Positions 1 to 54,949 of a DNA stretch of 54,949 nt are shown here, in pieces (position 1 is the stretch's first letter; every line of letters begins with the position of its first letter). Below the pieces are notes generated by a model. The model searched no databases. It was not told the DNA's origin and saw only the letters and a list, made by a program, of their open reading frames with translations. The translations under genes were made by a program, and so were the position numbers. This stretch comes from Planctomycetota bacterium (GTDB lineage: Bacteria > Planctomycetota > Planctomycetia > Pirellulales > PLA5), in contig QEVJ01000020.1 in the NCBI GenBank assembly GCA_003576845.1, positions 1 to 54,949 of the forward strand, read 5' to 3'.

Positions 1-1
1 C

Positions 2-400
2 AAGAAGTTCACCGACAGCTTTACGAAGGCGTATCCGGAAATCGCCCGCCGCGCGACGGTCTACGGCGAGCTGCGGAACCTCATCGACCTGTCGGTGGCC
101 GCCGCGTTCATGCAGAAGCACGATTACTTTGCGAAGGCCGATTGGCAGATGGAAGTCTTGGGCGACGAAACGAAATTTGCCGTCGAAACGCACCACGCGC
201 CGAAACAAGTCAGCACGGCGTGCATCGCGCTGATGAAAGGCGCAAGAGTCTCGTTCCCGATCGGCGGCGGCGTCCACGTCGAGCCGCGTCAGGCGCTCGC
301 GACGTCGAATCTCCTCAGCGACGAAGACGGCAAAGTCTCGAAGCAGCGCGAAAAGGTGAGCCTCGACAAGCTGGCCGAAAACCAATGGTGGTGGGACTAG
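2..400 (+). CDS. DUF1598 family protein, C-terminal part
   Basis: The reading frame is open from the left edge to TAG at 398-400, so only the last 132 residues are present. The segment LRNLIDLSVAAAF followed by a region ending in NQWWWD looks like the end of planctomycete DUF1598 proteins, which typically close with a 'QLRNxMDLxVVAAL...' block and a tryptophan-rich tail. The family's function is unknown; members are usually secreted and found essentially in Planctomycetota. The true start lies outside the window. A (GGGATTC)n repeat begins immediately after the stop. The family call is from memory of the C-terminal pattern and could be wrong; that it is coding is clear from codon structure. 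Confidence 0.65.
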   Translation, partial: KKFTDSFTKAYPEIARRATVYGELRNLIDLSVAAAFMQKHDYFAKADWQMEVLGDETKFAVETHHAPKQVSTACIALMKGARVSFPIGGGVHVEPRQALATSNLLSDEDGKVSKQREKVSLDKLAENQWWWD

Positions 401-402
401 AT

Positions 403-436
403 CGGGGGTCGGGATTCGGGATTCGGGATTCAGGGG
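403..436. repeat. GGGATTC heptamer tandem repeat, copy 1
   Basis: About three units of GGGATTC preceded by a GGGGTCG unit, directly after the stop of the DUF1598 gene. The same heptamers recur at 4902-4930, 33868-33906, 42097-42120 (reverse complement) and 45475-45512 (reverse complement, inside glnE). Confidence 0.75.
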
Positions 437-466
437 CGGAGGAATGTGACCTGCGCCAGCATTGAG

Positions 467-487
467 CCCCCGGTGAATACACCGGGG
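467..487. repeat. CCCCGGTG-AATA-CACCGGGG hairpin, copy 1
   Basis: Perfect 8-bp inverted repeat around an AATA loop. A second copy with a 9-bp stem lies at 53943-53964 near the other end of the window, with matching flanks (AG before, CAAT after). There is no T-run after it, so it is a poor intrinsic terminator and more likely a dispersed palindromic repeat. Confidence 0.7.
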
Positions 488-544
488 CAATGGGCTCGCG
501 ATGCTACTTGGTGCTGCGCACGGCCCTCCGAGCGCGCGACTTCG

Positions 545-745
545 GCCGGGTGGCACTGTCGGGCGGACGATCGCAAACGGTCCGCGTTCAGGTCCATTGT
601 CGTGCGGCGGCACTGTGTCTGCCAGTGCGGTTTCACGACTCGCTCGCCGTTTTCGCAGGGCCTTCCACGCGACGCTTATCGAGCTTCGTCTTTCGTGATT
701 GGAAAGTGAGTTCTCGCCACCGCACTGGCCGAGCCAGTGGCACCC
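545..745. repeat. GGTGGCACTG-type palindromic repeats in a gene-free stretch
   Basis: The 401-768 spacer has no convincing gene. It holds several degenerate copies of a GGTGGCACTG / CAGTGGCACC motif in both orientations. The clearest is a perfect hairpin at 723-739 (CACTGGC, CGA, GCCAGTG). The motif recurs as an inverted pair at 3147-3343. The reading frames here show no coding signature and are taken as chance. Confidence 0.5.
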
Positions 746-768
746 CGCCGCAAGCAAACTGACGGGCG

Positions 769-1050
769 TCACGGTGGTCCGGCGAGTGGCGCTTTCTTTG
801 TCGTGATCGACGGCGTTTGCGGCGCCATCTCGGCATTCAGCGCAATGAAGTTGCGCCATTGCTCGGGCACGTCCGACTCGGGAAAGATCGCCTCGACGGG
901 GCATTCGGGCACGCACGCGTCACAATCCACGCATTCCATCGGGTCGATATACAACATTTGCTCGCCTTCGTGAAAACACTCACAGGGACAAACCACGACG
1001 CAGTCCGTATACTTGCAGCCAAAACACGGCGCCGTTACGACGTAAGCCAT
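769..1050 (-). CDS. fdxA: 7Fe ferredoxin (FdxA type)
   Basis: A 93-residue low-potential electron carrier. Two Cys clusters are visible: C9, C12, C17 and C21 (CxxCx4Cx3CP), and C40, C43, C46 and C50 (CxxCxxCx3CP). This is the arrangement of seven-iron ferredoxins with one 3Fe-4S and one 4Fe-4S centre. The opening MAYVVTAPCFGCKYTDC is typical of the FdxA family. ATG at 1050 is chosen over the longer frame to 1320 because it starts the conserved domain and has a purine-rich AAGAGGAA stretch just upstream. It is divergent from the sigma-factor gene, sharing about 130 bp of promoter region. The redox partner cannot be inferred from neighbours. Confidence 0.9.
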   Translation of the reverse strand: MAYVVTAPCFGCKYTDCVVVCPCECFHEGEQMLYIDPMECVDCDACVPECPVEAIFPESDVPEQWRNFIALNAEMAPQTPSITTKKAPLAGPP

Positions 1051-1181
1051 TGGGATTCCTCTTGTTATGAGGTTCACTGCGGGGCATCGGTAGTGGGCAG
1101 CCCGAGCGAAATGCCCTTCCGCTGCCGCGTGCATCGGTTTCTGCGTGACTTTTGGCCAATGCCGCGTCAAAGATATCGAAG

Positions 1182-1823
1182 ATGGCCGTATTGGGGACGC
1201 CAGCCATGGACCGAGAATCGGTAGTCCTCGACTCGTCCCAGCTTTTCCTCCGATACACGTCGGGCGATCAGGCCGCGGCGAGTGAGATCTTCGACCGCTA
1301 TGTGGAGCGGCTCGTTGCACTAGCGGCGACGCGTTTGGCGCCGGCCTTGCGCCGGCGCATCGATCCGGATGATATCGTGCAATCGGCTTTTCGCAGTTTC
1401 TTTGTCCGCGCTCGGCAAAGCGATTACGCGCTGATTCGCGGCGGCGACCTGTGGCGTTTGCTCGCGGCGATCACGCTACATAAAGTGCGCGATCAGGTCG
1501 ACCGCCATCGCGCCGCTCGCCGCGACTACCGGCGCGAGCGCGATGTTTCCGTCGCCGATTCGGATTCGCAGCCCGACAGTCAACAGATTCCGGCCGAGAG
1601 CCCAGCCTCCGCGGGCGAAGTCGCCGCGCTCGAACAGCTTCAAGCCATCCTCGGCCAATTGCCCTGCGCGGTTCGCGACGCATTGGCGCTTCGCCTGGCC
1701 GGCAACACCGTCGCGGAAATCGCCGTCGCCATGCAGCGCTCGGAACGCACCGTGCGCCGTTTCATCGACGAAGCTCGGCACCTGCTCTCGCGCGAATTGA
1801 TGTTTCGCGACTCCGCGCTATGA
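1182..1823 (+). CDS. ECF-type RNA polymerase sigma factor
   Basis: A 213-residue sigma-70 family protein. Region 2 is recognisable as DPDDIVQSAFRSFFVRAR (promoter -10 recognition and core binding). Region 4 is LPCAVRDALALRLAGNTVAEIAVAM followed by a helix-turn-helix with SERTVRRFIDEARHLL. The 'DDIVQS.FRSFF.RAR' wording is common in planctomycete ECF sigma factors encoded beside protein kinases. The start is uncertain: ATG 1182 is used, ATG 1206 is also possible, and a TTG at 1152 is less likely. The stop overlaps the kinase start (ATGA at 1820-1823), so the two are translationally coupled. No anti-sigma factor is adjacent; the kinase may take the sensor/regulator role (inference). Confidence 0.88.
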   Translation: MAVLGTPAMDRESVVLDSSQLFLRYTSGDQAAASEIFDRYVERLVALAATRLAPALRRRIDPDDIVQSAFRSFFVRARQSDYALIRGGDLWRLLAAITLHKVRDQVDRHRAARRDYRRERDVSVADSDSQPDSQQIPAESPASAGEVAALEQLQAILGQLPCAVRDALALRLAGNTVAEIAVAMQRSERTVRRFIDEARHLLSRELMFRDSAL

Positions 1824-3088
1824 ACCGAGAAGTTGATGCGAGCGAGAACCTGGTCGAGGAGTTCGAGCGTGCCTGGCGAGTTGCCGTCGCGAACGGCGAC
1901 CCGCCGCCGTGCGTGGCATCTTTTGCCGCCCGAACTGCCGAGGATCGCAGTGCCCAAAACCGCGGACTGTTCGATGAACTGCTACTCGTCGACCTGGAGT
2001 TTCGCTGGCAACTCTCAAGCGATCCCCGTGCGGACGATGTATTGGGAGCAAGGCCGACGTGGCGCGACTATGGGCGGGCGTTCCCTGCACAGGTCGCGGT
2101 CGACTCGCTTCCCACGTGGATGCTGGTAGAAGAGTACCGCGTCCGGCATCGCTGGGGCGACCGTCCGTCGCACGCCGCGTTCGCGAGCGAGTACCCATTG
2201 CGCGACCTGTTACCGCATCTGCGCCAGATCGACGCCGAATTATTCGCAGACTCCGCGGAAGCAATGCCAGACCTCGCGAACCGCGCGGCGACGCCCGATT
2301 CCAGCCAACTCTTCGGCCATCAGGAATTCGTGCTGATGTCGTTCGTCGGCCAGGGCGGTATGGGCAAGGTATACCGCGCACTCCAAAAGTCGACGGGGAA
2401 GATCGTCGCGATCAAGACCTTACGCAAAGACCGCCAGACGAATCCGGCGGCCGTCGAAGCGTTTATTCGCGAGGCGGAGTTGGTGAAGAACCTCGAACAT
2501 CCCCACATCGTTCACGTACACGGCCTCGGGCGCTTTCCCGCCGCTGGGTTCTTCATGGTGCTCGACTTGATCGAAGGCGGCGACTTGCAGCGTCGCGTAT
2601 CCGTCGCTCCGCTCGACGCAAGCGACGCTATCCGCGTCGCGCTGCAGATTGCTGACGCGCTCGCTTACGCTCACAGCAAGGGCATTCTTCACTGCGACCT
2701 CAAGCCAGCGAACATCCTGCTCGACGAGGCAGGGGCCGCTTTCGTGGCCGACTTCGGTTTCGCACAACTGCTGTCAAAGAACGCCAACGCCAAATCGCGG
2801 CGCACCGTCGGTGGAACGCTCCGATACCTTGCTCCCGAGTTACGCGACGACAACGTGGCATTCGAGCCGACGATCGACGTATTCGGCCTGGGCGCGATTC
2901 TGTTCGCAATGTTCACCGGGAATCCGCCAAGCATGCCGCATGACGTGGCGTTGGCAAAACCGTCTTTGGAGAACGCCGCGTCCCGCGCTGTCTTGCAGAT
3001 TGTAGCGCGTTGCCTGAATACAAACCCGGCGTACCGGTTCCAATCCATTGACGAAGTTGCCGCGGCGTTGCAACACGTCGCCGACTGA
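1820..3088 (+). CDS. Ser/Thr protein kinase paired with ECF sigma
   Basis: A 422-residue protein. The N-terminal ~165 residues are a planctomycete-style lead region (PTWRDYGRAFP, SLPTWMLVEEYRVRHRWGD). A complete Hanks-type kinase domain follows: glycine loop GQGGMGKVY (~176-184), ATP-anchoring Lys in VAIKTL (~198), catalytic loop HCDLKPANILL (~290), Mg-binding DFGF (~311) and APE-like LAPEL. The catalytic loop reads HCD rather than HRD, so it is a 'non-RD' kinase, a class usually not controlled by activation-loop phosphorylation. There is no transmembrane segment and no C-terminal sensor domain, so it is cytosolic. It overlaps the sigma gene by 4 nt. It probably phosphorylates its partner sigma factor or another regulator; that is inference. 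Confidence 0.9.
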   Translation: MNREVDASENLVEEFERAWRVAVANGDPPPCVASFAARTAEDRSAQNRGLFDELLLVDLEFRWQLSSDPRADDVLGARPTWRDYGRAFPAQVAVDSLPTWMLVEEYRVRHRWGDRPSHAAFASEYPLRDLLPHLRQIDAELFADSAEAMPDLANRAATPDSSQLFGHQEFVLMSFVGQGGMGKVYRALQKSTGKIVAIKTLRKDRQTNPAAVEAFIREAELVKNLEHPHIVHVHGLGRFPAAGFFMVLDLIEGGDLQRRVSVAPLDASDAIRVALQIADALAYAHSKGILHCDLKPANILLDEAGAAFVADFGFAQLLSKNANAKSRRTVGGTLRYLAPELRDDNVAFEPTIDVFGLGAILFAMFTGNPPSMPHDVALAKPSLENAASRAVLQIVARCLNTNPAYRFQSIDEVAAALQHVAD

Positions 3089-3146
3089 AGATATCCTCAA
3101 CCTCGCGCCGCGGCGGGTGGCACTAATCGTGGCTGATTTTTCGTGG

Positions 3147-3343
3147 GGTGGCACCGGTGGCTTTATCCGCCAGTGCGGCGGTGCGAACTGGCTTTCCATT
3201 TTCGATTGACCCTGCTTGCCATGCTCAACGGGCCAAGGCTTTCGTTCGACACGGTCTGATTCGAGAACGGTGGGAGCGGGGCTCGCGAGAATGGAGAGGT
3301 TGTCCTGGGCACTGCACTGGTGGGTAAAGCCACCAGTGCCACC
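3147..3343. repeat. Inverted pair of 30-bp GGTGGCACYGGTGGCTTTA repeats
   Basis: The left arm at 3147-3176 and the reverse complement of the right arm at 3314-3343 agree at about 26 of 30 positions. Each arm is itself partly palindromic (GGTGGC...GCCACC). The 3089-3471 spacer contains only this pair and the half REP element at 3380-3440; no gene was seen. Confidence 0.7.
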
Positions 3344-3379
3344 TTGCCGCTGGGGAACGGATTGAATCGTGATGGCAAG

Positions 3380-3440
3380 CGGCTTGGCGGGTCTTGGGCG
3401 GCTTTTGCTCGGAGGCGTCGGTGGGCACAGCCCACCCTAC
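3380..3440. repeat. Half copy of the TAGGGTGGGC REP element
   Basis: Contains GGCTTGGCGGGTCTTGG, TTTTGCTCGGAGGCGT and the terminal palindrome GGTGGGCACAGCCCACCCTA. These match in order the right half of the two complete elements that flank the RAYT gene (31781-31935 and 32528-32678). The left half is missing here. Confidence 0.75.
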
Positions 3441-3471
3441 GTGACCACCCCGCCGCGACTGAGAGAGCGAA

Positions 3472-4899
3472 TCACCCGCGGGCTGCGTTTCGTACGCTTG
3501 GCCAGTGCCAGGAGAGCGACCAACTTCTCGCCGTTTGCCACGCCGACTGCTCCGCCGGGCGCGTGGCCATTGCGTGCAGGCCGCTCGTTAAGCCGGCCAT
3601 CAAGAAGACCAGCGAATTATCGCGGGCGGTGAACGACATTTCGTGGAAGAGGCACTGCATCGCGTACATCGCGAGTACGGCGAGCATGAGGGCGCCGTGG
3701 TTTTGGACCCAGGCCGGGGCCTCGGGGTCGCGCCACAGTTGCCAGCCGCGCACCGCCCAGGCCGCGAGAATTCCGACGAACAACGCCAGCCCGACGAGGC
3801 CCAGCTCCGTGAGCACGCTCAAGTACGTGTTGTGGTGCGACCAGGGGCGGATCGCTTCGAGTTGTAGATCGGTGTCGCGGTCCGACAAGTACGGCAGCTT
3901 CTGCGTCGGGAATTGCCCAAAGCCGAATCCGAAGAGCGGCTTGTCCTTGAACATTTGCCACGAGACGTACAGGAAGCTTTGTCGCGACTCGGCCGATTCG
4001 CGGGTCTGGGCGGCCGTGTTGTCTTTGCGATCGAACGCCACGATCCGCTCGAAGTTGACCACGGTGACGAGCAAGCCGATGCCGACTGCTCCGCCGAAGA
4101 GCAGTGGCCGCCATGCCCCGCGAAACTGCGTGAGCATCAGAATCCCGGTGCCCAATGCCGCCCCGAGCCACACGCTTCGCGTCTTGCTGAAATAAATCGC
4201 CGCCAGCGCCAGCGGCAACAGAGCGAGCAACGCTAGTTGCGTTCGCCGCGACGAACCGGGCCACAGCATCCAGCCGCAGAACATGCACGTGGCGAGCGCC
4301 ATACCGTAAGTCACGGCATGAACCATCGGCCCGCGCGCCCGGCCAAAGTGCAGACCGATTTCCGCGTTGGCGATGTACTTCGGAAACACGAAACTCCACG
4401 CACCCAGCGATTCGGCTATGCCGGTAAGGGCCAGATACACGCCAAACGCTACGAGGCCCGCGTACACGTTCCGCAGCTCGCGAGCGGTGATCTTCGTTTG
4501 CCTCACGATCCAGAACAGCACGAGCGGAATCAAGTATCCGTTGATGAGGTGTTGAATCACCGGCGCGCCGAACGCACTCGCCGACTGCCAGTCGTGCGAG
4601 AAGGTGCTAACGATCATGAAGCCGATCAAGCCGACGAGCGCCCAATCGGCCCGCTCGAACGGCTTGGGATCGAGCTTGCCGGCCCTCCGCTGCACGACAT
4701 AGGCGATCGGCAGCGCAAGTAGCAAGAACCGCTCGATCGACATGTTGATCGGCCCGACGTCGATCGACATGAATTCGAGCCCGAAGCAGTTCGCCAAGAC
4801 GACGAACACCACGCCCGCCACCGCCAACGAGGAGCGCGCGAGCAGAATCGGCGTCCAAGCCAAGGCGACGATGGCGGCGATGAGGGCGATGAAGGACAT
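3472..4899 (-). CDS. O-antigen ligase / Wzy-type polymerase
   Basis: A 475-residue integral membrane protein with about 10-12 hydrophobic segments. Its large periplasmic loop lies in the second half and carries the SHHNTYLSVLTELGLVGL motif of the Wzy_C/WaaL family, where the conserved His takes part in glycan transfer. It is expected to polymerise or ligate lipid-linked polysaccharide at the outer face of the inner membrane. Downstream of the Wzz-like gene (5014-6540) on the same strand, it forms an export pair. A (GGGGTCG/GGGATTC)n repeat sits directly before the start codon. Whether it is a polymerase or a ligase cannot be decided from sequence. Confidence 0.85.
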   Translation of the reverse strand: MSFIALIAAIVALAWTPILLARSSLAVAGVVFVVLANCFGLEFMSIDVGPINMSIERFLLLALPIAYVVQRRAGKLDPKPFERADWALVGLIGFMIVSTFSHDWQSASAFGAPVIQHLINGYLIPLVLFWIVRQTKITARELRNVYAGLVAFGVYLALTGIAESLGAWSFVFPKYIANAEIGLHFGRARGPMVHAVTYGMALATCMFCGWMLWPGSSRRTQLALLALLPLALAAIYFSKTRSVWLGAALGTGILMLTQFRGAWRPLLFGGAVGIGLLVTVVNFERIVAFDRKDNTAAQTRESAESRQSFLYVSWQMFKDKPLFGFGFGQFPTQKLPYLSDRDTDLQLEAIRPWSHHNTYLSVLTELGLVGLALFVGILAAWAVRGWQLWRDPEAPAWVQNHGALMLAVLAMYAMQCLFHEMSFTARDNSLVFLMAGLTSGLHAMATRPAEQSAWQTARSWSLSWHWPSVRNAARG

Positions 4900-4901
4900 G
4901 G

Positions 4902-4930
4902 GCGGGGGTCGGGGGTCGGGATTCGGGGGG
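4902..4930. repeat. GGGGTCG/GGGATTC heptamer repeat, copy 2
   Basis: Three to four heptamer units lying immediately upstream of the O-antigen ligase start codon, where the ribosome-binding site would be. Same family as 403-436 and 33868-33906. Confidence 0.7.
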
Positions 4931-5013
4931 CAGGGAACAGCTCGTGGCGGTCAATTGTCGTGGCGAGCAGGTTGGCGTCTCGCGAGTCCCGCGCGGCTAG
5001 TCCCGCGCCCCAT

Positions 5014-6540
5014 TCAGTTCCACCGCGACGTTTGTTGCGAAATTTTCGACAATGCCTGCTTGAGCGAGAGGGCGCCGGTCGACTTGACGAGCGACTCGAC
5101 CGTCTGCGGGTTGTGCGTCTTCCACGACGTGGCGTTCGGTGCGCCGCTTGCCGCGCCGTTTGTCGCCGCACCGGTCGACTTCAATTCTGGCGCGGGAACG
5201 GTGAGGAACACGATGGCAAAACCGACGAGCAATCCGCCCAGCATCCCGGCCAGCACGATCGTGCTCTTGCCCGGGCCGATGGGACGCGGGCCGGTTGTGG
5301 CCTGGTCGATCCGATTGATGAGGCTTGCGCTGCTCGCGGCCGCCTGGCTCGCTCGGGCGTCGGCCAGATTGCTGCGGGCCTCTTCCGAGAGCTTCTCGCG
5401 GCTCTTCACCTCGGCCACGCGATTGCCGTACTCGGCCCGCAGCGCCGCCAGCCGTTCCAGGCGAGCGTGCACGCCGGCGAGTTGGGCCTTGAGCGTCTCG
5501 AACCGCTGCGTTTGCAGTTTTTCTTCCACTTCGGCGATGCGGATCGCGTTGTCGAGCTCCCGTTTGAGGTCGGCGAGCACTTCCTGCTCTTCCGCCCGAG
5601 CGGCGATCACCAGCGGATGCGCGTCCGACTTGCTGCCGAGGAGCGTCGACGTCCGCAGGCGGGCCTGGCTCAAGCCTTCGATCAACCGCGAGAGCGTCGC
5701 GTGCGATTTGAGCAATCGGTCGGGCAGGGCCACGAGCCGCGTCTCGTCTTGTTTCGCTTGCCGCAGCAACACGCCCAGCTCCGCGGCGGCCCGCTGCTGG
5801 GTGTCGGCGTCGCGGAGTTCGTTTTCGATCGCGACGACTTTTTGCCGCAGGTCGCTGTTGCCCGACGGCGTGTCGTTGAGGATTCGCAGTTCGGACAGGT
5901 CGCTGCCGACATTCATTTCATACTCGGCGAGCTTCTTCGTCGCCGCGGCCAGATCGGCGTCGGCCAACTGTGCCGTGCGTTCGAGTTCCTGGATCATGCT
6001 CGCCGCTTTTTCGGCTTGAAGCTTCTGGAAGCGGCTCTGCAAGCCGTCGACGATCGCGTCCGTAAGCTCGAGCGCCCGGTCGCGATCGCGGGCTTCGACC
6101 TTGACGTAAAACACTTCCGTCTTGCCGAGCTCGGCGCCGTTGGGCGGCGTCACCTTCACCGCGTCGCGCAGGTCGGCAATGTTTTGCGCCGTCGGCCAGG
6201 TCAGCGCCGCTTCGCTGTCGGGCGCGATGTTCTTGGACGGACCGACGCGCCGCAGCGCCGATTCGAGCACGGTGTCGCTTCGCGCGAGCTCGACGATGGT
6301 CTCTTGCAGCGTCTTCATTTCGTCGGTTTGCGCGAATTTGCCCGGGCGGTCGGTTGGACCGTGGGCCTCGTTGCGAACGACGAGCGCCTGAGCCGCTTCC
6401 CACGTGTCGCTCTTCACCAGGGCGTAAACGAGCGCGACCGCCGCGAACGCGACGGTCGGAACGATCCAGCGGGCGCGATACTCGTTCATCAGGCGGAGAA
6501 GTTCGAGAGGGCTGGGCGTGTGCGTCGGGCGGTGGGCCAT
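5014..6540 (-). CDS. Wzz-like polysaccharide chain-length / export protein
   Basis: About 508 residues. An N-terminal transmembrane helix (WIVPTVAFAAVALVYALV) is followed by a long periplasmic region rich in predicted coiled coil (~170-440), then a second helix (STIVLAGMLGGLLVGFAIVF). This is the topology of Wzz/PCP co-polymerases. No cytosolic tyrosine-kinase domain follows, so it is a PCP without BY-kinase. ATG 6540 is preferred because GAGG lies at a good distance; the frame allows ATG 6567. It probably sets chain length together with the ligase/polymerase at 3472-4899. Confidence 0.8.
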   Translation of the reverse strand: MAHRPTHTPSPLELLRLMNEYRARWIVPTVAFAAVALVYALVKSDTWEAAQALVVRNEAHGPTDRPGKFAQTDEMKTLQETIVELARSDTVLESALRRVGPSKNIAPDSEAALTWPTAQNIADLRDAVKVTPPNGAELGKTEVFYVKVEARDRDRALELTDAIVDGLQSRFQKLQAEKAASMIQELERTAQLADADLAAATKKLAEYEMNVGSDLSELRILNDTPSGNSDLRQKVVAIENELRDADTQQRAAAELGVLLRQAKQDETRLVALPDRLLKSHATLSRLIEGLSQARLRTSTLLGSKSDAHPLVIAARAEEQEVLADLKRELDNAIRIAEVEEKLQTQRFETLKAQLAGVHARLERLAALRAEYGNRVAEVKSREKLSEEARSNLADARASQAAASSASLINRIDQATTGPRPIGPGKSTIVLAGMLGGLLVGFAIVFLTVPAPELKSTGAATNGAASGAPNATSWKTHNPQTVESLVKSTGALSLKQALSKISQQTSRWN

Positions 6541-7004
6541 GCTGCGAAAACCTCGGTGGTCATCCACAAATGTAAGTTGCGTCTGGCCGGCTTCAGGCGG
6601 CCGAGCGGTTGTCGGCGGCGACCGGTGAGAACGGAAATAGCAAACCCGATGCCGCCGCGTTGGCCGCCGGGTTCACCGATCCGGTTGCAACGATTGCTCG
6701 GCCGCAACCGGGCCATCCACCGGTCGACGCCAACCTCGCGCGTGCGACGTTGCCGGATTGCAACATCGCATCGCCGCCGAAAGTCGACCGCGGGCCGTCG
6801 CTGCGTGGCCGATTTGCTACACCGCGGGTCGAACGCGTCGGCGGGGCATCCCTGCCGGCTTGTCCAGCAGCGTGCGTTGCGGTTCGTCGTCGGCACGCGA
6901 GTCGCACTGCTGGACAAGCCAGCAGTGGCACCCACGCCGAAATCAAGAGTTGGCAGTTTGCCAACGGCGTTCTGTGAAGGAAAGTTGTCTATCGGCACGC
7001 CGCC
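6541..7004. other. Divergent intergenic region with 14-bp inverted repeat
   Basis: Spacer between the divergent Wzz-like and acetyltransferase genes. The only structure seen is GGCTTGTCCAGCAG at 6857-6870 with its perfect reverse complement at 6907-6920, followed by AGCAGTGGCACCC, which resembles the GGTGGCACTG repeats elsewhere. Promoters for both directions are expected here, but no convincing -35/-10 pair was picked out. Confidence 0.5.
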
Positions 7005-8246
7005 ATGTTCCGCTTTCTCGATCGCCGACCGACTATGCATGTCACATTGATTTCGACGGCGAGCGATCTTGCCGCCCTCGCTCGCGATTGGAACTGCCTC
7101 GCCGGCGGCGTTCCGTTTCGCCGTCACGAATGGCTCGCCACGTGGTGGACGCACTACGGACCGCGCGAGGAGAACGAGCAAAACGCCGCGGCGCCGCCTG
7201 GCGCGAGCCCGAACGGCGTTCGCCCCGGCAGCGAGTTATTCGTGCTTGCCGTGCGCGACGCGGCGGGCCATCTCATCGGCGTCGCTCCCTGGTTCGCCGA
7301 ACCGACGGTCACCGGTGGCCGCCTCGTGCGGTTTCTTGGGAGCGGCGAAACGTGCTCCGATTACCTCTCGCTGCTCGCGACAGCGGAGTTCGCGCCGGCG
7401 GTTGCCGTGGCCGTCGCCGACTATCTTTGCGACAGAGCCGCCCGCGATTGGGACGCCCTCGACCTCGCAGGCATCGACGCGTCCGATCCGACGATTCGCC
7501 GTTTCGCCGACGCGCTCGCCGAACGCGGCGCGGTCGTATCGAGCCGTCCGGGTCTCAATACCTGGCGGCTCGCATTGCCGGAGTCGTGGGATGCTTACCT
7601 CGCCGGCGTGTCCAAATCGCATCGCAAGCAGCTCCGCCGGATCGAAACCCGCGTGCTCGACACGGGCCGGGGGCAACTCCATTCGATTCGCAGCGCCGAA
7701 TCCGCCGCCGAAGCCGCCGCATTCGATATCGCATGGAACTGCCTCGTCGACCTGCATCAGCGGCGCCGCCGGGCTCTTGGGCAGAACGGTTGTTTCGCCT
7801 CGCCGCGGTTTGCGTCGTTCCATCGCGACGTTGCCGAGCGCATGGCCGCGGCCGGGGCGTTGCGGCTCGACTGGCTCGAAATCGACGGAAGACCCGCCGC
7901 CGCGGAGTATCATCTCACCGCCGGCGGAATCGCGTTTGCTTATCAGGCCGGCGTCGCGCCCGACATGATCGACGACGAGCCGGGCCGGGCGATCACCGTG
8001 GCGCTCATTCGCCGGGCCATCGCCGATGGTCTTGCGGCGATCGACTTTCTCCGCGGCGACGAACCGTACAAAGCTCACTTCCGCGCGGAACCGCGGGGGA
8101 GCATCGCCCTTCGCGCCGTTGCTCCCCGCGCCGCGTCGCGCTGGCGCAATCGGGCCTGGCAAACGGGCGACGGCCTCAAACGGCTCGTCAAAGCGGGACT
8201 GCAATCCGCCGGCGTCATTTCGACCGAAACCGGCAAACACGCATAA
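7005..8246 (+). CDS. FemAB/BioF2-like GNAT acetyltransferase (EPS-associated)
   Basis: Up to 413 residues. The fold is the 'acetyltransferase_6' (CelD/BcsL, FemAB-related) type: an N-terminal half with SCxxW-like features (RRHEWLATWWTHYG, APWF) and a C-terminal half with GRAITVALIRRAIADGLAAIDFLRGDEPYKAHFRAEP. The latter corresponds to the family's conserved 'DFLRGxExYKxxF' block. Members are common in exopolysaccharide and exosortase/PEP-CTERM loci, where they modify sugars or peptides. ATG 7005 is given, but ATG 7035 (MHVTLISTASDL) starts closer to where family members begin, and neither has a clear RBS. A short GGGGAC hairpin overlaps its stop codon and precedes the deacetylase gene. Confidence 0.8.
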   Translation: MFRFLDRRPTMHVTLISTASDLAALARDWNCLAGGVPFRRHEWLATWWTHYGPREENEQNAAAPPGASPNGVRPGSELFVLAVRDAAGHLIGVAPWFAEPTVTGGRLVRFLGSGETCSDYLSLLATAEFAPAVAVAVADYLCDRAARDWDALDLAGIDASDPTIRRFADALAERGAVVSSRPGLNTWRLALPESWDAYLAGVSKSHRKQLRRIETRVLDTGRGQLHSIRSAESAAEAAAFDIAWNCLVDLHQRRRRALGQNGCFASPRFASFHRDVAERMAAAGALRLDWLEIDGRPAAAEYHLTAGGIAFAYQAGVAPDMIDDEPGRAITVALIRRAIADGLAAIDFLRGDEPYKAHFRAEPRGSIALRAVAPRAASRWRNRAWQTGDGLKRLVKAGLQSAGVISTETGKHA

Positions 8247-8268
8247 AAAAGGGGACAGTCCCCTTTTT
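8245..8268. repeat. AAAAAGGGGAC-A-GTCCCCTTTTT hairpin
   Basis: A perfect 11-bp inverted repeat (8246-8256 with 8258-8268) that begins on the stop codon of the acetyltransferase gene and ends 6 bp before the deacetylase start. It could fold as an intrinsic terminator, since it has a T-run after a GC stem. The same arm sequence appears in the two ~100-bp elements at 17880-17978 and 18397-18496, so it belongs to a dispersed repeat family. Confidence 0.75.
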
Positions 8269-8274
8269 CAGATC

Positions 8275-9180
8275 ATGCACGACTCCATTCCGTGGCCGCG
8301 GTGGAAGCACGCCCTGCTTGCCGGCTACTACGCCGCCCTCGCGCCGTACCGCTGGCGCAACCGGCGCCGCTGGCAACACACGGGCAATGCGCCTGTGCTC
8401 GTGCTCATGTACCACCGCGTCGCCGACGACCTGGCCACGCCGTGGACCGTGTCCAACGCGGTCTTCGAGCGGCAAATCGACTGGCTCCGCGCGAACGTCG
8501 ATCTCATCAGCATGGCGGAAGCCCAACGGCGGATTCGCGAAGGCAGTCACCGCGCCGCTGCCTGCATCACGTTCGACGACGGCTACGCCGACAACTGCGA
8601 CTCGGCCCTGCCGCTGCTCATCCGCCATCGAATACCGTGCGTCTACTTCGTCACGTCGCGGAACGTAATCGACCAGCGGCCTTTCGACCACGACGTAAAG
8701 CGCGGCGCACCGAGCCCGCCGAACACGATCGAACAGATTCGCGCGCTCGCCGACGCGGGTATCGAGATCGGCGGGCATACGCGCACGCACGCCGACTTGG
8801 GCCAGATCGACGATCCTGCGGCGCTGCGCGATGAAATTCTCGGCGGCGCGGACGACCTCGCACGGATGACCTTGCGGCCGGTCCGCTATTTCGCATTCCC
8901 CTTCGGCCAAAAACCGAATCTCAGCGGGCTTGCGTTTCGAGTCGCCCGCGACGGCGGACTCGCGGCGGTCTGTTCGGCTTACGGCGGCTTCAACTTTCCC
9001 GGCGACGATCCGTTCCACCTCCAGCGGTTCGCCGTGGACAACGATCTGGTGCGCCTCAAGAACTGGTGCGGCGTCGATCCGCGCAAGCTTTGCAAACACC
9101 CGCGGTTCGATTTCGCGGCGAGCGACTTCGTCATCCGCGGCGACGAATCGTCGGACCTGACGGCGTCTGGGCGAGTGTAG
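8275..9180 (+). CDS. Polysaccharide deacetylase (NodB fold)
   Basis: A 301-residue metal-dependent carbohydrate esterase 4. Motif 1 is ITFDDGYADN (~96-105, catalytic base and metal Asp), motif 2 is GGHTRTHADL (~165-174, HxxxH metal ligands) and motif 3 is RYFAFPFG. Ahead of these comes LVLMYHRVADD, as in PEP-CTERM/EPS-associated deacetylases. It would remove N-acetyl groups from exported or lipid-linked polysaccharide. No signal peptide is evident. ATG 8275 is chosen because the longer frame (from 8026) runs through the acetyltransferase gene. It pairs with that gene and lies opposite the ligase/Wzz genes. Confidence 0.88.
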   Translation: MHDSIPWPRWKHALLAGYYAALAPYRWRNRRRWQHTGNAPVLVLMYHRVADDLATPWTVSNAVFERQIDWLRANVDLISMAEAQRRIREGSHRAAACITFDDGYADNCDSALPLLIRHRIPCVYFVTSRNVIDQRPFDHDVKRGAPSPPNTIEQIRALADAGIEIGGHTRTHADLGQIDDPAALRDEILGGADDLARMTLRPVRYFAFPFGQKPNLSGLAFRVARDGGLAAVCSAYGGFNFPGDDPFHLQRFAVDNDLVRLKNWCGVDPRKLCKHPRFDFAASDFVIRGDESSDLTASGRV

Positions 9181-9181
9181 T

Positions 9182-9270
9182 GTGGGTCGAGCGAAGTGAG
9201 GCCTACCGGGAGCAGGATTGAGGATCGAGGATTGAGGATTGAGCGGTGGGCCTCACTTCGTTCGACCCAC
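9182..9270. terminator. Long inverted repeat between convergent genes
   Basis: GTGGGTCGAGCGAAGTGAGGCC at 9182-9203 is matched by its reverse complement at 9249-9270 (21 of 22). The loop contains GAGGATT heptamer units (about 9219-9241). It fills the 97-bp gap between the stops of the deacetylase (+) and the cytochrome-porin gene (-), so it can act as a bidirectional terminator. The heptamer loop also makes it a member of the window's repeat families. Confidence 0.65.
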
Positions 9271-9277
9271 CCTACGA

Positions 9278-11236
9278 TTAGAATGCTGCGACCCAGCGGA
9301 TTGCGAGTACGTCGAGATCGTTGAGCGGGTCGGGCACTTTCCAGTGCTCGTGGTTGACCATCAGGGTACTCGATCCGAGCGCGACGTTGAGGCCGTAGGT
9401 GAACCGCTGCACGGAAGTTTCCGGCGTGAGGATTGGCGTTCCGAAGCGGGGCGGGCCGTCCGTGCGGCGCTGGTCGTCGTAGCGAACGATCGCGCTGACC
9501 TTGGGCTTGCTCCAAAGCTTGAACTCGCCTTCGATCACCGTGCCTTTGATCGCTTCGCGGGTCACGTCGCCGGCGAGAAAATCGAAGGCGTCGTTGTCGC
9601 GGCGGGCCCATTCGACTTGAATGCGGACCCAATCTTCGTACCGCGCGACGAGATCGACGCCGTAGATTTTGTAGTCGAGGATTTCGGGCACGGCGGCTTG
9701 GAGCGTGTTTTCGTTGTAGCGGCCGCTCATCAGCGACGCGCCGGCGCGGAGGTAGTTGTTGCCGAGGGTCGCGCGTCCGCCGACGGCCGGCTCGGTGTTG
9801 TTGTCGACGTAGTCGCGGCTCTGGAACCAACTGCCGAGTTCGAGATCGGTGCTGCCTTGCAGGCCATTGACGGCGTAGAAGTCGAACGTGGCGTTCACTT
9901 CGGCGAACAGCGGCAAGGTGGCGCTGGCGAGCACGCCTTCGTCGGCGTAAGGCATCGGTAACAGGGGCGGCGGCAGCTCGTCGCGATAGACGTTCTGGCC
10001 CATGTTGTACATCAACGGCCGCGTGGCGGTGCGGAACGCGCCGGGATGGCTCTGCGCGGCGAATGCGCCGAACGGGACGATGAAGCGGCCGGCGTCGACG
10101 TGCAGTTGAAACGGTTGGCACGCAGGGTCTTCGCAGCCGGCGAGCTTCATCACGTCGAGCCGCAGAAAGCCTTCGGCAAGCTCGATGCGGTTGCTGACGG
10201 CGGCGTTCTCGGTGTGGCACGAAACGCAAGCGTTTACGCGGCCCGAGAGCGGACCGGCGGGATGCCATTCCGCGCCGAGCCAGACTTCCGGGAAGAAGCC
10301 GCGGTTCTCGATTTCCTCGCGCGCGCCGCTGCGGTGATTGAGCGAGACAGTGGAGAACAGGCTCCACGAGGATTCGGCGGCGGCCGCAGCGCTGGTGCCG
10401 CCGGCTTCGCTTTCGGTCGCCGGATTGAGCGAGGCGAGATACGTGGCGATCGGCTGCACGTCGCTGGGAGAGACGTCCGCGCCTTCCTTGGCGGCCATGC
10501 GGCGAACCGTCGCCATCCAGCCGCCGAGGCTCTTGCGGGCGCTGGTCGAACGTTCGGCGTCGTGACAGGCGGTGCAGGACGATTGAAAGGCGGCGGCGCC
10601 GGCGGCGACGACGGCGGGGTCGAATCCGCGACCGCGTTGAGCCGTTTGACCGGCCTGGTTGGATTGGCCGTTCGCGGGTCGATTGCCGTTTGCGGAGGCA
10701 TCGTCGCGCTCGGATGGCATGGCGTCGGAGGGCGTTTCGTCGGGCGGCGTCGGCGGCGGGTCGTTCGGCTGTTGCGGATCGTCGGCGAAGGGGTCTTGCC
10801 GCGTGAAACCGGCGTCCTTGATCTGGCGGTCCTCGCGCTGCGCCACGCCTTTGGCCCAGCGGCGAATGAGGGCGATTTCTTCGTCCGTCAGACGCGCGTC
10901 GGCGGCGTGCGTTGCGTCGACGGGCGATTGGGCCGGTGCGAGGGGTGGCGACGACGGCTGCGGCGATAACTCGTCCGATGCGGTTGCGTTCGGTATCGGG
11001 CGTTCGTCCGTCGCGGCGACGAAACGTCGCGGCGCCGCGGGTGCGCTCGCCGAAACCGTGCGGTCGCCGGCCATCACCGACACGTTGCCGGCCACCGGGC
11101 GATCGCCGGCATACGTGACCGCGGCCGGCGCGTCGGACGCCACGATGAGCGCGTCGCCGGGTTGGTCGGCCCGCGATGCTGTGCCGGCAATGCAGGCGGC
11201 CGCCAACGACAACCAGCGGAATGAGCGGGTAAACAT
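9278..11236 (-). CDS. Cytochrome c-porin fusion protein
   Basis: A 652-residue exported protein starting with a Sec-type signal (MFTRSFRWLSLAAACIAGTASRA). A low-complexity Pro/Ala/Asp-rich linker (~30-205) follows. The first haem c site is CTACH (~221) in a cytochrome c-like domain (AFQSSCTACHDAE ... GWMATVRRMAAKEG ... IATYLASLNP). The second is CVSCH (~337). From ~360 to the end the sequence alternates short amphipathic strands and loops and finishes in IRWVAAF; a terminal Phe is the usual C-terminal signal of outer-membrane beta-barrels. The likely role is a haem-bearing outer-membrane porin, possibly for electron transfer (inference). It could also be a periplasmic di-haem protein with a beta-rich domain. 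Confidence 0.65.
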   Translation of the reverse strand: MFTRSFRWLSLAAACIAGTASRADQPGDALIVASDAPAAVTYAGDRPVAGNVSVMAGDRTVSASAPAAPRRFVAATDERPIPNATASDELSPQPSSPPLAPAQSPVDATHAADARLTDEEIALIRRWAKGVAQREDRQIKDAGFTRQDPFADDPQQPNDPPPTPPDETPSDAMPSERDDASANGNRPANGQSNQAGQTAQRGRGFDPAVVAAGAAAFQSSCTACHDAERSTSARKSLGGWMATVRRMAAKEGADVSPSDVQPIATYLASLNPATESEAGGTSAAAAAESSWSLFSTVSLNHRSGAREEIENRGFFPEVWLGAEWHPAGPLSGRVNACVSCHTENAAVSNRIELAEGFLRLDVMKLAGCEDPACQPFQLHVDAGRFIVPFGAFAAQSHPGAFRTATRPLMYNMGQNVYRDELPPPLLPMPYADEGVLASATLPLFAEVNATFDFYAVNGLQGSTDLELGSWFQSRDYVDNNTEPAVGGRATLGNNYLRAGASLMSGRYNENTLQAAVPEILDYKIYGVDLVARYEDWVRIQVEWARRDNDAFDFLAGDVTREAIKGTVIEGEFKLWSKPKVSAIVRYDDQRRTDGPPRFGTPILTPETSVQRFTYGLNVALGSSTLMVNHEHWKVPDPLNDLDVLAIRWVAAF

Positions 11237-11583
11237 GAGCGGCTTGGCAAGCTGGGGGACAAGTCGTGCCGGAGATGCGCGTCGACGTTCCCGAGGAGGA
11301 ACGTGTAGTTACAGGCCAATTCGGCTGGCAGATTGGGCAAAGCTTAGGGATTTTTCCGATTGAACCGACTTTGCCGTTAATGTATATACATAGTACCGGC
11401 AGCGTTGCTGGCAGTGGACGCGCCGTTGGGCGACGCCCGGCGTCGCGTGTTGGCACGCCGCACTGGCGCGACATCGAGAACGAAGCTGCCGAAGGCATGC
11501 GAGAACCTGCGCCGGTTGGGCGAACCGGCGGCGGGCGATGGAATTCTCCACAAATCTCATGGGCAAAGGGAAGGATCGCACCA
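11237..11583. other. Divergent intergenic region
   Basis: A 347-bp spacer between the cytochrome-porin (-) and DNRLRE (+) genes. It contains the ATGTATATACAT palindrome and promoter-like hexamers listed separately. The rest shows no coding signature and no repeat shared with other spacers. Confidence 0.5.
11360..11391 (+). promoter_or_regulatory. Candidate promoter with 12-bp perfect palindrome
   Basis: TTGAAC at 11360-11365 and TATATA at 11383-11388 are 17 bp apart and point toward the PEP-CTERM gene at 11584. The -10 is embedded in the perfect palindrome ATGTATATACAT (11380-11391), which could be an operator. It is the most AT-rich spot of the divergent spacer. Only the sequence supports this. 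Confidence 0.35.
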
Positions 11584-12588
11584 ATGCGAAAGACGATCGC
11601 GGCACGCGGCGCTACGTTGGCGATGGCTTGGTCGTGCTGGCTGCTGACCGCGTCGAGGTCCGAGGCGGTCACGATGACGTTCGGCGCGGCGAAGGACGCG
11701 ACGCTGTACGAGAGCGCGACCGGCGCGCTCAGCGGCGGCGGCGAAGACGGCTTCTTCGCCGGTCGCACCGTGCAAGTGGCGGCAGAGGATGCGCGGCGAG
11801 CATTGATTCAATTCAACTTGAGTTCCATTCCTGCCGGATCGACGATCAACTCGGTTTCATTGCGCCTCAGCGTGCTCCGGACGAATGCTACATCTCCGCG
11901 AGCGATGACCTTGCACCGGCTGCTCGGCGACTGGGGCGAAGGGACGACGGTCGACCCCGATCGTCCCAACGGCGGAAGCGGCGGACCTGCGGCCAACGGC
12001 GATGCAACGTGGATCCACCAATTCCGGCCGGGAGACCTTTGGTCGACGGCCGGCGGGGACTTTAGCGCCGCGGCCAGCGCAACGACGAACGTACCAACGT
12101 CGGGCGCCTTCACGTGGAATACGTCATCGGGCCTCGTCGCGGACGTGCTTGGCTGGGTCAACGATCCCACATCCAACTTCGGGTGGTTGATCAAAGACGC
12201 CGAAAACACGGCGGGCACGTCGCGGCGATTCGCGAGCCGAGAGAACTCCGTGGCGAATAACCGCCCGTTGCTGACCATCGACTTCACTCCGCCAGTCGTT
12301 CGCACGCCCGGCGACGTCAACAACGACGGCGCGGTGAACGCCGTCGACGCGGCGCTCTTGGCGGCGGCGTATGGGACGACGACCACGGCGAACAATTTCG
12401 ATCTGGGCGAGTTCAGCGGCGACGGGATCGTGGGCGTTGCCGATCTGGCGATCTTGCAGCGGAACTTTTCGCCGCTCGCACAGGCGTCGCCGGCGACGGT
12501 GCCGGAGCCGGGCAGCGCCTTGTTGGCGGTTTCGGCGATGGCATGTGCCGGCGTCGTGGCGATTCGGCGTCGGCGACGTGCAGGATGA
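11584..12588 (+). CDS. DNRLRE-domain, dockerin, PEP-CTERM surface protein
   Basis: A 334-residue exported protein. Signal peptide at 1-28. A beta-sandwich of the DNRLRE type (KDATLYES, RRALIQFNLSSIPAGSTI, LHRLLGDWGEGTT, GWLIKDAE; ~30-235) is followed by a type-I dockerin-like pair of Ca loops (GDVNNDGAVNAVDAALL and SGDGIVGVADLAIL; ~240-300). It ends in a PEP-CTERM sorting tail (VPEPGS, hydrophobic helix, RRRRR). Exosortase is expected to process the tail; no exosortase gene is in the window. ATG 11584 has GGAAGGA upstream. It is followed 67 bp later by a paralogue lacking the dockerin. Confidence 0.85.
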   Translation: MRKTIAARGATLAMAWSCWLLTASRSEAVTMTFGAAKDATLYESATGALSGGGEDGFFAGRTVQVAAEDARRALIQFNLSSIPAGSTINSVSLRLSVLRTNATSPRAMTLHRLLGDWGEGTTVDPDRPNGGSGGPAANGDATWIHQFRPGDLWSTAGGDFSAAASATTNVPTSGAFTWNTSSGLVADVLGWVNDPTSNFGWLIKDAENTAGTSRRFASRENSVANNRPLLTIDFTPPVVRTPGDVNNDGAVNAVDAALLAAAYGTTTTANNFDLGEFSGDGIVGVADLAILQRNFSPLAQASPATVPEPGSALLAVSAMACAGVVAIRRRRRAG

Positions 12589-12655
12589 GCCATGCCCGCC
12601 GGACACCGATCCATTTCTTAACGGCGTTCGTTTTCACTTCCGCGAGTTGCCAACC

Positions 12656-13417
12656 ATGCGCCCAAGTTTCGTTCCTTCGCTTGCGTTCGCGTCGTTCCTA
12701 TCCGCGGCATTGAGCGCAAGCGCAGGCCGGGCGGAGAGCACAACGCTGCCCGTGTTTGCCGACACGACGATCAGCGCGGCCGCGCCCGACAATAATCTCG
12801 GCGGACATACGCAGATTCTCGCGGGCGCCGATGGTTCGGGGCGATTGCGGCGCGGATTGCTGGCGTTCGACGTGGCGGGCGAGCTACCGGCGGGGGCGGT
12901 CGTGCATTCGGCGACGCTGTATCTTGCCGCGACTACGGCCAATTCCGCGGCCGGCGACTTCCACCTGCACAGAATGCTCGTCGATTGGGGCCAAGGAACG
13001 GGCGCGAGCGCTTCCGGAACGCCCGCGGCGATCGGCGACGCCACGTGGAACAGCCGGTTGCACGGGACGGCGGCGTGGAGCGCGGCGGGAGGACTTGCAG
13101 GCGTTGACTACGTCGCTTCGCCGTCGGCGACGACGTTCGTCGGCGCGGCCGGCGATTACGCCTTCGTGGGCCTGGCAAGCGACGTGCAGCAGATGCTCGA
13201 CGATCCCGGCGGCAACTTCGGCTGGATGCTCGTGAGCGGCCGCGAAGGAACGCCGCAAACGGCGCGGCAGTTCATCGCGGGAGAGTTCGGCGGCGAGACG
13301 ATTCCGCGACTCGAGATCGAATACTCGGTGGTTCCCGAACCGGCATCGCTGACGCTGGCTGCCAGCGCGGCAATCGCGGCAATCGCCGGGGTGCGGCGGC
13401 GGAAAAATGAGTCGTAG
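12656..13417 (+). CDS. DNRLRE-domain PEP-CTERM protein (paralogue)
   Basis: A 253-residue exported protein. After the signal peptide (ending near SAGRAES), the DNRLRE-like sandwich repeats the neighbour's landmarks (ADTTISAAAPDNNLGG, RRGLLAFDVAGELPAGA, LHRMLVDWGQGTG, GDATWNSRLHG, FGWMLVSG). It ends directly in a PEP-CTERM tail (VVPEPASLTL, hydrophobic stretch, RRRK). There is no dockerin. Its order and motifs match the gene at 11584-12588, so the pair arose by tandem duplication with gain or loss of the dockerin. They are probably co-transcribed, and proximity to the EPS genes fits the PEP-CTERM/exosortase theme. Confidence 0.85.
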   Translation: MRPSFVPSLAFASFLSAALSASAGRAESTTLPVFADTTISAAAPDNNLGGHTQILAGADGSGRLRRGLLAFDVAGELPAGAVVHSATLYLAATTANSAAGDFHLHRMLVDWGQGTGASASGTPAAIGDATWNSRLHGTAAWSAAGGLAGVDYVASPSATTFVGAAGDYAFVGLASDVQQMLDDPGGNFGWMLVSGREGTPQTARQFIAGEFGGETIPRLEIEYSVVPEPASLTLAASAAIAAIAGVRRRKNES

Positions 13418-13694
13418 CCGCCATTACTCTGAGGCATGTAGCGTTCGTAGCAATCATCCAAAACGCGCCACGTTTTGTTGCTTCCTTCCGCGCCTTCGGT
13501 CCGTAAGCGCGCGTCGATAACGCTTCTTCCGCCGCGGATGGGCCGGCCGGACGCGCCTCGGAGAAAACTTGCCGTGCCTTAAAGCGCACGCTATGCTGCA
13601 CTCCCCAATGGCTTGGGTTTAGAGGATTGCTCGCATGCAGGGATACGCCTAACGCGCTCAGTGCAAATTCCGATTAATCGCAAAGGAATCGCAA

Positions 13695-14081
13695 ATGGCA
13701 GGAAAAGGGACCAAGGGACCGTTCCCCGTAATCGTTGTCGTGAAGAACGAAGTCCACTTCACTACCAAGAAAGGGAAGTCGACGGGCACGATCCATGTTC
13801 AACTCGAAGTGCCGGGAAGGGAGCCTATCGCCATCGAGCTTGAAGGCGGAAAACAAAAGCGGTGGAGCGGCACGCCCCCTTTCGAAATCAAGATTTCACC
13901 GATGAAGGGCAACGCCGGCGTGGACAAGCACGGAATCAGAATCAAGAAGATAGGCGAAGGGAATCGTCTTTATACCGTGACGCATTTGCAGAACGGCAAA
14001 TTGCAGGTCAAGTCGGAAGTTTATTACGCCGCAGATGCCGACTTTGCAAAGAAGGCAGTCGGCACAGCCAAACCGAAATAA
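13695..14081 (+). CDS. Orphan 128-residue basic protein
   Basis: Not recognised. It is preceded by AAAGGA at a good distance from the ATG. The protein is lysine-rich, with alternating beta-like segments (PVIVVVKNEVHFTTKKGKS, IHVQLEVPG, PFEIKISPM, YTVTHLQNGKLQVKSEVYY) and no signal or membrane helix, suggesting a small soluble beta-sandwich. GC content is visibly lower than in neighbours. The gene stands alone between the PEP-CTERM pair and the convergent AAA ATPase, and the ~280 bp before it hold nothing recognisable. It may be recently acquired. Confidence 0.6.
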   Translation: MAGKGTKGPFPVIVVVKNEVHFTTKKGKSTGTIHVQLEVPGREPIAIELEGGKQKRWSGTPPFEIKISPMKGNAGVDKHGIRIKKIGEGNRLYTVTHLQNGKLQVKSEVYYAADADFAKKAVGTAKPK

Positions 14082-14255
14082 CGATTGAAACTTGGCTGAA
14101 TGCAGCGACACCGCACACGCAATCGCGGTGAGTTTTTGCTGTCGCGGGCGAGTTACATGTAGTCAGTCCGAAGCCGCGATAAGATAGCCGTCATATCTTA
14201 CCGTCGGCCAACGGCTTTCGGAGTTGCCTCAGGGGCCGGACGCACCGCCTCACGA

Positions 14256-15746
14256 TTACTCCATGATCGTGAAGTAATTCTCGACGGCGAAGTCCATCGT
14301 GTCGTTGGTCATTTCCGCCGCGATGCCGTTGAAGTTACAGAAGTTCTTGACTTGCAGGAGCAGGTCGCGGGGGTGGCAGCAGCGCATCGGGCGGCCGGTG
14401 CGGCGGTAGTGGCGCTCGACGAGATGCTCGAAGACGTCGGGCTTGAACTCGATGCCCATCTTCGGCGCGACGAGCTTGAACAGGTTCTCGAATTCGTCGA
14501 GGGCGGGATCGACGACCTCGATCTTGTACGGAATACGCCGCAGAAAGGCGTCGTCGACGAGGTCCTTCGGTTCGAGGTTCGTCGAGAAGATGATCAACTG
14601 GTCGAACGGGACCTGAATTTTCTTGCCGCCGGGCAGGTTGAGATAGTCGTAGCGCTTTTCGAGGGGCACGATCCAGCGATTGAGGAGTTCGTCGGTGCTC
14701 ATCCGCTGGCGGCCGAAGTCGTCGATCACGAGCGTGCCGCAGTTGCTCTTGAGTTGCAGCGGGGCTTCGGAAATGCCCGTGCCGATGCTTAGCGAGATTT
14801 CCAGATTGTCCATCGTCAATTCGCCGCCGACGACGATGGTCGGGCGGGCGATGCGGACCCAGCGCTTGTCGATCTTGCTGTGGTCCAAGAGGCCGATCTG
14901 CTCTTCCTCGGGAGCGAGTTCGTGGTTGCAGGGGTCGTAAAGGCGAATGATGTCGCCGTCGACGCCGATCGCCCGCGGCACCCAGATGTATTTGCCGAAC
15001 GCCCGCGTGACGCGCTCGGCGATGCTCGTCTTGCCGTTGCCCGGGGCGCCGTAGAGAAACAGACCGCGGCCGGAGTTGATGGCGGGACCGAGGCGCGACA
15101 TCATCCGCGGGTTGATGAGCAGGTCGTGGAAGGCGGCGGTGAGGTCTTCGCGCGTCGGATGCTGATTGACGAGCGATTGGGCGGCGACGCTTTCGATGTA
15201 GTCTTGGAGGGCGACCGGCGCGGCGCCGTAGTACGTGCAGATTTCGCTCAACCGGCGGGCGCGCTCGCGGCCGAGTTCCGAGAGCTGGAACACGTAATCG
15301 TTCATCGGGGCCGCGCCGCGATGGCCGACCAACTGGTCCTGCTTCATCTGGCGAAGCAGCTCTTCGACGGGGCGAAACGGGAGCTTGATCTGGTCGGCGA
15401 TATCGCGGCCGCTGGCGTCGCCGCGGGCTAGCAGGTATTTGAGGATGAGCGCTTCGACCTGACTGTCGGTGAGTTCGGCGTCGAGGAACGTTTCCGGCTC
15501 GATCGGGAGGAAACCGTTGGGGTCGATTGTGGCCCGAGGCGATTTTTTCGGCGTGCCGCCGGCCAAGGAGTTGAGCCGGTCGAGCACGCCATCGACGCCG
15601 TCGCCGCCGGCCTTCTTCTTCGGTACCTCGGTTTCGCGCGTGTGTTGTGGCGTAGCGGCGGCGAGGCTCGACCAGGGGTCGTCGCTCGATCCTTTTCCGT
15701 GGCCTGCCAGCCGCGCCAGCAGGTTGTCGAGGGTGACGTCAGACAT
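14256..15746 (-). CDS. AAA+ ATPase with N-terminal winged-helix region
   Basis: 496 residues. The N-terminus is disordered (1-80). A winged-helix-like region follows (~95-170; LTDSQVEALILKYLLARGDASGRDIADQI), then an AAA+ module with Walker A GAPGNGKTS (~232-240), Walker B TLVIDDFG (~336-343) and sensor-1-like IIFSTNLEP. The C-terminus carries RRTGRPMRCCHPRDLLLQV. Planctomycete homologues often sit near type IV pilus or secretion genes, but none are here and the substrate is unknown. The ATG at 15746 fits the start of the conserved MSDVTLDNLLARL segment. It is monocistronic; the nearest upstream gene (15911-16792) is on the same strand 164 bp away. Confidence 0.8.
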   Translation of the reverse strand: MSDVTLDNLLARLAGHGKGSSDDPWSSLAAATPQHTRETEVPKKKAGGDGVDGVLDRLNSLAGGTPKKSPRATIDPNGFLPIEPETFLDAELTDSQVEALILKYLLARGDASGRDIADQIKLPFRPVEELLRQMKQDQLVGHRGAAPMNDYVFQLSELGRERARRLSEICTYYGAAPVALQDYIESVAAQSLVNQHPTREDLTAAFHDLLINPRMMSRLGPAINSGRGLFLYGAPGNGKTSIAERVTRAFGKYIWVPRAIGVDGDIIRLYDPCNHELAPEEEQIGLLDHSKIDKRWVRIARPTIVVGGELTMDNLEISLSIGTGISEAPLQLKSNCGTLVIDDFGRQRMSTDELLNRWIVPLEKRYDYLNLPGGKKIQVPFDQLIIFSTNLEPKDLVDDAFLRRIPYKIEVVDPALDEFENLFKLVAPKMGIEFKPDVFEHLVERHYRRTGRPMRCCHPRDLLLQVKNFCNFNGIAAEMTNDTMDFAVENYFTIME

Positions 15747-15910
15747 GGCGATAGCGTCGGTGGTGGCGAGACGAGGGCGGTTCCCCTAATCAAAGGCGCT
15801 TGAAACTCTACTGCGCAGGGGGCTTGGGTCAAACGCGACTGGGCCGGGCGTAGCGGTTATGCCGCGAAATCCGGCGACGCCGCAACAAGCCAGCGGCCGC
15901 GCGTCAATCG

Positions 15911-16792
15911 CTAGGAACGTTGCCGGTCAAGGCGGCGGGCAACGTCGTCGAGAACGAGCGCCGCGATGTCGACGCCGAGCGTGCGAGCGAGCGATTGCCA
16001 GCCGGGAACGGCGTTGACCTCGATGACGCAGAGCCGGCCATCGCGGGCCGGGAGAATGTCAACGCCCGCGAGAACTGCGCCGGTCGCCGCGGCGGCGCGG
16101 CGGGCGAGGTCGACGAGGCGCGCATCGAGTTCGAGCGGTTCCGTCGTCGCGCCGCGGCTGACGTTCGTGCGCCAGTCGGCGCGGTTGATCCGCTTCATGC
16201 CGAAGGCGCGGTCGCCGACGAGGAACACGCGGCAGTCGTAACCGTGGTGCGGCACGAATTCCTGCAAGTACAACACGCTGCCGAGCGGCACGAGCGACTT
16301 GAACACGCGGAGGGCGATCGCTTCGTCCGAAACGCGGGCGATGCCGCGGCCCTCGGCGCCGAAGAGCGGCTTGACCACGACGTCGCCGCCGAGCGAAGCG
16401 AACGCCTGCATGGCGTCGTCGACCGTCTGGCAGGCGATTGTCCGCGGATGGTCGAGTCCGGCTTCGACGAGGAGCGCGGACGTGAGAAACTTGTCGACGG
16501 CGACTTCGATCGACCGCGGCGGATTGACGATGAGCTGGCCGGCGGATTGCAGCCGGGCGAGCGCGTCCATGCGGAAGACGACTTGTTCGAGCGAGCCCTG
16601 CGGCATCGTGCGGACGAGGATCGCGTCGAAGGCGCTCAGGTCGACGCCCGCGGCGCCGATTTGCGTCGATCCATAGATTGCGCCGACGATTTGGGGATAG
16701 CCGACGGCGACGACTTCGTGTCGGTCGGCGGCCGCGCGGTTGAGGTCGCGGAGATACCAGCTTTCCGGCGAACAGAGGACGGCGAGGCGCAT
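15911..16792 (-). CDS. ATP-grasp ligase linked to mch (RimK/MptN-like)
   Basis: About 293 residues, beginning MRLAVLCSPESWYLRDLNRAA. ATP-grasp landmarks are AVDKFLTSALL, GGDVVVKPLFGAEGRGI (phosphate-binding loop), LYLQEFVPHHGYDCRVFLVG and the metal-binding IEVNAVPGW. It belongs to the RimK/alpha-L-glutamate ligase group; in methylotrophs and planctomycetes such a gene accompanies mch in the tetrahydromethanopterin C1 cluster. The likely role is adding glutamate to the pterin cofactor or a related step (inference). ATG 16792 matches family starts. A GTG at 16855 overlapping the mch stop (TAGTG) is possible and would add 21 low-complexity residues. Confidence 0.8.
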   Translation of the reverse strand: MRLAVLCSPESWYLRDLNRAAADRHEVVAVGYPQIVGAIYGSTQIGAAGVDLSAFDAILVRTMPQGSLEQVVFRMDALARLQSAGQLIVNPPRSIEVAVDKFLTSALLVEAGLDHPRTIACQTVDDAMQAFASLGGDVVVKPLFGAEGRGIARVSDEAIALRVFKSLVPLGSVLYLQEFVPHHGYDCRVFLVGDRAFGMKRINRADWRTNVSRGATTEPLELDARLVDLARRAAAATGAVLAGVDILPARDGRLCVIEVNAVPGWQSLARTLGVDIAALVLDDVARRLDRQRS

Positions 16793-16854
16793 CGAGGAGG
16801 AGGGGCTAGGGGCGCGGGGATGATCGGTAACTGGGTTTTCGAGCGTGCTTCGCA

Positions 16855-17841
16855 CTACGACTCGATCTCGAACGATTCGGCGAGGACTTGCGGCTCGAGC
16901 TTTCCAAAGCGGAACGAGTGACCGCTTTTAAGGTTTTGGAACGCGACGACCGCCGGACTGAACAGTAGCGGGTCGATTTTATAGAAGTCTCCGCCGTAGC
17001 GGGCAAAGATCTCGGCGAACGGCCGGCCGTGATCGGAGGACGCGCCGCTCGGCACGCGGGGGCCAAACGCGAGGATGTCGTCGTCGTCGCAACGGACCCA
17101 CAACGTCGTCTGGCCGCCGTAGAGGATGGCGTCGTTCGTGCGACCGATCGCGGCGAGGTCGTTCTTCGCGACCGGGGGTAGCGGCGCGATGCCGAAGCCC
17201 GATCGCACGTGGTCGAGCGGAAAGCCAAGTTCGTGCAGCTTGTGGAGGGCCGTTTCGACTGAGCGGGCAACGACTTGTAGCGTTCCCGCGATACTAGCCG
17301 TGGGAGCGACGCAGAGCGTGAGCTTTTCGGGCGCGACGCCGCACTCGGCGGCAATGTCGCGACAAACTTCGTCGGGGGGAAGCCTGGCGGCTTCGAGGAC
17401 GCCGACGGCGACATCGCTCGGGTCGACGACGCCGAGGGACTCGAACAGCGGCTCGCGACGGGCGAGAGCCCGCATCGGTCCGCTTCCCATGGCGAAGAAC
17501 TTGTCGCCGACGATTTGCCATCCGGCGTATTGCGAGGCCATGCAGGCGGCGATGGGTTGGTCGGTGGTAACCTGAACGGCCGCGCCGCCCGCTGGCGAAT
17601 GCGCCGATGTTTGCCCGAACGCATGGCTCGGAACCAAAGCGACGCGGCCGAGTCCGGCGAGGCAGATTTCCGCGAGGCGGCGTCCGGCTTCCAGTCCGCC
17701 CTCAGCCGCGACGCCGAAATCGAGGACCTTGGCGCCCGAGGGCAGGTCATGCGCCGCGATTCGAAGACGGAGGCGGTCGGCCGACGCGGCCGCGCACCGT
17801 TGGTAGGCTCGGCGATTGAGCGGTACTTCGAGTTTGGACAT
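16855..17841 (-). CDS. mch: Methenyltetrahydromethanopterin cyclohydrolase
   Basis: 328 residues; full-length Mch. It interconverts methenyl-H4MPT and formyl-H4MPT in the archaeal-type C1 pathway used for formaldehyde oxidation. Recognisable blocks are LNRRAYQRCAA, KVLDFGV, SPAGGAAVQVTTDQP, YAGWQIV, FFAMGSGPMRAL, APTASIAGTLQVVARSVET, HELGFPLDH and GRPFAEIF. The ATP-grasp gene follows with essentially no gap. No fae, mtd or fhc genes are in the window, so the pathway is scattered, as in other planctomycetes. The cytosolic location is expected. Confidence 0.93.
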   Translation of the reverse strand: MSKLEVPLNRRAYQRCAAASADRLRLRIAAHDLPSGAKVLDFGVAAEGGLEAGRRLAEICLAGLGRVALVPSHAFGQTSAHSPAGGAAVQVTTDQPIAACMASQYAGWQIVGDKFFAMGSGPMRALARREPLFESLGVVDPSDVAVGVLEAARLPPDEVCRDIAAECGVAPEKLTLCVAPTASIAGTLQVVARSVETALHKLHELGFPLDHVRSGFGIAPLPPVAKNDLAAIGRTNDAILYGGQTTLWVRCDDDDILAFGPRVPSGASSDHGRPFAEIFARYGGDFYKIDPLLFSPAVVAFQNLKSGHSFRFGKLEPQVLAESFEIES

Positions 17842-17879
17842 CGGGTCGCCCCGCGTTGGGAATTCGGCCGCCAGCCTAA

Positions 17880-17978
17880 CAGCCTGTTGGAAAAGGGGAC
17901 AGACCCTTGGGAAAGCGCGTTTTCGCCGGAGATTGCGACGTGCCTGAGAGGGTCAGTCCCCTTTTTCAACAGTCTGCT
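17880..17978. repeat. ~100-bp GGGGACAGACCCT inverted-repeat element, copy 1
   Basis: The left arm at 17881-17907 (GTTGGAAAAGGGGACAGACCCT) pairs with the right arm at 17949-17978 (AGGGTCAGTCCCCTTTTTCAAC). The ~40-bp core (GAAAGCGCGTTTTCGC...GATTGCGACGTGCCTGAG) is almost identical to copy 2. The element lies 39 bp upstream of mch. It is shared with 18397-18496 and, as a bare hairpin, 8245-8268. Confidence 0.8.
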
Positions 17979-18396
17979 AACACTTGGCGGGGAGTGTGGA
18001 CAGGTCGAGGGGCAAGCCGAAAGGGCGGCCGCGGCGGTGTCGCGGCTTCGGCGTTGCGTAGACCCTTTGAGACCGCCCGAGCGGCAGCAGCAGCGGCGGC
18101 GTGCGGAAAACGAGCGAAATCCCCTATTAGGTATGGCTATTTGCCCCAAATTCCTGGCTGCATAGACAAGAACTTGAAAAAAATCTTGTCGCCACGCAAC
18201 TCGATTCGCGCGGGTGGGTTTTATCGGGGTGGCAATCGGCCGCGGTGCGTTGGTTCTGCGCCTCCCGCGCGGGTCGACGCAGCATCGCCGGCGAGCCGGG
18301 TGTGGGGCGTCGCCCGCGCACGGTTCGCAGCCTCCGATCCTATCCGCAACGGAACGCAATACGGGATTTCGACCGCGCTGATCTTTGCTCGTCTGA
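17979..18396. other. Gene-free part of the 884-bp mch-surface protein spacer
   Basis: Between the two 100-bp repeat elements no gene is seen on either strand. There is a small hairpin, GACAAGA...TCTTGTC (about 18167-18192), with an A-run in its loop. The reading frames are arginine-rich chance frames. Confidence 0.45.
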
Positions 18397-18496
18397 CAGC
18401 CTGTTGAAAAAGGGGACAGACCCTTTGGAAAGCGCGTTTTCGCGGCAGATTGCGACGTGCCTGAGAGGGTCAGTCCCCTTTTTCAACCGGCTGCTG
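18397..18496. repeat. ~100-bp GGGGACAGACCCT inverted-repeat element, copy 2
   Basis: Same orientation and nearly the same sequence as 17880-17978. The left arm at 18397-18424 pairs with the right arm from 18466. The core differs at only a few positions (TTTGGAAAGCGCG and CGCGGCAGATTGCG). The two copies are ~420 bp apart in the same spacer. Confidence 0.8.
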
Positions 18497-18655
18497 ACTC
18501 TCGAAGAGGACGCGATACCCGGCGCCACGTGTCTGGCGGAGCCGGGCGTGGAAAAGTCCGAATCCCGGTGGGAGAGACCTCCAGTCGAGGAAAAGCCGTG
18601 GACATCCTTTCGCAAGCGATTGTTACGTTTCGGCTAGAAATGGGTCAGTTCTATC

Positions 18656-18661
18656 TATAAT
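18656..18661 (+). promoter_or_regulatory. Consensus -10 element before giant surface gene
   Basis: A perfect TATAAT lies 64 bp before the ATG at 18726. No good -35 hexamer is found at 16-18 bp, so this is only half a promoter. CAGGAG at about 18708-18713 could be the ribosome-binding site. Confidence 0.3.
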
Positions 18662-18725
18662 GGACCGCTTCGTCCGAAGCATCCGCATCGTGTCCGTCGG
18701 TCGCACCAGGAGTTGAAAAGCGAAT

Positions 18726-21700
18726 ATGAGACGATTGAGCTTCGCCGCAGGGAGTGTTCGGAATGCCCGCCGCGGCCGCCGCGTTCGGACCTTGGAGCCT
18801 TTGGAGCCGCGGCACGTCTTAGCGGCGCCGGTGGCGGTGAACGACTCGTTCAACGTCAATGAGGATACGTCGCTGGCGGTGATTCCGTTCAGTCTGAACG
18901 CGAATTTCGACCCGCCGCCGGGGGCCACGCTGATCGGAGCGGGCGCGACGTGGCAATATCTGGACAAGATCCAGCTTGCGCAGTCGTATCCAACGGACGG
19001 CAGCGGCCGGGCGTGGAATGCGGCCGATTTCGACGTCGCGACTTCGTCGGCGTCGATTGGGGCTTGGGAAACGGCGGCAGCGCCGCTGCAGGGCGGCGGG
19101 ATTAACGCCTTTCCGGGCGCGCCGGCGGTGCTCGATGGCGTGCCGACCCAGCAAGGCGGCCAGATTACGGTGAATACGTACCTGTTTCGCCATGCGTTCG
19201 AGGTCAGCGCCGAGCAGGCCGATGCTACGGCGGCGGTGGTGCGTGTGCTTTGCGATGATGGCTGTGTGGGGTACTTAAACGGCGAGGTGGCGTTCCGGCT
19301 CAACATGAACAATACGCCGCAGGCGAGTTTGACGACCAGCTCGTTCGCGGATAGCTCCAATGGAACGGAAGACGGCTATTCCGAGTTCCTGATCGACTTG
19401 ACCGCGCTCGATTTGCACGCCGGGACGAACGTCCTCGCGGTCGAGCTACACCAGGCCGACCTGGGAAGCAGCGACGCCGGTTTCGACGCGCAGCTCGCGT
19501 TGGGCGATGGCGGGCGACAAGGCTTCGTCTACGCAGACGACGTGTTTTCCACGAGTCAACCGGGTTTGGCGACGGGGGGCGTTGACGCGACCGGTGGCTT
19601 CACCGGCGGCGGGCTGACGGTGCGGCTCAACCAGTTCGTCTTCGGCGGCGGGGGACCGGCGTCGTCGGGCGGATGGTCGCAATCGTTCGATGTTCCCGGC
19701 ACCGGCACGGCGCAACTGTCGGTGCGGTATCGCATGCGCCAAGGCGGCGGGCACGACAACGGCGAATTCGGCGAGGCGGTTCTGACGATCGACGGCGTGC
19801 GCTACGGCACGGCGCTCAACAACTCGCTCGTCCATCGCGAGGGAGGAACGCAGGGCGGCTACGACTCCGGTTGGCAACTGGCGACGTTTAACGTTCCGCT
19901 CACCGCCGGCAATCACACGCTCACGCTCGGCGCGTACAACACGTCTCAGGGGTTCGGCGGCGGCGGCGGACAAAACGAATGGACGCAAGTCTGGTACGAC
20001 GACCTCTCGCTCGGGTTTTCGGGTGGAACGGCGGGCGTGCTCGAGAACGACACCGACGCCGACGGCAATCCGCTGACGGCGAGTCTCGTACCCGCTTCCG
20101 GACCGCAGCACGGCACGCTTTCGTTCAACGCCAACGGCACATTCGTTTATACGCCCGAAGCCAACTACTTCGGCCCGGACAGTTTCCAGTACGTCGCCAA
20201 CGACGGGACGGCGAACAGCAATCCGGCGACGGTCGCGATCAACGTCGCGAGCGTCAACGATCGGCCGATCGCCGTGGCGAAGCAATTCGATCTCGTCGAA
20301 GACAACGTGCTGGTCGTGGAGGATATCGACGGGCTGCTGATCGGGGCGACCGACATCGACAATCCGCCCTCGGCGTTGTCGGCCGTGCTCGTTACGCAGC
20401 CGGCGCACGGGACCGCGGTCGTCAATCCCGACGGGTCGTTCACGTACACGCCGGATGTCGATTACACGGGGCTGGACACGTTCCGCTACGCCGTGTTCGA
20501 CGGCACGAACAATTCGGCCGACGCGACGGTGAGCGTCACGTTGTCGCAAGTCAACGACGCGCCGCGGACGACCGAAGACAGCTACACGGTCATCGAGAAC
20601 ACGACGCTCGTGGCGGATCGCTTGACCGCGTCGACTTCCGAGATCTTGTTCGCGCGCGGGTCGAAGTGGCGGTATCTGGACACGGGGGTCGATCCAGGCG
20701 CTACCTGGAAGGACGTCGGCTTCGACGATAGCGGCTGGGTGCAGGAGAACGCGGCGAACAACAACGGCGCGGAGTACGGATACGGCGACGGCGGCGAAGT
20801 GACCGTCGTGGGATTCGGCGGCGACGAGACCAATAAGTTCATTACGACCTATTTCCGCACCTATTTCGACGTGCCCAATGCGAACGCAGTGACGGAGCTT
20901 CTCGCGCGTTTAGTTCGCGACGACGGGGCCGCCGTGTATCTCAACGGCGTGGAGCTGTTCCGCGACAATCTCGCGGCCGGCGCGACGCATACGACGGTGG
21001 CGAACAACTTCGTCAACGGCGGCGACGAAGGGACGTTCTTCGGGTTCTTCAATTTGCCGGTTTCGGCGATCGTGAGCGGCCAGAACGTGCTGGCGGTGGA
21101 GATTCATCAGAACACGGGCGACAGCAGCGACATCAGCTTCGACTTGGAACTCGAAGCGACGGTGATCGACAGCGCGACGGCGCTGTTGGTGAACGATCGG
21201 GACCCGGAGAACGATCCGTTCACGGCCACGCTGGTGGACGACGTCGAGCACGGCACGTTGACGCTCAACTCGGACGGAACGTTCACCTACGTGCCGGACG
21301 TGAATTATCAGGGGTTCGACTCGTTCACCTACACCGCGAGCGACGGGTCGGCGACCAGCGACGTGACGACGGTAACCATCGAAGTGGTTCCCGGACCGAA
21401 CGACATTCCGATCGCCGCGCCGGACGCGTACACGATCGCCGAGGACGGTGTGTTGACGGTCGGCTCCGTTGCATTGGGTGTGCTGAACAACGACACGGAC
21501 GGCGATCTCGAACCGCTCACGGCGAGCATCTTCGCTCAGCCCGCAAACGGCGGCGTCGTCATGCAGCCCGACGGCACGTTCGTGTATACGCCGAACGCGA
21601 ACTTCTTCGGCGTCGACACGTTTACCTACCGGGCCTGGGACGGGTCGGATTTTTCGCAGCCGGGAACGGTGACGATCACGGTCACCGCCGTCGAAGATTC

Positions 21701-24700
21701 GCCCGTGGCCGTCAACGACCTCTACTATGCCCAGCCGGGGGCGACGCTGGTCGTGACGACGACGAACGGCGTGCGGGCGAACGACTACGACGTCGACGGC
21801 CAGGCGCTGACCGTGTCGCTGTTTACGCCCGTGACGGCCGGCACATTGTCGCTCACGAGCACCGGTTCGGTCGTGTACACGCCGCCGGCGGGATTCCGCG
21901 GGACGGCGACGTTCACATATCGCGTGAACGACGGCGACGAGTTCTCGAACGCCGCGACGGTCACGCTCATCGTCAATTCGCGTCCGGTGGCAACGGCCGG
22001 GGCCTATCAGGCGAACGAGGACACGGCGCTCAACGTGAGTGCGGCCTCCGGCGTGCTTCAAGGCGATACGGACGCGGAAAACGATCCGCTCACGGCGGTT
22101 CTATTGACGCCGCCTGCGCACGGAACGGTGTCGCTGGCGGCGAACGGGTCGTTCTCGTACACGCCGACGCTGAATTACTTTGGTCCCGATTCGTTTACAT
22201 ACGCGGCCAACGACGGCGGGCAGAATTCGACGCCGGCGACGATTTCGCTCACCGTGAACGCGGTGAACGACGCTCCCGAGGGCGTGGCCGACGTCTACGA
22301 CGTCGAGGTCGACGTGCCGCTCTCCGTTCCGGCGGAAGACGGCTTGCTGGCGAACGATACGGACGTCGATAGCGCCGCGCTCACGGCCGCGCTCGTTGCG
22401 GGCGGCGGGCCGCAGTTCGGGCTGCTGTCGCTCGGCGCGGATGGATCGTTCACGTACACGCCGAATCTGGGCTACATCGGTCCGGACAGCTTCACGTACA
22501 CGGTGTCGGACGGCTCGGTGGCTTCCGCGGCGACGACGGTGACGTTGAACGTGACGTCGGCGTCGGACCTGATTGCGATCAACGAGATCATGTACCACCC
22601 GTCGTCGGAAAACGACGCGGAAGAGTATATCGAGTTGATCAACCAGGGGATCGGGGCGATCAATCTCAAGGATTGGAAGTTCGACCGGGGCGTCGATTTC
22701 ACGTTCCCGGCCGCGTCGATTCCCGGCGGCGGAATTATCGTCGTGGCGGCCAACGTGGCGGCTTTTTCGGCCAAGTATCCGGGCGTCACGAACGTCGTGG
22801 GCGGCTGGACTGGGCAGTTGAGCAACAGCGGCGAACGGATTCGGCTGGTCAATAAGAATGGCGACCAGATCGACCAGGTGGACTACGCCGACGAAGGCGA
22901 TTGGGCCGTGCGGCGGCAAGTGACGGTCGACGGCGAACTCGGCTGGGACTGGGTCGCCGAACACGATGGCGGCGGGCGTTCGCTGGAGTTGATCAATCCC
23001 AAGTTATCGAATCAGCGGGGGCAAAATTGGGCGCCGAGCACGACGGTGCAGGGAACGCCCGGCGTGGCCAACTCCGTGGCGAGCACGGCAACGGCGCCGG
23101 TGATCTGGGACGTCGAGCACAGTCCGGCGGTGCCGAAGTCCACGGACGTGGTTTACGTTACGGCAAAACTGGCCGACGTTCCGGAGGCGACGATCACGGG
23201 AACCGTGCGGTATCGCGTATCGGCGGCGAATCCCGGCGCGTTCCAGGACATGCCGATGTTCGACGACGGGATGCACGGCGACGGCGACGCGGGCGACGGG
23301 CTTTACGGGGCGATCTTGCCCGCGCAGCCGAATCTGACCGTCGTCGAGTTCTACGTGCTGGCGTCGAACGATTCCGGATTGTCGCGGACGTGGCCGGGCC
23401 CGACGACGACCGGCGGCGCCCAGGGCGCGAATCTGCTCTATCAGGTCGATGAAACAGCCTACAACGGCAGTCAACCGTTTTATCGGATCGTCCTGTCGGC
23501 GCCGGAGAACACGGAGTTCAACAGCAACGGCTTCAACGACGGCAGCGATGCCCAGCAGAACGCGACGTTCATCAACGTCGACGGCACGGGCACGGACGTG
23601 ATCTATAACGTCGGCATCCGCCGGCGCGGCTCGGGCAGCCGATCGCGGCCCGTGCCGAACATCCGGATGAACATTCCGAGCGATCGGATTTGGCAAGGCA
23701 TTTCGGCGATCAATCTCAACACGCAGTACACGTTCACGCAGTTGATCGGGATGCAGATTTTCGAGCGGGCGGGGTTGCCGTTCGAGGAAGCGACGGCCGT
23801 GCAGGTGTACATGAACGGCGTCAATCGCTCGACCGAAGCGCGGCAGAGCGGGTCGCACGTGCGGTTGGAAACGGTCGGATCGGATTGGGCCAACAATCAC
23901 TTCCCCAACGATTCCGACGGCAACTTCTACAGCCCCAACGGCGGTTTCGGGCAACAGAACACATCCGATCTCGCGTATTTCGGGGAAAACCCGGCATCCT
24001 ACACGAATCTCTACGTCAAGCAGACGAACAGCGCCGCGAACGACTATAGCGATCTCATCGCGATGCTGCGGGCGCTCGATCCCGCCGCGACACCGGACGC
24101 CGAGTTCGTCAACGCCGTCAAGCAAAACATCGACATCGACCAGTGGATGCGGTTCTTTGCGATCAACACGCTGCTGGTCAACGAAGAGAACGGCCTGATC
24201 AACGGCGAGGGGGACGACTACAACCTATACCGCGGCGTGGTCGATCCGCGATTCAAGCTGGTCGTTCACGACATGGACTCGGTGTTCGGGGCCAATCTGA
24301 ATTTGGGCGACAGGATCGGCAGCACGACGCGCGACATCCTGGCCGAGTTGCGGCAGAACCCGCGAATCGCCCGGCTCTTCAACCAGCCCGAGTTCTTGAA
24401 TCTCTATTACTTTCACCTGATCGACCTGGCGGACAAAGTCTTTACGCCGGCGGTGCTCGATCCGCTGATCGACAACGCACTGGCATCGTGGGTGCCGGCG
24501 GACTATATCACGGCGATGAAGACGTTCGCCGAGAACCGCGTGCAATACGTGCGGTCGCAAGTGCCGCCGGTCAACACGCCGCCGGTCGCGACGATCGAGG
24601 GCGAGCCGCCGGCAATCACGCCGCTGGGCTCGGCGACTTTGATTGTGGGCGGCTCCGGCGTGACGGGCTATCAATACAGCGTCAACGGCGGCGCGTTCAG

Positions 24701-26642
24701 CAGCGTGATTCCCGTCGGTACGGAGATCTCGCTGTCCGGACTGACGAACGGCACATACAGCGTGACCGTCGTCGGCCGCAACGCGGCGGGCCAGACTCAG
24801 AGCATGGCGTCGGCAACCGTTTCGAGGTCGTGGACCGTGAACACGGCCATGTCGCCGCTGCGCATCAGCGAGGTTCTCGCGGACAATGCGACGCTCGTTC
24901 ACGAGGCCACGCTGCCCGACATGATCGAGTTGTTCAACGGCAGCGCGTCGGCCGTCGATCTTGCCGGCAAGAGCATCAGCGACCGCGCGGACGAACCGCT
25001 GAAGTTCGTGTTTCCCGCGGGCACGACGATTCCTGCGGGCGGATATCTCGTGCTGTACGCGGATTCCGCCAATACCAGCGGAATCCACCTGGGATTCTCG
25101 CTGGAACGCAGCGGCGAGGGCGTGTATTTGTTCGACACGGCGGCGTCGGGCGGGGCATTGCTCGACAAGGTGGAGTTCGGAGCGCAGTTGCCGGACCGCT
25201 CGATCGCCCGCGACGGGCAATATCAATGGCGGCTCGCCAATCCGACGTTCAACGCGGCGAATACGTCGTTCGTCGGGCTGGGAAGCGTCAACAATCTGCG
25301 GATCAACGAGTGGCTGGCCGACGGCAAGCGGCTGTTCGACGCCGACTTGCTCGAGCTTTACAACCCGCTGACGCTGCCGGTGTCGCTGGGCGGCATGTAT
25401 CTGACGGACAATCCCAACGGTTATCCGGCGAAGCACCGGATTGCCGACAACACGTTCATCGCGGCCCAGGGATTCGCGGTGTTCGTCGCGGACGAACGGA
25501 CGGGCGCGGGTCCGGAGCACGTCAACTTCCAGCTTTCGGCCGATCGCGAGTCGATCGCGTTGCTCGATCGGCACTTGCGGCGGGTCGACACGGTGATTTT
25601 CCCGCCGCAGAAGTCGGACGTGTCTCAGGGGCGGATGACCGAAACCTCGTCGTTGTATGCGACGTTCTCGCCGCCGACGTTCGGGCTGCCGAACTCGACG
25701 AGCGGCACGCTGCCCGACCCGTTGGCGTTACTCGATCACCTGCGGATCTCCGAGGTGATGTACAACCCGGCGGGCGATGGCGAGTTGGAGTTCATCGAAT
25801 TGCAGAACACCGGCACGGCCACGCTCAATCTCGAGGGCGTGCGGTTGCGAAACGGCGTCGACTTCACGTTCCCGGCGATGACGCTCGCCCCCGGGACGTA
25901 TACCGTGATCGTGGCCAACCAGACGAAGTTTGGGGCCCGGTATCCGGGCGTGCCGAGTGCCGGCCAATACACGCTGCGGCTGGATAACGGCGGCGAAAAC
26001 GTCGAGTTGGCGCTGCCGGCGCCGTTCGACGCCAACATCCAGGACTTTTCGTACGACGATGCGTGGTATCCGAAGACGGACGGCGGCGGCGCGTCGCTGG
26101 TCGTCGCCAATCCGCTGGCGAGCCTCAGCGCCTGGGACGATGCGAGCGGCTGGCGGGCGAGCTATGCGTTGGGCGGATCGCCGGGACGCGCCGATACGAT
26201 GATCGCCGACCAAAACGGCGACGGCATCGTGGGGCTGTTCGACCTGATCCTTTTGCGGAACAAGATCGGCTCGGCCGACCCGTCCGGCGATCTCAATTTC
26301 GACGGGACGGTCAATGCGGGCGACGTGGCGACGTTCGTGAGCAGCTATCGGGCATCGAGCCTCTCGGGGCCCGGGCCAAGTCCCGCTGCGGCATCCGCGG
26401 TCGTCGTGCGTGCCGCGGTCGACCAAGTTATCGAAGGCGATGCGGCGGCGGGCAGCGGCGCCCTGACGATTCGCGCTCGGCGCACCGCCGCAAGCTCACA
26501 AGCCCGCACAGACGCATCGGCGGAGTCGCGGCGCGCGTTGGTTCGCGCCGCGGTCGACAGCACGTTCGCGTCCGACGGCGCGTGGACCGGCGAACTTCGC
26601 TCGGTTCGATCCGGCAGCAGCGCCCGGCGACTGTCGCGATAG
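18726..26642 (+). CDS. Giant Ig/cadherin-like, CotH-kinase, lamin-tail, dockerin protein
   Basis: 2638 residues, exported. Planctomycete LEPLEPRHVLAA export motif at 22-33. Seven Ig/cadherin-like repeats to ~1278 share GVLxNDTDxDxxPLTA, GTFxYTPxxNYFGxDSFTY and ND.P signatures. Two jelly-roll/carbohydrate-binding-like domains are inserted inside repeats 1 and 3 (~55-435, ~630-818). Lamin-tail domains start near 1281 (INEIMYHP), 2045, 2190 and 2338. A CotH protein-kinase-like domain lies at ~1580-1940 (RRRGSGSRSRP, MNIPSDRIWQGI, VVHDMDSVFG). Two dockerin-like Ca motifs (DQNGDGIVGLFDLI, DLNFDGTVNAGDVA) lie at ~2495-2545, followed by an Arg/Ala-rich tail. It is probably a cell-surface adhesin or scaffold; the CotH domain could phosphorylate secreted proteins (inference). 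Bicistronic partners are not apparent. Confidence 0.88.
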   Translation: MRRLSFAAGSVRNARRGRRVRTLEPLEPRHVLAAPVAVNDSFNVNEDTSLAVIPFSLNANFDPPPGATLIGAGATWQYLDKIQLAQSYPTDGSGRAWNAADFDVATSSASIGAWETAAAPLQGGGINAFPGAPAVLDGVPTQQGGQITVNTYLFRHAFEVSAEQADATAAVVRVLCDDGCVGYLNGEVAFRLNMNNTPQASLTTSSFADSSNGTEDGYSEFLIDLTALDLHAGTNVLAVELHQADLGSSDAGFDAQLALGDGGRQGFVYADDVFSTSQPGLATGGVDATGGFTGGGLTVRLNQFVFGGGGPASSGGWSQSFDVPGTGTAQLSVRYRMRQGGGHDNGEFGEAVLTIDGVRYGTALNNSLVHREGGTQGGYDSGWQLATFNVPLTAGNHTLTLGAYNTSQGFGGGGGQNEWTQVWYDDLSLGFSGGTAGVLENDTDADGNPLTASLVPASGPQHGTLSFNANGTFVYTPEANYFGPDSFQYVANDGTANSNPATVAINVASVNDRPIAVAKQFDLVEDNVLVVEDIDGLLIGATDIDNPPSALSAVLVTQPAHGTAVVNPDGSFTYTPDVDYTGLDTFRYAVFDGTNNSADATVSVTLSQVNDAPRTTEDSYTVIENTTLVADRLTASTSEILFARGSKWRYLDTGVDPGATWKDVGFDDSGWVQENAANNNGAEYGYGDGGEVTVVGFGGDETNKFITTYFRTYFDVPNANAVTELLARLVRDDGAAVYLNGVELFRDNLAAGATHTTVANNFVNGGDEGTFFGFFNLPVSAIVSGQNVLAVEIHQNTGDSSDISFDLELEATVIDSATALLVNDRDPENDPFTATLVDDVEHGTLTLNSDGTFTYVPDVNYQGFDSFTYTASDGSATSDVTTVTIEVVPGPNDIPIAAPDAYTIAEDGVLTVGSVALGVLNNDTDGDLEPLTASIFAQPANGGVVMQPDGTFVYTPNANFFGVDTFTYRAWDGSDFSQPGTVTITVTAVEDSPVAVNDLYYAQPGATLVVTTTNGVRANDYDVDGQALTVSLFTPVTAGTLSLTSTGSVVYTPPAGFRGTATFTYRVNDGDEFSNAATVTLIVNSRPVATAGAYQANEDTALNVSAASGVLQGDTDAENDPLTAVLLTPPAHGTVSLAANGSFSYTPTLNYFGPDSFTYAANDGGQNSTPATISLTVNAVNDAPEGVADVYDVEVDVPLSVPAEDGLLANDTDVDSAALTAALVAGGGPQFGLLSLGADGSFTYTPNLGYIGPDSFTYTVSDGSVASAATTVTLNVTSASDLIAINEIMYHPSSENDAEEYIELINQGIGAINLKDWKFDRGVDFTFPAASIPGGGIIVVAANVAAFSAKYPGVTNVVGGWTGQLSNSGERIRLVNKNGDQIDQVDYADEGDWAVRRQVTVDGELGWDWVAEHDGGGRSLELINPKLSNQRGQNWAPSTTVQGTPGVANSVASTATAPVIWDVEHSPAVPKSTDVVYVTAKLADVPEATITGTVRYRVSAANPGAFQDMPMFDDGMHGDGDAGDGLYGAILPAQPNLTVVEFYVLASNDSGLSRTWPGPTTTGGAQGANLLYQVDETAYNGSQPFYRIVLSAPENTEFNSNGFNDGSDAQQNATFINVDGTGTDVIYNVGIRRRGSGSRSRPVPNIRMNIPSDRIWQGISAINLNTQYTFTQLIGMQIFERAGLPFEEATAVQVYMNGVNRSTEARQSGSHVRLETVGSDWANNHFPNDSDGNFYSPNGGFGQQNTSDLAYFGENPASYTNLYVKQTNSAANDYSDLIAMLRALDPAATPDAEFVNAVKQNIDIDQWMRFFAINTLLVNEENGLINGEGDDYNLYRGVVDPRFKLVVHDMDSVFGANLNLGDRIGSTTRDILAELRQNPRIARLFNQPEFLNLYYFHLIDLADKVFTPAVLDPLIDNALASWVPADYITAMKTFAENRVQYVRSQVPPVNTPPVATIEGEPPAITPLGSATLIVGGSGVTGYQYSVNGGAFSSVIPVGTEISLSGLTNGTYSVTVVGRNAAGQTQSMASATVSRSWTVNTAMSPLRISEVLADNATLVHEATLPDMIELFNGSASAVDLAGKSISDRADEPLKFVFPAGTTIPAGGYLVLYADSANTSGIHLGFSLERSGEGVYLFDTAASGGALLDKVEFGAQLPDRSIARDGQYQWRLANPTFNAANTSFVGLGSVNNLRINEWLADGKRLFDADLLELYNPLTLPVSLGGMYLTDNPNGYPAKHRIADNTFIAAQGFAVFVADERTGAGPEHVNFQLSADRESIALLDRHLRRVDTVIFPPQKSDVSQGRMTETSSLYATFSPPTFGLPNSTSGTLPDPLALLDHLRISEVMYNPAGDGELEFIELQNTGTATLNLEGVRLRNGVDFTFPAMTLAPGTYTVIVANQTKFGARYPGVPSAGQYTLRLDNGGENVELALPAPFDANIQDFSYDDAWYPKTDGGGASLVVANPLASLSAWDDASGWRASYALGGSPGRADTMIADQNGDGIVGLFDLILLRNKIGSADPSGDLNFDGTVNAGDVATFVSSYRASSLSGPGPSPAAASAVVVRAAVDQVIEGDAAAGSGALTIRARRTAASSQARTDASAESRRALVRAAVDSTFASDGAWTGELRSVRSGSSARRLSR

Positions 26643-26788
26643 GCGCCGTCGCGGACCGGCGGAAGCGGAAAGCGAGCGCACGCCGGGCATAGTCAAACGG
26701 CCGCCCGGCGGATAGGCTGGGGATCGCTTTGCGCGGCGAGACAACGTGCTCGCCCGGAGAGATTTCCTCCAGCCCGGATCGGATTGCG

Positions 26789-27322
26789 ATGGATCAAGTC
26801 AATTGGCTCGACGTCGTCCTGCGGTGGATGCACATTCTGGCGGCGGTCACGGCGGCCGGCGGAACACTTTTCGCGCGGTTTGCGTTGTTGCCGTCGCTAG
26901 AAGAGACGCTGGCGCCGGAGCAGCGGCAGGCCCTGCACGCCTCGATTCGCGGGCGGTGGTCGAAGATCGTGGCGGCGTCGATCGCCTTCCTGCTCGTCTC
27001 GGGTCTCGTGAACTTCATCAACGCGGTGCGGCTCTACGATTTGCCGAAGTTCTACCATGCGTTGTTCGGGGTAAAGTTTCTGTTGGCTCTCGGGGTTTTC
27101 TTCATCGCCAGCGTAGTGTCGGGCCGGTCGGCGCTGGCCGAGCGATTCCGGCGGGACGCCCGCAAATGGCTGTCGATCAACGCCGTGCTCGTGGTGCTGA
27201 TCGTGCTGATTTCGGGCGTGCTGAAGGTGGCGGAGAAGACGAAAAAACCGGCACAACCGGCGGCGGCGATGAAAACGAGGGTGGAAGATCGCGGGCCATG
27301 GCCGGCGACGTTGCGGCAATGA
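26789..27322 (+). CDS. Four-helix integral membrane protein (CopD-like)
   Basis: 177 residues with four hydrophobic segments (WMHILAAVTAAGGTLFARF, IVAASIAFLLVSGLVNFI, ALFGVKFLLALGVFFIASVV, INAVLVVLIVLISGVLKV) and a charged tail. The 'WxHxLAAxxxxGG' opening and four-helix layout resemble the CopD/DUF-type haem or copper membrane proteins, but no diagnostic metal site is certain beyond H15-like and H in FYHALFG. ATG 26789 starts the conserved part (MDQVNWLDVVLRW); the frame extends to 26729. It lies 147 bp after the giant surface gene and has no clear operon partner. Confidence 0.65.
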   Translation: MDQVNWLDVVLRWMHILAAVTAAGGTLFARFALLPSLEETLAPEQRQALHASIRGRWSKIVAASIAFLLVSGLVNFINAVRLYDLPKFYHALFGVKFLLALGVFFIASVVSGRSALAERFRRDARKWLSINAVLVVLIVLISGVLKVAEKTKKPAQPAAAMKTRVEDRGPWPATLRQ

Positions 27323-27352
27323 GGGCAGCTTTGAGGATGGTTGAAAAAACCT

Positions 27353-27381
27353 TTGCTGGCAGTGCAGGCCTTGCTTAGAAT
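27353..27381 (+). promoter_or_regulatory. Sigma-70-like promoter candidate
   Basis: TTGCTG at 27353-27358, a spacer of exactly 17 bp, then TAGAAT at 27376-27381 (5 of 6 to the -10 consensus). It points to the orphan gene at 27457, 75 bp downstream. Confidence 0.4.
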
Positions 27382-27456
27382 TAAAAGGAGCGCCCCGCGG
27401 GCGACGCGAATCGCGGGGGCAGCCGACGACCGTCTCGCTCCACCGACGAGCACGCC

Positions 27457-28179
27457 ATGACGCAGCGGACCGAAGCGATCCTGATCTTGCGGCAAGCCCG
27501 CGACGTGCTGCTTGCTCGCCTTACCGAACGGGTGCTCGAAGCGAAGGAGGAGATTCTCGACGATGCCGAAGGCGGTCTGTTTCAAGGCGGGATCGACGAG
27601 ATTTACGAACAGCTCGTCACGCGGCTGTCGCACATCAATGCGATGCTGAACCTGCTCCCCGCCGACGAGCCGGTGGGGAGCGTCGACACGCATCCGCTGA
27701 GTTCCGGCGACGGCCAGGACGGCCTTGCCGCGGCGACGGTGATGGACACGAACGACGTTTCGTTCGGTGGACGGGCGGAAACGCCGGCGCTGCCCGCGCC
27801 GCACACGGGAGCGGCGCTCGCGGCCGGAACCGACATCGTTCCGGTGGAAATCACGCCGTTAGAAAGTCCGCCGCCCGGCGGCGCGTCGTTCCGTTCATTC
27901 GGCACGCAAGTTTTTACGGGCGACCTGGACGCGGCCGGCGAATCGCTGGCGGAGTTGTTTCACATCGACCCCGCGCGGGGCCGCCGCTGCGCCGAAGCGT
28001 TTGCAGAGCAACTGGCCCACTCGCCGGACGTCATGACCAAGGCGATGTCGCTCCGCAAGGAAATCGCCGCGGGGAACTTCAACGCTTCGCTGATGCTGCT
28101 CTACGAGTGCTTCGCCTTGCAGGGGATGGAGGCGATTCGCGTGCTGCAGACGCTGATGGGACGGCTGGGAAGCGAGTAG
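27457..28179 (+). CDS. Hypothetical 240-residue protein, helical ends with disordered middle
   Basis: Not recognised. The N-terminal 65 residues look like an alpha-helical domain (TEAILILRQARDVLLARLTE, AKEEILDDAEGG, EQLVTRLSHINAMLNLLP). The middle (~70-145) is Pro/Gly/Ala-rich and likely disordered. The C-terminal ~90 residues are helical again (LDAAGESLAELFHID, CAEAFAEQLAHSPDVMTKAM, LMLLYECFALQGMEAIRVLQTL). There is no signal peptide or membrane helix, so it is presumably cytosolic. A -35/-10 pair lies 75 bp upstream. Codon bias supports a real gene; function is unknown. Confidence 0.7.
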   Translation: MTQRTEAILILRQARDVLLARLTERVLEAKEEILDDAEGGLFQGGIDEIYEQLVTRLSHINAMLNLLPADEPVGSVDTHPLSSGDGQDGLAAATVMDTNDVSFGGRAETPALPAPHTGAALAAGTDIVPVEITPLESPPPGGASFRSFGTQVFTGDLDAAGESLAELFHIDPARGRRCAEAFAEQLAHSPDVMTKAMSLRKEIAAGNFNASLMLLYECFALQGMEAIRVLQTLMGRLGSE

Positions 28180-28214
28180 CCGCACCGTGGCAGGCCATGT
28201 CCAGGTGTTTTTAA

Positions 28215-28240
28215 GTTGGCAGTGGGCAGTGGACAGTGGG
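28215..28240. repeat. GGCAGTG heptamer tandem repeat
   Basis: TTGGCAGTGGGCAGTGGACAGTGGG: three to four 7-bp units in the short gap between the orphan gene (+) and the matrixin gene (-). Confidence 0.6.
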
Positions 28241-28344
28241 CCGACTGCGAATTCGGCTACAGGACTTCGAGCGAGGGCGCCGTGTTCCCGCGCCGGCCCG
28301 ACGATTTCGTATGCGCCGGGCCGGGCTGCATTCTTGCGCGTCGT

Positions 28345-30261
28345 CTACAAGGGCGCGGCGGCGAGATCCTCGAGTTGGTCGAGCGCTTCGTCGTGGGCAA
28401 TCGCACACGACGATCCCACTGAAGTTTGCCCCGATTCGCTTTTGCCGCCCGACGAGTGATTTGACCGGATCGCGTTCAGGTCGGCGGCGAGCGATGCCCA
28501 GTGCCGTTCGTCCTGGCGATGGCGAGAATCCTGGTTCCACGCGGCCAGCGACATGTCGGCCACAGGCGCGGCTGGCTTCGCGGCCTGTGGCTCGGTAACG
28601 GCGACGCCGACGGCATCGGGCGGCGCGTGGCGCAAGAAGATTGCCGCCGGCATTGCGACGAGCGAATCGGCCGGGTCGGTGATGCCGGCGTGGTGCCGCA
28701 TGTCGTGTTGATAGTATGCCAGTTCTTCGGCTTCGGTTTCGAAGGTCGGGTGCCCCGCGGTGCCGTCGCTTGCCCGGCCGCCCTTGCCGCCGCCGCCACC
28801 ACCACCGCCGCCCACCTTGGAGACCGACAGGTCGTAGGCGTTCGTGCCGCCGTCCGGGCTGAGCACGCGAATGAAGTAGGTCGTGTTCGCGGAGAGGTTG
28901 AGCGTGATCGACTCGTTGTCGGTCGTCGAGTTGGCGCCGGCGATGAGTTGCTGTTGAGCGTTGTAGATTTCCAGGTCGATGTTGCCGGCCGCGTGTGAGA
29001 AGATCGCGCCGACATTGAACGTGCCGCTCCTGGAGACCGTGAACCGGAACACGTCGCGGTCGGTGCTGGTGTGCAGGTTCAAGCCGGACTGGCCGGTGCT
29101 GTTGAACTTGCCCAAGTTCGTCGCCGCGGCGAACGTGTCGTTGGTTTCGTAACGGTCGGCGACGGGGCCGGTTGGCGGCGGCGGTTGATCCGGCGGCGGC
29201 TGCGTTTCGCCAGTCGTGCCGAATTCGACGCTGATTTGATAGGCGCCCATGCCGAAGGCGTCGCTCGTCGCGCCGTCGGCGACGAGGTAATACGACTGGC
29301 CCGCGGTCAGGCCGGCGAGTTCGACCGTGACGTAGCTGCCGTAATTGCCGCCGGCGTCGGCCGAGGTGACGAAGTTGCCGCTCGAGTCGTAGACGGAGAG
29401 CTTGGGCGCCAAGAGGCTTTTGCCGCGGGCGTCGAGGGTAACGCGGAGCGAGCCGTCGGTGCCCGTCGGCGCGGTGACTTTGTAGTAGTCGACGTCGGCC
29501 ATCGAGGTCAGATCGGCGGCCGTCGACTTCGTGCCGGTGCTGCCGACGGAGAGGACGGTGGCGGCGGCGAAGGTGTCGTTGGCGGCGATGGCGTCGTAGG
29601 AGTCTTGGCTGCGCGCGCCGTAGATGGATTGGACGCCGGCGATGTCGTCGGCAGTGAGTCCGGAATACACACCCGTGATGTACGCGTACATGACCGTTCC
29701 GGAGTCGCTATGGCCAAGGCCGATGGCGTGGCCGACTTCGTGGAGCAGGACCGAGTAGATGTCGCGGGAGGAGCCGACGCTGAAGACCTTTTCGCTGGCC
29801 ATCGTGATGTCGCCGCCGAGCGTGGAGTAGCTACTCGGGTAATAGGCATAGGCGAGCGGTCCGCCGATGTCGTGTGCGCCGAGGCGAATGTCGCCGAAGC
29901 GGCTGTCGCCTTGGGCGCTGCCGGACGCGCCGGAGGCCGCCCCGTTGTCGGCGACGAAGTGAAAATTCAGGTTCGAGACGTTGGCCCAGGTTTGGAGGGC
30001 CCGGGCGAATTCGCGCTGCCAGGTGGCGCGCGGTGCGACGGCGTCCAGAAGCGTAAAGAGATTGCTCGAATAGCCTTCGGAGCTGGTTCCGTCGGGTAGA
30101 AAGCTGGCCGAGACGGTCGTGTTCGTCCACTGGTAGCCGGTCAGGCCGTACATGACCAGCCGTTGTTCGAGATGTTCGTGCGAGAGGTGTCGTGGATTGC
30201 GTAAGTCCTTACGGACGCGCGCCTTGCGCGCAGCGGTAACGCTGACCTGAGTCCAACTCAT
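28345..30261 (-). CDS. Secreted matrixin-like zinc metalloprotease with PPC domains
   Basis: 638 residues. The N-terminus carries the planctomycete export motif HLEQRLVMYGL after a basic segment. The catalytic domain (~45-215) has the metzincin zinc motif HEVGHAIGLGH (~173-183) and a Met-turn in SGTVMYAYI. Two bacterial pre-peptidase C-terminal-type beta-sandwiches follow (SMADVDYYKVTAP..., DRYETNDTFAAATNLG...RDVFRFTVSRSG...YFIRVLSPDGG), then a poly-Gly stretch and a charged His-containing tail. It is predicted to be extracellular or surface-bound. ATG 30261 is used (GGGCAGG upstream); TTG 30273 is possible. It is the only protease near the surface-protein genes, but its substrates are unknown. 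Confidence 0.88.
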   Translation of the reverse strand: MSWTQVSVTAARKARVRKDLRNPRHLSHEHLEQRLVMYGLTGYQWTNTTVSASFLPDGTSSEGYSSNLFTLLDAVAPRATWQREFARALQTWANVSNLNFHFVADNGAASGASGSAQGDSRFGDIRLGAHDIGGPLAYAYYPSSYSTLGGDITMASEKVFSVGSSRDIYSVLLHEVGHAIGLGHSDSGTVMYAYITGVYSGLTADDIAGVQSIYGARSQDSYDAIAANDTFAAATVLSVGSTGTKSTAADLTSMADVDYYKVTAPTGTDGSLRVTLDARGKSLLAPKLSVYDSSGNFVTSADAGGNYGSYVTVELAGLTAGQSYYLVADGATSDAFGMGAYQISVEFGTTGETQPPPDQPPPPTGPVADRYETNDTFAAATNLGKFNSTGQSGLNLHTSTDRDVFRFTVSRSGTFNVGAIFSHAAGNIDLEIYNAQQQLIAGANSTTDNESITLNLSANTTYFIRVLSPDGGTNAYDLSVSKVGGGGGGGGGKGGRASDGTAGHPTFETEAEELAYYQHDMRHHAGITDPADSLVAMPAAIFLRHAPPDAVGVAVTEPQAAKPAAPVADMSLAAWNQDSRHRQDERHWASLAADLNAIRSNHSSGGKSESGQTSVGSSCAIAHDEALDQLEDLAAAPL

Positions 30262-30880
30262 GACCTGCCCCAATCATGGTGAGAGGAATCAAAGAAGTGA
30301 AAGCGGAGCGGAGGTGTGGGTGCCCAACAGCAAACTTAGGTTAGGTTCTCCTGGAGTGGGTGGTATTGTTCGCGGGTTTTCCGATATCCGTTGGTGAAAC
30401 GGGGTGTGAAGTTAACGACAATAGCGAGAATTATCGGGATGTAAACAGCAGGTCGCGAGAATTTGGTGTTTTTTTCTTGCCGCCGGGGGCGACCAGAGGG
30501 TGGAGAGACGACGCGAGCGGCCCTGGAAGCCGACTTTTGGTGAGCCGCACTGGATTTTATAGTCAGGAAGCCGGGGTCCGTGGGCTATAAGCGGATAGAA
30601 ACACAGACTCTAGCACAGGGGCAGCGAGGTCCTGAGTCGCTCTGTTCGCGCGTCTGCGCTTCTAGTCGCCTTGGCGGCTTTTCGGCCTATTCGATCGCAG
30701 GCGTCGGCGTTGATCGATGTTGGGGCCGGCGGTTCCCAGTTGGCAAGCATTAGCTTTGCAATCGGTCGCCCGTGCGATCATGTCACGCGGATGAACGCAA
30801 TGAAGGCATATGTTGCCGTTCAACGATGAAGTGACCGTCGAGTCAAGTTGTGGCTGGATGTGTTTTCGAAGAATAGGGGC
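30262..30880. other. 619-bp low-GC divergent spacer, no gene recognised
   Basis: Separates the metalloprotease (-) from the choice-of-anchor N gene (+). Base composition is clearly more AT-rich than the window average, with T-runs (GGTGTTTTTTTC near 30464). The frames here have no matching codon bias. No tRNA-like fold or known repeat family was found. Confidence 0.5.
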
Positions 30881-31699
30881 ATGGAGTTGAAAACAATACA
30901 TTTTTTGGCCGTCGCCGGTTTTGCCGTCGCCGTACTGTGCGTTCCGGCGACGCCCGGGTTTGCCGTGCCGACGTTGCAAGTGGACATTTTGGGTGGCACT
31001 TACGACACGACGACGGAAACGATCGTGACCTCCGATAAGGCGTTCACGGTTCGCGCTTGGTTAACGCCGGGCAACGGCAACAACGAAGACATCATGGAGC
31101 TCATTAGCCGAGAGTATTTGTTGTCGATAGCGGTCGTGCCGAAGGCAAGTTCGACGTTTGATCCCAGCAGTTCGAGCTTTTTAATTGATGGCGACACGAT
31201 AAATGTTACTGAGGAAATGGAATACGGGGTTCCACCGCTTGAGGATATGGTGGCGTCTGCGGATCCCGGCGATTTATCGGATCACGGCATTTTTGAAACG
31301 TTCTTTTATGAGTTGAGTTTTTACTTCAATTCGCAAGCCGAGTACACGACGGTCAATGTTCAGTATAATCCTGGCGCCCCGCTGATAGCAGGGTCTGGAT
31401 CGTACGTCGTCGAGTTCGACGTGAATGTTTCAGCGCTATCCGGCAGCATCGGCGGCCAGCCGATCGGGCTGCATTTCGACCTTTACGACGCATCAGGGAT
31501 CAATAAGCAAGATTCAGAGGACATTGACGTGGGCAAGTTTGCTCCGTTTTCCCACGATGCAGAATACCGGCCGCCACCGCGCGATAATAGCGAAGAGATT
31601 CCCGAACCGGCATCGTTGGCGATTTGGGGGTTGCTCGGCGCGGTCGGGTTGGTGGCCGGCGTTAGAAATGCCCGAGTCAAGTCAGGCCGGATGTGCTGA
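30881..31699 (+). CDS. Choice-of-anchor N family PEP-CTERM protein
   Basis: 272 residues. Signal peptide (ending near PGFAVP), then a domain with the choice-of-anchor N landmarks: LQVDILGGTYDTTTETIV, FTVRAWLTPG, LSIAVVPK, DTINVTEEMEYGVPPLE, DPGDLSDHGIFETFFYEL, LHFDLYDASG and DIDVGKFAPFSHDAEY. It ends in a PEP-CTERM tail (IPEPASLAIWGLL, hydrophobic, then RNARVKSGR). ATG 30881 is taken as the start; the upstream in-frame codons add nothing conserved. Codon usage is much less GC3-rich than in neighbouring genes, which together with the low-GC upstream region suggests a later arrival. It is expected to be surface anchored through exosortase. Confidence 0.85.
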   Translation: MELKTIHFLAVAGFAVAVLCVPATPGFAVPTLQVDILGGTYDTTTETIVTSDKAFTVRAWLTPGNGNNEDIMELISREYLLSIAVVPKASSTFDPSSSSFLIDGDTINVTEEMEYGVPPLEDMVASADPGDLSDHGIFETFFYELSFYFNSQAEYTTVNVQYNPGAPLIAGSGSYVVEFDVNVSALSGSIGGQPIGLHFDLYDASGINKQDSEDIDVGKFAPFSHDAEYRPPPRDNSEEIPEPASLAIWGLLGAVGLVAGVRNARVKSGRMC

Positions 31700-31780
31700 G
31701 CCGAGAAGGCGACGACGATCAATCGTCTCCAACAACTGCGTGCCAGGGCCAGTGGTTACGTGCCGCTGGCCCTTTTTTCA

Positions 31781-31935
31781 TAGGGTGGGCTGGGCCCACC
31801 TTTCGTTCCATTTCGGCCCGCGTTGGACTGCCGTGGCGCTTAATTCCCGCTGGACTTCTGCGCCTTGATTGCGGGCGGCTTGGCGGTTTTGGAGGTGCTC
31901 TTGCTAGGAGAGATCGGTGGGCACAGCCCACCCTA
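31781..31935. repeat. Paired REP element, copy A (downstream of RAYT)
   Basis: 155 bp bounded by TAGGGTGGGCTGGGCCCACC and GGTGGGCACAGCCCACCCTA, which are near-perfect reverse complements. Each end is a small palindrome. The interior shares long blocks with copy B at 32528-32678 (TTCCATTTCGGCCCGCGTTGG, GCGGGCGGCTTGGCGG). It ends 12 bp from the transposase stop codon. Confidence 0.85.
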
Positions 31936-31947
31936 AATTTGCGGCCT

Positions 31948-32508
31948 TTACTCCATTGCTGTGGCGTCGAGATCGGAGAGGGTATCGGGAATCGCGGAGC
32001 GGCCCCAATTCGCGTCGTAAACGCCCGCTGCGGCCCAACGGTGGAACGACGACCACGGCCAATCGATCGGCGATTTGGCGAGGCCGTGCTTCACCGGGTT
32101 GTAATGCACGTAATCGAAATGGCGGTCGAAATCGGCATCGTTTTCGATCGTGTGTTCCCAAAACCTCGGTTGCCACACGCCCCGGTCGCCGCGCTGTCGC
32201 CGTTTTTCGCTGATCGCCCGTTCCTTCCCGCCGGCCGCGAGCCAGCGCTTCGTGAACTCCTTCTTGATCCACGCCCAACGCGCGGAATAGGCATCGTCGC
32301 CCGGCGGCAACGACCAAATCGCGTGAAGGTTGTCGGGCAGAAGAACGATTGCGTCGATGTGAAACGGCCACGCGGCTTTCGCTTCGCGGAGGCACGCCGA
32401 GAGGATTCGCCGAGCCGGTTCGGAGCAAAGCCAGCGAGCGCGGCCGCGCGTGACGACGGTGAAGAAGAACGTTCCGCCGGGCACGAACCAGCGACGATAG
32501 TCAGCCAT
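31948..32508 (-). CDS. REP-associated tyrosine transposase (RAYT, Y1 family)
   Basis: 186 residues; full length for a RAYT. Motifs in order: YRRWFVPGGTFFFTVVT, RARWL, the position of the HUH metal site at residues 58-65 (PDNLHAIW), GDDAYSARWAWIKKEFT, RGVWQPRFWEHTI and the catalytic-Tyr region DYVHYNPVKHGLAKSPIDWPWSS (Y133). The enzyme class nicks and moves single-stranded REP/BIME elements. The expected HLH of the metal site reads NLH (N60, codon AAC for CAC), so activity may be impaired. Copies of a paired REP flank it on both sides. It is not a typical IS, since no terminal inverted repeats of its own were seen. Confidence 0.93.
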   Translation of the reverse strand: MADYRRWFVPGGTFFFTVVTRGRARWLCSEPARRILSACLREAKAAWPFHIDAIVLLPDNLHAIWSLPPGDDAYSARWAWIKKEFTKRWLAAGGKERAISEKRRQRGDRGVWQPRFWEHTIENDADFDRHFDYVHYNPVKHGLAKSPIDWPWSSFHRWAAAGVYDANWGRSAIPDTLSDLDATAME

Positions 32509-32527
32509 GCGAACGATTCTATTTGCG

Positions 32528-32678
32528 TAGGGTGGGCTGCGCCCACCTTTCTTTCCATTTCGGCCCGCGTTGGGCTGTCGCGGCGCTCGTTCTTCGGTGG
32601 TTGGATCAGGATGGCGGGCGGCTTGGCGGGGCTGGACTCGCTTTTGCTCGGAGAGTTCGGTGGGCACAGCCCACCCTA
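32528..32678. repeat. Paired REP element, copy B (upstream of RAYT)
   Basis: 151 bp, same orientation and organisation as copy A: TAGGGTGGGCTGCGCCCACC at the left and GGTGGGCACAGCCCACCCTA at the right. It starts 20 bp before the RAYT start codon. Its last three bases, CTA, are the stop codon of the M24 peptidase on the minus strand. Confidence 0.85.
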
Positions 32679-33863
32679 CGTTGTTTCGTGAAGGGTCACG
32701 ATGCGGGATTGAATCGGATCGCCCGTAACGTGAAGCGTATTCTCGGCAACGAACACGTTCACTTCGCTGCGTGCGCCGAACTCGGGTAGGTAGATTCCCG
32801 GCTCGATCGAGAAGCAGGTTCGCGGCAGGACTCGGCGGGTGTCGTGGGTTTCGAGGTTGTCCATGTTGGCGCCGTTGCCGTGGGTTTCTTGGCCGATGCT
32901 GTGGCCGGTGCGGTGGATGAAGTATGGGCCGTAGCCGGCGGCTTCGATGACGGCGCGGACGGCGTCGTCGACCTGGTAGCCACGTAGGTCGCGGCCCTCG
33001 GCCATTGCCGTGCGGACGCATTCGATGCCCGCGTCGCGGGCGGCGGCGACGATGGCGAAGATTGTGGCGTATTTCTCGGGGACCTCGCGGCCGACGAACG
33101 CACAGCGGGTGTAGTCGCTGTAGACGGCGCCGGGCCGGTCGAGCTTTGCCCAGAGATCGACGAGGAGGAAATCGCCCTCGCGGATTTCGGCGTCGTTCTC
33201 TTTGCTCGGGGCGAAGTGGGGATCGCCGCTGTGCGGACCGACGGCGACGATCGGCGGATGGTCGGTCACGAGATCGTTGGCGGCAAAGTAGTCTACGATC
33301 GCGGCTTGAACTTCGGTTTCGCGGATGCTGCCGCCCCCGCGCGTGCGTTCGGCCACGAGCCGCCAAACCATGTCGAACGCGGCGGTGGTGAGCCGCGAGG
33401 ATTCGAGGTGCGACCGCCATACGGCGTCGTCCCAGGTGGCCTCGAAAAGCTGGATGAGGTCGCCGGAGCTTTCGATCTCGACGCCGAGCGAGCGGACGAG
33501 TTCGATCGTGCCCGCATCGACGCGCGAGACGTAGGGATTGCCGCCGCGGGGGACGTATTCCATCGCGACGCGGCGCAATCCGGCGACGAGTTTCGCCAGG
33601 CCGGCCTCGAACTCCTGCCAGCGGAGATAGACGTGCTTCTCGCCCGGCAGATGGTCGAGCGGGCCGGACTCGATGCGATGGACGAGCTTTCGCGGCGGGC
33701 CCTCGCGGGGGATGGCGTAGGCGAGCCGGCGGGACGTGTGGGCTTCGGGCGGAATGTCGAGCACGCGGCGGGCAAGGACGTTCGAGCCGCGAAAGTCGTA
33801 CAACAGCCAACCGTCGAGCTCGAACTCGGCGAGGGCGCGTTGGATGGCGGGGAGGTCGAACAT
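32676..33863 (-). CDS. M24 family metallopeptidase (Xaa-Pro aminopeptidase-like)
   Basis: 395 residues. N-terminal creatinase-like domain (GWLLYDFRGSN ... RRLAYAIP) to ~155, then the pita-bread catalytic domain with all five metal ligands in place: two Asp (LVDLWAKLD..., YSDYTRCAFVG), His in FIHRTGHSIGQETHG, and Glu in CFSIEPGIYLP and SEVNVFV. It cleaves N-terminal residues before proline, or a related substrate, in the cytosol. It lies 9 bp downstream of the MenC-like gene on the same strand, so the two probably share a transcript. The last codon is followed by TAG contributed by the REP element. Confidence 0.9.
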   Translation of the reverse strand: MFDLPAIQRALAEFELDGWLLYDFRGSNVLARRVLDIPPEAHTSRRLAYAIPREGPPRKLVHRIESGPLDHLPGEKHVYLRWQEFEAGLAKLVAGLRRVAMEYVPRGGNPYVSRVDAGTIELVRSLGVEIESSGDLIQLFEATWDDAVWRSHLESSRLTTAAFDMVWRLVAERTRGGGSIRETEVQAAIVDYFAANDLVTDHPPIVAVGPHSGDPHFAPSKENDAEIREGDFLLVDLWAKLDRPGAVYSDYTRCAFVGREVPEKYATIFAIVAAARDAGIECVRTAMAEGRDLRGYQVDDAVRAVIEAAGYGPYFIHRTGHSIGQETHGNGANMDNLETHDTRRVLPRTCFSIEPGIYLPEFGARSEVNVFVAENTLHVTGDPIQSRIVTLHETT

Positions 33864-33867
33864 TTTC

Positions 33868-33906
33868 AGGGGTCAGGGGTCGGGGGTCGGGGGTCGGGGG
33901 TCGGGG
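33868..33906. repeat. GGGGTCG heptamer repeat, copy 3, coding in part
   Basis: About five tandem units of GGGGTCR. On the minus strand they are translated as the end of the MenC-like protein (PDPRPPTPDP) and include its stop codon, then run up to the M24 gene start. Confidence 0.8.
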
Positions 33907-34907
33907 AAATGCGGGGGTGGGCCGATGCCGGGTTCGGGCCATGGGGAGATGGTGAGGGGATGCGGGGCGTTTGTGGGCGGCGGTTCGTTGTTATCATCGA
34001 GTTCGATGGGCGCGGCAACGGGCGCGAGCATCGCGAGGGCGGCGGCGTGGCGGCGGCCGACTTCGGTTTGGGCGCGTGTGCCGATCAGGCAGGGGACGGC
34101 GGCTTCGTGGCACGCGGCGAGGATCTCTTGGGCCGCGGTCAAGCCGCCGCAGAGGTCGGGCGCGAGGCGAATCTCTTGGCATGAGGCGAGATCGAGCGCG
34201 AGCTGCGCTCGCTCGGGCGACGCGATGCTCTGATCCAAGCAGACCGGCGTTCGCAGCGACTCTTGGAGCAACGCGTGGCCCACGAGGTCGTCGGCGTCGA
34301 GCGGCTGTTCGATCGCCGCGACTTGATAGTCTTGCAAGCGGTACAGGAGGTCGCGCTGGTCGAGGGTGGCCGTGCCGTCGAAGTCGACGCGGATCGCGAG
34401 ATTGGGAAACGTGCTTCGCACGGCGCGGACGACGTCGATTCCCCAGCCCGGGCGGAGCTTCAGCGTGACTTGCGCAAGGCCCTTGTCGATCGAGGCGGCC
34501 AGGTCGGCGAGCAGATCGTCGAGCGACGGTCGCGGGCCGAATGGGCGGACGAACGTTACTTCGCGGCCGATCGCGGCGAGCGACTGCCAGAGCGGCTTTT
34601 GAGCGAGCCGGGCGGCAAGATCGTGCCAGGCACAGTCGACGGCGCCCTTGGCGAGCGAGTGGCCGCGGAAGCAAGCGAGGATTTGTGCTAATTCATCGGC
34701 CGATGCGATTTCGCGGCCGATTAGTTCCGGGACGAGGCACTGTTCGAGGAACGCCCGCGTGGCGCCGGTCCATTGCTCGCTGTGCATGGGGGCCGCTTCG
34801 ACCGTTGCCTCGCCCCAGCCGGAGGCGCCGTCCGCGTCGAGACGCACGAGGACGGCGGTCTGTTGCGCGGCGGGAAGGTCGAAGATTTGGAGCGCGTCGA
34901 GTTTCAT
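33873..34907 (-). CDS. Enolase-superfamily protein, MenC (o-succinylbenzoate synthase)-like
   Basis: 344 residues. N-terminal capping domain (GEATVEAAPMHSEQWTGA, KGAVDCAWHDLAARL) and a TIM barrel with superfamily residues: Lys in TLKLRPGW, Asp in RVDFDG, Glu in AAIEQPLD and Asp in PVCLDQSIAS. On the sixth strand, where OSBS enzymes have a Lys (NIKPGRVGG type), the sequence reads EIRLAPDLCGG with no Lys; the last block IGTRAQTEVGR is OSBS-like. It could be a dehydratase/epimerase rather than MenC; no other menaquinone gene is near. ATG 34907 is chosen over longer frames that have no conserved sequence. The C-terminal tail is encoded by a heptamer repeat. Confidence 0.75.
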   Translation of the reverse strand: MKLDALQIFDLPAAQQTAVLVRLDADGASGWGEATVEAAPMHSEQWTGATRAFLEQCLVPELIGREIASADELAQILACFRGHSLAKGAVDCAWHDLAARLAQKPLWQSLAAIGREVTFVRPFGPRPSLDDLLADLAASIDKGLAQVTLKLRPGWGIDVVRAVRSTFPNLAIRVDFDGTATLDQRDLLYRLQDYQVAAIEQPLDADDLVGHALLQESLRTPVCLDQSIASPERAQLALDLASCQEIRLAPDLCGGLTAAQEILAACHEAAVPCLIGTRAQTEVGRRHAAALAMLAPVAAPIELDDNNEPPPTNAPHPLTISPWPEPGIGPPPHFPDPRPPTPDP

Positions 34908-34928
34908 GGTGGACTGTTGCACTGCTTT

Positions 34929-34993
34929 GTCAGGCCGGCGCGGGTTGAGGTCTTCGAGAATGGTTGCGTTTTTCGCCGCTTGGCCTGACCTAC
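34929..34993. repeat. GTCAGGCC...GGCCTGAC inverted repeat, copy 1
   Basis: GTCAGGCCGGCGCGGGTTGAG at the left and CGCTTGGCCTGACCTAC at the right form an imperfect inverted repeat. A second copy is at 40068-40131. Both lie at gene boundaries (here between GGT and the MenC-like gene). Confidence 0.7.
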
Positions 34994-35013
34994 GATGCAC
35001 GATCGATGCACGA

Positions 35014-36723
<1,710 letters not shown>

Positions 36724-36800
36724 GGTGCTGCGCTGGTTCGTGCGATATGTCGAGGTTTCGTCGCGGCGTTCTCGCGTTGGCCATCGCATGGGTTCCGGGC

Positions 36801-36930
36801 AATCGCGAAATCGCGAAAGTGCGAAATCGCGAAAGCGCTGGCACGCTTCAAGGGGAACTCCACACGCGATGCCAAAATCCTTGGTTCCCGCGATTTTTCG
36901 AGCTTTCGTTCGTTCGCAATTTCGCGATAA
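36801..36930. repeat. TCGCGAAA octamer inverted-repeat cluster, copy 1
   Basis: The left cluster (about 36801-36835) repeats AATCGCGA and AAGTGCGA units. The right cluster (about 36891-36926) carries the complement (GCGATTTTTCG, TTTCGTTCG, AATTTCGCGA). It occupies the divergent spacer between ggt (-) and corA (+). A second, cleaner copy is at 54615-54714. Confidence 0.6.
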
Positions 36931-37046
36931 ACCTCTCGGGACATAACCAAAGCTGGCGCGTTCGCTGCAATTGAGTATACTCGCCGGGCATCGCCGTGTT
37001 GACGCGGTAGGGCTAGCGGGTGAGGTTCGCCGAGGAGGCAATCGTC

Positions 37047-38231
37047 GTGGGGAAGCGTTCGAAGCATCGGGAACGGCTCCGCCGGCGGATGCACCGCCGT
37101 TCCAAGCCCGGTGTGGCGCCGGGCACGATTACCGTCGACCCGGCGTCGCCGATGCCGGAGATGCACGTGGTGGCCTTCGGGCCGCAAGGGAGCGTGCAGA
37201 AGAAGATCGCCTCGCCCGACGAGGTTCGCGAGTACCTCGGCAACTGGCCGGTCGTGTGGCTGAACGTGGACGGCCTCGGCGACGCGGCGACGCTTCACCG
37301 GATCGCGGAGATCTTCAAACTGCACCCGCTCGCGATGGAAGACGTCGTCAACGTCCATCAGCGGGCGAAGGTCGAGCAGTACGGCGAGACGCAGTTCGTC
37401 GTCGCGCACATGGTTTCGCTCGAGGAGCATCTGGACATCGAGCAGATCAGCATGTTTCTGGGCAAAGGTTTTGTGGTCACGTTTCAAGAGCGGCCGGGTT
37501 GGGATTGCCTGGAGCCGGTTCGCGAGCGGATTCGCAATCCGCTGAGCCGCATGCGGCAGCACGGCGCGGACTTTCTGCTGTACTCGCTGCTCGACGCGGT
37601 GATCGACCACAACTTTCCCGTGCTCGAAGCATACGGCGAGCGGATCGAAGACATGGAGGATGAAGTCGTTGCCTTGCCGCGGGCCGAGACGTTCAACCGC
37701 ATCCACGAGGTGAAGCGCGAGCTGTTGCACCTGCGGCGGATCATCTGGCCGCAGCGGGAGGCGATCAACGCCCTGATCCGCGAGCCGATCGACCAGATCA
37801 CCGACGAGACGCGGCTGTATCTGCGCGATTGCTACGACCATGCCGTGCGGATCATCGACGTCGTCGAGACGTATCGCGAGATGGCGTCGGACCTGACGAA
37901 TCTGTATCTGTCGAGCATCAGCAACCGGATGAACGAGATCATGAAGGTGCTGACGGTGATCGCCACGCTGTTCATTCCGCTGACGTTCATCGTCGGCATT
38001 TACGGGATGAATTTTCACACCGATGAAAGCCCGTGGAACATGCCGGAACTCGGTTGGTACTACGGCTATCCGCTGTGCATGGGACTGATGGCGGCGATCT
38101 CGGTTGGGCAACTTGTGTTCTTCTATCGCAAAGGCTGGATCGGCGCGGGCAGCGGCAAACGCGCGGAGGGCGGGGCGGATGGCGAGCCGCGCGACTCAAG
38201 CACCGCTGGCAACGGCGAGGCGCGACGGTGA
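37047..38231 (+). CDS. corA: CorA-family magnesium/divalent cation transporter
   Basis: 394 residues. A large N-terminal cytoplasmic domain (DEVREYLGNWPVVWLNVDGLGD, LHPLAMEDVVN, QRAKVEQY, FLLYSLLDAVIDHNFP) and a long stalk helix lead to two C-terminal transmembrane helices. The first ends in the signature YGMNF (~319-323), followed by the acidic loop and the second helix. GTG 37047 is preferred because GAGGAGG stands 8 bp upstream; another GTG at 37020 is in frame. The C-terminal ~25 residues are Gly/Ala/Arg-rich and probably disordered. It mediates Mg2+ uptake in the inner membrane. It is divergent from ggt. Confidence 0.92.
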   Translation: MGKRSKHRERLRRRMHRRSKPGVAPGTITVDPASPMPEMHVVAFGPQGSVQKKIASPDEVREYLGNWPVVWLNVDGLGDAATLHRIAEIFKLHPLAMEDVVNVHQRAKVEQYGETQFVVAHMVSLEEHLDIEQISMFLGKGFVVTFQERPGWDCLEPVRERIRNPLSRMRQHGADFLLYSLLDAVIDHNFPVLEAYGERIEDMEDEVVALPRAETFNRIHEVKRELLHLRRIIWPQREAINALIREPIDQITDETRLYLRDCYDHAVRIIDVVETYREMASDLTNLYLSSISNRMNEIMKVLTVIATLFIPLTFIVGIYGMNFHTDESPWNMPELGWYYGYPLCMGLMAAISVGQLVFFYRKGWIGAGSGKRAEGGADGEPRDSSTAGNGEARR

Positions 38232-38282
38232 GGGGTTGTGCGCCGCGGCAGCTTTTTATTCGAGGTGGTGTAAAATTCTTCG

Positions 38283-38311
38283 TTGAAATTGGGCCGCGGA
38301 TGTGGTATGGT
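38283..38311 (+). promoter_or_regulatory. Sigma-70-like promoter candidate in 332-bp spacer
   Basis: TTGAAA at 38283-38288, 17 bp, TATGGT at 38306-38311. It points toward the HTH gene 253 bp downstream. The rest of the 38232-38563 spacer shows no gene or repeat family. Confidence 0.3.
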
Positions 38312-38563
38312 GCGGCGAGTGTTGGCGGCGGCGATTTGGGTCGGCGCCGTTGGCGGGCAATGGTTGGGCGGTGAGCGATGAGGTTTCTTGGTGGAGTAGC
38401 CATTCGAGGGAGTTTTTGAACGTTAACCCCCGATTTTCCCGGGAGTTTGTTCAATAACCTATCGGTTTTGGGACGCTGGCAGCGTGGTTTTGCGGTCGCG
38501 GTGCGCGCGGGGTGTGTCGCCTTGCGCGCTGGCGGGCGAGTTTCTTTCACGGGGAGCGATGCG

Positions 38564-39172
38564 ATGATCGACTTGCGCAGGGCGAATGTGCGGGCGGAGT
38601 TGGACGAGGCGTTTGCGCGGAGCGACGAGGAACGGGCGACGCACGCGGAGAATGAGCGCGGAGCGGAGTCGACGGCGGACTCCACGCCGAACTCGGGGGC
38701 GAATTCGGCGGTGAACTCGGCGGTGAACTCGGCGGTGAATTCGGTTGGCGGGCGGCCGCTGATTTTGGACACGACGAAGCGGGCGGAGATTTGCGCGATG
38801 CTGGCGGCGGGTTGCACGTTTCGGACGGCGGCGCGGTATGTGGGCGTGACGGCGGGAGCGATTTCGATGTTGCTCAAGCGCGACGAGAGTTTTCGTCTGC
38901 AAGTGGACAAGGCGCTGGCGGACCGGGAGTTGATTCCGCTTGCGCAATTGAACGCGGCGAGCGGGAAGTCGTGGCGGGCGGCGGTGTGGCGATTGGAACG
39001 GACGGTGAAGGGGACTTATCGGAAGGACAACATTGTGGACCCGACGGATATTTGGTCCGCGGTGGACGACGAACATCAGGGGTTCGCGAAACGGCTCATT
39101 GCCGCCGCGCAAGCGCGGACGTACTTGCCCGCGATGGGAGTGGAGACGGAGGGCGATGGGGAGGTGGTGTGA
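38564..39172 (+). CDS. Helix-turn-helix protein with 12-bp-repeat linker
   Basis: 202 residues. The N-terminal ~35 are charged. A tandem NSAV linker at ~42-61 is encoded by a DNA tandem repeat. A helix-turn-helix is then clear (TKRAEICAMLAAGCTFRTAARYVGVTAGAISMLLKRD, ~72-107), followed by a helical segment and a conserved-looking block (SGKSWRAAVWRLERTVKGTYRK). The HTH plus 'AAxWxLER' pattern resembles phage terminase small subunits and related planctomycete orphans. No phage genes are adjacent, so its role in DNA binding is the only safe statement. ATG 38564 has GGGGAG upstream. Confidence 0.7.
   Translation: MIDLRRANVRAELDEAFARSDEERATHAENERGAESTADSTPNSGANSAVNSAVNSAVNSVGGRPLILDTTKRAEICAMLAAGCTFRTAARYVGVTAGAISMLLKRDESFRLQVDKALADRELIPLAQLNAASGKSWRAAVWRLERTVKGTYRKDNIVDPTDIWSAVDDEHQGFAKRLIAAAQARTYLPAMGVETEGDGEVV
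38689..38744 (+). repeat. 12-bp tandem repeat (GGCGGTGAACTC) inside HTH gene
   Basis: Three near-identical 12-bp units at 38707-38742, preceded by two more degenerate ones. Translated in frame as NSAV repeats. Its 12-bp length keeps the frame. Confidence 0.8.
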
Positions 39173-39254
39173 GGAGGGGACGTTGCAGGTTTGAGGCGCG
39201 GGGATGGCACGAGGCGGCCCGCGGCTGGGGTGAGAAAACGAGCGGGTTTGCTTC

Positions 39255-39300
39255 TTAACGCAGAGTGCGCAGAGGATGCGCAGAGGCCGCAGAGGGAGGA
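39255..39300. repeat. CGCAGAGG short tandem repeat
   Basis: AACGCAGAGTGCGCAGAGG, then TGCGCAGAGG and CCGCAGAGGG: four imperfect GCAGAGG units. It is the only structure seen in the 39173-39508 spacer between the HTH gene and the convergent orphan. Confidence 0.6.
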
Positions 39301-39508
39301 CAAGCTTATCGCGCAAGCGTAGGGCGCTGGGCGCGACCGTGGGCTTTCCTAGGCGCGTGGGAGCGGCGAACGATCGATCATCGAGCGAGTTGCGATTGAG
39401 GTTCGCTTGATGAAACCGATTGCCTGCGATTCGAGAATGGATGCTCAGATGGGAGTTCGCACTGCTGGAGAAGGCAGCAGGGGCACACGGCGGAAATTCT
39501 CGATCGCC

Positions 39509-39901
39509 TTAGAATCTGGGAGTCTCAGCCACAACCTGATATTCGTCGGAGTACACGATTTCTCCCGGAGATTCGCTCCGAAAGAATCGAACGGCGACTC
39601 CGTGTTCCTTTAGGATCGCGACGATGTCCCACATTCGATTGATTGGTTCGCGCGCCGTGCTCTTGAACCAAGCGACAGCATCTTCGGTCCACTCGCCGCT
39701 TTGGAGCTTCGCTGAAAACGGCGGACAAGGAAGATGTTCGTTGAACCAGTCGAAGATCTGCTGGACGTGAACTGCTTCGTAATGTTCCAACTTTCCCTCG
39801 TCGCGGAGGATGCATGCCTCCGTGATCACTCCCGTCATCCAAAAGGGATTCGCGGCCGCGTCCCCGACGACGAACCGAACGTATGTCATCCCTTCCGGCA
39901 T
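39509..39901 (-). CDS. Hypothetical 130-residue protein
   Basis: Not recognised. It is a soluble mixed alpha/beta protein rich in aromatic residues (YVRFVVGDAAANPFWMTGVI, QQIFDWFNEHLPCPPF, GEWTEDAVAWFK, VRFFRSESPGEIVYSDEYQVV). No signal peptide or membrane helix. The starts at 39901 (ATG) and 39889 (ATG, MTYVR) are both possible and neither has a well-spaced RBS. Codon usage is less GC3-biased than the flanking genes. The WFNxxLPxPP wording resembles small conserved hypotheticals found beside toxin-antitoxin or restriction loci in other bacteria, but no such partner is here. Confidence 0.6.
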   Translation of the reverse strand: MPEGMTYVRFVVGDAAANPFWMTGVITEACILRDEGKLEHYEAVHVQQIFDWFNEHLPCPPFSAKLQSGEWTEDAVAWFKSTAREPINRMWDIVAILKEHGVAVRFFRSESPGEIVYSDEYQVVAETPRF

Positions 39902-40067
39902 AGATGCGGGTGAAATTGCGGGGTGGAATCACGAAGACAATGCGACGCTCGCCCGGTTTTGCGGGTGGCGAGGGGAGTAGTTCAGGCCAAGCGACATTCG
40001 ACTCCGCCATTCGCGATTCGCCAAATCCGCGCCGGCGTGACGGAGGTTGACGTTGGGCGGCAGTTCC

Positions 40068-40131
40068 GTCAGGCCGGCGCGGGTTGAGTGCGCGCGGGAT
40101 GGCGAGTCGTTTTCCGCTTGGCCTGACCTAC
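40068..40131. repeat. GTCAGGCC...GGCCTGAC inverted repeat, copy 2
   Basis: GTCAGGCCGGCGCGGGTTGAG at the left end and GCTTGGCCTGACCTACC at the right end, with a different ~25-bp loop from copy 1 (34929-34993). It lies directly downstream of the gene at 40145-42004 and may serve as its terminator. Confidence 0.7.
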
Positions 40132-40144
40132 CGGATGGATTACT

Positions 40145-42004
40145 TCACTCGCTTTGCGTTCGGCGGAGGCCGAAGCCGGTGAAGTGGAAGCCGGTGGGTT
40201 CGTTGATCATGACGCCGCCGGTTGGGGCGAGATACTTTTTGATGACTTCGAACGGCGGGAGCGGGTGTTTTTCGAGGGCGTCGCGGAGGCGGACGACGGG
40301 GTCGGGGGCGTCGGGGTTTTCGAGGAACTCCTTGGCTTGCGGGCCGGTGACGAAGTCGTAGACCCAGCGCATGGCTTCTTCCGGTTGGCTGTAGGTAATC
40401 ATGCCGGGCTTCATGCCTGGGGCGACGCGCTCGAAGCGGCCGGCGACGAGCTTGTATTCGAGCGAATCGGCGAGCTTTTCCGCGGAGGGATCGTCTTTGG
40501 CGAGCACGATCTTCTTGAGGAACGCGGCCCGCGTGACCATCAGATAGTTGTCGACGAGCGCCAGGCAGGGCATGGGAAACTCCTGGTCCTCGACGACCTC
40601 GGGTTGCTCCTCGGTTCCGTCGGGACGGACGCGGCGGCGTTCGGCGCGGGCCCGCGGCGGACCTTTCGGCTCGTAATAGGTGATGCGGCCGACCGTTTTG
40701 GACTCGATGTTTTCCTTGTACTTCTCGGCGAGCTTGTCGAGCCACTTTTGGAGCGCTTCGGGATCCTTGACCTCGACGGCGAGGCATTGGATTTGGCTCG
40801 TCAACCGCGCGGGCGGCTCCATCCACGTGATATGCACGACGCGGCCTGCGAACTGGTCGAGGATGTCGGTGTGGAAGTCCATGCCTTCCCAGTTGTTGTC
40901 GAGGAAGCCCTGGACGGCTTTTTCCGTGCGGCCTTCGCCTTGAAACGTGTCGACCATTTTGGCGACTTGCTCGTAAGTCGTGCGGAAGTCCCAATGCCCA
41001 CACATGAAGCTGTTCGCGTCGGCGGGAACCCAGGCGGGCGGCGTGATGTCGCCGGAGGAGAGCGCGAGGGCCTTGAGGACGCCGGTCCGCGGGTTTTCGA
41101 GGAGGACGTGGAAGTGCGAGATGTAGTCGTAGGGGGCGGCGTCGAAGGTGATGCTGCCGCCGAGGCCGGAGAAACCGTCGAGGCCAAGCTGGGGCAAGAG
41201 AGCGAGCGTCAGCGTCATTTCGACGTTGCCGACGGCGGCGCTGTTGAGAATCGTCATCGGGTCGACGAAGAACGTCACGTGCGGCTGCTGACCGCCTTCG
41301 CCGCGACAGCGCTTCATGATCGCGGCATAACGTTCGTTCTTGGCGAGCGAATCGGGGAGCGGCTTGCCGGTCGGATTCGTCCAGCGGGCGAGGAGGCTTT
41401 TGGCGAGGTCGACGTCGGTCGTGGCGACGAACGTGGCGTCGCGTTCGAAGAGCACGAGCCGCGGGATCGCGTCTTCGCGAATGTCGTAGACCGTCAACTC
41501 CATGTCGAGTTCTTCGACCTTCTCGGTCGTCTTGGCATAGCCTTCCTTGTCGAGGGCTTCTTTGGCTTTTTCGAGCAGCTTGTTGGCGGCGTCTTTCTTT
41601 TCGCCGGCGTCGATCAGCCAGACGAACATGGGACGGACGCCCTCGGGCGTAATCACGCCGAACGCGACTTCGCCCTGCGGCAGCGAGAGGAGCTCGTCGA
41701 GCGTGACGCCGACCTGCTCTTCGATGTGCTCCTTGAAAAGTTCCGTGGCCGAGCCGTAAAGCTCGGCGAGGAGCGGGCCGAGCTGGTCGTCCTGGCTCAT
41801 CTGGCCCATCGCGGTGTTCATGAACCGGGCCTTAAGCTCCGGGGCGCTGGGAATCCGGACGAGGGCGGCGGTGTCCTTGGGAAACAACTCGGGCGTTCCC
41901 GGCCGCTGGGCTTCGGCGATCGAAACGAGAGCCGACGCAATCGCGATAGCCAAGACCGCCCGGAACGGCAACCGACGAGTTGCCGCAAAAACGAAGGAAA
42001 CCAC
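40145..42004 (-). CDS. Large secreted protein of unknown function (DUF3352-like)
   Basis: 619 residues. Signal peptide (FRAVLAIAIASALVSIAEAQ) then a long alternating alpha/beta region: LFPKDTAALVRIPSAPELKARF, LSLPQGEVAFGVITPEGVRPMFVWLID, EKKDAANKLLEKAKEAL. The pattern of repeated 'D/E-helix, VLFERDATFVATTDVDLAKSLL' units resembles DUF3352-type planctomycete secreted proteins, which have no known function. A GTG start at 42004 is decided by AAGGAG seven bases upstream. It is followed by an inverted repeat (40068-40131). Transcribed in the same direction as the zinc-ribbon gene 128 bp upstream. Confidence 0.7.
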   Translation of the reverse strand: MVSFVFAATRRLPFRAVLAIAIASALVSIAEAQRPGTPELFPKDTAALVRIPSAPELKARFMNTAMGQMSQDDQLGPLLAELYGSATELFKEHIEEQVGVTLDELLSLPQGEVAFGVITPEGVRPMFVWLIDAGEKKDAANKLLEKAKEALDKEGYAKTTEKVEELDMELTVYDIREDAIPRLVLFERDATFVATTDVDLAKSLLARWTNPTGKPLPDSLAKNERYAAIMKRCRGEGGQQPHVTFFVDPMTILNSAAVGNVEMTLTLALLPQLGLDGFSGLGGSITFDAAPYDYISHFHVLLENPRTGVLKALALSSGDITPPAWVPADANSFMCGHWDFRTTYEQVAKMVDTFQGEGRTEKAVQGFLDNNWEGMDFHTDILDQFAGRVVHITWMEPPARLTSQIQCLAVEVKDPEALQKWLDKLAEKYKENIESKTVGRITYYEPKGPPRARAERRRVRPDGTEEQPEVVEDQEFPMPCLALVDNYLMVTRAAFLKKIVLAKDDPSAEKLADSLEYKLVAGRFERVAPGMKPGMITYSQPEEAMRWVYDFVTGPQAKEFLENPDAPDPVVRLRDALEKHPLPPFEVIKKYLAPTGGVMINEPTGFHFTGFGLRRTQSE

Positions 42005-42096
42005 GTGCCGACTCCTTATGTAAGGTCTACGAAGACACCGCGGCCGCGCAACGCCGGGCTGCGCTGCATTACCCGTGCGACAGCCGCGGGGTTTCG

Positions 42097-42120
42097 CCCC
42101 GAATCCCGAATCCCGAAACC
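42097..42120. repeat. GGGATTC heptamer repeat, copy 4 (reverse complement)
   Basis: CCCCGAATCCCGAATCCCG followed by AAACC, in the gap between the zinc-ribbon protein stop (42133) and the start of the gene at 42004. Same family and same strand sense as the copy inside glnE. Confidence 0.75.
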
Positions 42121-42132
42121 TGTGCCCTGATG

Positions 42133-42930
42133 CTATTCAAACACGCCTTCCGGCAGGTTGACCAACTCGTCGACTTCGATCCGCTGGACGGCGTCCCAAT
42201 GGACGGCGGTGATTTTGTAATTGCCTTTGTCGTCGCGCGAGGCGACCACGCCGTAGCCGCCGCGGGAGTAGCGCCGGGCGTAGAAGTCGGCGTCGAGCAC
42301 ACCGCCTTCGCTCAAGTGCAGCCGCAGCTTGCCGCCGTGCTCGCGCTCGCGAAAAAGCCGCTCGAACAGCAGCCGCGTGGGATGCGGCGGGCCGAGTTCC
42401 TCCTCGACGAGCGCATCGTCGGGGATTTCGTCGCCGAACTCGCCTTCCTCGGCGAATTCGTCGACGCCTTCCTCTGCGAATGCATACTCGTTCTCTTCGA
42501 CACCGAATTCTTCCGGCTCCTCCTCGGCTTCGTCGAGCATCGGCACGCGGAACTTCTCGCCGCAATGCGGACACTTGCCCGCCTTGCCTTGCAGGCGCGC
42601 GGGGCTCGTAAGCTTGTGGCCGTTGGGGCAAAGGAAGGTGATCGTTTCCTCGGGCGCGGGCTTCTCCGGTTCGGCGGCCGCGACCGGGCTTGCGGCGGTT
42701 GCCGAGTCGCTCGGCGCGGCACTCGTCGATGTTTCGGCCACCGGCGATTCCGCGGCGGTCTCGTCCGGCGGACCGGCCGGCGGCGCTTCGGCCTCGAAAT
42801 CCTCGATCGGTTCCTCGGCGCTCGGCACGACGAACGCGACGCCGCACTTCGGGCATTTCCCGGTTTTGCCGGCGCGCTCTTCCGGGGCTTTCAAGATATG
42901 CCCGTTAGGGCAGGCGAATTCGATCGGCAT
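42133..42930 (-). CDS. Double zinc-ribbon protein with acidic linker
   Basis: 265 residues. Two treble-clef/zinc-ribbon-like units, CPNGHILKAPEERAGKTGKC + PKCG (~7-30) and CPNGHKLTSPARLQGKAGKC + PHCG (~100-123), are joined by a Pro/Ala/Glu-rich linker. A highly acidic stretch follows (~135-175), then a C-terminal beta domain (FERLFREREHGGKLRLHLSEGGVLDADFYARRYSRGGYGVV...VDELVNLPEGVF). The CPNGH...CPxCG pair is common in planctomycete proteins; the C-terminal domain is not recognised. Likely cytosolic; a role in binding nucleic acid or metal is possible only by analogy. Confidence 0.7.
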   Translation of the reverse strand: MPIEFACPNGHILKAPEERAGKTGKCPKCGVAFVVPSAEEPIEDFEAEAPPAGPPDETAAESPVAETSTSAAPSDSATAASPVAAAEPEKPAPEETITFLCPNGHKLTSPARLQGKAGKCPHCGEKFRVPMLDEAEEEPEEFGVEENEYAFAEEGVDEFAEEGEFGDEIPDDALVEEELGPPHPTRLLFERLFREREHGGKLRLHLSEGGVLDADFYARRYSRGGYGVVASRDDKGNYKITAVHWDAVQRIEVDELVNLPEGVFE

Positions 42931-43198
42931 GGACAACCCAACGAAACGGGCGCGACGGCGCGGTTCCCCACCGAGACCGCCGTCGCCCAAAGCAAACGGC
43001 ACCTTTCCTCGCTTGAGTTGCTCCGACCCGGTCGCGGTTTTCGCGGCGTGCAACCCAAACCCAATCCTAATTCCCCACCGGGGGCGAAACAATTGCTTGA
43101 TCGGGACGCGCCGCGGCGGATTCGGCCTGACCTCGCGGCTTGGTCCAGGTATGATAGGATGTTGAAATCCCAGGCGACTCGGCGCACCGTGCGTGGCA

Positions 43199-46100
43199 AT
43201 GGACCTTTCGACGATATCCGCCCTGCTCGACGACCCTGCACTGGCCGAGGCCCGGCTTCGCCCGATGGGCGTTTGCGAGCCTTCGCGGGTCCACGAATTT
43301 CTGGTGCGGATCGCCGACGCCGGCGTGACGCTCGATCTGGTCGCCGATCTGCTCGGGCAGTTCGCAGTGCACCTGCCGCGGATTTCCGACGCGGACATGG
43401 CGCTCAACAACCTGGATCGGTTCTTCGCCGCGGCCCGCAGCCCGCTGTCGCTCGCCGCGCTTTTCGAGCGGGATCGGCAGGCGCTGCCGATATTGCTGCA
43501 AATCTTCTCGACGAGCCAGCATCTGAGCGACCTGCTCGTTACCGATGGCGAGAGTTACGACTTGTTGCGGATGACGGAGGGCCAGCCGGTCGCCCGCGAC
43601 GTGCTGGTGGCGGAAATCGTGGCCGAAACGCTGGCGCAGGCGGACGAGAAGGCGGCGATGGCGACGCTGCGCCGGTTCAAGCGCCGCGAGACGCTCCGGA
43701 TCGCTTACGGCGACATCGTGCTCGCCCAGGATTTGCTCGTTGTCACGGAACAGATATCGTTTCTGGCGGACGCGATCGTGGAGGCGGCGCTGCGCGCGGC
43801 CGAGCGAAAGGTTAACGAGTCGCGGGGTGTGCCGCGCTTGCCGGACGGACGCGCCGCGCGGTTCGTCGTTTTGGCGCTGGGCAAGCTGGGCGGCGTGGAG
43901 TTGAATTACTCTAGCGACATCGACCTGATCTTTCTTTACGACGGCGACGGCACGACCGACGGCCGTCGGCGGCAATCGAGCACGGAATACTTCGACGCAC
44001 TGGCCCGCGAGTTGATCCGCCTGCTGACGGAAACGAACGAACATGGGATCGCCTATCGAGTCGACATGCGATTGCGTCCGGAAGGCGATCGCGGCCCGCT
44101 CGTGCCGAGTCTGGAGTCGGCCTTGCATTACTACGACGTGCTGGGCCGGACGTGGGAACGCCAGGCGATGGTCAAGGCGCGGGCGATCGCGGGCGACCTC
44201 GACCTGGGCCGCGAGTTTCTGGCCCAGCTCGAACCGTGGGTCTTTCGCCGGTATTTGAGCCGCGCCGACATTTCCGGCATCCGCGCGCTCAAACGGCGCA
44301 TCGAACAGCGGGCCCAGCGCGAAGGCGCCGATCACCGCGACGTGAAGACGGGCCACGGCGGCATCCGCGACATCGAGTTCGTGATCCAGTTTCTGCAACT
44401 GCTCAACGGCGGCGAACTCCCGGAATTGCGGACCGGCAATACGCTCGTCGCCCTCGACCGACTCGAACGGGCCGGGTGCCTCAACGACCGCGAACGCACC
44501 GAACTCGAGGAAAACTACCGCTTTCTCCGCAAGATCGAGCATCGTCTGCAAATCATGTTCGACTTGCAGACGCACGCGATGCCCGAGGACGACGAAGAGC
44601 TGCGCAAGCTGGCGGTGCGGATGGGTTTCGACGCGGCGTCGGGTTCGTCGGCACGCGAGGCGTTTTTGGCCGAATATCGCCGCCGTACGGGCGTCAACCG
44701 GATCATTCTCAATCATTTGTTGCACCTGGCGTTCGGCGACGAAGGCGAGGTCGAGCCGGAGGTCGATCTGGTGCTCGATCCGGATCCGCCGCGCGAGTCG
44801 ATTCGCCAGACGCTTTCCAAGTATCGCTTCCAGTCGGTCGACAACGCTTACGACACGCTGATGTCGCTGGCGACGGAGCGAATTCCGTTTCTCTCGACGC
44901 GGCGTTGCCGGCATTTTCTGGCGGCGATCGCGCCGCGGCTCTTGGCGGCCGTGTCGCAGACGCCCGATCCGGACTCGACGCTGGTCAATCTGGCCAACGT
45001 CAGCGATTCTCTCGGCGGCAAGGGAGTGTTGTGGGAATTGTTCAGTTTCAGCCCGCCGACGATGCGGTTGTACGTCGAGCTGTGCTCATCGAGCCCGTTC
45101 CTGTCGGAGATTCTCACGAGCAACCCGGGCATGATCGACGAGTTGCTCGACAGCCTGCTGCTGGACCGGCTGCCGAAGCCGGAGCAGCTTCGGGCGAAGC
45201 TCGCCGATTTGTGCCGCGGCGCGGAAGACATCGAGCCGATCCTGCACAGTTTCAAGAATACGGAGCAACTGAGCGTCGGGGTGCGCGATATTCTCGGCAA
45301 GGAGGACATCAAGGCGACGAACGCGGCCCTCGCGGACATCGCCCAGGTGTGTCTCGAACAGCTCACGCGGCGCGAGTTCGACCGTCTCGGCGAGAAATTC
45401 GGGATTCCGTGGATTGCCGAAACGATACCTAACGACGCCGAGCTCAGTAATGGCGCCGAACCGCTCGAGGTTCGGACTCCCGAAACCCGAATTCCGAATC
45501 CCGAATCCCGCCGGTGCGAGTTCGTCACGCTCGCTCTCGGCAAATACGGCGGCCGCGAGCCGAACTACCACAGCGATCTGGACGTTATCTTCCTCTACGA
45601 AGCCGACGGCCAGACTCGGCCGCTGCGTCCGAACCGCAAGTTCAACGAGACGAGCAATCAACATTTTTTCGGCGAGCTCGGCCAGCGGATCATCAAGTCC
45701 GCGTCGCAACTCGGACCTTACGGAAGGCTCTACGAAGTCGATGCCCGGCTGCGCCCCACGGGCCGTTCCGGAGCGCTCGCCACGTCGCTCGCCGAGTTGG
45801 TGCGGTATTTCGACGAAGGCGAAGGCCAGCTTTGGGAACGCCTGGCCCTGTGCAAAGCTCGCGTCGTGTATGGCGAGCCGGCCGCCGCGGCGCGGGCGAT
45901 GGAAGCGGTTTGGCACGTCGCCTATGGCCGCGCGTGGCAGGCCGCCGATGCCGAGGAGATTTACCAAATGCGGATGCGGCTCGAAGAAACCGCCAATCCG
46001 CGGAACATCAAGCGCGGCGCCGGCGGGATCGTCGATATCGAGTTTCTCGTGCAGATGCTCCAGCTCCGTCATGGCGGGATGCCGCTGTCGATCCGTGCGC

Positions 46101-46411
46101 CCGGCACGCTCGACGCGATCGACGCGCTATGCGACGCCGGCTGCCTCGCCCGCGGCGACGCCGAGTTCCTGAGCAAGTCGTACCGGTTCTTGCGCAACGT
46201 GGAAGCCCGCATCCGGCTGATGAACGCCGCGGCGCGGCACGACATGCCCGACGAAGAACTCGATCTCGCCAAGCTCGCGCGGCTGCTGCATTACTCGCGC
46301 TGCGAAGACCTGCTGGCCGACGACGCCCGGATCCGCCGGGAGGTCCGCGAGGTCTTTAATCGGCACTTTCAAGCCGAGAGCCGCGAGCCGTCGATCGCCT
46401 CCGCGCGGTGA
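43199..46411 (+). CDS. glnE: Bifunctional glutamine synthetase adenylyltransferase/deadenylase
   Basis: 1070 residues. Two nucleotidyltransferase halves: first [30 protein letters not shown] in the N-terminal adenylyl-removing half (~220-250), second [30 protein letters not shown] in the C-terminal adenylylating half (~775-805). Each has the GG(x)E...D-x-D metal motif and is followed by a helical GlnD-UR_UTase-type domain ([18 protein letters not shown] near 940). It controls glutamine synthetase by adding or removing AMP. ATG 43199 is used; GTG 43193 is in frame. A heptamer repeat (45475-45512) is inserted in frame just before the second catalytic motif. Confidence 0.95.
   Translation: [1070 protein letters not shown]
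45475..45512 (+). repeat. GGGATTC heptamer repeat copy 5, in frame within glnE
   Basis: CCCGAAACCCGAATTCCGAA then TCCCGAATCCCG, the reverse complement of the GGGATTC family. It encodes [11 protein letters not shown] between the two halves of GlnE, about 10 residues before [11 protein letters not shown]. Confidence 0.85.
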
Positions 46412-46452
46412 GTACGATTCACATCGATTTTCGAAACACGGAGGCACGGGGA

Positions 46453-46556
46453 GAATGCAAAAGGCAAAATGAAGAATGCAGAATGGACTGCGCGTCGCAC
46501 CGTATGTGCTCTTTCTCGATCTTCATTCTTCGTTCTTCATTTTGCATTTCGCATTC
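46453..46556. repeat. 33-bp inverted repeat with AATGAAG-like units
   Basis: Left arm 46453-46485 and right arm 46524-46556 are reverse complements at about 29 of 33 positions. Each arm consists of irregular 7-8-mers (AATGCAA, AATGAAG). AT-rich, unlike the surroundings. It sits between glnE and the ABC ATPase gene and could terminate glnE transcription. Confidence 0.75.
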
Positions 46557-46605
46557 CTTATCCCGTCCGTTGCGCTCGTAAGCGCTGCGAATCTCCGGCG
46601 TCGTC

Positions 46606-47583
46606 ATGCTCACCATTGAGAACCTGAGCGTCGAGTTTGCGTCTGACCACGGGCCGGTTCGGGCGGTGAGCGACGTGTCGCTTGCGCTCGCGGCCGGCGA
46701 AACGTTGGGGCTCGTCGGCGAGTCCGGCTCGGGAAAATCGGTGACGAGCCTCGCCATCATGGGCCTCGTCCCACAGCCGCCGGGCCGCGTCACCGGCGGC
46801 CGCGTCCTCTATCGCGGCGAAGACCTGCTCCGGCAATCGGCCAAGCGCCTCGCCGAGCTTCGCGGCCGCCGCATCGCGATGATCTTTCAAGACCCGATGA
46901 CGGCCCTCAATCCGTTTCTTTCCGTCGGCGAGCAACTGGCCGAAGTCACGCGCCATCATCTCCGCCATACGCGCCGCCACGCGCTCGACCACGCCGTCGA
47001 GATGCTCGCGAAGGTTGGCATTCCGAGCGCCGCGCGCCGCGTGTTCGATTATCCGCACCAATTCTCCGGCGGCATGCGCCAGCGGGCGATGATTGCGATG
47101 GCCCTGTCGTGTCGCCCGGACGTGCTCATCGCCGACGAGCCGACCACGGCGCTCGACGTGACGATCCAGGCCCAGATTCTCGAACTTCTGGCGGAATTGC
47201 AGCGCCGCGAGGGCACCGCCATTCTTCTGATCACGCACGATCTGGGCGTCGTGGCCAAGCTCTGCCGCCGCGTGGCCGTCATGTATGCCGGTCGCATCGT
47301 CGAAGAGGCGCCGGTCGAGTCGCTATTCGCTGCGCCAATGCATCCTTACACGCGGGGATTGCTCGAATCGGTCCCGCGGCTGCCCGAGCCGGGCGAACCT
47401 TCCGCTGCGCGGCTCGTTTCGATCGAAGGGCAACCGCCCGACCTCGCCGAGCTTCCGCCGGGCTGCGCATTCGAGCCGCGATGCCGGTTTCGCGAAGGGC
47501 GGTGTGCGGAAACGCGCCCCGCGCTCCAATCCATCGACGAGCAAAGGCGTCATGCTTGCCTCGTCGATATTGCATCGCGCTGA
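46606..47583 (+). CDS. OppD/DppD-type ABC transporter ATP-binding protein
   Basis: 325 residues. ABC ATPase with Walker A GESGSGKS (~38-45), Q-loop [13 protein letters not shown], signature FSGGMRQR (~153-160), Walker B VLIADEP (~172-178), D-loop TALDV and H-loop THD. The C-terminal oligopeptide-transporter extension is present ([14 protein letters not shown] ... [20 protein letters not shown]). It would energise dipeptide, oligopeptide or nickel uptake. Neither permeases, a binding protein nor the partner OppF is in the window, so it is an orphan or its cluster is elsewhere. Confidence 0.92.
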
Positions 47584-47642
47584 CGAAGGGTTGCCGGCAT
47601 GCACGCCGCGTCGTTAGACTGCATTCGGCATCGTTCGCGGCT

Positions 47643-48068
47643 ATGAACACACACTCCGATTCGACCATTGCCATGCCGACACCACTTCCCTTGCGAGGTC
47701 TGCACCACGTCGCCGTGACGACGCGCGATCCCGACGCCAGCCTGGCGTTCTATCGCGACGTGCTCGGCTTCGCTCCGCTGGAACGTCCGAACTTCAACTT
47801 TCGCGGCGCATGGCTGTTTCGCGACGGGCTGCAAATCCACGTCATCGAGAACCGCACGCCCGAGGCGGACGAACGGATCGACCCGCGGGCGGATCATCTG
47901 GCATTCGCCGTCGACGACTTCGACGCCGTCGAGCGTGCGCTCCGCGAACACGGCATCGACTACCACAAACAAGTCAATGCCGGCGGGATTCCGCAAATCT
48001 TCTTCCACGACCCCGACGGGCACCACATCGAAATCGGGATTTATCCGCCGACGCCAGCGTTCAAATAA
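47643..48068 (+). CDS. Glyoxalase/VOC family protein
   Basis: 141 residues. One VOC module pair: LHHVAVTTRDPDASLAFYRDVLGF, then DHLAFAVDDFDAVERALREHGI and FHDPDGHHIEIGIY. The metal ligands are H in HHVAV, H in DHLAF and E in HIEIG. This arrangement is typical of small glyoxalase/dioxygenase-like enzymes of unknown substrate. ATG 47643 or 47673 (MPTPLPLRG) are both possible starts. Its stop lies 16 bp from the stop of the convergent GNAT gene. Confidence 0.85.
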   Translation: MNTHSDSTIAMPTPLPLRGLHHVAVTTRDPDASLAFYRDVLGFAPLERPNFNFRGAWLFRDGLQIHVIENRTPEADERIDPRADHLAFAVDDFDAVERALREHGIDYHKQVNAGGIPQIFFHDPDGHHIEIGIYPPTPAFK

Positions 48069-48084
48069 ACGACGCAGTTCTCCG

Positions 48085-48675
48085 TCACTCGGGAGCGCGA
48101 CGGGTGCATTGGTATACCCGCAGCCGGCGGCCCCATTTCAGCGTTTGCGTCTGCCAGTCCATTCCGATCTTCTCGGCGACGCGGACGGAGCGAATGTTGT
48201 TGGCGTCGATGAGCGCGATCACCCGCGCGAGGCGAAACTCGCCGAACGCCAGATCGCGTGCGGCCGCCGCCGCTTCGGGCGCGAAGCCCTGCCCCCAGTA
48301 CGGTTCGGCCAGACGATACGCGACCTCGACTTCCGCGACGCCGTCGACCGTCTGGTCGAGCAGCCCGCAAAAACCGATCAGCGTTTGGTCGAGCTTGCGG
48401 ACGACGCCCCAGGGACCATAGCCGCGCTGGCAGTACGTCGCGGTTGCCCGGTCGATCCACTCGCCGCTCTGTTCGCGCGTCCGCACGCCGAGCGAGAACC
48501 GCATGACTTCGGGATCGGCAAACAGGGCGGCAAAAAAGTCGAGGTCGTCGCGGTCGATCCGGCGCAACAGGAGCCGCGGCGTCTCGGCCACGGGGCAACA
48601 TTGCCGCGGCGGCGAATGAACGGACGCGGCGTTGGAATCGGACGCGGTCAAGTCGTTACTCGAAGCAGGCGTCAT
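48085..48675 (-). CDS. GNAT N-acetyltransferase (RimJ/RimL-like)
   Basis: 196 residues. The N-terminal ~30 are unconserved. Then TPRLLLRRIDRDDLDFFAALFADPEVMRF, GPWGVVRKLDQTLIGFCGL, the acetyl-CoA binding region EVAYRLAEPYWGQGFAPEAA and VIALIDANNIRSVRVAEKIGM. This is the order of RimJ/RimL-type acetyltransferases that modify ribosomal-protein N-termini or small molecules. It is convergent with the VOC gene and 71 bp from the fad gene. The substrate is unknown. Confidence 0.9.
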   Translation of the reverse strand: MTPASSNDLTASDSNAASVHSPPRQCCPVAETPRLLLRRIDRDDLDFFAALFADPEVMRFSLGVRTREQSGEWIDRATATYCQRGYGPWGVVRKLDQTLIGFCGLLDQTVDGVAEVEVAYRLAEPYWGQGFAPEAAAAARDLAFGEFRLARVIALIDANNIRSVRVAEKIGMDWQTQTLKWGRRLRVYQCTRRAPE

Positions 48676-48746
48676 CGACGACGCACCAACCTTCTAACGG
48701 TCAAGGGGTTCACATTCAACCACGAGAATTCCGCCCCGCGCCCCTG

Positions 48747-50885
48747 CTACGGCCGATAAAACTTCCCGCCCGTCCTCGCCATCTCCAAAAGCATCGTCGT
48801 CGGCTGCATCCGCGTGCCGAGCGCTTCGTAAGGCTTGAGCATTTCGACGATCTTCGCGGCTCCCAGCGTGTCGGCCCAATACAGCAGCCCGCCCTTGAAC
48901 GGCGGGAATCCGATCCCGTAAATCAGGCCCAAGTCCACGTCGCGCACGTCCCGCACGATGTGCTCTTCCAACACGCGGGTCGCTTCCAACACCATCGGCA
49001 GGAACAAGCGGTTGGTCAAATCGTCGCGCGATAGCGGCTTCGTTTCGCGCAACAGCGGCCCAATCAGCCGGTCGAACTCCGGATCGTGCTCGCCCTTCGA
49101 CGAATGGTGCTTGTAGCGGAAAAACCCGGAGAGCGACTTCTGTCCGTGCCGCCCGGCTTTGATCAGCGTCGGCAAGACGGCGGAAACCACGGTCCGATCG
49201 GGGAACGCCTCGTGCATCACCAGCCCCGCGTTCACGGCCGTATCGAGTCCCACGACGTCGAACAGCGTGAACGGTCCCATCGGCATTCCGAACGCCTTGG
49301 CCGCCCTTTCGATGTGCTCCACCTTGGCGCCGTCGAGCAGCAACTCGACCGCTTCGTTCATATACGGGAGCAGAAGCCGATTGACGAGAAAGCCCGGCCC
49401 GTCGTTCACGACGATCGGCGACTTGCCGATTTGCTTGGCGAGCGCGACGGCGGTCGCCACCGTCTCGTCGCTGGTCTTCGGCCCGCGGATCACTTCCACG
49501 AGCGGCATCTTTCGCACCGGGTTGAAGAAGTGAATGCCGCAGAACTGCTCGGGCCGCTTTAGCCCCTCCGCCAGCTTGGCGATCGGAATCGTCGACGTGT
49601 TCGTGGCCAGGATCGCGTCGCTTTTGAGCTTTGCTTCGATCCGGCCGAACACTTGCCGCTTCACCGAGGCGTTTTCGACGACCGCTTCGATGACGACGTC
49701 CGCTGCCGCCAGCTCGTCGTCCGACGTCGTCGCGTTGACGAGCGGCGCGAACTTGAGGGTTCGCTCGACGTCCACGCCCTTGAGATGCTTGTTGTACGAA
49801 ACCTCTTCGAGCACGAGCTTCGTCCCGCGAGCGAGCGCTTCCGGCGCGGCATCAGCAATCGCCGTCGGAATCTCGCGGCGCACGAAGGCAGCCGCGATTC
49901 CGCTGCCCATGATGCCCGCCCCGATGACGCCCACGCGCTTCACGGGCCGCGGCTGCGCATCGGTCGCGATGCCCGTGTCCTTCTTGTTCCGGTCGCCGAG
50001 GAAGAATACGTTGAGGAGCGCGGCGTTGACGGGCGAACCGAACAACTCGGCCATGCCGGCGGCTTCGGCCTCGCACGCCGCTTCGGCCGTTTGCGTCGCG
50101 CCTTCGACAAGCACGTTAAGCGCGGCGAGCGGGGCTGGATACTGCCCTTTGGTCTGCTGCTGAATGTAGCCCGAAGCCGTCGCGCCGAGGAACGCGAGTT
50201 CCGTTTCGCTGATGGCAATGGGGCCGCTCCACCGCTGTCGATCGGCCAGAAATTGCCGCGACTTCTGCTCGTCGCGCACGACCGCCAGCGCTGCGGCATC
50301 GAGCTTCTCGGGAGCGGCAACGTCGTCGGCAATGCCCAGCGTCCGCGCCGCGTCGGGCGTAATCGACTCGCCGCCCGTGATGATCTCGACGGCGTTTCCG
50401 AGTCCGGCGATCCGCGGGAGCCGGGCGGTTCCGCCCCAGCCGGGAAATAGCCCGAGCTTCACTTCCGGCAAGCCGAATTGCGTTTTATGGCTGTCCGACA
50501 TCACCCGCCGATCACACCACAGCGCGAGTTCCGCGCCGCCGCCCAGGCACACGCCGTCGATCGCCGCAACCGTGACAAACGGCGTCTGCGACAACCGCTG
50601 AAACAGCTTCCGCCCGCGCTGGCACATCGCGGCGATCCGATCCTTCGGCGCGCCGAGCGAAGCCACGAACTCGCGCAAGTCGGCCCCGGCGAGAAACGTC
50701 CCCGGCTTGCCCGAACGAATGACGAGCCCCGCCAGGTCGGTCCGCTTTTCGAGCACGTCCAGATGCGCCGACAACTCCTCCAGCACGGCCGTCGAAAGCA
50801 CGTTTGCCCCCTTTCCGGGCAAGTCGATCGACAACACGGCAACGTCGTTTTCCACGAACGACAGGCGGATCGCAGACTCGGGCAT
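48747..50885 (-). CDS. Fatty-acid oxidation FadB/FadJ-like multifunctional enzyme
   Basis: 712 residues. N-terminal enoyl-CoA hydratase (oxyanion-hole region GTFLAGADLREF, catalytic Glu region DGVCLGGGAELALWCDRR and FGLPEVKLGLFPGWGGTARLPR). After a linker, an L-3-hydroxyacyl-CoA dehydrogenase with NAD loop VGVIGAGIMGSGIA (~315-328), catalytic His in FCGIHFFNPVRKMPLVEVI (~450), and two C-terminal helical domains (DGPGFLVNRLLLPYMNEA, FTLFDVVGLDTAVN, SLSGFFRYK). It performs hydration and dehydrogenation in beta-oxidation. No thiolase follows, so the partner FadA/FadI is elsewhere. Confidence 0.93.
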   Translation of the reverse strand: MPESAIRLSFVENDVAVLSIDLPGKGANVLSTAVLEELSAHLDVLEKRTDLAGLVIRSGKPGTFLAGADLREFVASLGAPKDRIAAMCQRGRKLFQRLSQTPFVTVAAIDGVCLGGGAELALWCDRRVMSDSHKTQFGLPEVKLGLFPGWGGTARLPRIAGLGNAVEIITGGESITPDAARTLGIADDVAAPEKLDAAALAVVRDEQKSRQFLADRQRWSGPIAISETELAFLGATASGYIQQQTKGQYPAPLAALNVLVEGATQTAEAACEAEAAGMAELFGSPVNAALLNVFFLGDRNKKDTGIATDAQPRPVKRVGVIGAGIMGSGIAAAFVRREIPTAIADAAPEALARGTKLVLEEVSYNKHLKGVDVERTLKFAPLVNATTSDDELAAADVVIEAVVENASVKRQVFGRIEAKLKSDAILATNTSTIPIAKLAEGLKRPEQFCGIHFFNPVRKMPLVEVIRGPKTSDETVATAVALAKQIGKSPIVVNDGPGFLVNRLLLPYMNEAVELLLDGAKVEHIERAAKAFGMPMGPFTLFDVVGLDTAVNAGLVMHEAFPDRTVVSAVLPTLIKAGRHGQKSLSGFFRYKHHSSKGEHDPEFDRLIGPLLRETKPLSRDDLTNRLFLPMVLEATRVLEEHIVRDVRDVDLGLIYGIGFPPFKGGLLYWADTLGAAKIVEMLKPYEALGTRMQPTTMLLEMARTGGKFYRP

Positions 50886-51031
50886 GATCGGGCATTCCTA
50901 GCGAGGAGAAAACATCCGCGGTAACGCGAACGTGCCACCACGATACCCGCTGCAAGAAACCGTGACAAACCCCGTCGCCGAGCACCGGAAATCGCCGGTC
51001 AGGCCAGGGGGAAATCACCGGCACCGGGCGT

Positions 51032-51166
51032 TTACGCAAGCAAGATGGCCACCAGGAGAAGCGAAAGCAGGAAGACCGTGGCGAGAATCCACGCGATGTA
51101 CACGCGAAACCATAGCAATGCAGCCAGGATCGAGAGCACGCCGAAGCTGGTGGTCGACATCGACAT
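51032..51166 (-). CDS. Possible 44-residue membrane protein
   Basis: Short minus-strand frame with an ATG at 51166 (a second at 51160) and TAA at 51032-51034. The product is almost entirely hydrophobic, starting SFGVLSILAALLWFRVYI and ending in LLSLLLVAILLA, so one or two transmembrane helices are expected. The RBS is weak, and a small hairpin (51169-51182) stands immediately upstream. A neighbouring frame starting at GTG 51390 (overlapping the stop of the gene at 51374-51931) also begins with a hydrophobic segment but loses coding character near 51170. The two may be pieces of one frameshifted membrane-protein gene. Confidence 0.35.
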   Translation of the reverse strand: MSMSTTSFGVLSILAALLWFRVYIAWILATVFLLSLLLVAILLA

Positions 51167-51168
51167 CG

Positions 51169-51182
51169 GCCCCGCACGGGGC
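51169..51182. repeat. GCCCC-GCAC-GGGGC hairpin
   Basis: Perfect 5-bp stem with a tetraloop, next to GGTAGCCCCGTG on the reverse strand. This is a form of dispersed palindrome often seen in GC-rich genomes. It lies between two small minus-strand frames. Confidence 0.45.
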
Positions 51183-51373
51183 TACCAAGCATGAAAATCC
51201 GCGCCACAGCGAACAGCCGACCCTCGTCCCGAACCGACGGATCCACGATCATGGCGTGCGCGAAGCTCCAAACCGCGCACGGAATGCCAACCGAAACCAA
51301 CGACAAGCCGACCACGTTCGGTAGCGTCGTATCGAATCGCGGTGGACTCTGGTCCGCGGAATTGCCTTCGTCG

Positions 51374-51931
51374 TCACTCAACGTGCTCACCGGTTCTGAT
51401 ATCCCATAGGTACGTGCGGCCGTCGAAATCCTCGGCCCGCACGCGATCACCGGCAACCTCAAGTTGTCCCGTAAAGATATCCGCACCGCACGCGGTCCAG
51501 GCCACCGCGCCATCATATCCGAGCCGCGAGATAGCCAATTCGCCATGCGCGATTAGGCAGCAATGAGCCGGTGCGTGGTGGAGGCCGAAGCAAGTCGCAC
51601 CGTCAACCTGGCGTGACCACAGCAAGTCAAGTGAGGGCAGTTGAAGCGACGCAGTATACGGACCGACCGCGACGAAAAGGATATCGCCGACAGCAACGGC
51701 CGAATGCTCGTGGATGCCCGTCGCGCCGCCGGTTGCGGCGAGAAGGCACGATCCGAGTTCCTCCCCCGCGATTGAAAACACACGCACGCTGTGTTGCGAG
51801 CTCGGCCGATAAGGCGTCTCATCGTCGAGCCGATAGACGCGGCAATAGGTCTGCGAGTTGTCGGCCGAGCCGAGGGTGTACGTTCGATCGTGGTCGAGGA
51901 GGATATTCCAATCGCGATGTGGAACTCGCAT
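51374..51931 (-). CDS. Hypothetical WD/PQQ-like beta-repeat protein, 185 residues
   Basis: Not recognised. Repeated short beta segments ending in W/Y-x-x-D-like turns (DWNILLDHDRTYTLGSADNS, VRVFSIAGEELGSCLL, VAVGPYTASLQLPSLDLLWS, ISRLGYDGAVAWTACG, FDGRTYLWDIRTGEHVE) suggest part of a beta-propeller. There is no signal peptide or membrane helix. ATG 51931 is preferred; the longer frame to 51994 overlaps the upstream gene. It starts 17 bp downstream of the membrane-protein gene at 51949-52527, so they are probably co-transcribed. Confidence 0.6.
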   Translation of the reverse strand: MRVPHRDWNILLDHDRTYTLGSADNSQTYCRVYRLDDETPYRPSSQHSVRVFSIAGEELGSCLLAATGGATGIHEHSAVAVGDILFVAVGPYTASLQLPSLDLLWSRQVDGATCFGLHHAPAHCCLIAHGELAISRLGYDGAVAWTACGADIFTGQLEVAGDRVRAEDFDGRTYLWDIRTGEHVE

Positions 51932-51948
51932 CGTAATCGTGCTCGAAG

Positions 51949-52527
51949 CTAACGATCGGCGGCGGTTGACGCGTCTCCCGTGGCCTCTGTCCACGCCTTC
52001 CTGAGCGTCGCCGTTAGCCGCGCGGTCATGTAGCCGAAATACCCGCCCATCGTGGCCGCCGACAATTCAAGAATCACCACGCCTCCCAGCCCGATCCGTA
52101 GCCACGCCGGAAACGTCGCCGCCGCCACGAGCGCGGCCGCCGCAATCGCGCCGAAGGCGACACACGCCAGACTCCACGTTCCCGCCGGCAAATCGACCCG
52201 CAATGCCGTTGGCGCCGGCAACACCGCGACCGTCGCACTCTCCGCCAGCCGCCGCCGCTCTCGCAGCCAGGCTTCGCGCTGTTCGTGCGGCTCGTCCGGC
52301 GCCGCGTTCCGCCGGGTGGTACCGATCACGGTCGCCGCCATGTGGGCGATCACCAGCAGCCCGCCGACGAGCACCGACAACTCGCCCGCCAGCGAAACCT
52401 CGACCCCGAAAACCGCCAACAGCCGCAGCACGGCGAACAGCACGAAGAACACCCGCACCATCCACCGCAGCGCCGTGAGCTCCGGCGGCACCCGCCGCTT
52501 CCGCGCCATCGTTTCGATCCATCCCAT
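51949..52527 (-). CDS. Membrane protein, 192 residues, unknown
   Basis: Four hydrophobic segments (MVRVFFVLFAVLRLLAVFGV, LSVLVGGLLVIAHMAATVI, SLACVAFGAIAAAALVAAATF, IGLGGVVILELSAATMGGYFGYM) with an Arg/Glu-rich cytoplasmic linker. No known family. ATG 52527 or 52509 (MARKRRVPPE) are possible. It probably begins an operon with the beta-repeat gene downstream and the small membrane frame after it. The shared theme of small membrane proteins points to an uncharacterised envelope unit, but nothing more can be said. Confidence 0.6.
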   Translation of the reverse strand: MGWIETMARKRRVPPELTALRWMVRVFFVLFAVLRLLAVFGVEVSLAGELSVLVGGLLVIAHMAATVIGTTRRNAAPDEPHEQREAWLRERRRLAESATVAVLPAPTALRVDLPAGTWSLACVAFGAIAAAALVAAATFPAWLRIGLGGVVILELSAATMGGYFGYMTARLTATLRKAWTEATGDASTAADR

Positions 52528-52671
52528 AGCGAACCCCAGCGACCTGCCGCCCGTCTTACGTTACACCGTTGCACCAGTCGCACGATCGAACGACCGCCTT
52601 GCCACCACCTGCGAACCCGCGGAGAATAGCTCCGGTAATGAGCGAAGGTCGTGGCCGAATCCCGACTGCTT

Positions 52672-52704
52672 CCCCAGCCCCTAGCCCCCAATCCCTAGCC
52701 CCCG
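52672..52704. repeat. CCCTAGCCCC heptamer-type repeat before argG
   Basis: CCCCAGCCCCTAGCCCCCAA then TCCCTAGCCCCCG, immediately upstream of the argG start. A related CCCCTAGCCCC run (as the complement) occurs at about 16800-16817, before the ATP-grasp gene. Confidence 0.6.
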
Positions 52705-52707
52705 TTC

Positions 52708-53922
52708 ATGCCAAGCTGCATTCTAGCCTATTCCGGCGGCCTAGACACATCGGTTATTCTCTGCTGGCTCCAAGAGCAGGGTTACGACGTTCACGCCGTC
52801 TATGTCGATCTCGGCCAGCCCTGCGAGGACCGCCAGGCGATTCTCGACAAAGCGAGCAAGTGTGGCGCCAATTCTGCCCGGATCGTCGACGCCCAGGAAG
52901 AGCTGTGCCGCGATTTCGCCTTTCCGTGCCTCCAGTGGCAGGCCAAGTATGAAGCGGTCTACCTGATGGGCACGTCCATCGCCCGCCCGCTCATCAGCAA
53001 GGTCTGCCTCCAGGTCGCCCGCGAACTCAAGGCCGACGCCTACGTCCACGGCGCGACCGGCAAGGGGAACGACCAGTGCCGATTTCAACTCGCGGCGGAA
53101 GCCCTTGACCCGAGCGTCCAGATCATCGCCCCCTGGCGGATCGAGTCGTTTCGCGAACGGTTCCCCGGCCGGCAGCAGATGATCGAATACTGCCAGGCAA
53201 AAAACATCCCGGTCAAAGCTACCGCGTCGAAGCCGTATAGCTCCGACGAAAACTGTCTGCACATCAGCTACGAAGCGGGCAAGCTCGAAGACCTGCAAAC
53301 GAACGGCGTGGAACTCGTCGATTTCGGCATGACCGTCTCGCCAAAGCAAGCGCCGGACCAAGAAGAGCCGGTTACCGTCGCGTTCCAGCACGGCGTGCCC
53401 GTCGCGGTGAACGGCGAAAAGCTCAGCCCGCTGGCCATCGTCAAGAAACTCAACGAGATCGGCGGCCGCAACGGCGTCGGGCGGATCGACATGGTCGAAA
53501 ACCGCTTCGTCGGCATGAAGAGCCGCGGTGTGTACGAAGCGCCGGGCATGACGATCCTCTACGACGCCCACCGCGTGCTCGAACAGTTGACGATGGACCG
53601 CGACCTGATGCATCTCCGCGACCGCCTCGCGCCCGAAGTCGCCGAAATGGTCTATTACGGCTTCTGGTACACGGCCAAGATGGACGCGCTGCTCGCGTTC
53701 ATTCGCACGGCCCAGCGGCCGGTCACGGGCGAAGTCACGCTCAAGCTCTACAAAGGCAACCTGATCGTCGACAAGCGTACCAGCCCCAACAGCCTCTACG
53801 ACGAAGGCATCGCCAGCATGGAAGGCGGCGGCAGCTACAACCAGACCGACGCCGAAGGGTTCTTGAGAATCCAGGGACTGCCGCTGCGAGTTCAGGGCCG
53901 AGTGACGCCGCGCGAGTTCTAG
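52708..53922 (+). CDS. argG: Argininosuccinate synthase
   Basis: 404 residues, full length. ATP-PPase loop AYSGGLDTSVILCWLQEQG near the N-terminus, then DVHAVYVDLGQ, GTSIARPLISK, VHGATGKGNDQCRFQLA, IAPWR, RQQMIEYCQAKNIPVKAT and PYSSDENCLHISYEAG. The aspartate- and citrulline-binding regions GRIDMVENRFVGMKSRGVYEAPG are in place. Catalyses the citrulline plus aspartate condensation of arginine synthesis in the cytosol. ATG 52708 immediately follows the CCCTAGCCCC repeat, so the RBS is not obvious. argH is not adjacent. Confidence 0.97.
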   Translation: MPSCILAYSGGLDTSVILCWLQEQGYDVHAVYVDLGQPCEDRQAILDKASKCGANSARIVDAQEELCRDFAFPCLQWQAKYEAVYLMGTSIARPLISKVCLQVARELKADAYVHGATGKGNDQCRFQLAAEALDPSVQIIAPWRIESFRERFPGRQQMIEYCQAKNIPVKATASKPYSSDENCLHISYEAGKLEDLQTNGVELVDFGMTVSPKQAPDQEEPVTVAFQHGVPVAVNGEKLSPLAIVKKLNEIGGRNGVGRIDMVENRFVGMKSRGVYEAPGMTILYDAHRVLEQLTMDRDLMHLRDRLAPEVAEMVYYGFWYTAKMDALLAFIRTAQRPVTGEVTLKLYKGNLIVDKRTSPNSLYDEGIASMEGGGSYNQTDAEGFLRIQGLPLRVQGRVTPREF

Positions 53923-53942
53923 CGCACAGGCAATTCATTTAG

Positions 53943-53964
53943 CCCCCGGTGAATACACCGGGGG
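53943..53964. repeat. CCCCCGGTG-AATA-CACCGGGGG hairpin, copy 2
   Basis: Perfect 9-bp stem around AATA, 20 bp after the argG stop. Same sequence and flanks as 467-487. Confidence 0.75.
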
Positions 53965-54020
53965 CAATCTGCCCAGGGTCCACGGGCGACCGTGCACCCG
54001 CCGCTATTCCCACGCCAATG

Positions 54021-54557
54021 TCACACGCCAGTTCCCGGCGGCTTGTACGACTCGAACGCCCGCACGAGCAGCGAATGCAGATCGTCGAAACTCAGCGGCA
54101 GGGCATTCGGCGAGATGCTGATCGGCGTGCCGACCATCCTTGCGTTCAGACGGCGGAAGAACCGTTGCACCACGTTGCCTTGGGAGAGGAACCGGCTCGG
54201 GTCGACGACGTGGATGTTTACGAAGCGCTGGCCTACGACCTCGGATGTGCTAATCGCGGTAATTTCCGCCCAGGCGATCTTCCCCACCGAAACGGCCGAA
54301 CTGTTGTCGACAATGCCCGTCGCGTCGACGAGCAGAGCAGGAGTCGGGTCGAGGAGCCGTCGGGTTGCGAATACTCCAATCGGCCCAAAGAAAAGCGCTG
54401 CCGCTGCCCCGATGCCAACGCCTGGGATAGGCCATACCAAGCCGACGACGCACATTGCGAGACCGCCGACGGCGAACAGAAACGAGCCCAAGGCGATCAG
54501 GGCCGTTTTACTCTTGCTCATTGGGATCGACAGCGTTGGTTGGGAGTCGGTTTCCAT
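54021..54557 (-). CDS. STM3941 family membrane protein
   Basis: 178 residues. Two adjacent N-terminal hydrophobic segments (ALIALGSFLFAVGGLAMCVVG, GVGIGAAAALFFGPIGVFA) precede a soluble domain: LLVDATGIVDNSSAVSVGKIAWAEITAIS, FVNIHVVDP, LPLSFDDLHSLLVRAFESY. The 'GI.DNSSAVSVG.I.W.DI' block is the signature of STM3941-like proteins, whose function is unknown. ATG 54557 is used; 54572 and 54521 (MSKSKT) are also in frame. The gene is convergent with argG across the hairpin at 53943-53964. Confidence 0.8.
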   Translation of the reverse strand: METDSQPTLSIPMSKSKTALIALGSFLFAVGGLAMCVVGLVWPIPGVGIGAAAALFFGPIGVFATRRLLDPTPALLVDATGIVDNSSAVSVGKIAWAEITAISTSEVVGQRFVNIHVVDPSRFLSQGNVVQRFFRRLNARMVGTPISISPNALPLSFDDLHSLLVRAFESYKPPGTGV

Positions 54558-54614
54558 CGCTCGCCGTATCAAACGGTAACTCCGTCAAGGAAAGGGGTGT
54601 CTGCCCGACAATGA

Positions 54615-54714
54615 ACTTTCGCGCTTTCGCCCTTTCGCGCTTTCGCCCTTTCGCGCTTTCGCGATCCGCCGCGTGATTTCATCGCGATAGCGCGAAAGGG
54701 CGAAAACGCGAAAC
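54615..54714. repeat. CTTTCGCG octamer inverted-repeat cluster, copy 2
   Basis: Alternating CTTTCGCG / CTTTCGCC units (about 54617-54665), then the complement GCGATAGCGCGAAAGGGCGA and AACGCGAAAC (about 54683-54714). The arms can pair into a long stem. Same family as 36801-36930. Lies between the STM3941-like gene and the GxxExxY gene. Confidence 0.75.
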
Positions 54715-54731
54715 AAGCAGGGCATTCGGAA

Positions 54732-54949
54732 TTATGAATGCGTCGCGTCGGACGGCTTGAAGTCGAGCACGATCCGTTTGACTACGAGCGTCGGCGCGTT
54801 GAAGTTGAATAACAGGCCGACGTGCAGCCGCGCGGCCTTGAGGTACGATTTTACCTGGGCGAAGTGGACGTCTTCGAGCGCCTTGATGGCTTTCAGTTCC
54901 ACGACGACCTCTCCGGCGACGACGAGGTCGAGCCGTTGGATCCCGACCG
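54732..54949 (-). CDS. GxxExxY family protein, C-terminal part (cut by window edge)
   Basis: Read on the minus strand from the right edge to TAA at 54732-54734; about 71 residues are present. The sequence QRLDLVVAGEVVVELKAIKA, then DVHFAQVKSYLKAARLHVGL and LLFNFNAPTLVVKRIVL is the C-terminal half of the GxxExxY family (the ExKA nuclease-like core, HxxQxxxYL, GLLxNFN). Function is not established; the fold is related to restriction endonucleases/PD-(D/E)XK, and the visible E-x-K of VELKA fits. The start and the family's namesake motif lie outside the window. Confidence 0.85.
   Translation of the reverse strand, partial: VGIQRLDLVVAGEVVVELKAIKALEDVHFAQVKSYLKAARLHVGLLFNFNAPTLVVKRIVLDFKPSDATHS

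Follow-up and report, generated by a model that had tools for sequence, protein, structure and literature searches.

RAYTs are domesticated transposases of a known type. A relative of the protein studied here, TnpA-REP of E. coli, binds its GTAG hairpin as single-stranded DNA and, by way of a 5'-phosphotyrosine, cleaves at a neighbouring CT, its metal being held by the HUH histidines and an Asn (PMC8266576, PMC6006769). Substitutions in GTAG are not tolerated by the E. coli enzyme, while group 3 enzymes are less strict (PMC8266576). The pairing of REPINs with RAYTs is already established (PMC3116915), and GTAG REP families have been reported both from Planctomycetes, in R. baltica, and from Verrucomicrobia, in O. 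terrae (PMC3733652). We analysed a stretch of 54,949 nucleotides from a planctomycete genome, referred to below as the window, and we are confident that it carries a REP/REPIN-RAYT system ('REPtron') of the GTAG superfamily, in which the RAYT is matched to a GGTGGGC hairpin that, by analogy, it would bind, cut and mobilise.

The RAYT named in the initial annotation, at 31948-32508, is an intact open frame from ATG to TAA. It scored 181.5 bits against NCBIfam REP_Tyr_transpos (NF047646; cut-off 80), and in a phmmer search of the PDB it matched E. coli TnpA-REP (4er8) at 1.7e-41, the sole solved relative by sequence. A Pfam search gave no match at E <= 0.001. The AlphaFold model (pLDDT 91.3, pTM 0.87) again had 4er8 as its top Foldseek match (E 4e-19), followed by IS200/IS605 transposases. 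The catalytic tyrosine and the Asn-Pro (Y---NP) are present in YVHYNP (residues 133-138), with Tyr133 and Asn137 aligning to Tyr115 and Asn119 of 4er8. By descent, fold and REP association this protein is a member of the RAYT family. Its motifs read DNLH / WQ / YVHYNP, and those of its relatives DHLH / WQ / YIHYNP. This signature appears closest to subclass 2.2 / group 2, yet the REP stem is short and perfect, not long and bulged.

Table 1. Features of the RAYT locus and of the half REPIN in the window
Feature	Position	Strand	Basis
RAYT (TnpA-REP-like HUH-Y1 protein), 186 aa	31948..32508	-	NF047646; 4er8 by sequence and fold
Codon 60, AAC (Asn); first His of HUH elsewhere	32329..32331	-	alignment of 134 RAYTs
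REPIN 1, downstream of RAYT; degenerate feet (ATAG, TTAG)	31781..31935	+	
REP arm of REPIN 1	31781..31800	+	
REP arm of REPIN 1	31916..31935	-	
REPIN 2, upstream of RAYT start; GTAG foot intact, both arms	32527..32679	+	
REP arm of REPIN 2 (GTAGGGTGGGCTGCGCCCACC)	32527..32547	+	
REP arm of REPIN 2 (GTAGGGTGGGCTGTGCCCACC)	32659..32679	-	
Half REPIN (right half), one REP arm at 3420-3440 on minus strand	3362..3442	+	

As had been annotated, a complete element of about 150 bp lies on each side of the gene in the same orientation, and the two, at 31781-31935 and 32528-32678, are 79% identical. The ends of each are indeed palindromes that are reverse complements of each other: the arms are inverted copies of TAGGGTGGGCTGNGCCCACC, for which the window gave five matches where chance would produce 0.01. 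To this description we add a foot at the start of the arms. Extended by one base, the arm reads GTAG + GGTGGGC-TGT-GCCCACC, with a tetranucleotide foot and a stem-loop as in the REPs that accompany RAYTs. In single-stranded form the arm is predicted to fold into a GTAG-tagged hairpin with a 7-bp stem and a 3-nt loop (-7.9 kcal/mol, z about -3.3), and the whole REPIN is able to close on itself as a hairpin (z -4.0). Both flanking elements are thus REPINs in the defined sense, with inverted REPs, conserved ends, a less conserved spacer and the capacity to form a hairpin. The half copy first placed at 3380-3440 is real and somewhat longer than claimed, with 83% identity to the right half of the full element. 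It is abutted by another palindromic repeat (CACTGGTGGGTAAAGCCACCAGTGCCACC, window about 3225-3345), and a sequence like it occurs upstream of another RAYT-like gene of the same genome (G000:C70, about 1100-1420). The window also contains a half copy (34929-34994) and a full REPIN (39977-40131) of another REP family, GTAGGTCAGGCC, matching the flanks of the second RAYT of this genome, C81.

Pattern and BLAST searches were extended to the whole genome (7.05 Mb, 289 contigs). At three or fewer mismatches the REP was found 62 times, against a single match for the reversed pattern, and is therefore over-represented. The family proposed from the window was borne out by 50 REPs at one mismatch or fewer, 45 of which keep the first base (G) of the GTAG foot, and by 21 inverted pairs with their feet outward. 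Most of these pairs (17 of 21) are about 148-159 bp long. Among these 17, mean identity is 93% in the arms, a value partly ascertained because the copies were gathered by their arms, and 56% in the spacers (chance 28%). No near-identical full copy of REPIN 2 was found elsewhere in the genome; the best full copies are at most 75% identical to it, so that there is no sign of recent movement. Full copies of the C81 REPIN family reach 81-91% identity, and this comparison of two query copies is consistent with the GGTGGGC family being the quieter one.

The association of this hairpin with one type of RAYT was followed across genomes. In a tree of 133 RAYT proteins the window RAYT groups with L213, L228 and L217 (69%, 61% and 59% identical to it; SH-aLRT support 84%). 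The initial annotation had proposed looking for matching palindromes beside the closest RAYTs, and they are there: the GTAG-GGTGGGC-NNN-GCCCACC hairpin flanks all four members of this clade, and outside it the stems are mostly others. Two RAYTs elsewhere in the tree that had also been labelled GGTGGGC, L128 and L211, were not counted as having the same REP, theirs being a longer hairpin beginning GGTGGGCCGAG. Within a panel of 27 RAYT-bearing genomes, the clade's four genomes hold 34, 28, 17 and 73 exact copies of the hairpin, and the other 23 hold one copy in one genome and none in 22. Taken as five or more copies, the REP is abundant in 4/4 clade genomes versus 0/23 others (Fisher p 6e-5). 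The GTCAGGC REP (GTAGGTCAGGC-NNN-GCCTGAC) shows another distribution across these 27 genomes, with as many as 182 copies in the genome of L227.

The stem type could be labelled for 93 RAYTs of the tree, on which it changes 48 times, compared with 76.8 changes on average over 500 shuffles, none of which gave fewer than 72. Stem difference also rises with the distance between RAYTs (Mantel r 0.29, against 0.10 at most in permutations). Across these 93 RAYTs the type of REP stem follows the phylogeny of the protein. At 21 of 94 labelled RAYT loci a REPIN was seen on either side of the gene, which means that bracketing recurs. C81, the second RAYT of the window genome, is 59% identical to the window RAYT, has an intact HLH and is bracketed by two copies of its own, different REPIN; each RAYT of this genome therefore has its own element. 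Of 297 genomes surveyed in the order, 14 had the exact REP, 56 a RAYT (E <= 1e-20) and eight both (Fisher p 0.0012, uncorrected for kinship). The RAYTs of several of these eight genomes are flanked by other stems, and the order survey is for that reason weaker evidence than the 27-genome panel. Two RAYTs from the gammaproteobacterial methanotrophs Methylovulum and Candidatus Methylumidiphilus, with GGTACGC stems, are 56-57% identical to the planctomycete RAYT, which suggests transfer between phyla.

The repeats can nevertheless occur without a detectable cognate RAYT, as follows from two genomes. In G111, of the same order, the exact GGTGGGC hairpin occurs 85 times, and several of the copies form close inverted pairs spaced by about 40 bp. 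No RAYT of the window subfamily was detected there, only RAYT-like genes of other types, and the two RAYT-like loci examined had no GGTGGGC hairpin. The congener G001 has eight exact REP copies, with a spacer shared with the REPINs of the window genome, and a search of its 92%-complete assembly turned up no cognate RAYT. A repeat equally common where this RAYT is lacking was to count against the proposed source locus; G111 and G001 go part of the way towards that. A candidate truncated orthologue of the window RAYT in the congener (G001:C231) was rejected: it ends at a contig edge and is flanked by GTAGGTCAGGC. Likewise a RAYT fragment whose 5' end carries a half GGTGGGC REPIN (G001:C364:1200-1420, L187) is of the MPNHVHLL type, not the window type. 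Neither RAYT nor REPIN adjoins the M24 peptidase locus of G001, and no exact insertion junction is demonstrable at this locus because the next gene is a different PEP-CTERM protein.

The one unusual feature of the window RAYT is in its HUH motif, which reads Asn-Leu-His (NLH) where HLH is expected and so lacks the full metal-binding motif. His occupies the first HUH position in 133 of the 134 aligned RAYTs with a residue there, the window RAYT being the sole departure, and its Asn60 aligns with His59 of 4er8. Tyr133, His62 and Asn137 are kept, and Asn60 stands for the remaining metal ligand. Judged from the alignment, the H60N change takes away one of the two metal-binding histidines of the predicted active site. 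Because of this change the present activity of the protein, as an HUH nuclease, is doubtful. The window RAYT is not an old pseudogene, since 34 of 35 conserved RAYT columns are kept and its branch (0.33) is not long; with the frame also open, any loss of activity would be recent. H60N may reflect a recent loss, a tolerated ligand change or a sequence error. The RAYT of L234 (OFTM22 genome) is also altered at its catalytic site, with the catalytic Tyr replaced by Glu (GAA), the frame otherwise open and GTAGGTCAGGC REPs flanking.

It is quite possible, at somewhat below even chances, that the window RAYT is catalytically dead and that the REPINs have become relics, or else persist without a transposase because they serve the host, for example in mRNA end structure or in termination. 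Besides H60N itself, the degenerate feet of REPIN 1, the contrast between old spacers and well-kept hairpins, and the repeats of G111 and G001 all agree with such a loss. However, the conserved columns, open frame and branch length would make it a recent one, the conservation of the arms is in part a product of the search, and an Asn might still bind metal. An unlikely reading is that this is a naturally metal-site-altered (Asn-U-His) HUH protein under constraint, either a non-cutting REP binder or an active nuclease in which Asn serves as a metal ligand. That H60N is an error of assembly or sequencing, behind which the RAYT would be ordinary and active, also seems improbable. In favour of an error, the difference is of one base (AAC instead of CAC), the assembly is in 289 contigs and only one aligned sequence departs; against it, single-base errors are uncommon in covered contigs.

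Another candidate mover of the GGTGGGC REPINs is C81. It has an intact motif in the same genome, and a GGTGGGC REPIN lies 5 kb from it; but C81 is flanked on both sides by its own REPIN and sits elsewhere in a tree on which stem type follows the protein, so that we hold movement of the GGTGGGC REPINs by C81 in trans to be very unlikely. Even less credible is a chance meeting, in which the RAYT inserted next to a repeat that has nothing to do with it or came to be enclosed by copies of one. GGTGGGC REPINs do occur near RAYT-like genes of another type, about 70 bp from the one at C70 in the window genome and beside a relic of a C70-type RAYT in G001. Chance adjacency does not account for the same hairpin at the three nearest RAYTs, which are in other genomes, nor for its abundance solely in the clade genomes of the panel.

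We therefore return to the REPtron reading. The window RAYT would be a single-strand DNA HUH-tyrosine transposase. On the analogy of TnpA-REP from E. coli, it would bind its hairpin, with the GTAG tag and the 7-bp stem, where single-stranded DNA is exposed, cleave beside it through a phosphotyrosine at Tyr133 and move the inverted pair as one unit. Such movement would have dispersed the approximately 21 inverted pairs and the single hairpins through the genome. The initial annotation saw in this locus the source of the family. The pairing of RAYT and repeat supports this, while H60N and the repeats of G111 and G001, where no cognate RAYT was detected, limit it. Given the Asn-Leu-His reading of the HUH motif and the loss of both GTAG feet from REPIN 1, we regard the locus as the probable historical source, which may no longer be active.

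Across planctomycete genomes, then, a single RAYT clade has been shown to occur with a single REP stem. The 93 natural RAYT/stem pairs, with short perfect stems that vary with the protein, are a direct data set in which to look for the residues behind stem choice. Provided that H60N is real, this copy offers a natural experiment on whether a RAYT has to cut DNA to be kept.

Compared with described systems, the pairing at this locus, though well supported, is ordinary for the RAYT family, except for the loss of one metal-binding histidine. E. coli TnpA-REP (4er8; subclass 2.2 / group 2 RAYT; PMC6006769, PMC8266576) is alike in predicted fold, length, catalytic Tyr and Asn ligand, and GTAG-tagged REPs flank its gene as well; it differs in that the window RAYT has Asn for the first HUH His. 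The subclass 2.2 signature is DHLH / WE / YIHYNP (PMC6006769) and the window RAYT has WQ, not WE. A stem bulge is required for activity with E. coli REPs (PMC8266576), whereas the stem of the window REP is a perfect 7 bp with a 3-nt loop. The GTAG REP families of PMC3733652 share the GTAG tag, stems of 6-9 bp, dimers and RAYT genes flanked by GTAG repeats; GGTGGGC is absent from the text of that paper, whose consensus sequences stand in its figures, outside a text search. Pseudomonas fluorescens SBW25 (PMC3116915) has REPINs of the same build, as inverted REP pairs with conserved ends, a less conserved spacer and a predicted ssDNA hairpin. The window REPINs are about 150 bp compared with 71 bp between the end motifs of the SBW25 GI REPIN, and they number tens of copies, in a different phylum, compared with hundreds in SBW25 (PMC3116915). 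In both genomes a different REPIN type stands beside each RAYT (PMC3116915).
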